DNA from: Gammaproteobacteria bacterium
GTDB taxonomy: Bacteria; Pseudomonadota; Gammaproteobacteria; JAADHS01
NCBI GenBank assembly: GCA_013151745.1
Contig: JAADHS010000121.1
Span: forward strand, 1-37,339
Reading direction: 5' to 3'
DNA length: 37,339 nucleotides
The translations under genes were made by a program, and so were the position numbers. Below the pieces are notes generated by a model. The model was given only the letters and a program-made list of their open reading frames with translations. It did no database searches and had not been told where the DNA came from. This document shows positions 1 through 37,339 of the stretch, in pieces (position 1 is the stretch's first letter; each line of letters starts with the position of its first letter).

Positions 1-1387
1 CAGCCATATGGCGACTGAATGCTCGTGGCGTAGTTTCTGCGATGTTGGCCAGCAACGCTACCTCTGATGTTTCCGACATATCTTCCCCATCAAACGAGTA
101 CAAAAGACTGGCAATTTCGGCACATCTCAGCAAATCGTCATTTGGGTTGTTTTTCTGGTGGAAAAGACGCTTAAACAATTCAGCATCTTGCAGCTTTGCC
201 ATTTCTCCATTTGTATTGGCAGTTGAAGCGAGCGCAAAGGCTACTCGTGCATTACCATCTGAAAATTCGGCAATTTTTCGAGTGTCATTACCTGAAAGAA
301 TTTGGTAGCGATTTTCAAGTAGTTTCCGAATTATCTGATTTGAAACACCTTCTAAACGAAAACAGGAGGTACTTTCTGGCAGATCATCTCTGATGTCATA
401 CTCGATTGTGAGCAATCGAAGTTGGCTACCTTTCCGTTTGATGATTTCAGTGAGGCGCTGATGCGTGTCAGACCCACAGTTATCAATAACAACAACACAG
501 TCACTATCACGGGAAACTAGTTCTTCGAGCATTTCTTTTGGTTGTGGCGTTGGTTCGTCGGCTAAGTCTGTGTAGACAACGTTGTCAGGAGAAGGGGCTT
601 TTGCGGCAACGCCAATTCGCACGTCAAAGAGCGCTTGTGCCAAACGGGTTTTCCCAACACCAGAAAGCCCGACTATTCGAACAGACGCTGGTTGTGACAG
701 TTCACTTCTAAGCTGTTCAATGGCAGAATTAATGTCACTACCTTTATCCTGACCAAGCACAAAAACACGTACACGTTCATCAACCAAGTATTCATCGCTT
801 ACATCGTCTTCGTGGTATGCCCATGAACCGTAGGGTTGCCATCCGGTAAACGATTGTCCTAGTTCATGTCTCACCCAGTTTGCTAAAGCTGGGTATTGTT
901 CAACCCAATCCGCTATTTGCCTGGCATCGTAAAAATCATAACCAATTTTTCCCTCGAGTCCGTGCGCCTTCAAAACAGCAGAAATTTTAGTCTTCCGTGC
1001 CAACAAAGAGCTATCTGATAGATCATCTCTAGTAGAGACAATAATATATGCTCCACCCATTGTTCCGAGTTCAATAAGTGCAGAGCGAACGTTGCCCTTT
1101 GGTGCCATTTCATTTGGAATTTTGGAGGGAGAAAATTTTTCTGCTTTCACTTGAATGGCAGTATTTTGATGTTTGATATAATTTAGTGAAGTTAATGGTT
1201 GATTACACTCAACGCGGACATCAACACCGCCATCTTTTGCTCGTTGATCGCCACCCCATGTCACACCCGATTCAGTTAGACCTTGGGCACGCAGCTCCGC
1301 TTTACAAAGTCGAGCAACCAACTCACGAGCCTGACTGTCGTTAAGTTTTTTGATTAGATCGGTAGTGATAGTAAAAATGGTTGCCAT
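1..1387 (-). CDS. Avs-like STAND ATPase with N-terminal PD-(D/E)XK nuclease-like domain (partial)
   Basis: The minus-strand frame is open from the ATG at 1387 to the window edge, giving 462 codons with no stop, so the C-terminus lies outside. Residues 1-175 look like a restriction-endonuclease fold: D52-G-G-V-D56 followed by Q79-V-K81 fits the D...(E/Q)xK core of Mrr-like nucleases. Residues 236-247 hold a Walker A loop (GLSGVGKT, 240-247) and 298-303 a Walker B (VVVIDN). A later SDGNARVAFALA stretch resembles the conserved block after the ATPase core in STAND proteins. Nuclease plus STAND ATPase is the plan of Avs-type antiviral sensors, whose large C-terminal repeat domain would be the missing part. 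Inference: a phage-sensing, nucleic-acid-degrading defence protein acting in the cytoplasm. It follows dnaE on the same strand after 128 bp and probably has its own promoter. A plain restriction-like ATPase is the alternative. Confidence 0.8.
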   Translation of the reverse strand, partial: MATIFTITTDLIKKLNDSQARELVARLCKAELRAQGLTESGVTWGGDQRAKDGGVDVRVECNQPLTSLNYIKHQNTAIQVKAEKFSPSKIPNEMAPKGNVRSALIELGTMGGAYIIVSTRDDLSDSSLLARKTKISAVLKAHGLEGKIGYDFYDARQIADWVEQYPALANWVRHELGQSFTGWQPYGSWAYHEDDVSDEYLVDERVRVFVLGQDKGSDINSAIEQLRSELSQPASVRIVGLSGVGKTRLAQALFDVRIGVAAKAPSPDNVVYTDLADEPTPQPKEMLEELVSRDSDCVVVIDNCGSDTHQRLTEIIKRKGSQLRLLTIEYDIRDDLPESTSCFRLEGVSNQIIRKLLENRYQILSGNDTRKIAEFSDGNARVAFALASTANTNGEMAKLQDAELFKRLFHQKNNPNDDLLRCAEIASLLYSFDGEDMSETSEVALLANIAETTPRAFSRHMA

Positions 1388-1393
1388 TTAAAC

Positions 1394-1399
1394 ATTATA
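1394..1399 (-). promoter_or_regulatory. Candidate -10 box (TATAAT) of the STAND gene, possibly leaderless
   Basis: A perfect TATAAT hexamer lies on the minus strand only 6 nt before the ATG at 1387. If it is used, transcription would start at or within a base or two of the start codon, giving a leaderless mRNA. No good -35 is visible at 17 bp (AATTCA). The only Shine-Dalgarno-like bases, AAGG, sit 12 nt from the ATG, just upstream of the hexamer. It may be a chance AT-rich match. Confidence 0.35.
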
Positions 1400-1515
1400 C
1401 CTTGAGTTTTATTGTCTGAATTTTTGGGGTAGATATGGTGTATTTTACTGTCCTATTCAAACATACACCTTTAAACAATATGACTGTGTCATTCATTCTG
1501 AATGCATTTTTCGAG

Positions 1516-4500
1516 TTAATACACAACCCGAACCTCATTATCACCCATTGATTCGTTGAGTCGATGGATGAGTTCATCGGCGGGGTGAATTTTCCATTCT
1601 TCTCCCAAGGCGATCTGGGCGGATGCTGCGGAGGACTGATAACAAACCAGAACGGGGCAGACCCCATTTCGAAATGGGGTTAAGACCTCGGCCAGACCCC
1701 GTATGACAGTCGCACAATCGGAGTCGGCGCTCAGAGTAATGACGAGCCGCTTGGCAAAGGCGGATCGCGCTTCGTCGATATCAAATAATCGATCTGCGCT
1801 GACCCGGAACCCCCCTGAATAATCATCGACACTGGCATTGCCTTCAACCACCAGTAATTTATCTTTAATCAATTTATCCCGGTAGAGGCGATAATTCTCT
1901 GGAAAAAGACCCAGCTCAACCCGCCCGGTACGATCATCCAAAGTAATAAAAGCCATTTTATCGCCTTTGCGACTTCTCATCGTACGCACCGCAACAACCA
2001 ACCCGGCAATAATTATTTTTTGATTATTGTTGGGCTTGAGATCCGCTATTTTAAATGAAATAAAATGTCTGAGTTCCGCTTCGTAACGGGTTATGGGATG
2101 CCCTGTTAAATATAAGCCCAGGGTTTCTTTTTCAGCAAGCAAACGCTGATCCTTGCTCCATTCCGGGGTCTGCACATAGTCTGCTGAACAACCTGGGTCA
2201 TTGTCCTCTGACAACACATTACCAAAAAGATCAACTTGCCCTGAACTGCTGTTTCTCTCTACCTGTTCTGCGGTTTGCATGGCTTTGGTGAGCGAAGCCA
2301 TTAACGTCGCCCGGTTGGGGCCCAGTTCATCCATCGCCCCGGCACGAACCAAACCCTCCAGTGTGCGTCGATTCACTTTACGAGTATTCATTCGTGAACA
2401 AAAGTCGAATAAATTATTAAAGGTGCCGTTTGTCGTCCGTTCATCAACAATGCTGTCCACCGCAGATTGCCCCACCCCTTTAATCGCCCCCAGACCATAT
2501 TGAACCTGTCCATCCGACCGGGCTGTGAATGCGGTGACGCTGACGTTAAGATCAGGGGGGCGAATTTTTAATTTCATATCACGACATTCATCAACCAATG
2601 TGACTATTTTGTCCGTATTATCCATATCCGCCGATAACACAGCGGCCATAAAAGCGGCAGGATGATGTGCTTTCAGCCATGCAGTTTGATAGGATAGCAA
2701 GGCATAGGCGGCAGAATGTGATTTATTAAAACCATAGCCTGCAAATTTTTCCATTAAATCGAAGATATAGGTTGCTGTTTTTTCTTCAACATTAAGAGCA
2801 ACTGCGCCTTCGGTAAAAATAACCCGTTGTGTTTCCATTTCTTCAGGTTTTTTCTTACCCATAGCACGACGTAACATATCTGCACCACCCAACGAATAGC
2901 CCGCCAATACCTGCGCGATTTGCATCACTTGCTCCTGATATAAAATGACGCCGTAGGTCGGTTTCAATATCGGTTCAAGATCAGGATGGGGATAAACGAC
3001 TTGAGTTCGACCATGTTTACGATTGATAAAATCATCGACCATACCCGACTGCAACGGACCTGGGCGAAACAAGGCCACCAAAGCAATAATGTCTTCAAAT
3101 GAATCCGGTTGCAGACGCGTAATCAAGTCTTTCATGCCGCGCGATTCCAACTGAAACACAGCGGTGGTCGCACTATTTTTCAAGAGCGTAAAGGTCGCTT
3201 CATCATCCAGAGGAATAGAGTCGATCAGCAATCGCGGTTCGTCCTGGCCTTCGAACTGGCGGTTAATGGTTTTTACCGCCCAGTCAATAATTGTCAAGGT
3301 ACGTAAACCAAGAAAGTCAAACTTGACCAGCCCGACCGCTTCAACGTCATCTTTATCATATTGCGTGACAATGCTGTTGCTGCCTTGCTCGCAATATAAA
3401 GGTGAAAAATCCGTCAAAGCCGTCGGCGCAATCACCACTCCGCCAGCATGTTTGCCGGCATTGCGGGTCAAGCCTTCCAGTGTGCGTGCCATATCAAAAA
3501 GGGTTTGCACGTCTTCATCGTCGTTATAGCGCTGCTGTAAAGCCTCTTCACTGGCCAATGCCTTATCCAGCGTCATGCCAATTTCAAACGGAATCATTTT
3601 GGCGAGCTGGTCAACAAAACCATAACCGTGTCCCATGACTCGCCCGACATCCCGAATGACCGCTTTTGCCGCCATGGTGCCATAGGTGATGATTTGCGAG
3701 ACTTGATCCCGACCGTAGGTTTTGACCACATAATCGATCACCAGATCGCGTTTATCCATACAAAAATCGATGTCGAAATCCGGCATGGAGACCCGTTCCG
3801 GGTTCAAAAACCGTTCAAACAACAGTTCATATTTAATCGGATCAAGATCGGTAATATCCAAAGAATAGGCCACAATAGAGCCTGCACCTGAGCCGCGCCC
3901 CGGCCCCACCGGCACATCATTATTTTTTCCCCATTGAATAAAATCTGCGACAATCAAAAAATAACCCGGGAAACCCATTTGAATAATAACGTCTAGCTCT
4001 ACCTGTAAACGATCATCATATTCCTGGCGTCGTTGTTGTCGTTCTTCAGGATCAGTAATATCGTGCAGAATAACTTTTAGACGCCGCTCCAGGCCTTCAT
4101 GAGCTTGTTTTCTGAAAAATTCATCTTCGGTCATACCATCCGGGATAGGGAAATCAGGCAGCACCGCTTTGCCCAGTTCAAGTTCCAGAGTACAACGTTT
4201 GGCAATTTCAACACTGTTGGCCAAGGCTTCGGGAATATCGGAAAATAATACCTGCATCTCTTCGGGAGTACGTAAGTACTGCATTTCAGAATAGTTGCGG
4301 GGGCGGCGCGGATCATCGAGAGTTCGTCCTTCATTAATACAGACTCGCACTTCATGCGCTTCAAATTCGTCCTGTTGTAAAAAATGGACATCATTAGTCG
4401 CAACAACAGGCAGATTCAGCTTTAATGCCAAATCAACAGCCGCACAAAGATAACGTTCTTCATTTTCTCGGTTTGTTCTTTGCAACTCGATATAAAAACG

Positions 4501-4989
4501 ATCCGGAAACAAGGCTTGCCAAAAGGTCGCTAGTTCCAGGGCCTGCTCTTCTTTATGGGCTAATAATGCTTGACCCACATCGCCAAGTCGCCCCCCTGAC
4601 AACACAATCAACCCTGCTGTTTTGCCTTCAAAACCTTTTTTTTCTATCGTCGGTAGGCCATAGTGCTGCCCCTCGATATAGGCCAAACTGAGTAATTCAC
4701 AAAGATTGCGGTAACCCGTTTTATTTTGGCACAACAAAACCAAAGGCGTTGGACTCTCAGGTTCTGCCTCATTGGCGATCCAAACATCCGCGCCAAAAAT
4801 AGGTTTGATACCCGCGCTCTGTGCGGCACGATAAAATTTAACCAGGCCAAATAAATTAGACTGGTCAGTGACTGCAACTGCCGGCATCGCCGCCTTAGCC
4901 ACCGCATTGACTAAGGGTTTGAGGCGAACGACCCCACTGGAAATCGAAAATTCTGAGTGTAAGCGGAGATGAACAAAAGAGGCGTCCAT
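1516..4989 (-). CDS. dnaE: DNA polymerase III subunit alpha
   Basis: This is the replicative DNA polymerase (catalytic alpha subunit of Pol III holoenzyme), 1157 residues against about 1160 in E. coli. An N-terminal PHP domain begins FVHLRLHSEFS. The polymerase palm carries the catalytic acidic motif PDFDIDF. The five-residue beta-clamp-binding motif QVDLF lies at 918-922, followed by an OB-fold (about 990-1070) and a C-terminal tau-binding region. The frame is open upstream to 5058, but the ATG at 4989 is chosen because the protein then starts like other DnaE proteins and does not overlap rnhB. Only 4 bp separate it from the rnhB stop, so the two are cotranscribed. In many gammaproteobacteria accA follows dnaE; here a STAND defence gene does. 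Confidence 0.97.
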   Translation of the reverse strand: MDASFVHLRLHSEFSISSGVVRLKPLVNAVAKAAMPAVAVTDQSNLFGLVKFYRAAQSAGIKPIFGADVWIANEAEPESPTPLVLLCQNKTGYRNLCELLSLAYIEGQHYGLPTIEKKGFEGKTAGLIVLSGGRLGDVGQALLAHKEEQALELATFWQALFPDRFYIELQRTNRENEERYLCAAVDLALKLNLPVVATNDVHFLQQDEFEAHEVRVCINEGRTLDDPRRPRNYSEMQYLRTPEEMQVLFSDIPEALANSVEIAKRCTLELELGKAVLPDFPIPDGMTEDEFFRKQAHEGLERRLKVILHDITDPEERQQRRQEYDDRLQVELDVIIQMGFPGYFLIVADFIQWGKNNDVPVGPGRGSGAGSIVAYSLDITDLDPIKYELLFERFLNPERVSMPDFDIDFCMDKRDLVIDYVVKTYGRDQVSQIITYGTMAAKAVIRDVGRVMGHGYGFVDQLAKMIPFEIGMTLDKALASEEALQQRYNDDEDVQTLFDMARTLEGLTRNAGKHAGGVVIAPTALTDFSPLYCEQGSNSIVTQYDKDDVEAVGLVKFDFLGLRTLTIIDWAVKTINRQFEGQDEPRLLIDSIPLDDEATFTLLKNSATTAVFQLESRGMKDLITRLQPDSFEDIIALVALFRPGPLQSGMVDDFINRKHGRTQVVYPHPDLEPILKPTYGVILYQEQVMQIAQVLAGYSLGGADMLRRAMGKKKPEEMETQRVIFTEGAVALNVEEKTATYIFDLMEKFAGYGFNKSHSAAYALLSYQTAWLKAHHPAAFMAAVLSADMDNTDKIVTLVDECRDMKLKIRPPDLNVSVTAFTARSDGQVQYGLGAIKGVGQSAVDSIVDERTTNGTFNNLFDFCSRMNTRKVNRRTLEGLVRAGAMDELGPNRATLMASLTKAMQTAEQVERNSSSGQVDLFGNVLSEDNDPGCSADYVQTPEWSKDQRLLAEKETLGLYLTGHPITRYEAELRHFISFKIADLKPNNNQKIIIAGLVVAVRTMRSRKGDKMAFITLDDRTGRVELGLFPENYRLYRDKLIKDKLLVVEGNASVDDYSGGFRVSADRLFDIDEARSAFAKRLVITLSADSDCATVIRGLAEVLTPFRNGVCPVLVCYQSSAASAQIALGEEWKIHPADELIHRLNESMGDNEVRVVY

Positions 4990-4993
4990 AGCG

Positions 4994-5566
4994 TTAAACG
5001 GCACCCTGCAAAACTCGTCGAACGGGAGCAAAAGACCGTCGGTGAATCGGGCTGGCACCCAACTCCTTCAGTTTAATCATATGTAATTGACTACCATAGC
5101 CTTTATGTCTGGCGAATTCATAACCAGGATAAACACAATCCATGCGAATCATTTCTTCATCGCGGGTCACTTTGGCAATGATCGACGCCGCACTAATGGC
5201 GGCAATTTTATCATCGCCTTTAATAATCGTTTCTACGATCAGCGTCGGCAAATGGGGGGGTTGATTACCGTCAACTAACACACGCTCAGGTACTTTAGCC
5301 AAGCTGTGTACAGCGCGCTCCATTGCTTTCATCGTCGCTCTGAGAATATTGATTTCATCGATTTCGTCCACTTCGCTGCGGCCAACAGCCCAGGCCAGCG
5401 CCTTGTTTTTTATTTCCTGAGCTAACTTTTCCCTCTTGGTCGCGGTTAATTTTTTTGAGTCCGCTAAGCCCTCAATGGCGACAGCCGGATCCAAAATTAC
5501 GGCGGCCGCGACCACTGGCCCTGCTAAAGGCCCCCTACCCGCTTCATCTACACCCGCGATTAACAT
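4994..5566 (-). CDS. rnhB: Ribonuclease HII
   Basis: RNase HII cleaves RNA in RNA-DNA hybrids and starts removal of single ribonucleotides misincorporated into DNA. The 190-residue protein is of normal length. It opens with the family signature [13 protein letters not shown], which carries catalytic D7 and E8; further acidic active-site regions are VLVDGNQ and the conserved [13 protein letters not shown] helix. The ATG at 5566 has a good GGGAG ribosome site 7 nt upstream. It precedes dnaE by 4 bp on the same strand, matching the common lpx-rnhB-dnaE order, although the lpx genes are not upstream here. A toxin-antitoxin pair occupies the upstream side instead. Confidence 0.97.
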
Positions 5567-5721
5567 TGTGTACTCCCTTTATTTCGTTTTGTTGAGTCGT
5601 TACCAATCTCGAAAATAAATAATAAAATTCTGGGTTTCGGAATCAGGTGCGTCTGTTCGACATGAACGTTAATAAGGCGTAAAGCTTGAGCCGTATTTAT
5701 TTTGAGAAAGAACAGCGGCTC

Positions 5722-6123
5722 CTAACACCCAGCGGCAATTGAAACAGACGAAGCTTTAAACCAGTCCGTTATCTCATTTTCGGTAATATTATTTGATGCT
5801 AAATTTTCGAAAATCACGACTACTTCTGATTCAGGCGCATTAAAGTGAGATCCATTTATCTCCAAAAATACGGCAGCGACTGTAAATGCAATTCGCTTAT
5901 TGCCATCAACAAAGGCATGGTTCTTGGCAAGACCATAACTATATGAAGTAGCCAGTTCAAAAATGGATGATTCAGGCTCATAAGAAAATCGTTGTTGTGG
6001 TCTCGCTATTGCAGAATCTAAGAGAGCTCTGTCACGTAGGCCTGACGATCCGCCATATTCCGATAGCAGCATTTTATGAGCCGATATTACAAGCTGTTTC
6101 ACTACCCAAACAGGCTCTTTCAC
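5722..6123 (-). CDS. doc: Fic/Doc (death-on-curing) family toxin
   Basis: A 133-residue Doc-type Fic protein. The Fic active-site motif is HAFVDGNKR at residues 69-77, with catalytic His69 and the nucleotide-phosphate-binding GNKR. Phage P1 Doc phosphorylates EF-Tu with the related HxFxDxNKR motif, so kinase-like or AMPylating toxicity is expected, probably blocking translation; this is inferred from family. The start codon is GTG at 6123, overlapping the antitoxin stop by four bases (GTGA), which indicates translational coupling with antitoxin first. All visible motif residues are intact, so the toxin looks functional. The last residues (SIAAGC) are followed by about 150 bp with no gene before rnhB. 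Confidence 0.9.
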   Translation of the reverse strand: MKEPVWVVKQLVISAHKMLLSEYGGSSGLRDRALLDSAIARPQQRFSYEPESSIFELATSYSYGLAKNHAFVDGNKRIAFTVAAVFLEINGSHFNAPESEVVVIFENLASNNITENEITDWFKASSVSIAAGC

Positions 6124-6344
6124 TTCGCAAGTTTTTGCAGAGCGTTACGGTATTTTTTCATTACTTTTTCTGCAGCCTCTATTTGATTAGCAAAATCCTT
6201 TTCATAAGGTGTGAGCGTGTAACCTTCAGGGCTTTCAACAAGGTACAGTGTATCGCCTTTATCCGCTTTCATCTTGTTAAGCGCTTCTTTTGGAAGGAGA
6301 ATTCCCATGGAGTTGCCAACGGCAGTCACTTTAACCTTGATCAT
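6120..6344 (-). CDS. AbrB/MazE/SpoVT-type antitoxin of the Doc toxin
   Basis: A 74-residue protein. The N-terminal half (VKVTAVGNSMGILLPKEAL) is a swapped-hairpin AbrB/MazE DNA-binding domain. The charged C-terminal half (about 48-74) would wrap and neutralise the toxin. The P1 antitoxin Phd has a different fold, so this pairs a Doc toxin with an AbrB-type partner, an arrangement known in other type II modules. The gene is promoter-proximal and overlaps the toxin by 4 bp. A perfect 22-bp palindrome starts 18 bp upstream of its ATG and is the likely autoregulatory site. No strong ribosome site is visible (GGTG at about -9). Confidence 0.88.
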   Translation of the reverse strand: MIKVKVTAVGNSMGILLPKEALNKMKADKGDTLYLVESPEGYTLTPYEKDFANQIEAAEKVMKKYRNALQKLAK

Positions 6345-6361
6345 TTTTATGCACCACTTAA

Positions 6362-6383
6362 CGTTATTACATATGTAATAACG
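6362..6383. promoter_or_regulatory. Perfect 22-bp palindrome, candidate operator of the toxin-antitoxin operon
   Basis: The half-site CGTTATTACAT is followed directly by its exact reverse complement, centred between 6372 and 6373. It lies 18 bp upstream of the antitoxin ATG at 6344, where a type II antitoxin (alone or with its toxin) would bind to repress its own operon. AbrB/MazE-fold antitoxins are dimers that bind symmetric sites. A chance perfect 22-bp palindrome exactly here is improbable. Confidence 0.7.
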
Positions 6384-6607
6384 AGTGTAGGCTCACCCAA
6401 CAAAAAAATCAACTGGATATGTTTTTAAAATGGCTGAATGTCGGTAGTGTCCTACTCTTATTCGAAGCTTTCATTCCGCTGGCTATTTTGTTGCTGTTCC
6501 CATAACCCCGCCTCCCTTATCACTTGATCAAATTGTTCGATCTTGCGCAGCTCGGGAATTTGTAACGCTCGATTCGAACACGCGCCTTAGCAATCATGGC
6601 CATGTAT
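6384..6607. other. Intergenic stretch with a possible decayed gene fragment
   Basis: No intact gene is visible between the antitoxin operator and the lipoprotein gene. On the minus strand a short frame ending in TAA at 6458-6460 reads protein-like (ALQIPELRKIEQFDQ and on to the stop, about 40 residues). It has no start codon, being preceded by an in-frame TAA. I do not recognise it; it could be a remnant of a larger gene or chance. Confidence 0.3.
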
Positions 6608-6636
6608 TTGACAATACCCTGCTTATTCCTCAAAAT
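6608..6636 (+). promoter_or_regulatory. Candidate sigma70 promoter of the small lipoprotein gene
   Basis: A perfect TTGACA (-35) at 6608-6613 is followed after exactly 17 bp by CAAAAT (-10, four of six consensus bases) at 6631-6636. The predicted transcript would start near 6643 and leave a leader of about 50 nt before the ATG at 6696. Confidence 0.5.
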
Positions 6637-6695
6637 GCCCCAAAACAAGAGTGTGAAGACATATCTCGATTACTCGAACAAGGGAAGGATTAATT

Positions 6696-7115
6696 ATGAA
6701 AATGATGGCAATCACGCTCCTCAGCCTACTATTTACTGGAGGTTGTGCGACGACTGTCTCCCTGAGTCCTGCTTCGCCCAAGAGTTCGACCTCCATCAGT
6801 GCTGTGAGCATTGAGTACGATGCTGCTCTCACTGGCAAGAAAGCTGATCTTCTTAATAATTATGACATAAAGGGTGTCATGGGCCGAGCCCTCCAGGACA
6901 GCTTCCAACTCAGTGGGAACGAGACACTGCACGTCACAATTACGCGGTTCCGAACTGGGCAGTATGGTCCTACCCGCATGGAGGTCATTGCGAAGATACT
7001 AAATGAATCCGGCTCGGTAGTGAAGGAAACCAAGGCTGCTTCCTTATCATCCTTTGGGCATAAGGTTCAGCGCGTTGCACAGGATATCGTGTCTAAAATC
7101 GTCTCCAGACTGTAG
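6696..7115 (+). CDS. Small lipoprotein of unknown function
   Basis: A 139-residue protein with a type II signal peptide: MKMMAITLLSLLFTGGC, lipidated Cys at residue 17. The mature part is a single small domain with alternating strands (ETLHVTITRFRTGQY, MEVIAKILNESGSVV) and a C-terminal helix (VQRVAQDIVSKIVSRL). This resembles periplasm-facing outer-membrane lipoproteins of the DUF4410 kind, but I cannot assign it firmly. The ATG at 6696 has a GGGAAGGA ribosome site about 7 nt upstream. It stands alone, with a candidate promoter in front and an inverted repeat about 30 bp behind the stop. Confidence 0.8.
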   Translation: MKMMAITLLSLLFTGGCATTVSLSPASPKSSTSISAVSIEYDAALTGKKADLLNNYDIKGVMGRALQDSFQLSGNETLHVTITRFRTGQYGPTRMEVIAKILNESGSVVKETKAASLSSFGHKVQRVAQDIVSKIVSRL

Positions 7116-7143
7116 GGAAGATAGGCAGGGCAATTGCTCATAA

Positions 7144-7178
7144 GTTAATTACCTCCGGTAGAGCCAAGGGTAATTAAC
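7144..7178. repeat. Inverted repeat downstream of the lipoprotein gene
   Basis: GTTAATTACC at 7144-7153 and its exact reverse complement GGTAATTAAC at 7169-7178 form a 10-bp stem with a 15-nt loop, extendable by one G-U pair. No T-run follows on either strand, so it is not a classical intrinsic terminator. It may be an operator for the kinase gene downstream or an mRNA 3' stabilising hairpin. Confidence 0.45.
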
Positions 7179-7300
7179 CAAAGAATAACAGGACAGCCAC
7201 CGTAATCGCCACCACAATTTAATCTAGAAAACCCAAATTACTAAGCTATACTCGATCTGAAATTCGAATTTTAAATTCACGCTGTATCATGGAGGCACAT

Positions 7301-8764
7301 TTGGTCGCTCAATGTGGTTATCTAGCTATCGATCAAGGCGGGCATGCGAGTCGGGCTATTATATTTGATAATTCGGGTCACGTCCTTGCACACAGCGAAA
7401 CCGCTATTGCTACCAACAGAATCAAACCCGGTTGGGTCGAGCATGATCCTCAAGAATTACTCAATTCAGTTCAAAACGCAATACAAAACACCTTAAAAAA
7501 AATACATAGATCAGCGATTCAGGTCGTCTCTGCTGGCCTCGCAACACAGCGATCGAGCATTGTATGCTGGAACCGGGTGACAGGTGAAGCCCTCTCCCCT
7601 GTTATCAGTTGGCAAGACCACCGTGCCGAGCCTACTATTGCAGCTTTAGCTGCGCAACAACAGCGCATCCATAACAAAACCGGGTTATTTTTATCTCCTC
7701 ACTATGGTGCCAGTAAAATTAAGTGGTGTTTAGATTCTTTGCCTGCAGTCCAGGCGGCTTTGAAAAACAATATTTTATATATAGGGCCATTGGCTAGTTT
7801 CCTTGCAGCGCAATTGACGGCTCAGTCCATCGCTTATATTGACCCCGCTAATGCCGGGCGCACTTTGTTATGGAATCTCGAAACTCAGGACTGGGATCCA
7901 GAACTGCTGTCTTTATTTGGTATCCCGAGGTCTGTTTTACCCCAGTGTACGCCCAGTTTTTTTGCCTATGGTGATATCAAATTAAGCGAAATCGAATCAA
8001 AAAATCATGTTATTCCGTTGCAACTGTTAACAGGAGATCAACCTGCCGCTTTGTTCGCTCAAGGGCGACCCTCCGCCAAACAAACCTATGTTAATATGGG
8101 CACCGGCGTCTTTATTCAGCGCCTGCAGAAAAGTTCTGCTGACATTCCGGCACAGCTACTCAAAAGCTTAATATTAACGGGACAAAATGAGACTTATCAT
8201 ACTCTGGAAGGCACCATTAACGGAGGAGCCAGTGCGCTAGACTGGTTCGCCCAACATCACCAGTTACAGGACTGGAGAGAAAAGAGCACAGGCTGGCTAA
8301 AAAAAGAATACAGTAGCGCGGAGCTTCCATTGTTTATCAATACGGTGGGCGGGTTGGCTTCGCCTTTTTGGCGCACCGATATCACACCCCACTTTGTGGG
8401 TGAAGGTTCAATAGCGGCACAATTCGTCAGCGTTTTGGAAAGCATTTTGTTCTTGATCAAAGTCAATATGGAGTATATGGATCAATACCTCAGTACCGAA
8501 AATGGAATCAGGGTCAGCGGAGGACTCTCTCTGATTCCGGGGCTATGCCAAAAACTGGCTGATCTGACCCAATGTTCGGTCTCTCGTTCAGATCAAACTG
8601 AAGCAACGGCCAAAGGCCTGGCTTGGCTGCTGGCGCAACAACCGGCTCAAACAACAACTTATTGCTTTTATTCGCCACAAAAAAACATCGAATTACTGCA
8701 GCGCTATCGAAAATGGCTTACTATAATGGACAAAACATTATTAACCCTAAGGGGCTGTAAATAA
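7301..8764 (+). CDS. FGGY-family carbohydrate kinase, glycerol-kinase-like
   Basis: A 487-residue two-lobe sugar/polyol kinase (E. coli GlpK has 502). GlpK-like landmarks are the N-terminal AIDQGGHASRA phosphate loop, PGWVEHDPQE, and GDQPAALFAQG, which carries the catalytic-base Asp. Of the glycerol-binding residues in E. coli GlpK, Arg83, Trp103 and Asp245 are kept. Glu84 is replaced by Ser (ATQRSS) and Tyr135 by His (SPHYG), so another polyol or sugar is possible. Start: TTG at 7301 is preferred because a perfect GGAGG lies 5 nt upstream; the in-frame ATG at 7289 overlaps that site and has none of its own. The stop codon lies inside the left arm of a palindromic element, so the last residue or two are supplied by it. 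First gene of a glycerophospholipid-type catabolic cluster. Confidence 0.85.
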   Translation: MVAQCGYLAIDQGGHASRAIIFDNSGHVLAHSETAIATNRIKPGWVEHDPQELLNSVQNAIQNTLKKIHRSAIQVVSAGLATQRSSIVCWNRVTGEALSPVISWQDHRAEPTIAALAAQQQRIHNKTGLFLSPHYGASKIKWCLDSLPAVQAALKNNILYIGPLASFLAAQLTAQSIAYIDPANAGRTLLWNLETQDWDPELLSLFGIPRSVLPQCTPSFFAYGDIKLSEIESKNHVIPLQLLTGDQPAALFAQGRPSAKQTYVNMGTGVFIQRLQKSSADIPAQLLKSLILTGQNETYHTLEGTINGGASALDWFAQHHQLQDWREKSTGWLKKEYSSAELPLFINTVGGLASPFWRTDITPHFVGEGSIAAQFVSVLESILFLIKVNMEYMDQYLSTENGIRVSGGLSLIPGLCQKLADLTQCSVSRSDQTEATAKGLAWLLAQQPAQTTTYCFYSPQKNIELLQRYRKWLTIMDKTLLTLRGCK

Positions 8765-8896
8765 ATAACTTGGTATTCTACTGGTCTATCATTCCGTTTC
8801 CGGTGTTGCTCAAAGGATGACATTCAACGAATATGTGCACCTTTGAGCGCCTTGGAGACGAAATGCTATACTGCGTAGAATGCCAAGTTATTTATT
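8760..8896. mobile_element. Palindromic MITE-like element A
   Basis: Terminal arms of 22 bp are inverted with one mismatch: 8760-8781 (AATAAATAACTTGG then TATTCTAC) and 8875-8896 (CATTCTAC version). The symmetry continues inward imperfectly (GCTCAAAGG near 8808 against CCTTTGAGC near 8840; ATTC/GAAT at the centre near 8827), so the whole 137 bp is one long imperfect palindrome. There is no coding capacity. It fills nearly all of the gap between the kinase and GDPD genes and contains the kinase stop codon (8762-8764). A clean target duplication is not visible. Likely a non-autonomous element or a family of intergenic repeats. Confidence 0.65.
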
Positions 8897-8923
8897 ACAG
8901 ACCTTAAATTGAATGGATTCAAC

Positions 8924-9688
8924 ATGAGTAATTCCGAGTCTGCGCAGCGACAAGATTCATCCCCTACTTTCATCGCTCATCGCGGTTATGCAACAGCTTA
9001 TCCGGAAAACACCTTGCTGGCTTTAAACGAGGCCTTCAAGGCCGGTGCTGAACATGTCGAGTTTGATGTCCAATTTACGGCTGATGGTATTCCGGTCTTA
9101 TTGCATGACAACTTACTGAAACGAACCACGGGTCATGACGGTAATATACTCAATTTAACCTACAATGATATTATGCAATACCAAGCCTGTGAAACCGCTC
9201 GTTTTGGCTCTGCCTTTGCCAACATGGGGATAGGGATTCCCAGTTTGTCCGATGCGGTTTATTTACTGAAAAATTGGCCTCAATCCCATGCCTTTGTTGA
9301 AATAAAAGAGGAGAGTATCAAAGAATTTGGCATTGAAAAAATCATCAAAACGATGATCGAGGTCATTCAACCGGCTTCATTACAATGCACTTTAATTTCT
9401 TACGATTTACTGGCAGTACGCTGCGCTCGGGCGATGGGAGCAGAAAGTATCGGTTGGGTCATGACGGAATGGAACAAGGACTCGCTCAGTACCGCTACGG
9501 AACTGGCACCCGACTATTTATTTTGCAATCATAAAAAGGTACCAATGGATGAAACCTTACTGTGGCCTGGCCCCTGGAAATGGGTTTTGTTCGAAGTGGT
9601 ACATCCAGAAGTTGCCAGCGAATTACATCACATGGGTGCCGCTTTTATCGAGACCATGGATGTAGGCCAATTAATACATCATTTCTAG
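8924..9688 (+). CDS. Glycerophosphodiester phosphodiesterase
   Basis: A 254-residue cytoplasmic GDPD enzyme with no signal peptide. It hydrolyses glycerophosphodiesters (deacylated phospholipid head groups) to sn-glycerol-3-phosphate and an alcohol. The family signature is intact: AHRGYATAYPENT (catalytic His-Arg and the metal-binding Glu), HVEFDVQFTADGIPVLLHD (metal-binding Glu/Asp and second His), and FVEIKEE further on. It resembles UgpQ-type cytosolic enzymes. The ATG at 8924 is preferred over an in-frame TTG at 8909, with a weak TGGA ribosome site 7 nt upstream. It lies between the kinase and GlpD, so its product would feed directly into GlpD. Confidence 0.92.
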   Translation: MSNSESAQRQDSSPTFIAHRGYATAYPENTLLALNEAFKAGAEHVEFDVQFTADGIPVLLHDNLLKRTTGHDGNILNLTYNDIMQYQACETARFGSAFANMGIGIPSLSDAVYLLKNWPQSHAFVEIKEESIKEFGIEKIIKTMIEVIQPASLQCTLISYDLLAVRCARAMGAESIGWVMTEWNKDSLSTATELAPDYLFCNHKKVPMDETLLWPGPWKWVLFEVVHPEVASELHHMGAAFIETMDVGQLIHHF

Positions 9689-9775
9689 ATCATCAACCCT
9701 GGTTGTTTTACAGCATTGTGATAATCTCAACTTATAACGCTATGAATATATACCCGTGATTTACAAAGGTGAACC

Positions 9776-10984
9776 GTGACAAGCGCTCAGTATGATCTTG
9801 TTGTTGTTGGTGCCGGTATTCAAGGTGCTGGCATTGCTCAAGCTGCCAGCGCTCAAGGGTATCGTGTTCTGCTGCTGGAAAAAAACAATATTGCCGCAGG
9901 CACCTCCAGTCGTTCCAGCAAGTTGATTCATGGCGGTTTGCGCTACCTGGAAAGTGCTCAGTTTTCATTGGTTCGTGAATGCCTTAACGAACGTGCACGA
10001 TTACTTGAATTAGCCCCTGAGCTGGTTAAACTCAAACCTTTTTATTTTCCGGTATACCAGCAAAGCAGCCGTTGGCCGTGGCAGCTTTTTTGCGGTCTCA
10101 CTTTGTATAAAATATTAGGTCGTTTTAAAAAAAACGTTGCTTTCAAGACTGTTTCTAAAGAAAAATGGCAGACCTTGGATGGACTCAACCTCAAAGGGCT
10201 CAAAGCGGTATACCAATATTGGGATGCCCAGACCGATGATAAAGCATTGACTCAAGCGGTAGTGGCTTCAGCACTGGAATTGGGCACGACCTTGCACCTG
10301 CCTGCAACATTCCTGCATGCAAAAGTGACGAGCAACGAGGTAAAAATTGAATATCACTATCAAGGACAATCTCACCACTGCACTGCCGCCACTCTGGTTA
10401 ATGCTGCGGGTCCTTGGTGTAACGAGGTCATCAAGAAAGTTTTGCCTCCCTCCCCTCAGCTACAAATCGATCTTGTTCAGGGCACGCACATCCTTGTTAA
10501 GGGGAAGATTGGCGATCATATTTTTTATCTTGAATCCCCCAGCGATCAACGCCCGGTGTTTGTCATGCCCTGGGGAGAATATATTATGATCGGTACAACA
10601 GAAACCCCATTCAAGGGGCGGGCTGATGATGTTGCTCCGCAAACACAAGAAAAAACTTATTTACTAGAAGTGCTTTCTTATTATTTCCCCCAATTTCGCT
10701 CAGCCAGTACCGCCCGGATTGACTCTGCATTTGCGGGTCTACGCGTTTTACCCACGGAATCTGGCAGCCTCCACAACCGTACTCGCGACACACTTATTCA
10801 CGTTGATGACCCCAAGGAACCCCGTATACTCACCGTTTATGGCGGGAAACTCACCACCTACCGATTGACGGCGGAACGGGTCATCAAACGACTGAAGAAA
10901 CATTTACCCGTGCGTGACTGGAAAGCCCATGTCACAGAAATCAAACTAAAAACTAACGTAAGTAGTGATGCATCATTATTTTAA
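9776..10984 (+). CDS. glpD: FAD-dependent glycerol-3-phosphate dehydrogenase, C-terminally truncated
   Basis: This membrane-associated flavoenzyme oxidises sn-glycerol-3-phosphate to dihydroxyacetone phosphate and passes electrons to quinone. The FAD-binding VVVGAGIQGAGIA begins near residue 8; SSRSSKLIHGGLRYLES and the distal VYGGKLTTYRLTAERV motif are present. The start is GTG at 9776 with AAAGG 7 nt upstream. At 402 residues it lacks about 100 C-terminal residues of E. coli GlpD (501). The last codons (SSDASLF) and the TAA lie inside the left arm of palindromic element B, so the original 3' end appears to have been replaced by that insertion. No remnant of the missing domain is visible on the far side. 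The oxidase core is complete, so activity is plausible but uncertain. Confidence 0.9.
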   Translation: MTSAQYDLVVVGAGIQGAGIAQAASAQGYRVLLLEKNNIAAGTSSRSSKLIHGGLRYLESAQFSLVRECLNERARLLELAPELVKLKPFYFPVYQQSSRWPWQLFCGLTLYKILGRFKKNVAFKTVSKEKWQTLDGLNLKGLKAVYQYWDAQTDDKALTQAVVASALELGTTLHLPATFLHAKVTSNEVKIEYHYQGQSHHCTAATLVNAAGPWCNEVIKKVLPPSPQLQIDLVQGTHILVKGKIGDHIFYLESPSDQRPVFVMPWGEYIMIGTTETPFKGRADDVAPQTQEKTYLLEVLSYYFPQFRSASTARIDSAFAGLRVLPTESGSLHNRTRDTLIHVDDPKEPRILTVYGGKLTTYRLTAERVIKRLKKHLPVRDWKAHVTEIKLKTNVSSDASLF

Positions 10985-11120
10985 CAATTTCTTTGTCACT
11001 TTTTAAGTGACTCAGCGTTGCAGCTCCAGTCGCATAGTTCACTATGCTCTTTTTGCTGCGCCTTGATTCACATAAAAAATCCTGTGGTAGTTTGTTAAAA
11101 TAATGATGCATCACTACTTA
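10959..11120. mobile_element. Palindromic MITE-like element B with TA flanks, inserted at the 3' end of glpD
   Basis: Arms at 10960-10987 and 11092-11119 are perfect 28-bp inverted repeats (AAGTAGTGATGCATCATTAT and the next 8 bases). The element is symmetric about 11039.5, where GCATAGT-TC-ACTATGC forms the centre. Interior segments also pair imperfectly (GTGACTCAGCGTTGCAGC against GCTGCGCCTTGATTCAC). Taking 10961-11118 as the 158-bp element, TA stands on both sides, as expected for the target duplication of IS630/Tc1-mariner-type transposition. There is no ORF, so mobilisation would need a transposase in trans. It supplies the glpD stop codon. Confidence 0.75.
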
Positions 11121-11140
11121 AAAATCAAAATAGAGTCAAT

Positions 11141-13111
11141 ATGAAAAATTTATGGAATGACAAAGAAGCGGAACAATTCAAAGGGGAACTGGCGCAGCGT
11201 GTGTATACTTCGCGTTTGCTCGGACAAGATACCCGTCTGGTATTACATGGCGGGGGCAATACTTCCGTTAAAATTACAGAAACTTCGATTACGGGGCGTT
11301 CTGAAGACATTCTCTATGTCAAAGGCAGTGGTTGGGATCTCGTTACGATAGAAGAAGCCGGTTTTGCTCCCGTTAAAATGGCACCATTATTAGAGCTTGC
11401 AAAATTAGAATCGTTAACCGACCCGCAAATGGTGAATGAGCTTAAGACCAGCCTGACTTTGGCCACTGCACCCTCCCCTTCCGTTGAAACTATTTTACAC
11501 GCGACCTTACCCTATAAATATGTTGATCATACTCATTCTGATGCCATCGTTTCCATTACCAATACAGATCAAGGTGAAGCACATATCAGAAAAATTTACG
11601 GTGACCAGGTCGTCGTCATCCCTTACGTTATGCCAGGCTTTGATCTGGCTCGACTCTGTGCAAAAATATTCGCCACAGAAGCCAGTGACAACACCATCGG
11701 CATGGTGTTATTAAATCATGGTATTTTTTCTTTTTCGGACAACGCGAAAACGTCATACGATAGAATGATAAGCTTAGTCAATCAAGCCGAAGCTTACCTG
11801 GCTGCACAACGGGCATGGGAAATAACGATGCCACCCTCAACGCCTTCAGCACCTAACATTGTTGCACTGGCAACATTGCGCCATGATCTCTCTCTGGCGG
11901 CAGACAAAGCCATGATCGTCACTCGCGATACCAGTCAAATTGCGAATGACTTTGTCCATCACCCCGATGTTGCTCAACTTTCTCAACAAGGCCCTGCAAC
12001 ACCTGATCATGTCATTCGTACCAAAAGATTGCCATTACTGGGTACACAACTTAACTCTTACATTGATCATTATGTCCGCTATTTTAACACCCATGCTCCT
12101 CAGGCCAAAGATGAAAAAGCCATGCTTGACCCGGCACCCCGAGTCGTTATAGACCCAGATCTCGGGCTGCTCTGTGCGGGACAGACCATCAAAGACGCAT
12201 TTATTGTGCGCGACATTTATCAGCATACTATAGAGGTGATACTACGAGCCAGCGCCCTGGGGGGATATCAAGCCCTCTCTGCTCAAGATCTTTTTGACAT
12301 GGAGTATTGGGATCTGGAACAAGCCAAACTCAAAAAAGGCGGAACCCAGCCCCCCTTTACTGGCGAAGTGGCTTTGGTAACCGGTGCCGCCTCCGGCATA
12401 GGCCAGGCTTGCGTCACCAGTCTGCTGGCTCGCGGTGCGGCAGTTGTGGGCATTGATCTTGACAGTAAAGTCACCCAAATTCATGATCGGCCTGATTACC
12501 TCGGCATGGTCTGTGATGTCACCCAACCCGAGCGATTACAACAAGTTTTAACCGCAACGACCCATCGCTTTGGCGGGCTCGATATTCTGGTACTCAATGC
12601 CGGACTCTTCCCAGGAGGATGCCGCATAGAAACACTGGCTGATGAAGACTGGCGCAAGGTTATGGCCGTCAATCTTGATGCCAACTTCAGCTTGATGCGA
12701 GCAAGCTATCCGCTCTTGAAACTCGCACCCAATGGCGGGCGCGTTGTAGTCATTGGCTCCAAAAATGTGCCCGCTCCGGGTCCTGGTGCCGCAGCTTATT
12801 CCGCCTCCAAAGCCGCTCTGAATCAATTGGCTCGTGTCGCAGCTTTGGAATGGGGCGCGGACAATATTCGTATTAATTCGCTTCACCCTAATGCCGTATT
12901 TGATACCGCCTTATGGACAGATGAAGTTTTACAATCACGCGCCCAACATTATGGTTTAACCATAGACCAATATAAACGTAACAACGTATTGCAAACAGAG
13001 ATTACCAGCCGCGATGTTGCTGAATTAGCTGCTGAGTTATGTGGTGCGCTTTTTGCAAAAACCACAGCAGCACAAATCCCGGTTGACGGTGGAAACGAAC
13101 GCGTTATCTAA
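11141..13111 (+). CDS. Bifunctional class II aldolase / short-chain dehydrogenase (RhaD-like)
   Basis: A 656-residue fusion. Residues 1-230 are a class II aldolase/adducin domain with the phosphate-binding HGGGNTS (36-42) and zinc-ligand regions HTHSD (H130, H132) and NHG (H193). From about 408 on is an SDR oxidoreductase with the cofactor motif TGAASGIG (414-421), LNAG (485-488) and catalytic YSASK (Tyr553, Lys557). Proteins of this architecture act as rhamnulose-1-phosphate (or related ketose-1-phosphate) aldolase plus lactaldehyde dehydrogenase, yielding dihydroxyacetone phosphate and an oxidised or reduced C3 product; the true substrate here is not shown. It starts 20 bp after palindromic element B. 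Sharing the product dihydroxyacetone phosphate with GlpD may explain the grouping. Confidence 0.88.
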   Translation: MKNLWNDKEAEQFKGELAQRVYTSRLLGQDTRLVLHGGGNTSVKITETSITGRSEDILYVKGSGWDLVTIEEAGFAPVKMAPLLELAKLESLTDPQMVNELKTSLTLATAPSPSVETILHATLPYKYVDHTHSDAIVSITNTDQGEAHIRKIYGDQVVVIPYVMPGFDLARLCAKIFATEASDNTIGMVLLNHGIFSFSDNAKTSYDRMISLVNQAEAYLAAQRAWEITMPPSTPSAPNIVALATLRHDLSLAADKAMIVTRDTSQIANDFVHHPDVAQLSQQGPATPDHVIRTKRLPLLGTQLNSYIDHYVRYFNTHAPQAKDEKAMLDPAPRVVIDPDLGLLCAGQTIKDAFIVRDIYQHTIEVILRASALGGYQALSAQDLFDMEYWDLEQAKLKKGGTQPPFTGEVALVTGAASGIGQACVTSLLARGAAVVGIDLDSKVTQIHDRPDYLGMVCDVTQPERLQQVLTATTHRFGGLDILVLNAGLFPGGCRIETLADEDWRKVMAVNLDANFSLMRASYPLLKLAPNGGRVVVIGSKNVPAPGPGAAAYSASKAALNQLARVAALEWGADNIRINSLHPNAVFDTALWTDEVLQSRAQHYGLTIDQYKRNNVLQTEITSRDVAELAAELCGALFAKTTAAQIPVDGGNERVI

Positions 13112-13151
13112 AAAATGAACAAAGGGGATAGGGCTGTTACGAGTTACGGTA

Positions 13152-13976
13152 TTGGCTGATAAAAAAAAGACCTTCGGACTCATTATCTGGGTTCTGGTAC
13201 TCTTAACGGGCTGCGCCAAGCCCGGTATCAGCCAGTTTATTACACCTGACCCGGAGTCCATTCATCAGATTGATTTAAACCCGACAGAAGATACCGTCGT
13301 ATTGATCTATAGCCATGGGTCGTTAGCTGAGCAATATCGCGATGTATGTAACCCGCTACAGCGTTATGGCCTGGGTGCAACCCCTGAGGTGATAGCCAAG
13401 CTCAGCCATCGTTTCATCCATAACAAACGTATTCTGGTCTACTCTCTCTGCTCTTCACTCAAGTGGCGTCTCAAACTGAAAAACACGGTTGCCAATATAA
13501 AACTGGAGATCAGAACAGCAGAAATTGCCAGGCAAGTACAATTTTTTTTAGATGCCGGGATTCCCGCCAAACAAATATTTTTAACAGGGCATTCAGCAGG
13601 GGGCTGGGCCTCTCTGAATTATTTGCGAAACCATCCTGATACCGTTAATGCGGCGATCATTTTTGCCCCCGCGTTTGCCGGTCACTGGCAAAACAGACCC
13701 AAACAATGGCAACGTTTTTATACCTCTCAGAAAAATAATCTACAAAGTGCACCCCAGTTACCCGTATTAATTTTTGCTTTTGAAAACGACCCTTACTATC
13801 AATTAACCGAAATCAGCTTCTTTAAAAAAATACCTGGTGTTACCTTCAAAGCACTGACTCAAACTTTAAACAGGCCCTGTAAACTATCAGGGCACCAGGC
13901 TGCATTTAGTCGGTGTTTTACACAATTTTTTCAACGGAAAATAGAGCAGTATATCCACCAGAGGTTGCAAGATTAA
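13152..13976 (+). CDS. Lipoprotein alpha/beta hydrolase
   Basis: A 274-residue protein with an N-terminal lipoprotein signal (KKKTFGLIIWVLVLLTGC, Cys21) and a serine hydrolase fold. The nucleophile elbow is GHSAGG with Ser148; an acid in FENDPYY and a His in LSGHQAAF are plausible triad partners. It is probably anchored in the envelope; the substrate is unknown. The only in-frame start that keeps the signal peptide is TTG at 13152, with no clear ribosome site, so translation may be weak or coupled to the aldolase gene 40 bp upstream. Several cysteines in the mature part (residues 66, 100, and late in the protein) could form disulfides. Confidence 0.82.
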   Translation: MADKKKTFGLIIWVLVLLTGCAKPGISQFITPDPESIHQIDLNPTEDTVVLIYSHGSLAEQYRDVCNPLQRYGLGATPEVIAKLSHRFIHNKRILVYSLCSSLKWRLKLKNTVANIKLEIRTAEIARQVQFFLDAGIPAKQIFLTGHSAGGWASLNYLRNHPDTVNAAIIFAPAFAGHWQNRPKQWQRFYTSQKNNLQSAPQLPVLIFAFENDPYYQLTEISFFKKIPGVTFKALTQTLNRPCKLSGHQAAFSRCFTQFFQRKIEQYIHQRLQD

Positions 13977-14290
13977 ACCGCATTTTTCACAGGGGCACGC
14001 GAAAATCGCGCAGTAGACTATTTTCACAATGGATAGGATGAGCGATCGGCAATTTTGCCAATTGGTTTTAACGTTGCGCTTCTTGCTATCTCTATGTCGC
14101 TTTTCACAAGTATTTTTCCTAAATTTCACCAATATAATTTGGGTCTGGACGTAGGTTGCAGACAAAAATTGCAATGTCAATTATAGTAATAACTTATCCG
14201 GCCATTAGCAAAAAAATTCAATTTTTTCTGCGTTTATGTTATCTGGTAAAATAATAGAAATTAATTTTTTTGTAGTAAGGATAGGTTTTC
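13977..14290. other. Intergenic region upstream of frmA
   Basis: No gene is visible in about 310 bp. The octamer TTTTCACA occurs three times (near 13984, 14021 and 14100). The last 100 bp are very AT-rich and contain a TAAAAT that could be a -10 for frmA, without a convincing -35. A small GCGA-AAA-TCGC hairpin lies near 14000. Nothing firm can be assigned. Confidence 0.4.
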
Positions 14291-15400
14291 ATGAAAACAC
14301 GGGCAGCGGTTGCTTTTGAAGCGGAAAAACCCCTTGAGATTGTCGAGCTTGATCTTGAGGGACCAAAGGCGGGAGAAGTTTTGGTTGAAATCAAGGCTAC
14401 TGGCATTTGTCACACCGATGCTTTCACCCTGTCTGGAGACGATCCCGAGGGTATGTTTCCGGCTGTTTTGGGTCATGAGGGGGCTGGAATTGTGGTGGAG
14501 ATCGGTTCCGGTGTTACCTCGGTTGCAGTGGGTGATCATGTTATCCCGCTTTATACGCCGGAATGTAGGGAATGTGATTATTGCCTGAACCCAAAAACCA
14601 ATCTGTGCCAATCAATCCGGGAAACTCAAGGGCGCGGCTTGATGCCTGACGGCACTTCGCGTCTGTCTTATAAAGGGCAACCGGTATTGCATTATATGGG
14701 CTGCTCCACCTTTTCAAATTTTTCTGTTATGCCGGAAATTGCCGTAGCAAAAGTGCGCAAAGATGCCCCGTTTGAGCAGATTTGTTACATTGGTTGCGGA
14801 GTAACAACCGGAGTTGGTGCCGTGGCATTTGATGCCAAAGTAGAGCCTGGATCCAACGTGGTGGTGTTTGGACTTGGCGGCATCGGGCTGAACGTTATTC
14901 AGGGCGCAAGAATGGTTGGAGCCGACAAAATTATCGGGGTTGATCTAAACCCTGATCGCAAAGAAATAGCCAAAAATTTTGGCATGACCCATTTTGTAAA
15001 TCCAAATAAAATTTCTGGCGATTTGGTTGCCCATCTGGTGGAACTTACTGGAGGGGGGGCTGATTATAGTTTTGAATGTATCGGCAATGTAAATACCATG
15101 CGTCAGGCTCTTGAATGTTGCCATAAGGGCTGGGGAGAAAGCGTTATTATTGGTGTTGCCGGAGCCGGAAAAGAAATTGCCACCCGTCCGTTTCAATTGG
15201 TTACCGGCCGCGTTTGGCGCGGCACGGCATTTGGGGGCGCTCGCGGGCGCACTGATGTTCCAAAAATTGTCGATTGGTACATGGATAAAAAAATCAATAT
15301 TGACGATTTGATTACCCACACCATGCCGCTGGAAGATATCAATAAGGCGTTTGATCTGATGCATGCGGGTAAATCCATCCGCTCGGTCGTAGTGTTTTAG
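14291..15400 (+). CDS. frmA: S-(hydroxymethyl)glutathione dehydrogenase / class III alcohol dehydrogenase
   Basis: This zinc- and NAD-dependent enzyme oxidises S-hydroxymethylglutathione, the spontaneous adduct of formaldehyde and glutathione, to S-formylglutathione; many class III ADHs also reduce S-nitrosoglutathione. The 369-residue length is typical. Catalytic zinc ligands are Cys40 (ATGICHTD), His62 (GHEGAG) and Cys169 (IGCGVTTG). Structural zinc cysteines are 92, 95, 98 and 106. The NAD fold has GLGGIG at 194-199. The ATG has AAGGA/AGG ribosome-site bases about 8-15 nt upstream. It is followed within 14 bp by the next enzyme of the same pathway. No FrmR-type repressor gene is adjacent, so regulation is unclear. 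Confidence 0.97.
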
Positions 15401-15414
15401 GGCCTGTGATCAAC

Positions 15415-16260
15415 ATGCCTGAAATAAAAATCATTAGCGAGCAAAAATGCTTTGGCGGCGTACAGGGCTTTTATTCCCATCAATCAAGTGCCTGCAATGG
15501 GGAGATGAAATTTGGAGTTTTTGTTCCTCCGGCAGCCAAAGCCGGCAAAGTTGCCACTCTTACCTATCTGGCCGGGCTGACCTGTACTGAAGAAACATTT
15601 GTCATCAAAGCCGGAGCACAAAGACTGGCTGCAGAACTTGGCCTGATGCTCATCGCCCCGGATACCTCACCCCGCAATCAGAACATTGAGGGGGAAGATG
15701 ATGATTGGGATTTTGGTACGGGAGCCGGATTTTATCTGGACGCCACTGAAGAACTATGGGCAAAAGCCTATAATATGCAAACCTATGTGGTTGAAGAATT
15801 ACGCCATATTGTTGCAGAAAACTTCTCCGCAGACTTATCTCGGCACGGGATATTTGGCCATTCTATGGGTGGGCATGGGGCTTTAACCCTGCATCTAAAA
15901 CATCCAAAAACCTATAAAAGCGCCTCAGCGTTTGCCCCGATTTGTGCGCCCATGTCGTGCCCCTGGGGACAAAAAGCGTTCAAAAATTATCTGGGGGGCG
16001 ATAAGCAAGTCTGGGAAAAACATGATGCCAGTCAGTTGGTTGCCACGCAACCTTCAAAGGCTCTATTGCTGGTGGATCAGGGATTAGCTGACAATTTTCT
16101 TGAAAGCGAACTTCATCCCCATCTGCTCGAACAGGCAGCAAAGGGTTCAGGGCAAAAGCTTACCCTTCGCCGTCATGAGGGCTATGATCATTCCTATTAC
16201 TTCATTCAGACATTTATGGAAGATCATTTGCGCCATCACGCTAAGGAGCTTACGAATTAA
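15415..16260 (+). CDS. frmB: S-formylglutathione hydrolase
   Basis: This esterase hydrolyses S-formylglutathione to formate and glutathione, completing glutathione-dependent formaldehyde detoxification begun by FrmA. The 281-residue protein is an esterase-D-type alpha/beta hydrolase: nucleophile Ser150 in GHSMGGHG, Asp226 in LADNF and His259 in EGYDHSYY form the triad, and LAGLTCTEE holds the oxyanion region. The ATG at 15415 is chosen because the protein then begins like its relatives; a GTG nine bases upstream (15406) is in frame but sits too close to the AGGG at 15399-15402. It forms an operon with frmA. Its last 11 bp overlap a decayed minus-strand reading frame. Confidence 0.96.
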   Translation: MPEIKIISEQKCFGGVQGFYSHQSSACNGEMKFGVFVPPAAKAGKVATLTYLAGLTCTEETFVIKAGAQRLAAELGLMLIAPDTSPRNQNIEGEDDDWDFGTGAGFYLDATEELWAKAYNMQTYVVEELRHIVAENFSADLSRHGIFGHSMGGHGALTLHLKHPKTYKSASAFAPICAPMSCPWGQKAFKNYLGGDKQVWEKHDASQLVATQPSKALLLVDQGLADNFLESELHPHLLEQAAKGSGQKLTLRRHEGYDHSYYFIQTFMEDHLRHHAKELTN

Positions 16261-16445
16261 GAGGTTTTTTGAGTAAGTGATAAGTCAGCGCCATGGCAAT
16301 GCAATGCTCAATGGTTTCTTTTGGCAATTCCTCATTAGCACTTAAGATTATGGCGCGATTGCCCTCATATGTAAGGATTGGATAGCGCGTTCATGCCACA
16401 CATAACATCTGTGTCGCTCTTCGCGACAATTTGTCAATAAAAGCG
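16250..16445 (-). pseudogene. Decayed reading-frame remnant
   Basis: On the minus strand a protein-like frame ends in TAA at 16250-16252: RYPILTYEGNRAIILSANEE and further, ending in TYHLLKKPLNS. It has no start codon. Upstream, a second frame (REERHRCYVWHE) joins it if one base is shifted near 16395, which suggests a frameshifted C-terminal fragment of a lost gene convergent with frmB. I do not recognise the family. It could also be coincidence. Confidence 0.35.
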
Positions 16446-16620
16446 AGCGAAAAATCGCCGCGCATTCTCCTGATTGCCGCCGAACGGAATTATGAATTAT
16501 TTTAGCCGATTTTTTTTAATAATGCCTAAAATTTTCTCATTTTATCTCCTCACATCACTTGCGGTTTCCCCTTATCTCGATGGATCGGTTAATCACTTTA
16601 GCAAACCGAAGTAGTGCTTA

Positions 16621-16795
16621 GGAATGGAACACAATAACTTAATACCAGTGGCGTTTTGATTGAGAAAAAATGCAGAAATAGTGACGCTTATTTCGAGCTT
16701 TTGCGATTGAAAAACGGGCACCACCAAAAGTAGGCGATTTTAGGTGAAGACGGACTAAAGCAGGGATGCCAATGGTATAAGTTATTTTGCATCCC
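16621..16795. repeat. Inverted-repeat element D upstream of the Mrp operon
   Basis: Left arm 16634-16652 (AATAACTTAATACCAGTGGC region) and right arm 16768-16784 (GCCAATGGTATAAGTTATT) are inverted copies with one mismatch and one gap. The outer bases GGAATGGAA / TTGCATCCC extend the match loosely. The arms enclose about 115 bp that is not itself clearly palindromic and has no ORF. This is compatible with a 175-bp non-autonomous insertion. The rest of the 16261-16904 gap holds only the decayed frame at its left end. Confidence 0.45.
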
Positions 16796-16904
16796 ATTGC
16801 GTTTTTCAGGATGATCATCGCCGTATTAAAATGTTAATATGTTTTTTAATTTTGTTGCTATAATTCTTTCATCCGTTTTGTTGATTAACCGTGGAATTCA
16901 TCAG

Positions 16905-17381
16905 ATGAAAATCTTTAGTTTTGGCGCGTTGCTTTTTGTTCTTTGGATCCTGTTGTCCGGAAAGTTTTCGCTCTTGCTATTAAGCTTGGGAGGAGGCAGC
17001 GTTGTATTGACACTTATTATAGCCAAGCGGATGAATGTCATTGATCACGAAAGTTATCCTGTCCATCTTTACGCCAAATTCCCCGCATTCTTTATCTATA
17101 TAATGGTTGAAATAATCAAATCAAATTTTGTTATGATAAAACGAATTTTGAAGTTAGGGAAAATCGATATCAGCCCTCAACTTGTCAATATACCTGTTTC
17201 ACAAAAAACGGATTTAGGGCGGGTAATCTATGCCAATTCCATTACATTGACTCCGGGAACAGTCAGCATTGAGCTTGACCCGGATTGGGTCACAGTCCAT
17301 GCCCTCACAAAAGAGGGGGCTGATGACTTGTTAGAGGGTAGTATGGCCAGGAAAATTCCTGACCAGGGGGTTGAAAAATAA
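16905..17381 (+). CDS. mnhE: Mrp/Mnh Na+/H+ antiporter subunit E
   Basis: Small subunit E of the multi-subunit Mrp cation/proton antiporter, 158 residues from the ATG at 16905. Two membrane helices at the N-terminus (LLFVLWILLSGKFSLLLLSL; VVLTLIIAKR) are followed by another hydrophobic stretch (AFFIYIMVEIIKSNF). The C-terminal cytoplasmic domain carries the family sequence YANSITLTPGTVSIELD. An in-frame ATG at 16839 would add 22 residues but has no ribosome site and extends past the usual MrpE start, so I prefer 16905. First gene of a ten-gene operon whose members overlap or abut; its stop shares a base with the next ATG. Confidence 0.88.
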   Translation: MKIFSFGALLFVLWILLSGKFSLLLLSLGGGSVVLTLIIAKRMNVIDHESYPVHLYAKFPAFFIYIMVEIIKSNFVMIKRILKLGKIDISPQLVNIPVSQKTDLGRVIYANSITLTPGTVSIELDPDWVTVHALTKEGADDLLEGSMARKIPDQGVEK

Positions 17382-17680
17382 TGTATATTGTCGTTACGAT
17401 CGCCATTTTAATTACGATGGCCTTGGCCTTGGCACGGGCACTGCTGGGACCCACGGTCTATGATCGAATTTCAGCGGTTAACATGTTTGGCACCAAAACC
17501 GTTCTGCTTATTGCTGTTTTTGCCTTTTTTTCTGGCCGAACAGATTTATTGGACATCGCCCTGGTTTATGCGCTGATTAACTTTATCGGCGTTGTTGCGG
17601 TATTAAGATTAGTTCAATATGGAGATTTTCATTCCAGTGCGAAGACATCCACAAAAACAGGCAAAATAAATTCTGAATGA
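17381..17680 (+). CDS. mnhF: Mrp/Mnh antiporter subunit F
   Basis: A 99-residue hydrophobic protein with three predicted membrane helices (residues about 3-22, 35-53 and 60-80) and the MrpF hallmark LGPTVYDRISAVNMFGTKTV. It is part of the small-subunit module E-F-G. The start codon overlaps the mnhE stop by one base (TAATG) and its own stop overlaps mnhG by four bases, so translation is coupled. Confidence 0.9.
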   Translation: MYIVVTIAILITMALALARALLGPTVYDRISAVNMFGTKTVLLIAVFAFFSGRTDLLDIALVYALINFIGVVAVLRLVQYGDFHSSAKTSTKTGKINSE

Positions 17681-17991
17681 TTATTGATATTCTGAGTGGG
17701 TTGTTGCTTGCCTGTGGTGGACTGCTGGGTGTGATAGGCGGCATAGGGATTCATCGTTTTCCGGATTTTTACAGCCGTTTACATGCGGTCGGAACAACGG
17801 ATACCTTATGCGCCATTTTGATTATTCTGGGCCTTATACTGCAAACTGGTTTGACACTTGATGCATTCAAACTGTTATTGATTTTATTTTTTCTCTTCTT
17901 CACCAGTCCGGTTGCCTCTCATGCCTTGGCGAATGCGGCGATGCACGGCGGCCTCAAACCCTGGCTTTCTAATGCTGAAATCAAAAAATGA
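17677..17991 (+). CDS. mnhG: Mrp/Mnh antiporter subunit G
   Basis: A 104-residue membrane protein with about three helices and the MrpG/PhaG signature GIHRFPDFYSRLHAVGTTDT, followed by ILFFLFFTSPVASHALANAA. It is required for Mrp complex assembly in studied systems. ATGA overlaps couple it to mnhF upstream and to the MbhD/E-type gene downstream. Confidence 0.92.
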   Translation: MIIDILSGLLLACGGLLGVIGGIGIHRFPDFYSRLHAVGTTDTLCAILIILGLILQTGLTLDAFKLLLILFFLFFTSPVASHALANAAMHGGLKPWLSNAEIKK

Positions 17992-18563
17992 TTGATATTC
18001 TGATCAATGTCACCTTATTGGCATTTTTAGCGATCACGGCAATTGCCATTGTGCGTATGACCCATCTTTTTGCGATCGTCATGCTCTATGGTATCTTCAG
18101 CTTCCTAACGGCAGGACTCTTTGTTGTCATGGATGCTGCGGATGTGGCCTTCACGGAAGCTGCGGTGGGCGCAGGGATCTCTACGGTATTAATGTTAGCA
18201 ACACTGGCACTGAGCAAAGACCATCAGGAAAAAAAATCACGGCATCGTCCCTGGCTACCTCTCAGTCTGGTGGTGGTGACCGGGGCCGCCCTTGTTTATG
18301 GCACGATGGATATCCCTGGTTTTGGTGATCCTGCTGCGCCCTCTCAAGTACATGTGGCACCCTATTATATCGAACAATCGATGCCCGATACGGGCGTGCC
18401 CAATATGGTCACTGCGGTGTTAGCGAGCTATCGCGGATTTGATACTTTAGGTGAAGTAGTGGTTGTTTTTACCGCTGGAATAGCGGTACTACTGCTCATT
18501 GGCGGACGGCGTGCCAAACAAACTGACAAGACACAGCTAGAAAAGGAAAGTGATGACGCATAA
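17988..18563 (+). CDS. MrpA C-terminal-type subunit (MbhD-MbhE fusion, DUF4040)
   Basis: A 191-residue membrane protein. The first half (residues 1-75: AIVRMTHLFAIVMLYGIFSF, then FTEAAVGAGISTVLMLATLAL) is a DUF4040/MbhD domain. The second half has a helix at about 89-105, a periplasmic loop and the MbhE-type end LASYRGFDTLGEVVVVFTAGIAVL. In canonical Mrp systems this part is the C-terminal tail of the giant MrpA protein; here it is a separate gene, so MrpA is split. Its end overlaps the start of the subunit B gene. Confidence 0.85.
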   Translation: MIDILINVTLLAFLAITAIAIVRMTHLFAIVMLYGIFSFLTAGLFVVMDAADVAFTEAAVGAGISTVLMLATLALSKDHQEKKSRHRPWLPLSLVVVTGAALVYGTMDIPGFGDPAAPSQVHVAPYYIEQSMPDTGVPNMVTAVLASYRGFDTLGEVVVVFTAGIAVLLLIGGRRAKQTDKTQLEKESDDA

Positions 18564-18972
18564 TCTCATTCCTAGGGTTGTATCAAAATTATTGATCCCG
18601 CTGATTATACTTTTCTCCCTTTATGTACAGTTTCATGGTGATTTTGGGCCGGGCGGTGGATTTCAGGCCGGAGTCATTTTCAGCGCAGCCATCATACTTT
18701 ACGCGCTGGTGTTTGGTCTTGATGTGGCAGAAAAAATCATTCCACCCTATATATTGCGTCTTATTGCCGCGCTCGGCGTTGTGCTTTATGCCGGTGTCGG
18801 GCTGGCCACTCAACTCTTGGGCGGACGCTATCTTGAGTACGGTGTGCTGGGAGAGACGCAAGTGGCCGGCCAACATCTTGGCATTCTTCTTGTGGAACTG
18901 GGGGTCGGTTTAACGGTGGCCTCGGTGATGTTAATTATCTTTTTTGCATTCGCAGGCAGAGGCCGCCCTTGA
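18553..18972 (+). CDS. mnhB: Mrp/Mnh antiporter subunit B
   Basis: A 139-residue MnhB-domain protein with four predicted helices. The conserved core is HGDFGPGGGFQAGVIFSAA, followed by LRLIAALGVVLYAGVGLATQ. The ATG at 18553 is taken because an AAAGGAAAG ribosome site fits it; the GTG one codon upstream (18550) is too close. Overlaps the preceding gene by 11 bp and shares its TGA with the start of mnhC. Confidence 0.9.
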   Translation: MTHNLIPRVVSKLLIPLIILFSLYVQFHGDFGPGGGFQAGVIFSAAIILYALVFGLDVAEKIIPPYILRLIAALGVVLYAGVGLATQLLGGRYLEYGVLGETQVAGQHLGILLVELGVGLTVASVMLIIFFAFAGRGRP

Positions 18973-19328
18973 TGGATTTTATTCTCGGTCATTATAACTA
19001 CTGGGTCGTTATTTTGTTGATGATGGTGGGGTTTTATATCGTCATTAGTCGTGGCAACCTGATCAAAAAAATTGTGGGGCTGAATATCTTTCAAGCTTCG
19101 GTATTTATACTTTATATTAGTCTAAGCACTGTTGAAAATGGCACTATCCCTATTTTCAAAGAAGGTTTTGAGGTTTATTCCAACCCCTTGCCTCACGTCC
19201 TGATTCTAACGGCCATTGTTGTGGGGGTCGCAACCACCGCACTGGGACTGGCCCTCGTCGTCCGTATCAAAGAAGCCTATGGCACGATTGAAGAAGACGA
19301 AATACATGAGCAGGATCATTCTCTATGA
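18972..19328 (+). CDS. mnhC: Mrp/Mnh antiporter subunit C (NuoK-like)
   Basis: A 118-residue three-helix protein homologous to complex I subunit NuoK: YNYWVVILLMMVGFYIVISR, then GLNIFQASVFILYISL, and LPHVLILTAIVVGVATTALGLALVVRI. The ATG at 18972 overlaps the mnhB stop (TGATG); the TTG just before it is not needed. It is coupled by a four-base overlap to the first antiporter-like subunit gene. Confidence 0.92.
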   Translation: MDFILGHYNYWVVILLMMVGFYIVISRGNLIKKIVGLNIFQASVFILYISLSTVENGTIPIFKEGFEVYSNPLPHVLILTAIVVGVATTALGLALVVRIKEAYGTIEEDEIHEQDHSL

Positions 19329-20809
19329 TGGCAATACAAGGCCACTTAAGCCTGCTGCTGGTCGTGGTTCCTTTGATTATGGCACCTATCGTTGCCATTT
19401 TACCTCGTGCTCGTCTTGCCTGGTTTGTGGCGCTGCTGGTCGCGGTGGTCTGCGCACTATTGGCGGGTATTCAATTATGGAATATCGTCAATGGCGGTGC
19501 CATCAGTTATGAGCTGGGAGGCTGGGCGCCCCCTTGGGGCATTGAATATCGCATTGATGCCGTCAATGCTTTTGTCGCCTTGATCGTCGCCGGCATTACC
19601 GCACTCACCCTGCCTTATGCGCTTTTGAGTGTTGAAAAAGAAATTCCTAAACAGCAGATTCCGTTTTTTTACGCCTTGTTTTTACTCTGCCTGTGTGGCC
19701 TGCTCGGCATCACTCAAACCGGTGATATTTTTAATGTGTTTGTCTTTTTAGAAATCTCTGCGCTTGCGTCCTATGGTCTGATCAGTCTTGGTCGCCATCG
19801 CCAGGCATTAACGTCCGCTTATCAATATCTGATCATGGGCACCATCGGCGCCACTTTTTTTTTGATCGGGGTCGGTCTCATTTATTCTCAAACCGGGACT
19901 TTAAATTTTGCCGATCTGGCAGAGCGTTTACCCGCCGTATTTGAGCATAAAACCGTACACACCGGTTTTGCCTTTATCGTGATTGGTGTGGCCTTAAAAT
20001 TGGCGCTTTTCCCGCTCCATCTCTGGTTACCTAACGCCTATACGTATGCGCCTACCGTCGTCACTATTTTCCTTGCGGCCACAGCAACAAAAGTAGCCGT
20101 CTATTTAATGTTACGCATATTATTTACGATTTTTCCTGATAACTTTGTAGTAAATACCCCGATATTTGATCTGTTTATTATTTTAGGCATAGCCGGTATT
20201 TTGATCGCGTCACTTTATGCGATTTATCAAATGGACATCAAGCGCCTACTGGCCTATTCCAGCGTGGCACAAATCGGTTATATGGCATTGGGTATTGGTC
20301 TCGCTTCAACGGCGGGGGTGATGGCCACATTGCTTCATCTGTTTAACCACGCCTTAATGAAAGGTGCTCTGTTTATGGCTGTGGGGGCAATTATTTACCG
20401 CCTGGGTTCATGCCGAATGGATAACATCAATGGCCTGGGTCGGGTCATGCCCTGGACATTTGGCGCAGTGATCATTGGCGGGCTGAGTTTGGTGGGGATA
20501 CCTGGAACGGCCGGATTTGTCAGTAAATGGTATTTAATACTGGCAGCACTTGAACAACAAGCCTGGATTTCGGTCGCCGTTATCCTGGTGGGGTCTTTAC
20601 TCGCAGTGGTTTATGTCGGAAAAATTATTGAGGCACTTTATTTCAAAGCGGCACTCGAAGCAAATAAATCAATAAAAGAAGCGCCCCTTCTTTTATTGCT
20701 ACCAACTTGGACATTGGCACTCGCTAATATCTATTTTGGACTGAATACAGAATTAACCGTGGGTGTGGCGACGAGCGCCGCGCAACTATTAATAGGCACG
20801 ATTGAATGA
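19325..20809 (+). CDS. mnhD: Mrp/Mnh antiporter subunit D (first antiporter-like subunit)
   Basis: A 494-residue polytopic protein of the proton-translocating NADH-dehydrogenase/Mrp family, with about 14 helices. Conserved charged residues for proton transfer are visible: Glu in VFVFLEISALASYG (TM5), Lys in ALKLALFPLHLWLP (TM7), and Lys in ATATKVAVYLMLR (TM8). The sequence NAYTYAPTVVTIFLAATATK is of MrpD type rather than NuoL/MrpA type. It carries out cation/proton exchange together with the other subunits. It overlaps its neighbours by four bases on both sides. Confidence 0.92.
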   Translation: MMAIQGHLSLLLVVVPLIMAPIVAILPRARLAWFVALLVAVVCALLAGIQLWNIVNGGAISYELGGWAPPWGIEYRIDAVNAFVALIVAGITALTLPYALLSVEKEIPKQQIPFFYALFLLCLCGLLGITQTGDIFNVFVFLEISALASYGLISLGRHRQALTSAYQYLIMGTIGATFFLIGVGLIYSQTGTLNFADLAERLPAVFEHKTVHTGFAFIVIGVALKLALFPLHLWLPNAYTYAPTVVTIFLAATATKVAVYLMLRILFTIFPDNFVVNTPIFDLFIILGIAGILIASLYAIYQMDIKRLLAYSSVAQIGYMALGIGLASTAGVMATLLHLFNHALMKGALFMAVGAIIYRLGSCRMDNINGLGRVMPWTFGAVIIGGLSLVGIPGTAGFVSKWYLILAALEQQAWISVAVILVGSLLAVVYVGKIIEALYFKAALEANKSIKEAPLLLLLPTWTLALANIYFGLNTELTVGVATSAAQLLIGTIE

Positions 20810-22272
20810 GTGCTGAAACACTGATCCTCGTTATACTGGGTTTACCCCTGCTGGGTGCGCTGGGCATTATTGCAACACATCGTTATCCCAATTTACGCGA
20901 AGGTGTCACATTGGTTACGGCTTCACTTGTTGCCATTTTGGTTGTTATCCTGGCTAGGCGTTTTATGGATGGTGAACCTTTTTCCCTGACGATTGCGGAA
21001 CCCTTTCCCGGCATCACGATCGCTTTTGAAATAGAAGCATTAGGGATGTTATTTGCACTGGTTGCGGGGTTGCTGTGGCTGATTACTTCTGTTTATGCAA
21101 TAGGCTATATGAGAGGGCGAAAGGAAAAGAATCAAACGCGATTTTATGCTGTTTTTGCCATCGCGATCAGCTGTACGCTGGGCGTTGCGTTTTCAGCTAA
21201 TTTATTTACGCTTTTCCTGTTTTACGAATTATTAACGCTTTCAACTTACCCACTGGTGGTTCATGCCGGTACCCCCGCAGCCAAAAAAGGAGGGCGAATT
21301 TATCTGGGTATTTTGCTGGGCACCTCCATTGGCTTTTTTCTCTTGGGTATTTTGATCACCTGGTTTATAGCGGGCACCGTTGACTTTCAGGAAGGCGGCA
21401 TTCTTGCTGGCAAACTTGATCCTGCCTGGGCAGGCTTACTGTTTGCATTGTTTCTTTTTGGTATCGGCAAAGCGGCGGTGATGCCGTTGCATCACTGGTT
21501 GCCTGCGGCCATGGTTGCGCCAACCCCGGTCAGTGCTTTGCTGCATGCAGTCGCGGTTGTCAAAGCAGGGGTTTTTACTTTATTAAAAGTCACCCTCTAT
21601 ATTTTTGGCAGCGATTTTATTTTGTCTAATGATGTCACCGGCGTTTTGATTTGGGCAGCAGCCATCACCATATTACTGTCCTCGATGATTGCCATGAGCA
21701 AGGATAACCTAAAAGCGCGTTTGGCCTACTCAACCATCAGCCAGCTCAGTTATATTGCCCTTGGGGCGATGTTAGCCAGTCAAGCGGCTATAATTGGTGC
21801 GTCCATGCATATTGCAATGCATGCGTTCGCTAAAATCACACTGTTTTTTGCAGCAGGCGCAATCTATGTCGCGACACATAAAACATTGGTCAGTGAACTC
21901 AATGGTTTAGGTCGTGTGATGCCCGTTACTTTTATCGCGTTTTTCATTGGCACCCTGAGTATTATTGGTCTACCTCCATTCGGTGGCATGTGGAGTAAAT
22001 GGTATCTTGGCTTAGGTGCCGTCGAAACAGGGCAGTTAATGCTGCTTGCCGTGTTGATGCTCAGCTCTCTATTGAATATTGCTTATCTTTTACCGATCCC
22101 CATTCGCGCTTTTTTTAGCAAACCAGACAATGGCGAGCACTATACCGAGATAAAAGAAGCCCCTCACCTGATTTTACTGGCCATGATGTTAACATCGGTG
22201 GCCTGTGTCATTCTGTTTTTCTACCCCGACCCCTTTTACCAACTGGCAAACCAGGCTGCTGGAGGATTTTAA
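20806..22272 (+). CDS. Mrp antiporter subunit, NuoL/MrpA-type (second antiporter-like subunit)
   Basis: A 488-residue polytopic antiporter-like subunit. LFLFYELLTLSTYPLV holds the TM5 Glu, FGIGKAAVMPLHHWLP the TM7 Lys, and MVAPTPVSALLHAVAVVKAG is characteristic of NuoL/MrpA proteins. It therefore probably replaces the N-terminal two-thirds of a canonical MrpA, with the MbhD/E-type gene upstream supplying the rest. It ends just before a small two-helix protein. Confidence 0.88.
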   Translation: MSAETLILVILGLPLLGALGIIATHRYPNLREGVTLVTASLVAILVVILARRFMDGEPFSLTIAEPFPGITIAFEIEALGMLFALVAGLLWLITSVYAIGYMRGRKEKNQTRFYAVFAIAISCTLGVAFSANLFTLFLFYELLTLSTYPLVVHAGTPAAKKGGRIYLGILLGTSIGFFLLGILITWFIAGTVDFQEGGILAGKLDPAWAGLLFALFLFGIGKAAVMPLHHWLPAAMVAPTPVSALLHAVAVVKAGVFTLLKVTLYIFGSDFILSNDVTGVLIWAAAITILLSSMIAMSKDNLKARLAYSTISQLSYIALGAMLASQAAIIGASMHIAMHAFAKITLFFAAGAIYVATHKTLVSELNGLGRVMPVTFIAFFIGTLSIIGLPPFGGMWSKWYLGLGAVETGQLMLLAVLMLSSLLNIAYLLPIPIRAFFSKPDNGEHYTEIKEAPHLILLAMMLTSVACVILFFYPDPFYQLANQAAGGF

Positions 22273-22273
22273 A

Positions 22274-22528
22274 ATGTCAGCACAAAATCATAAAGAACAT
22301 CTTTTTGATAAGCCTGAAAATGTTGAACGTCTACTAAAAGGCTTTTATGCGATTTGTATTTTGCTGGTGATTGCCGATTTTGTAGTGCATCGCCATGTCA
22401 GTCTTTCCTGGGAGGAAATACCCGCATTCTACGCCCTATATGGATTTATCGCCTGTGTCGTTTTGGTTGTGATCGCTAAAGCGATGCGAAAAGTGATAAT
22501 GCGCAAAGAAGATTACTACGATGAATGA
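22274..22528 (+). CDS. Small two-helix membrane protein of the Mrp operon
   Basis: An 84-residue protein with a charged N-terminus (NHKEHLFDKPENVERLLKG) and two predicted membrane helices (about 25-39 and 50-69), ending in basic then acidic residues (KAMRKVIMRKEDYYDE). It is not one of the seven classical Mrp subunits and I do not recognise a named family. The ATG at 22274 has a perfect GGAGG 8 nt upstream. It sits tightly between two antiporter-like subunits, overlapping the next by 8 bp, so it is probably an accessory or assembly subunit. Confidence 0.82.
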   Translation: MSAQNHKEHLFDKPENVERLLKGFYAICILLVIADFVVHRHVSLSWEEIPAFYALYGFIACVVLVVIAKAMRKVIMRKEDYYDE

Positions 22529-24215
22529 ACTGCCCCCGTTTATACTTTTTTTTGTCGCCGCACTGCTGGTACTGGTCACGCGGGGGTTCATCCGTAACCT
22601 TGTTTTATTAATGGCTCCGGTGATTGGCGGGCTGCATCTTTGGTTTAATGTCGAGCCGGGCATAGTCATGAGCCATTCAATTTTAACTTTTGAACTGGTC
22701 GTCATGCGAACGGACAAACTGAGTTTGCTGTTTGGTTATCTGTTTTGCCTTGCAAGCTTTATTTCATCTATTTACGCTTGGCACATCAAAGACCAGACAC
22801 AACAACTTGCCGGGTTAGTCTATGCGGGTTCCGCTTTAGGCGCAGTGTTTGCCGGTGACTTGATCACCCTGTTTATTTTTTGGGAATTACTGGCACTGAG
22901 TTCCGTTTTTCTTGTTTGGGCCAGAGGTACAGAACGGTCTTTTAATGCCGGTTTCCGCTACCTTATTTTTCAGGTCGTCTCCGGTGTTCTTCTCCTGGCG
23001 GGGGCATTAATCCACTATCACAACACCGGCTCACTGGCTTTTGATCACATTGGGCTAGAAGGGATAGCTTCCTGGCTAATTTTTATCGCATTCGGGATTA
23101 AGTGCGCCTTTCCATTTCTTCATAGCTGGTTGACTGATGCCTACCCTGAAGCCACGGTAACAGGAACCGTTTTTTTATCGGCGTTTACCACTAAGGTGGC
23201 CGTGTATTCACTAGCCAGAGGTTTTTCGGGTGAAGAAATTCTGGTTTATATCGGCGTCGCCATGGCCTGTTTTCCAATTTTCTATGCTGTCATTGAAAAT
23301 GATTTGCGGAAAGTGCTGGCCTATAGTTTGATCAATCAAGTGGGTTTTATGGTCACGGGCATCGGTATTGGAACCGCCCTGGCACTGAATGGTGCGGTTG
23401 CACACGCATTCAGTGATGTGATCTTTAAAGGTCTGTTATTTATGAGTATGGGTGCCGTATTATATCGTGTCGGTAATATTAATGGCTCTGACCTTGGTGG
23501 GCTTTATAAATCTATGCCCAGAACAACGGCGCTCTGTCTCGTGGGTGCCCTATCGATATCCGCATTTCCGTTATTCAGCGGTTTTATCAGTAAATCGATG
23601 GTGATGTCTGCCATGATCGAGGAAAATTTTGATTATCTCTGGTTACTCATGCTTTTTGCCTCGGCAGGTGTATTTCATCATGCGGGTATCAAGATCCCCT
23701 ACTTTGCCTTTTTTGCACATGATTCAGGTATTCGCACACAGGAAGCCCCGACCAATATGTTAATTGCCATGGGGCTGGCAGCAGCCTTGTGTATTTTTAT
23801 TGGTGCACAGCCACAATATTTATACTCATTGTTGCCCTGGGAAGTGGATTACTGGCCTTACGATACCACGCATGTTTTGGCGCAATTGCAGTTGCTGTTT
23901 TTCTCAGCACTCGCCTTTGTCTGGCTGAACAAAAAATGCATGTACCCACCCGAATTACACTCAACGAACCTGGATGTAGAATGGCTTTATCGTAAACTGG
24001 TACCGAAAATTTTCCGGCAGTGCCTCTATTTTTTACAACAGACAAAAAAATCTGTCGTTAGTATGACGCTTGCGCCCGTGCATAAAATAAGCCACACATT
24101 TTCGAAAACGTCAGTCGCTAAATATCATCTTTCCGAAAGCTGGCCAACAGGCAGCATGGTATTTTGGATCGCGATCATACTGGCTCTATATCTGCTCGTC
24201 GATATTTTTGCTTAA
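22521..24215 (+). CDS. Mrp/Mnh antiporter subunit D-like (third antiporter-like subunit)
   Basis: A 564-residue polytopic protein. The core keeps the same charged residues as the other two: Glu in LFIFWELLALSSVF, Lys in FGIKCAFPFLHSWLTDAYPEA, and Lys in SAFTTKVAVYSLAR. It is about 70 residues longer than the first subunit; the extra C-terminal part is a soluble linker (LDVEWLYRKLVPKIFRQCL) plus a final helix (WIAIILALYLLVDIF), resembling MrpD-like proteins of Mbh/Mbx-related complexes. It is the last gene of the operon, followed by a strong hairpin. Confidence 0.9.
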   Translation: MNELPPFILFFVAALLVLVTRGFIRNLVLLMAPVIGGLHLWFNVEPGIVMSHSILTFELVVMRTDKLSLLFGYLFCLASFISSIYAWHIKDQTQQLAGLVYAGSALGAVFAGDLITLFIFWELLALSSVFLVWARGTERSFNAGFRYLIFQVVSGVLLLAGALIHYHNTGSLAFDHIGLEGIASWLIFIAFGIKCAFPFLHSWLTDAYPEATVTGTVFLSAFTTKVAVYSLARGFSGEEILVYIGVAMACFPIFYAVIENDLRKVLAYSLINQVGFMVTGIGIGTALALNGAVAHAFSDVIFKGLLFMSMGAVLYRVGNINGSDLGGLYKSMPRTTALCLVGALSISAFPLFSGFISKSMVMSAMIEENFDYLWLLMLFASAGVFHHAGIKIPYFAFFAHDSGIRTQEAPTNMLIAMGLAAALCIFIGAQPQYLYSLLPWEVDYWPYDTTHVLAQLQLLFFSALAFVWLNKKCMYPPELHSTNLDVEWLYRKLVPKIFRQCLYFLQQTKKSVVSMTLAPVHKISHTFSKTSVAKYHLSESWPTGSMVFWIAIILALYLLVDIFA

Positions 24216-24233
24216 AAATGTAGCAATCTGGAT

Positions 24234-24272
24234 CAATTGCGTTTTCTAGGTTTAATCTAGAAAACGCAATTG
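24234..24272. terminator. Strong hairpin after the Mrp operon, probable bidirectional terminator
   Basis: A perfect 16-bp stem: CAATTGCGTTTTCTAG at 24234-24249 pairs with CTAGAAAACGCAATTG at 24257-24272 around a 7-nt loop, starting 18 bp after the last Mrp stop codon. No T-run follows, so it may act with Rho or as a 3' barrier. A third segment, TGCGTTTTC (24287-24295), could pair with the right arm instead. The telA operon converges on it from the other side. Confidence 0.55.
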
Positions 24273-24434
24273 GACGAATTGAAGTGTGCGTTTTCAGTGG
24301 CGTAAATCAAGGAGCTACAGAACAGAGACACAAAGTTACATGAACTGTATTACTATTCATAACAATAAGTTACCTTCCAAGACGAGTGGTCAACTGCTGA
24401 TTTTAGGTTAAATATTGTCGAATATATTTCTGAT

Positions 24435-25571
24435 TTATATTTGAATGGAAGACAGTGTTTTTTTCAGTTCTGACTCATAATTTTCGAGTTGTGTCAGCGC
24501 ATTCCTGCGACGTTGTTTACCTTCATCTGCAATTTTTAGGCTCTCTTCAATCGTATCTATCAGTGTTTGGTTGGCCTTTTTAATGCTGTCTATATCGAAA
24601 ACATCTCGTTCCATTTGCATTTTAACTTCAGCATTACTCAGCTTCAGGTTTTCTGCATTACCGACCAATAATTGATTAGTTAGATCATGGCTCACTTTAA
24701 CCGTTCTGACCGCTTCACTAGAGCGATGAAGGGTTACGGCAATAGCCAGTTGTTGGCGCCACAATGGTATCGTGTTAGCAACCGTAGAGGCGATTTTATT
24801 AACTAAACCTTTATCATTCTCTTGTACCAAACGAATACTAGGCAGGCTTTGCATCGCCACTTGTCGGGTCAAACGAAGATCATGAATACGTCTCTCAAGG
24901 TTATCGCGCAGAGCACGCAAATCACGCAACTCCTGAGTTTTAAGCAGTTCATTTTGTTGCTGTTCTGCGCGTTCTAGTTTTGGAATGCAGACCTGATCTA
25001 ACTCTATTAATTTTTCGTCTCCTGCTTCAATATAAAGTTCAAGCTCATGGAAGTAATCTAGATTTGTTCCATATAAACGATCTAAAGTGGTGATATCGGT
25101 AAGCAGTGTCGTTTTGTGACGCTCCAGCTCAATGCTGATCGTATTCACTTGTTTGTGTACTTTTTCATATTGTTGTAAAAACTTGGTAACGGGCTTAGCA
25201 CCACCAAACCAACGAGAAAGAAAACCCGATTTTTTTCTCGCAGCCAAACTTTCAGCGTCGAACCCTCGCAAAACAGCAACAATTTCATTGAGAGCCTGAC
25301 CCGCACCACCTATATTTTTATTACGTACTCCCTCCAGCATATTATCGGCAATATGGGTTAATTGCTGTTGTGCCTTGTTACCAAAAAATAAAATGGAAGT
25401 ACCGTCATTGAAATCAATTTCGTCAGCCAGATTTTTAATTTTTTGTTTTTCCAGTCGCGTAATTTTCTTTTTGCTGTTCGTGCCCTTAAGCTGTTGGGCC
25501 GCAGAACGAAACATCGTCTCTGCAACAGCGACGTCTACACTTTCGAAAAAATTCAGGTTTTCATTTTTCAT
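24435..25571 (-). CDS. telA: TelA-family toxic anion resistance protein
   Basis: A 378-residue, highly charged, mostly helical soluble protein of the TelA/KlaA family, named for plasmid tellurite resistance; chromosomal members are linked to envelope stress and antimicrobial tolerance. Family features include GFLSRWFGGAKPVTKFLQQYEKVHKQV (about 116-142 in two pieces), long coiled-coil helices, and the KIASTVANTIPLWRQQLAIAV region near 260-280. The ATG at 25571 has AAGGA 9 nt upstream; a TTG one codon earlier is unlikely. It is the last gene of a minus-strand group and follows the XpaC-like gene by about 47 bp, a pairing common in bacteria. Confidence 0.9.
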   Translation of the reverse strand: MKNENLNFFESVDVAVAETMFRSAAQQLKGTNSKKKITRLEKQKIKNLADEIDFNDGTSILFFGNKAQQQLTHIADNMLEGVRNKNIGGAGQALNEIVAVLRGFDAESLAARKKSGFLSRWFGGAKPVTKFLQQYEKVHKQVNTISIELERHKTTLLTDITTLDRLYGTNLDYFHELELYIEAGDEKLIELDQVCIPKLERAEQQQNELLKTQELRDLRALRDNLERRIHDLRLTRQVAMQSLPSIRLVQENDKGLVNKIASTVANTIPLWRQQLAIAVTLHRSSEAVRTVKVSHDLTNQLLVGNAENLKLSNAEVKMQMERDVFDIDSIKKANQTLIDTIEESLKIADEGKQRRRNALTQLENYESELKKTLSSIQI

Positions 25572-25618
25572 CAAAGAATGTCCTTCTATAGCCTGTGGCG
25601 CTTGAAATTTAGTGTTTA

Positions 25619-26473
25619 CTACAGTATACCCTCTCGTTTTAACTGTGTTGATAACACCTCTATTTGCACATCCAAATCTACAATATTATTATCAATTAAT
25701 TGTTTTTGTTGTTCAATAAAAACTTCTTCAATCGTAATCAGCACCTCTCGAAAATTATTTTCCAGTTCCGTAGCTAGCGTCTGACCATGGGCTCGAGCAT
25801 AACCCGCTGATACTTTTTGTGCACCATCCAAATAAACATAAAGAAATTTACGAGCACGATGTAAATCACCGGGGTCCTCTTCTAACATCAGGAGAACCTC
25901 TCGTGCAAGTGCACTGATACGTTGCAAGCGAACACTCAGCTCCTTGTTTCCGACATGACGACCCGCTTGCTCAATTGCTTCAATTTTTTGTTCCGCTTGT
26001 AATAATACGTCCATGATTTCATTCGGAGTAAGTCCGTACCCGCCTTTTACAGTCGGTTTCTCTCTCTTAGGATCAAGTCCGTAAGATAAATAAACACCTA
26101 AAAAAGTTAACATGCCTAACATCGTTGAAAATACCAGGCTATGTTGCACTGCAAAATAAGAACACACGGTAGTTCCAAGTGAAACAGCGACGGCTCCTAG
26201 TGTTTTAATCGGTACTTGAGTAGATCGTTTATAGGTGGTCGCAAAAGAACGATAGCTATGTTCTGCTCCCCGGACTAAACCACGACGTAATAAAATAGCA
26301 CCACCCAGAAACAACGTTATCGCGCTAAGGTACACGATCGTTTGACTGAGATCACCTTTGATCAGTGACACCAACATCGCAGGAATAAGCGGAAGAGGAA
26401 GAACAAACAACAATAAACTACGAGGCGTCCATGATGTTCGTAATTTTCGTATTATTTTTTGAGAGAAAGACAT
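25619..26473 (-). CDS. XpaC-like membrane protein (5-bromo-4-chloroindolyl phosphate hydrolysis family)
   Basis: A 284-residue protein. The N-terminal half has two pairs of predicted membrane helices (about 19-37 and 45-64; 90-109 and 114-131). The C-terminal half is cytoplasmic and helical, with the family block LTPNEIMDVLLQAEQKIEAI followed by EEDPGDLHRARKFLYVYL. The family is named after B. subtilis XpaC; the biochemical role is unclear. XpaC-like genes are frequently next to telA, as here, so the two probably act together at the membrane. Confidence 0.85.
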   Translation of the reverse strand: MSFSQKIIRKLRTSWTPRSLLLFVLPLPLIPAMLVSLIKGDLSQTIVYLSAITLFLGGAILLRRGLVRGAEHSYRSFATTYKRSTQVPIKTLGAVAVSLGTTVCSYFAVQHSLVFSTMLGMLTFLGVYLSYGLDPKREKPTVKGGYGLTPNEIMDVLLQAEQKIEAIEQAGRHVGNKELSVRLQRISALAREVLLMLEEDPGDLHRARKFLYVYLDGAQKVSAGYARAHGQTLATELENNFREVLITIEEVFIEQQKQLIDNNIVDLDVQIEVLSTQLKREGIL

Positions 26474-26513
26474 GGCTTAATTCTATAAACTCTCTAACTT
26501 ATTATAAATTCAA

Positions 26514-26618
26514 CTAAGTCATCGGTGCTGCATTCAGTAGCCCTTGACAAGTCGTAATGCCGATGGTTGCAATAAGTAATACAGCACCTAATATCAAACG
26601 TAATGGCTTTGGCATCAT
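26514..26618 (-). CDS. Small hydrophobic peptide (34 aa) upstream of the XpaC-TelA pair
   Basis: A 34-residue ORF with positive N-terminus and one membrane helix: MMPKPLRLILGAVLLIATIG, then ITTCQGLLNAAPMT. Start at ATG 26618 (or ATG 26615) with a strong AGAGGG ribosome site 5-8 nt upstream; stop TAG at 26514. It lies 40 bp before the XpaC-like start and 69 bp after the M48 stop on the same strand. The Cys (residue 24) after GITT resembles a weak lipobox, so a tiny lipoprotein is possible. The function is unknown. Confidence 0.6.
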   Translation of the reverse strand: MMPKPLRLILGAVLLIATIGITTCQGLLNAAPMT

Positions 26619-26687
26619 TATAGCCCTCTGTAAAGTTACGTAAAACTATAGGCCACAGTCATCGACTCTAACCGAACAAACATATAT

Positions 26688-27491
26688 TCAACTCGGTGGA
26701 CGACAACTTGGCGTGCGACCGGCAGCCTGCGCCGTTTCATAAAGCGCCAAAGCCTGGCCCATGTTCGACTGCAAATCTTTGATACGGTTTTTATGGGACG
26801 GATGTGTAGACAAAAATTCCGAAGGCTGTTTGGAGCTTAACTTCGCCATATTTTGCCACAATGTGACACTGGCGCGAGGATCAAAACCGGCACGCGCCAT
26901 GAGATCTTGACCAATTTCATCCGATTCGCTCTCCTGCACCCGGCCAAAGGGCAGCAAAACTCCCACCTTCGCACCGAGACCCAGAGCGGCCATAGCTGTT
27001 TTGCGATATTCAGAATTGTTCACTGCCATCCATGATTCCATCAACGTCATTACTTGCCCCATTGCAAACTGTTGTGACACTCTTTCGTTACCATGGCGTG
27101 CTAACACATGACCAACTTCGTGCCCTAATACCGCAGCTAATTGATCCGCACTCTGCGCTGCTTTTAACAGCCCTTTATTGACACCAATCTTTCCGCCAGG
27201 CAGTGCGAAAGCATTCACTGCGTCATCATCGAATACCTGTATTTCCCAGTCGGAGCTAGCCTGCTGCACACTGGGTAAATCAATAATGGCCTGTGCCACA
27301 CATTGGATATAGGCCGTCATTTTTTTATTTTTCACCAGCGGCGTCTCATTCTGCAACTGTTGAAACGATTGTACGCCCAAAACGACCATCTGTGCTTTTG
27401 GCATCATCACGAACTGACTGCGACCGGTGGGTGATGTTGCACATGCGACTAATAGAAAAAGTATAGCCAGCAGGATAGAGGTTTTTCTCAT
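26688..27491 (-). CDS. M48-family metalloprotease lipoprotein
   Basis: A 267-residue periplasmic zinc protease of the M48 (LoiP/BepA-like) group without the TPR tail. It has a lipoprotein signal MRKTSILLAILFLLVAC with Cys17. Zinc-binding HEVGH at 124-128 is followed by a third ligand region ESDEIG (Glu189), and the substrate-cleft sequence NAFALPGGKIGVNKGLL precedes it. These proteases degrade or help fold misassembled outer-membrane proteins. The ATG at 27491 lies 2 bp after the upstream gene's TGA, indicating coupling; a TTG four codons earlier overlaps that gene. The ribosome site is weak. Confidence 0.92.
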   Translation of the reverse strand: MRKTSILLAILFLLVACATSPTGRSQFVMMPKAQMVVLGVQSFQQLQNETPLVKNKKMTAYIQCVAQAIIDLPSVQQASSDWEIQVFDDDAVNAFALPGGKIGVNKGLLKAAQSADQLAAVLGHEVGHVLARHGNERVSQQFAMGQVMTLMESWMAVNNSEYRKTAMAALGLGAKVGVLLPFGRVQESESDEIGQDLMARAGFDPRASVTLWQNMAKLSSKQPSEFLSTHPSHKNRIKDLQSNMGQALALYETAQAAGRTPSCRPPS

Positions 27492-27493
27492 GC

Positions 27494-29611
27494 TCAGTGC
27501 CAACTTCTCTGTCTAAATCCGTTAACATACAAACCATAAGCAATAAAAAACAAAAACACCATAGGATGTATCGCACCCCCACCGTTATCGGTAACCGCTA
27601 TCCCTTTAATTGTAGCATTCTGATTACTGCCCGGCGCAACACTGGTCAATGGTGTCGGTAGATCTTCTGGCTTAACTACTTTTATGCTTATGACACTTAA
27701 AGCTTGGTTCCCTGACTGGTCTTCTACTGATAGTTCCACTACAGTCTCACCCAGCGGATAGACTCCTGTCGCAACGAGACCACTGGGGCTTGTTTCTATA
27801 CTAAAAGGAATGACAGGTTGAGAAGTGAGTTGATACAACCCTATACCACTGCACTGATCTGAAACAGTCGCTTCAATATTATAATTCGCACCTTTATCAC
27901 TTTCTGCTGCAATAACCACTACGGACTTATTGAGCACAACAATAGGTGGTACTTTATCTTCTATCTTTACGACTGTGGACGTAGTATGGGCATGCCCTCG
28001 ACTATCTATTGCCGTCAAAAGTACTTTACGTTCACCCGCAGTCAGTGGCACAGTGACCTCTTCGCCAACAACGAGACCAAATTGCCCTCGCCACTCAAGC
28101 GAAAGTGACTCATCTTCAAAATCGGATGATTGACTCCCATTAAGGGTAACCTGTGTGCTATTACCTGCACATTGATAAACCGGTACCGTATCAATCACCG
28201 CATTTGGAGAGGCATTGGTTTCTATTTTCCATAACTTTTGATATTCTGAATCGTCCGCGTCTCCCAGCATCGTAAAATAAAATGTTGTCCCTCCAACGAC
28301 ACGCATCCACTGGTTGCTTTGACCTATCGGGGAGTCCACTTCACGGATAATTTGTGTTCCTTCAGCCCTGCCATCGGATCGCCATAATGCCCATGCCCCA
28401 CCCTTTTCAGCAACAAAGTAGAGTTCATTATTAACACCCATTAACCAGGCAGGTAATCCACTGGTGGCATTCTCACCTATGTTTTTCACTAAACTTGCTA
28501 CTGTACCATCGAATACCCATAAGTTTTGACCCTGATTATTACCCTGATCCGTTGTAAAAAAAAGCCGGTTCTCAACCACAGTCAAATTACCAAGAAAAGT
28601 ATAGTCAGCTGCATTGAGTATAATTGGAACCGTCCCTTCTACCTCCCCGTTTGATATCCATAGCTGATAGCCATTGCCCCCATTCTTGGAAACAAAAACA
28701 AGCATGGTATTTAGTGCTTTAAGAGATAAGGCAGGCGATTCAAGCGCCTTCACTTTGTCCGTACCTTCCTCGCTGCCATCTGATTTCCATAATTCATAGG
28801 CTGAATTGGATACAGCCTGAAAAAATAGGACACCGTCAACATCAATCAGACTAGAAAGCAAGGAAGGAAACGCCATTGCTCTATTGACAACTAACAAAGT
28901 ACCCAGCTCAGTACCATTGGATTTCCATAGTGGGAAGTTGTTGTTACCATTTAGAGTTGTGAAAAACAAAGTATTATTTGAAATAATCAGGCTAGTAGGA
29001 AAACTGCTTTCTTCACCCTCTACGACATCTTTTATGAGGGCGGTGCCCTCCTCACTGCCATCGGTTCTCCATAACTCAGTGCCAAAAATTTTGTTCGTTG
29101 CAGTGAAATATAGAAGCCCATTAAATACAACAAAATTTCGAGGGTTACTGGATGGGGTTCCTGGATAAATATCCTTAACCATGAGCGTACCTTTCTCGGT
29201 ACCATCACTTTTCCACAACTCTCTACCCACGCCGTCAGTCTCAGCAACAAAATACAACTGGCCTTGATATTCCGTCAAATGACTGGGGTTGCTGCTCAAA
29301 GGGCCCGGGTTGATATCCTTTACTATCATAGTGGTAGATACCGTATCATCCTTGGTTTTCCATAGCTCGTTACCCCTTGTTGGGATATCAGTTGTGGTAT
29401 TTACATCGGATGCAGTAAAATATAAGGTCTTATTTATGATCACCGGATCTTGTGGTGTACTTTTGCTGTCTAGCTTGGTGCTGAGGCCAGCATTGATATT
29501 TTTCACTAATTGTGGTTCTAGCTGTGGTTCCAGTTTTTGTGCAAAACCAGGAAGGGTTACAATCCAAAACACAGCAACCCATATTGTTTTCTGTAATTGA
29601 CTTTTCATCAT
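27494..29611 (-). CDS. Secreted ELWxxDGT-repeat protein with PKD/HYR-like domains and C-terminal membrane anchor
   Basis: A 705-residue exported protein. Residues 1-25 are a signal peptide (KTIWVAVFWIVTLPGFAQ). Residues about 30-455 contain at least eight propeller-like repeats of the ELWxxDGT type: ELWKSDGTEKGT, ELWRTDGSEEGT, LWKSNGTELGT, ELWKSDGSEEGT, LWISNGEVEGT, LWRSDGRAEGT and weaker copies. A PKD-like domain (PNAVIDTVPVYQCAG to IEDKVPP) and an HYR-like domain follow. The C-terminus, NGGGAIHPMVFLFFIAYGLY followed by basic residues, resembles a GlyGly-CTERM-type sorting or anchoring signal. It is probably surface-exposed; the ligand is unknown. It is translationally linked to the M48 protease gene 2 bp downstream. 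Confidence 0.88.
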   Translation of the reverse strand: MMKSQLQKTIWVAVFWIVTLPGFAQKLEPQLEPQLVKNINAGLSTKLDSKSTPQDPVIINKTLYFTASDVNTTTDIPTRGNELWKTKDDTVSTTMIVKDINPGPLSSNPSHLTEYQGQLYFVAETDGVGRELWKSDGTEKGTLMVKDIYPGTPSSNPRNFVVFNGLLYFTATNKIFGTELWRTDGSEEGTALIKDVVEGEESSFPTSLIISNNTLFFTTLNGNNNFPLWKSNGTELGTLLVVNRAMAFPSLLSSLIDVDGVLFFQAVSNSAYELWKSDGSEEGTDKVKALESPALSLKALNTMLVFVSKNGGNGYQLWISNGEVEGTVPIILNAADYTFLGNLTVVENRLFFTTDQGNNQGQNLWVFDGTVASLVKNIGENATSGLPAWLMGVNNELYFVAEKGGAWALWRSDGRAEGTQIIREVDSPIGQSNQWMRVVGGTTFYFTMLGDADDSEYQKLWKIETNASPNAVIDTVPVYQCAGNSTQVTLNGSQSSDFEDESLSLEWRGQFGLVVGEEVTVPLTAGERKVLLTAIDSRGHAHTTSTVVKIEDKVPPIVVLNKSVVVIAAESDKGANYNIEATVSDQCSGIGLYQLTSQPVIPFSIETSPSGLVATGVYPLGETVVELSVEDQSGNQALSVISIKVVKPEDLPTPLTSVAPGSNQNATIKGIAVTDNGGGAIHPMVFLFFIAYGLYVNGFRQRSWH

Positions 29612-30033
29612 TGCTACACTTTTTGTTTTTTTATGGCGAATATTTGTTACTTTCTACAATTATCCGTAAATCATTCATGGCAATTTTAAAAAATTTTTAT
29701 TCTTGCACAGGTTGACGGCTGAATCTAAAAATAGCAACCTTGTTTAGAACTCTTTGACATAACCGACCGCCCCGCTTTGGCTTACATGACCCACGCACGG
29801 ATGCAAGCGCCATCATTGCAAGGAAAACGACAAGAAATCCAGGTACGTTACGACAGCCAACCATGGTAAATCGTGAATGTGTACGTTGTCGTTTCCCTCC
29901 AAATAATATTGCACAATCATTATACGCTAAATAAATCAAAGGTAGCAATATCCCGCAATCAACTATACAAATCAGCTTTGTTGGGGTTTAATTGACGAAA
30001 TTGAGTTTGACATGGTTTATTGGCGAGTTAGTC
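29612..30033. other. Intergenic region without a convincing gene
   Basis: A minus-strand ORF of 83 codons (29697-29948) contains one hydrophobic segment (GFLVVFLAMMALASV) and a basic, Arg/Lys-rich composition. It has no ribosome site, no recognisable family and an atypical tail, so I do not call it. The rest is AT-rich with no clear promoter or repeat. Confidence 0.35.
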
Positions 30034-30068
30034 TAGTACACCGTCAAGGTCATTTTGACGGTGTACTA
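30034..30068. terminator. 14-bp hairpin downstream of sixA
   Basis: TAGTACACCGTCAA (30034-30047) and its exact complement TTGACGGTGTACTA (30055-30068) enclose a 7-nt loop, 16 bp beyond the sixA stop codon on the minus strand. No T-tract follows, so termination is probable from position and stem strength only. Confidence 0.45.
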
Positions 30069-30084
30069 ATATCGTGTCCTAATA

Positions 30085-30579
30085 CTAGATTAATATGTCA
30101 ACCACTTTTGTCTGAGTGAACTCTAATTTTGACCAAGGTACGCTCAATTCAAGATGTGCAAGCGAGGAGGTCGCCAAGCCAGTGAAAGCATGTTGACGAC
30201 CAGAAGATTCGCCGTCAGCAAAATGCACAAGCTCACTTAATCCGGGGTTGTGACCGATGATTAACAGCGAATTTATGTTTTTATCTTGCTCTCTGACAAC
30301 ATCAAGCAAGCTCTCTACACTGGCGTTATAGAGACGATCATCGTATTGTACCAGATCAATACATCCCCCTATTGCAGTCATTATGTATTGCGCAGTCAGT
30401 CTTGTTCTTTGTGCCGTAGAGCACAAAACTAAATTAGGTACAATCTCTTTTTTCTTCAAACGCGAGCCCATCGCGGACACATCACGCCCCCCCTGCTCAC
30501 TCAGTATTCGTTCTTTATCCGCCCCCCTCTCACCAAACGGCGAATGACCATGGCGTAATAAAAATAATTGCTTATTCAT
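30085..30579 (-). CDS. sixA: Phosphohistidine phosphatase SixA-like
   Basis: A 164-residue histidine-phosphatase-superfamily protein. The catalytic motif is LLRHGHSPFG with His10, and the second histidine is in LIIGHNPGLSEL (His110). The short single-domain form with IGHNPGL is typical of SixA, which removes phosphate from histidines of signalling proteins such as ArcB or the nitrogen phosphotransferase system in E. coli. The ATG at 30579 has GGAGG 4 nt upstream; the frame is open 8 codons further but without need. It is transcribed divergently from the tRNA gene. Confidence 0.88.
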   Translation of the reverse strand: MNKQLFLLRHGHSPFGERGADKERILSEQGGRDVSAMGSRLKKKEIVPNLVLCSTAQRTRLTAQYIMTAIGGCIDLVQYDDRLYNASVESLLDVVREQDKNINSLLIIGHNPGLSELVHFADGESSGRQHAFTGLATSSLAHLELSVPWSKLEFTQTKVVDILI

Positions 30580-30711
30580 ACTTCCTCCAAACAAAACAAA
30601 CACCGCCCTGAACCTGGAAATTCAATTAATCCACAGTGCATAGCACAAGCTTTTTATTCAATTTCCATTTCTTAACTTGACATAGTTCTATCACAGAAGC
30701 AGGATCTCGGA

Positions 30712-30717
30712 TATACT
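30712..30717 (+). promoter_or_regulatory. Candidate -10 box of the tRNA gene
   Basis: TATACT lies 15 bp before the mature tRNA 5' end and is followed by a GC-rich stretch (AGCCGCGC), as in discriminators of stable-RNA promoters under stringent control. A TTGACA at 30677 is 29 bp away, too far to be its -35, and no other good -35 is seen. Confidence 0.35.
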
Positions 30718-30732
30718 AGCCGCGCTAAACAA

Positions 30733-30809
30733 GCGCCCGTAGCTCAGTTGGATAGAGTAACTGGCTTCGAACCAGTTGGTCGGGAGTTCGAATCTCTCCG
30801 GGCGCGCCA
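30733..30809 (+). tRNA. tRNA-Arg (anticodon UCG)
   Basis: A 77-nt cloverleaf. The acceptor stem GCGCCCG pairs with CGGGCGC, followed by discriminator G and encoded CCA. The D arm starts GCTCAG. The anticodon stem ACTGG/CCAGT encloses loop CTTCGAA, giving anticodon UCG for the CGA codon. The T arm is GGGAG-TTCGAAT-CTCTC, with a final mismatch-prone pair. Many gammaproteobacteria read CGA with inosine-modified tRNA-Arg(ACG), so a dedicated UCG species is somewhat unusual. Confidence 0.95.
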
Positions 30810-30844
30810 TATCTCTTTAAAAGATATCGTACGCTTTAAAAACC

Positions 30845-31795
30845 CTAAATAAGACGAACGCTATCCAGGTAAAATAGCCGAGGTTTTTCATTTTTACTCA
30901 AAAATAAAATCATTTTTCTAATTCGGCTGAGATCCAGTAATCGAGATTTTGGGCTCGCAGCAATGTTCGCCAGTGGAATCAGGAGCGTGGTTGCCCCCTC
31001 CCCGATCTGAAACTCGCCATTATATCTTTCACTGTACTTCGGAAACGCGTTCACACCATCATCAATGCGAAGATTCATATTAAATGCGGTACCTGGATTA
31101 TAGAACGTCATTGTCAAGGTTTTATATTTTCGCCAATCCTGATCACCGGCGGCATAGCGAACACCAAGCCAAACCCCTTTATTGATCTCGACCTGCAGTG
31201 AGTGGAGACCAGACACAGCATGTTGATCTGACAATGAAACCCGAGTGTGCTGTCCATGCGCGCTCCACAGCTTTGTCTCTAATTTATGTTCAAAATCACC
31301 CAGGAGTGGAAATTGTTGTTCTCGCCACCAGAGCGAGCGCCACTCAGACCAGACCGGCTGTACGATCCAACCCACCGCCAATACAAGTAAAAACAGAGAC
31401 ATCATCTTCAGCAATGAATTTTTCACCGTACGCCAGACAAGCATCCCACTTAATGCGATGAACGTGCCTAGCAAACTAAGCTGTATGTCCGCCAACGAGG
31501 CCGTTCTACCAAAATAAGGCTGTAATCCTTCAATGCCAACCATAAGCAGTACCGAAAACAGCCCCGACACCATCGTCGCTTGCCATTTTCCGTGATGCTC
31601 CATCGCCAGATAGAGCAAACCACTCAATAAAATAAAGGCAAAACTATGTCCCGCATCCATCGTTTTTCTAATGACATCGGGATCCGCGCTCGGCTTAAAT
31701 GATGCAAAGGCAAGCAGTATAAAACCCCCTAATACTAAAAAAAGCGCAATAATATAGCGCGGTTTACCCCCTATGATTAAATTAAACCCGTTCAC
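30845..31795 (-). CDS. VanZ-like membrane protein with C-terminal carbohydrate-binding-like domain
   Basis: A 316-residue protein. The N-terminal part (about 1-150) has four or five membrane helices with VanZ-like features: DAGHSFAFILLSGLLYLAM, VGIEGLQPYFGRTASLADIQ. The C-terminal part (about 165-316) is extracytoplasmic and resembles a galactose-binding-like jelly roll (VSLSDQHAVSGLHSLQVEIN, then LTMTFYNPGTAFNMNLRIDD). It probably binds a glycan at the cell surface; the role is unknown. The GTG at 31795 is preferred because AAGGA lies 9 nt upstream; a TTG two codons earlier is too close to that site. It follows uvrB on the same strand. Confidence 0.82.
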   Translation of the reverse strand: MNGFNLIIGGKPRYIIALFLVLGGFILLAFASFKPSADPDVIRKTMDAGHSFAFILLSGLLYLAMEHHGKWQATMVSGLFSVLLMVGIEGLQPYFGRTASLADIQLSLLGTFIALSGMLVWRTVKNSLLKMMSLFLLVLAVGWIVQPVWSEWRSLWWREQQFPLLGDFEHKLETKLWSAHGQHTRVSLSDQHAVSGLHSLQVEINKGVWLGVRYAAGDQDWRKYKTLTMTFYNPGTAFNMNLRIDDGVNAFPKYSERYNGEFQIGEGATTLLIPLANIAASPKSRLLDLSRIRKMILFLSKNEKPRLFYLDSVRLI

Positions 31796-31831
31796 GGTCA
31801 ATAATCCTTATGTGAGCCTTGGATTACAATG

Positions 31832-31859
31832 AAAAAATCTAAACTATTATGAAGTTTAG
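31832..31859 (-). terminator. Candidate intrinsic terminator of uvrB
   Basis: On the minus strand CTAAACT pairs with AGTTTAG around a 7-nt loop and is followed by a run of six T. The stem overlaps the uvrB TAA (31856-31858). Only two of the seven pairs are G-C, so termination may be partial and allow readthrough into the VanZ-like gene. Confidence 0.4.
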
Positions 31860-33865
31860 TAAAATTGTTCACGTAATTCATGAATTTTATCTCGGATATG
31901 AGCTGCTTCTTCAAACTCCAAATCTTTAGCATGTTGATACATTTGTCGCTCTAAGCTTTTGATCTTTTTTTCTAATTCGGCTGGCGTAGCATAACCAACA
32001 TTAAGCTTGGACTCTGCAATTGAAAATAGCTGGTTTGCACTATCTTCCTTATCATCCGTGTTGGCGTAAGCGCCTTGCATCACATCCTGGATGGCTTTGA
32101 CGACACTGGTGGGCGTAATATTATGCTTTTTATTGTACTCTTGTTGCTTCTCACGACGACGATCGGTTTCATCCAGGGTTAACTGCATTGAGCCTGTGAT
32201 CCGGTCTGCATACAAGATGGCCATACCATTCAGATTTCGTGCAGCACGACCAATGGTCTGGATCAAAGAACGATAAGATCTTAAAAAACCTTCTTTGTCT
32301 GCATCTAAAATAGCGACCAGGGAAACTTCTGGAATATCAAGCCCTTCTCTCAACAAGTTAATGCCAACCAGCACATCAAATTTACCCTTGCGCAAATCTC
32401 TGAGAATTTCCATGCGTTCTACTGTATCAATATCAGAGTGTAAATAGCGGACTCGCACGCCATGATCCCCCAGGTAATCGGTTAAATCTTCAGACATCCT
32501 TTTGGTAAGTGTGGTCACCAATACCCGCTCCCCTTTGGCGGCACGTTTGTTGATTTCTGATAAGACATCGTCAACCTGGGTCGTTGCCGGACGAACGTCT
32601 ATTTGCGGGTCAATCAAACCGGTAGGTCGCACGACTTGCTCAATGACCGCACCCGATTTTTCGTTTTCGTAAGACCCGGGGGTAGCGGATACATAGATGG
32701 CCTGAGAAACGAGTCGTTCAAATTCTTCAAACTTCAGGGGTCGATTATCTAAAGCAGAAGGTAAACGAAAACCGTAGCCTACAAGGTTTTCTTTGCGTGA
32801 TCTGTCTCCTTTATACATAGCGCCGAGCTGTGGCACTGTCACATGGCTTTCATCAATCACCACCAACGCATTTTTTGGAAAATATTCGAACAACGTCGGG
32901 GGCGCTTCTCCGGCCTCACGACCTGACAAATAGCGACTATAATTTTCGACACCCGAGCAGTAGCCCAGCTCTAAAATCATTTCGATATCAAAACGAGTAC
33001 GCTGTTCCAGACGTTGCGCTTCAACCAGCTTATTCACCGAATGAAACTGTTCCAGGCGTTCTTTTAATTCAACTTTTATCGATTCCACTGCGTCCAATAA
33101 AATCTGTCGGGGCGTGACATAATGACTTTTGGGGTACACAGTCACTCGAGGGATACGTTGCAATACCTGCCCTGTCAACGGATCAAACCAAGCGAGCGAT
33201 TCTATTTCTTCATCAAACAATTCCACTCTTAACGCTTTAATTTCCGAGTCAGCAGGAAAAATATCGATGACCTCGCCGCGTACTCGATACGTACCCCGTT
33301 GTAGCTCCATATCATTGCGTTTGTACTGAAGTTCCGCCAAACGACGCAATACCGCACGCTGGTCAATCAGCTCCCCCCGCACCAAGTGCAAAACCATACC
33401 AAGGTAGGTTTGGGGGTCGCCCAAGCCATAAATGGCAGAAACGGTGGCAACGATAATCGTATCAGGGCGCTCCATAATAGCCTTGGTGGCCGACAACCGC
33501 ATTTGTTCGATATGCTCATTAACCGAGGCGTCTTTTTCAATAAAGGTGTCAGAAGAAGGGACATACGCTTCAGGCTGATAATAATCGTAGTATGAAACAA
33601 AATATTCCACAGCATTATCAGGAAAAAATGCTCTCATCTCACCATAAAGCTGAGCAGCCAAGGTTTTATTCGGGGCTAGAATCAACGTCGGACGCTGCAC
33701 TTTTTCAATCACATTGGCAATAGTGAACGTTTTCCCTGAGCCGGTTACGCCCAGCAAGGTTTGGTGTGCCTCTCCCGCCTCTAAACCCTCGATCAATTCC
33801 TCTATCGCGACGGGTTGATCTCCGGAGGGGGTGAATTCCGACTTAAGCTGAAAATGACGTGACAT
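31856..33865 (-). CDS. uvrB: Excinuclease ABC subunit B
   Basis: The central helicase-like subunit of nucleotide excision repair, which verifies damage after UvrA and recruits UvrC. The 669-residue length is typical. Walker A GVTGSGKT is at 39-46; the damage-probing beta-hairpin is [14 protein letters not shown] (about 90-103). DESH marks motif II, and QTIGRAARN motif VI. The UvrC/UvrA-interacting UVR motif ([17 protein letters not shown]) closes the protein. No LexA-box palindrome (CTGT-N8-ACAG) is visible upstream, so SOS control is not supported here. It is divergent from the aminotransferase gene across 311 bp. Confidence 0.97.
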
Positions 33866-34176
33866 ATATTTTTACTTGATTTTTTCGGGTGAACCCACAG
33901 TGTGTATGTTATTCCCCCACTGTGCGTCGCTAGTGACATTGATGGCGGACTGGAATATAAACCTTAATAATATCACTAACAACCCACGCTAACCTATACC
34001 CCATGTCAATAACCCCATTCCGGTTTGCACAAAGAATGGCATAAAAGATTTAATATGAATCTGGTCAATGAACCGCTTAACTCAACGGATTATTGAGATT
34101 TTTCTGTAGCGAGCAAGGGTGATAAATTGTATGATACAAGCTCTCCAGTTTTAAAACAAAATGTAGGATCATATCG
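33866..34176. promoter_or_regulatory. Divergent intergenic region between uvrB and the aminotransferase gene
   Basis: It presumably holds both promoters. An inverted repeat, CACAGTG at 33896-33902 and CACTGTG at 33918-33924 (15-nt spacer), lies 31 bp upstream of uvrB and could be an operator or leader hairpin. No gene and no clear LexA site are seen. Confidence 0.4.
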
Positions 34177-35370
34177 TTGAATCTAGAACTGTCATCCCGC
34201 GTTAACAAAGTTCGCCCTTCCGCCACCTTGGCCGTCACTGCCCGCGCCTCGGAGTTACGAGCACAAGGACACAACATCATCGGATTGGGTGCAGGAGAAC
34301 CGGATTTCGATACCCCTCTACATATTAAAAAAGCCGCGATTGCAGCCATTAACGCAGGCATGACAAAATATACAGCAGTGGATGGTACCGCTGAATTGAA
34401 ACAAGCTATTATCAATAAGTTTCAACACGACAATCAGCTCCATTATCAAAAAGAGCAAATACTGGTTTCATCGGGAGGAAAACAAAGCTTTTTCAATCTG
34501 GCTCAAGCCTTACTTAATACTGGAGATGAAGTCATTATTCCGGCACCTTACTGGGTATCTTACCCCGATATGGTGTTATTAGCTGATGGCACCCCTGTTA
34601 TTATAAAAACCAGTATCGACCAACACTTCAAAATCACAGCTCAGCAGTTAGCTGACAATATTACCGCTAAAACGCGCCTACTCGTCATTAACAGCCCCAC
34701 CAATCCGACTGGTGCAGCGTATAGTGCCGATGAACTTTCCGCTTTAGCGGCCGTCCTGATACAACACCCTCATGTTTTAATTGCAACCGACGATATGTAC
34801 GAACATATTCGCTGGGATAACACCCCGTTTATTAACATATTGAACACCACCCCTGAGCTATATGAGCGAACCCTCGTTTTAAACGGGGTTTCTAAAGCCT
34901 ACGCTATGACGGGGTGGCGCATTGGCTATGCTGGCGGACCTAAAGACTTAATCAAGGCAATGAAAAAAATACAGTCACAGAGCACCTCAAACCCCTGCTC
35001 TATATCACAGGCTGCCGCTGTCGCCGCTTTGACAGGAGAACAAAGCTGTATCACTACCATGGTTAAGGCATTCAAGGAACGACATGATTATGTCGTGCAA
35101 AAACTCAATAGCATCAGTGGTATTCAATGTATTCCTTCCAACGGTGCCTTTTACGCCTTTCCTCAGATGAGCGCGCTAATCGAACAAGTGGAAGGGGTCA
35201 ACAATGATGTAGAACTGGCATCGCGCCTGCTCGATGAAAGTGGTGTCGCTCTGGTACCCGGATCCGCATTTGGTGCGCCAGGATACATGCGACTCTCTTT
35301 TGCCACCAGCATGGAAAACTTGACAGTGGCTTTAGATCGAATAGAGGCCTTTGCCAAGCAACAAGTGTAG
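34177..35370 (+). CDS. aspC: Class I pyridoxal-phosphate aminotransferase, aspartate aminotransferase (subgroup Ib)
   Basis: A 397-residue PLP enzyme transferring the amino group between aspartate and 2-oxoglutarate. The N-terminus (SSRVNKVRPSATLAVTARA, IIGLGAGEPDFDTP) and the PLP-lysine motif GVSKAYAMTGWR with Lys240 are of the Ib type found in Rhizobium/Thermus enzymes; some Ib members also transaminate prephenate. NSPTNPTGA and the C-terminal MRLSFATS are conserved. The start is TTG at 34177 with an AGGA ribosome site 8 nt upstream; no ATG fits the conserved N-terminus. It appears monocistronic. Confidence 0.92.
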   Translation: MNLELSSRVNKVRPSATLAVTARASELRAQGHNIIGLGAGEPDFDTPLHIKKAAIAAINAGMTKYTAVDGTAELKQAIINKFQHDNQLHYQKEQILVSSGGKQSFFNLAQALLNTGDEVIIPAPYWVSYPDMVLLADGTPVIIKTSIDQHFKITAQQLADNITAKTRLLVINSPTNPTGAAYSADELSALAAVLIQHPHVLIATDDMYEHIRWDNTPFINILNTTPELYERTLVLNGVSKAYAMTGWRIGYAGGPKDLIKAMKKIQSQSTSNPCSISQAAAVAALTGEQSCITTMVKAFKERHDYVVQKLNSISGIQCIPSNGAFYAFPQMSALIEQVEGVNNDVELASRLLDESGVALVPGSAFGAPGYMRLSFATSMENLTVALDRIEAFAKQQV

Positions 35371-35415
35371 TGTCGTTCTTATAGTCGAAATTGTGCTGTT
35401 ATTTTGTGCACGCTT

Positions 35416-36000
35416 CTAACCTCCTCGCTCGCCTTGACGTATCTTCACTAATTTACCATTTTCAAAAGTCAGTATGCGTAAAAAACGGGTGGGGCCAAAA
35501 TTGTATGTCCATTCATCGACAGTAATGGTAGTGCGTTGCTTGCTGCCTTTTACATTATCCACCCGATATTCCTCACGAGTATCTTTAAAGTAAGGCGTTC
35601 CACATTTAAACATAATTTCGCTTTTACTATGACGAAGTTCTAATTCTTCAGGTCTACAGGGTTTCTTTGGATAATCTGCATTAAATCCATAGTCACCTAA
35701 ATCAATAGAAACCAGGTTACCGTTTTCAAAATTCAAATAGCGGATTAACGCTTGCGAGCCACGATTATAAACCCATTGCTCCCGGGTTATTTTTGCGACC
35801 GCAAATGGGCTGTTCTCAGGCCATAACTCTGATTCAGAGTATTCTCGCCAACTGGGTTCACCACATTTCCTAAAGATTTCAGCTTTAGAATTACCCGTTG
35901 AGACTAATTTTTGGCCACACCTGAATGAACCCGCTGATGACATAGTTGCGTTGAAAACGAAAAAGAGTACACAGCAGGCTATAAATGAATTTTTTCTCAT
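35416..36000 (-). CDS. Periplasmic protein with two tandem DUF2845 domains
   Basis: A 194-residue exported protein with a signal peptide (residues 1-23, NSFIACCVLFFVFNATMSSAG). Two similar halves follow: FRCGQKLVSTGNSKAEIFRK with CGEP, EQWVYNRG and LNFENGNLV; then ELRHSKSEIMFKCGTPYF, DEWTYNFG and LTFENGKLVKI. Each is a DUF2845 domain, a small beta-rich periplasmic fold of unknown function. Conserved cysteines (about 28, 46, 114, 132) may pair. It is divergent from the pseudopilin gene. Confidence 0.88.
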   Translation of the reverse strand: MRKNSFIACCVLFFVFNATMSSAGSFRCGQKLVSTGNSKAEIFRKCGEPSWREYSESELWPENSPFAVAKITREQWVYNRGSQALIRYLNFENGNLVSIDLGDYGFNADYPKKPCRPEELELRHSKSEIMFKCGTPYFKDTREEYRVDNVKGSKQRTTITVDEWTYNFGPTRFLRILTFENGKLVKIRQGERGG

Positions 36001-36145
36001 AGGTTACACTCTGACATTCAGCTATTTTTAAATTTATTATAACATCAGGTTTCTTTACAACCATTACGGGTATAGACAAAGGACGACAAACATAAACAAC
36101 AAATGCCTATCGTTAAGCCTCTTAAGCTTGCATAGACTATACAAC

Positions 36146-36712
36146 ATGACATCACCAACCCTACATCAATGCACCTCAGCCGAAGGTATGACGCTGATAG
36201 AGCTGATCGTGACGCTCTCACTGGTTTCAATACTTGCGGCAAGCGCCGCCCCCAGCTTCAGCTCTCTGCTTCGAGAAAACCAACTCAACGATCAAACCAC
36301 AAAACTGACAAGAGCGCTACAGTATGCACGAAGCCAGGCACTCACACTAGGGCAATCTGTATTAGTTTGCCCATTAAACAGTATATTGAGTTGCTCAACG
36401 CCCCATACCAAAACATGGACACAAGGCTGGCTCGTTGCCGTGGATCAAAATCACAATCGAAGTTTTGACGCACAAAATGACAGGGTACTCAGGGTATTCC
36501 AAAATCAAAAAAAGCAGGTTCAGATCATATCCAATCGCAAGACGATTGCTGTTTTTTCACCTGATGGCAATGCCAGTGGCAGTAATCGAACATTTCAGCT
36601 TTGCCATAAATATGACAATCTTGTTGCCAGAAAAGTGGTGCTCTCCAATAGCGGCAGAAATCGCTTTATTGCATTGAACAATCAAACCTCTAGAGAAAGC
36701 TGCATACTGTAG
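36146..36712 (+). CDS. Type IV pseudopilin, FimT/GspH family
   Basis: A 188-residue minor pilin-like protein. The prepilin peptidase site is SAEG|MTLIELIVTLSLVSIL, an unusual Met at +1 of the mature protein (Phe is usual) with the conserved Glu at +5. A C-terminal GspH/FimT globular domain follows (QTTKLTRALQYARSQALTLG; WTQGWLVAVDQN; VFSPDGNASGSNRTFQLC). It acts in assembly of type IV pili or a type II secretion pseudopilus, often linked to DNA uptake. The ATG at 36146 is preferred to a TTG at 36128; neither has a ribosome site. No other pilus genes lie nearby, so it is an orphan in this window. Confidence 0.88.
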   Translation: MTSPTLHQCTSAEGMTLIELIVTLSLVSILAASAAPSFSSLLRENQLNDQTTKLTRALQYARSQALTLGQSVLVCPLNSILSCSTPHTKTWTQGWLVAVDQNHNRSFDAQNDRVLRVFQNQKKQVQIISNRKTIAVFSPDGNASGSNRTFQLCHKYDNLVARKVVLSNSGRNRFIALNNQTSRESCIL

Positions 36713-36820
36713 GAACCGGCAGCTTTTTAGCCGCAATGTTTTAGATTGGATCTCGAAATGAATAAATACGAACTAAATTTGAGCGCCAAACCGGAAAGTT
36801 ATCACTTACCCGTTCCCAAA

Positions 36821-36978
36821 TATACCCGTAGCGTTTGAGATTTAGGTGTTAGTGTGCATTCAATTCATTTCATGGCGAGACGAAATGACGAGTAATAGCT
36901 GGCTATTGGGAATTTCAACGTAGCCAAGGAATGAATAGGGCGTGCAATTACGCCTAAATCTCAAGCGCTACGGGTATA
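36821..36978. mobile_element. Palindromic MITE-like element C
   Basis: Arms of 26 bp (36821-36846, TATACCCGTAGCGTTTGAGA and 6 more; 36953-36978) are inverted copies with one mismatch. The centre is AATAGC-TG-GCTATT near 36900, and interior segments pair partly (ATTCATTTCATGGC against CCAAGGAATGAAT). The total is 158 bp, with TATA at both ends consistent with a TA target. It lacks an ORF. It lies 6 bp beyond the stop of the patatin-like gene, so it may act as its transcription terminator. Confidence 0.7.
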
Positions 36979-36983
36979 GATTC

Positions 36984-37339
36984 TTACAATTTATTTTCAT
37001 GCTCAGCATAGCCTAAAAATTTCAATATTTCTTCTTTGCGTTCAATCGTATCTTTGTAACCCAAGTCTATGAGTTCTCGACAATAACTTCTTTCAAACAA
37101 GAGATAGCTAATCAAATTAGAGCCATTTTTATTCAATGCCCCTACACTTTTTAATAACATTCGCAAAGCCCAAGGCAACTCGCCAGTATGACGAGAAGCA
37201 ATACTACGAATATCTTCTCCAGGTGAGATCACCATGACGTCTACCGAACGTAAACTGACGTTACCCTCTTCCAAATGGTGTGACGGAATCATGCTAACGG
37301 TTTTGTTTATGCGTGTCAGACGTTCCAGATCAGCTTCCA
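36984..37339 (-). CDS. Patatin-like phospholipase, C-terminal part (partial)
   Basis: The minus-strand frame is open from the window edge to the stop at 36984, giving 117 residues of a C-terminus. The sequence DLERLTRINKTVSMIP, VMVISPGEDIRSIASRH, LPWALRMLLKSVGAL, SNLISYLLFERSYCRELIDL then GYKDTIERKEEI matches the C-terminal region of bacterial patatin-family proteins (predicted lipid acyl hydrolases). The catalytic Gly-x-Ser-x-Gly and Asp are outside the window. An internal ATG at 37292 is not the true start. Assignment rests on memory of family sequence, not a search. Confidence 0.8.
   Translation of the reverse strand, partial: EADLERLTRINKTVSMIPSHHLEEGNVSLRSVDVMVISPGEDIRSIASRHTGELPWALRMLLKSVGALNKNGSNLISYLLFERSYCRELIDLGYKDTIERKEEILKFLGYAEHENKL

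Follow-up and report, generated by a model that had tools for sequence, protein, structure and literature searches.

PD systems were obtained by selecting functionally for resistance to phage in Escherichia coli (PMC9519451), and in this host the PD-lambda-4 system gives protection against phage. A review files PD-lambda-4 under P-loop NTPases (PMC10952713); no description of its mechanism was found in the literature searched, including the available portion of the Vassallo text. Avs proteins follow an effector-STAND-sensor plan, and Avs1-4 cleave DNA (PMC12931631).

Here we analysed a window of 37,339 nucleotides that is exactly contig C13 of a gammaproteobacterial genome (GCA_013151745.1), so that there is no sequence to the left of position 1. 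At this edge, an open frame of 462 codons reported in an earlier note on the same DNA was confirmed. It lies on the minus strand, which that note had omitted, begins with an ATG at 1387 and continues past the left edge of the window, which is the contig end (G000:C13:1). Pfam and NCBIfam searches of the protein gave weak P-loop matches alone, all below cut-off. In contrast to these, the PADLOC model PD-Lambda-4_A matched with E = 3.3e-128, residues 3-452 being collinear with positions 2-452 of the 1283-residue profile. Because of this collinearity, and because the key residues are identical in 29 of 29 aligned family members, the frame is far beyond chance. We conclude, with a probability of roughly 0.8, that the gene encodes the N-terminal third (∼36% of the full length) of a PD-lambda-4_A protein, that is, of a single-chain, NLR-like antiphage nuclease-STAND sensor of ∼1,280 residues. 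The protein is thus a new but incomplete member of an already catalogued family, and the antiphage role which the earlier note had proposed is supported by this family membership.

Table 1. Features of the gene fragment at the left end of the window (residue numbers refer to the encoded protein).
Feature	Position in window	Strand	Basis
5' part of PD-Lambda-4_A family gene, 462 codons	2..1387	-	PADLOC PDLC03991, E 3.3e-128
N-terminal PD-(D/E)xK-like nuclease domain (predicted), residues 1-175	863..1387	-	AlphaFold model
Predicted nuclease active site, D52-G-G-V-D56...Q79-V-K81	1145..1234	-	D52, G54, D56, Q79, K81 identical in 29/29
STAND-type P-loop ATPase module (predicted) and start of next helical region, residues 217-462	2..739	-	Pfam (weak), AlphaFold, Foldseek
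Walker A, GLSGVGKT, residues 240-247	647..670	-	identical in 29/29
Walker B, VVVIDN, residues 298-303	479..496	-	D302, N303 identical in 29/29

The earlier note had also proposed a nuclease front end joined to a STAND ATPase, and this layout was upheld by invariant motifs, by the predicted AlphaFold folds and by Foldseek matches to immune STAND proteins. All motif positions given there were correct (D52, GGVD at 53-56, QVK at 79-81, Walker A at 240-247 and Walker B at 298-303). In addition to the catalytic pattern (D52, G54, D56, Q79 and K81), the alignment of 29 family members showed all eight Walker A residues, D302 and N303 of Walker B, and also E329-Y-D-I332, G378-N379 and R381 to be invariant. 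In the AlphaFold model of the encoded fragment (mean pLDDT 79.7), a nuclease-like fold is followed by a P-loop ATPase. In the first of these domains, blocks at pLDDT 70-96 comprise a helix (17-34), strands (42-44, 57-60 and 75-81), further helices and a strand (113-118), an order that fits the alpha-beta-beta-beta-alpha-beta core of PD-(D/E)xK enzymes; D56 stands just ahead of one strand, and QVK ends the next. No Pfam nuclease model matches this domain. The modelled core order together with the invariant D56 and Q79-x-K81 argues for a PD-(D/E)xK domain and makes it a predicted nuclease.

The ATPase itself spans residues about 217-340 in the model, with a helical region after it, and drew weak Pfam matches (AAA_16, nSTAND3/6 and NB-ARC) below cut-off. 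Foldseek comparison of the window model with the PDB was led by tomato NRC3, Avs4 (8dgf) and Sr35 rather than by a non-defence ATPase, with Avs3 (8dgc), CED-4 and NOD2 lower down; scores were low throughout (TM 0.25-0.33, rmsd 9-24 Å, the STAND proteins at TM 0.27-0.33), and the matches to ORC/RFC-type and other AAA proteins were comparable to those to some of the STAND proteins. The invariant Walker motifs and the STAND proteins among the best matches suggest that the central module is a STAND-type ATPase. NRC3, Sr35, CED-4 and NOD2 are NLRs, which have an ATPase fold of this STAND/NB-ARC type, but where PD-lambda-4_A has its predicted nuclease the NLRs bear a coiled-coil, TIR, CARD or other signalling domain, and sequence kinship between plant or animal NLRs and PD-lambda-4_A is at most faint.

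The C-terminal part was modelled on a relative from Pelagicoccus (L006; 1284 aa, 57% identical over the covered part), which the PD-Lambda-4_A model matches end to end (E = 2.9e-256). Residues 430-1284 of this protein were predicted by AlphaFold to be nearly all helices (mean pLDDT 82.2), with structural matches to importins and other HEAT-type solenoids. The full-length relative therefore has an all-helical C-terminal solenoid in the model, and the ∼820 residues absent from our fragment are expected to form a helical solenoid that would serve as the sensor.

Could the window copy be incomplete in the cell, and not just in the assembly? Searches of the 95.6% complete assembly by protein, by family model and with contig-end DNA did not find the remaining ∼820 residues, so that either the missing region could be unassembled or the copy could be broken; the frame is intact to its last codon. 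We consider it rather unlikely that the copy is a broken remnant, interrupted at or just past the contig end, e.g. by a mobile element whose repeats ended the contig. Consistent with such a break, neither the C-terminal 820 residues nor the rest of the profile match anywhere else in the assembly, although in another genome (G075) the same PD-Lambda-4_A model did recover a split copy, detecting each of its two halves. Broken copies also exist elsewhere: in E. coli, A-gene copies (among H2, H13, H16 and H19) are interrupted by the insertion sequences IS1 and IS100, and frame breaks split the copies in L022, L030 and L032, which suggests frequent loss. However, the window frame remains open and aligned with its relatives through the last codon, all active-site residues are intact, and the final 150 bases of the contig contain no repeat common to other contigs of the assembly.

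Relatives were recovered at 29 loci when one genome of each species was scanned. Those of full length measure 1265-1293 aa, are 34-57% identical over the covered part, and occur in proteobacteria, Verrucomicrobiota and Chloroflexota as well as on plasmids (42 plasmid records); the phage records searched held no relative. Within E. coli, 180 of 5,426 genomes carry one, and among sampled genomes of the same class as our source, 11 of 369 (the source genome included) gave PD-Lambda-4_A matches at 1e-20, some of them distant. A further, distantly related group from other gammaproteobacteria (L050-L056), whose proteins mostly measure 1148-1377 aa and match the model at E = 1e-27 to 1e-40, possibly represents a sister family.

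Across all 450 residues aligned, the window protein and protein A of PD-lambda-4 are members of one family, and they share catalytic and Walker residues. In contrast, the window protein and the E. coli protein (NZ_CP074749; 2532 bits against PD-Lambda-4_A) are only 35% identical and fall into separate clades. In a tree of N-terminal parts, the window protein groups with those of Pelagicoccus (Verrucomicrobiota) and Thiothrix, in a well-supported clade (100/98) that also holds Rhodocyclaceae and Rhizobium copies; the grouping with Pelagicoccus and Thiothrix gives a pattern of horizontal spread.

The two systems also differ with respect to the partner gene B, none being found with the window's clade, and in that the window copy stops at the contig end. 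A whole or partial PD-Lambda-4_B match follows A within ∼50 bp in E. coli and at five further enterobacterial loci, and the corresponding side is missing in the window, so a two-gene system with B encoded past the contig end was considered. This is quite improbable, because the B-bearing loci (L042, L025, L027, L017, L021 and L023) all fall within a single tip clade of enterobacterial A genes, and because no convincing B was detected in the source genome (best match E = 0.09), the visible side of the window gene included. Moreover, tblastn detected no B beside those complete members of the window's clade for which downstream sequence exists (L006, L009, L010 and L044), nor beside the close enterobacterial A genes L018, L019 and L020. 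In total, B was not found beside the other 20 loci examined by tblastn, a search that a divergent B could escape and in which some contigs end too soon; among these loci are those of Buttiauxella and Enterobacillus, whose A genes are near-identical. At the Rhizobium locus (L044), an unrelated-looking gene of 272 aa occupies the B position.

Since B is limited to a small clade of enterobacteria, the proteins of the window's clade may function on their own. A bolder reading, at a little short of even odds, is that this clade constitutes an NLR-like nuclease sensor encoded by one gene, which would work without B and respond to a phage trigger of its own, the two-gene PD-lambda-4 being the exception in the family. 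Likewise, as B went undetected beside L018, L019 and L020 despite their near-identical A genes, most of the family may be overlooked when PD-lambda-4 is defined by two genes.

That the protein is a true Avs (AVAST) member of an undescribed type is very improbable and was rejected: it has the Avs order of parts (nuclease, STAND ATPase and helical sensor in the AlphaFold models of the N part and the L006 C part), and Avs4 and Avs3 rank among its best structural matches, but no PADLOC Avs model matches it up to E = 1, or the full-length L006 relative up to 0.01, although a genuine Avs3a in L013 scores 2.4e-142 with the same library as a positive control, profile comparison (hhalign) with a genuine Avs3a gave probabilities of 8% for the N part and 0.1% for the C part, and a model specific to PD-lambda-4 fits along its length instead. 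The proposal of an Avs-type layout outside the numbered Avs groups thus stands, whereas that of a less-described Avs subtype does not, since the PD-Lambda-4_A model fits. Avs1-Avs4 and the present family share a nuclease effector (predicted here), a central STAND ATPase and a long helical C-terminal sensor; they differ in length, ∼1,280 residues in the family versus 1,534 and 2,028 in the matched PDB chains.

By analogy with Avs1-4 and NLRs, PD-lambda-4_A most likely works in an NLR-like manner. At rest, the STAND ATPase would be closed. Binding of a conserved phage protein, the trigger, by the C-terminal solenoid would lead to nucleotide exchange, which would open the ATPase and allow copies to assemble. 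Assembly would bring the nuclease domains together, and the joined nucleases would cut DNA, the presumed target, and thereby stop infection. The window copy itself adds just one more, incomplete member to the family; recognising that protein A combines nuclease, STAND and solenoid parts, and that B accompanies it in just a small clade of enterobacteria, makes the phage trigger and the dispensability of B accessible to direct tests.

Defence genes adjoin several relatives: GajA of Gabija (L010 and L011), Avs3a (L013), HEC-05 (L034), a retron RT (L017), a DpdF/UvrD-like helicase (L031), and AbiD with a Brx-type helicase (L006). The neighbourhoods scanned were picked by size and not at random, so these associations represent a pattern and not an enrichment statistic. 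The E. coli copy sits beside ssrA and an integrase. In Pseudaminobacter (L013), the Avs3a homologue (L013:5-5380, minus strand, 1792 aa) lies ∼2.6 kb from the PD-lambda-4_A gene, and this island thus carries two nuclease-STAND sensors.

The earlier note had suggested looking for defence genes next to the fragment. Its immediate neighbours proved to be the housekeeping genes dnaE (1516-5058) and rnhB, followed by a small Fic/Doc protein and then by sugar and redox enzymes, and no recognised defence system adjoins the gene within the window. A promoter scan upstream of the gene gave nothing above chance. The GC content of the gene (0.447) is similar to its surroundings, and composition therefore does not point to recent import. 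Two genomes of the same family have accA and tilS after dnaE, with accA adjacent to dnaE or nearly so. A defined insertion site between dnaE and accA was set aside because accA lies elsewhere in the source genome, on another contig (G000:C268:33937-34902) after a yrdC/sua5-like gene; gene order has therefore been rearranged here, and the idea that the fragment inserted cleanly between the two is unsupported. The small protein adjoining rnhB (5722-6123, minus strand, 133 aa) belongs to the Fic/Doc family and is possibly a Doc-like toxin.
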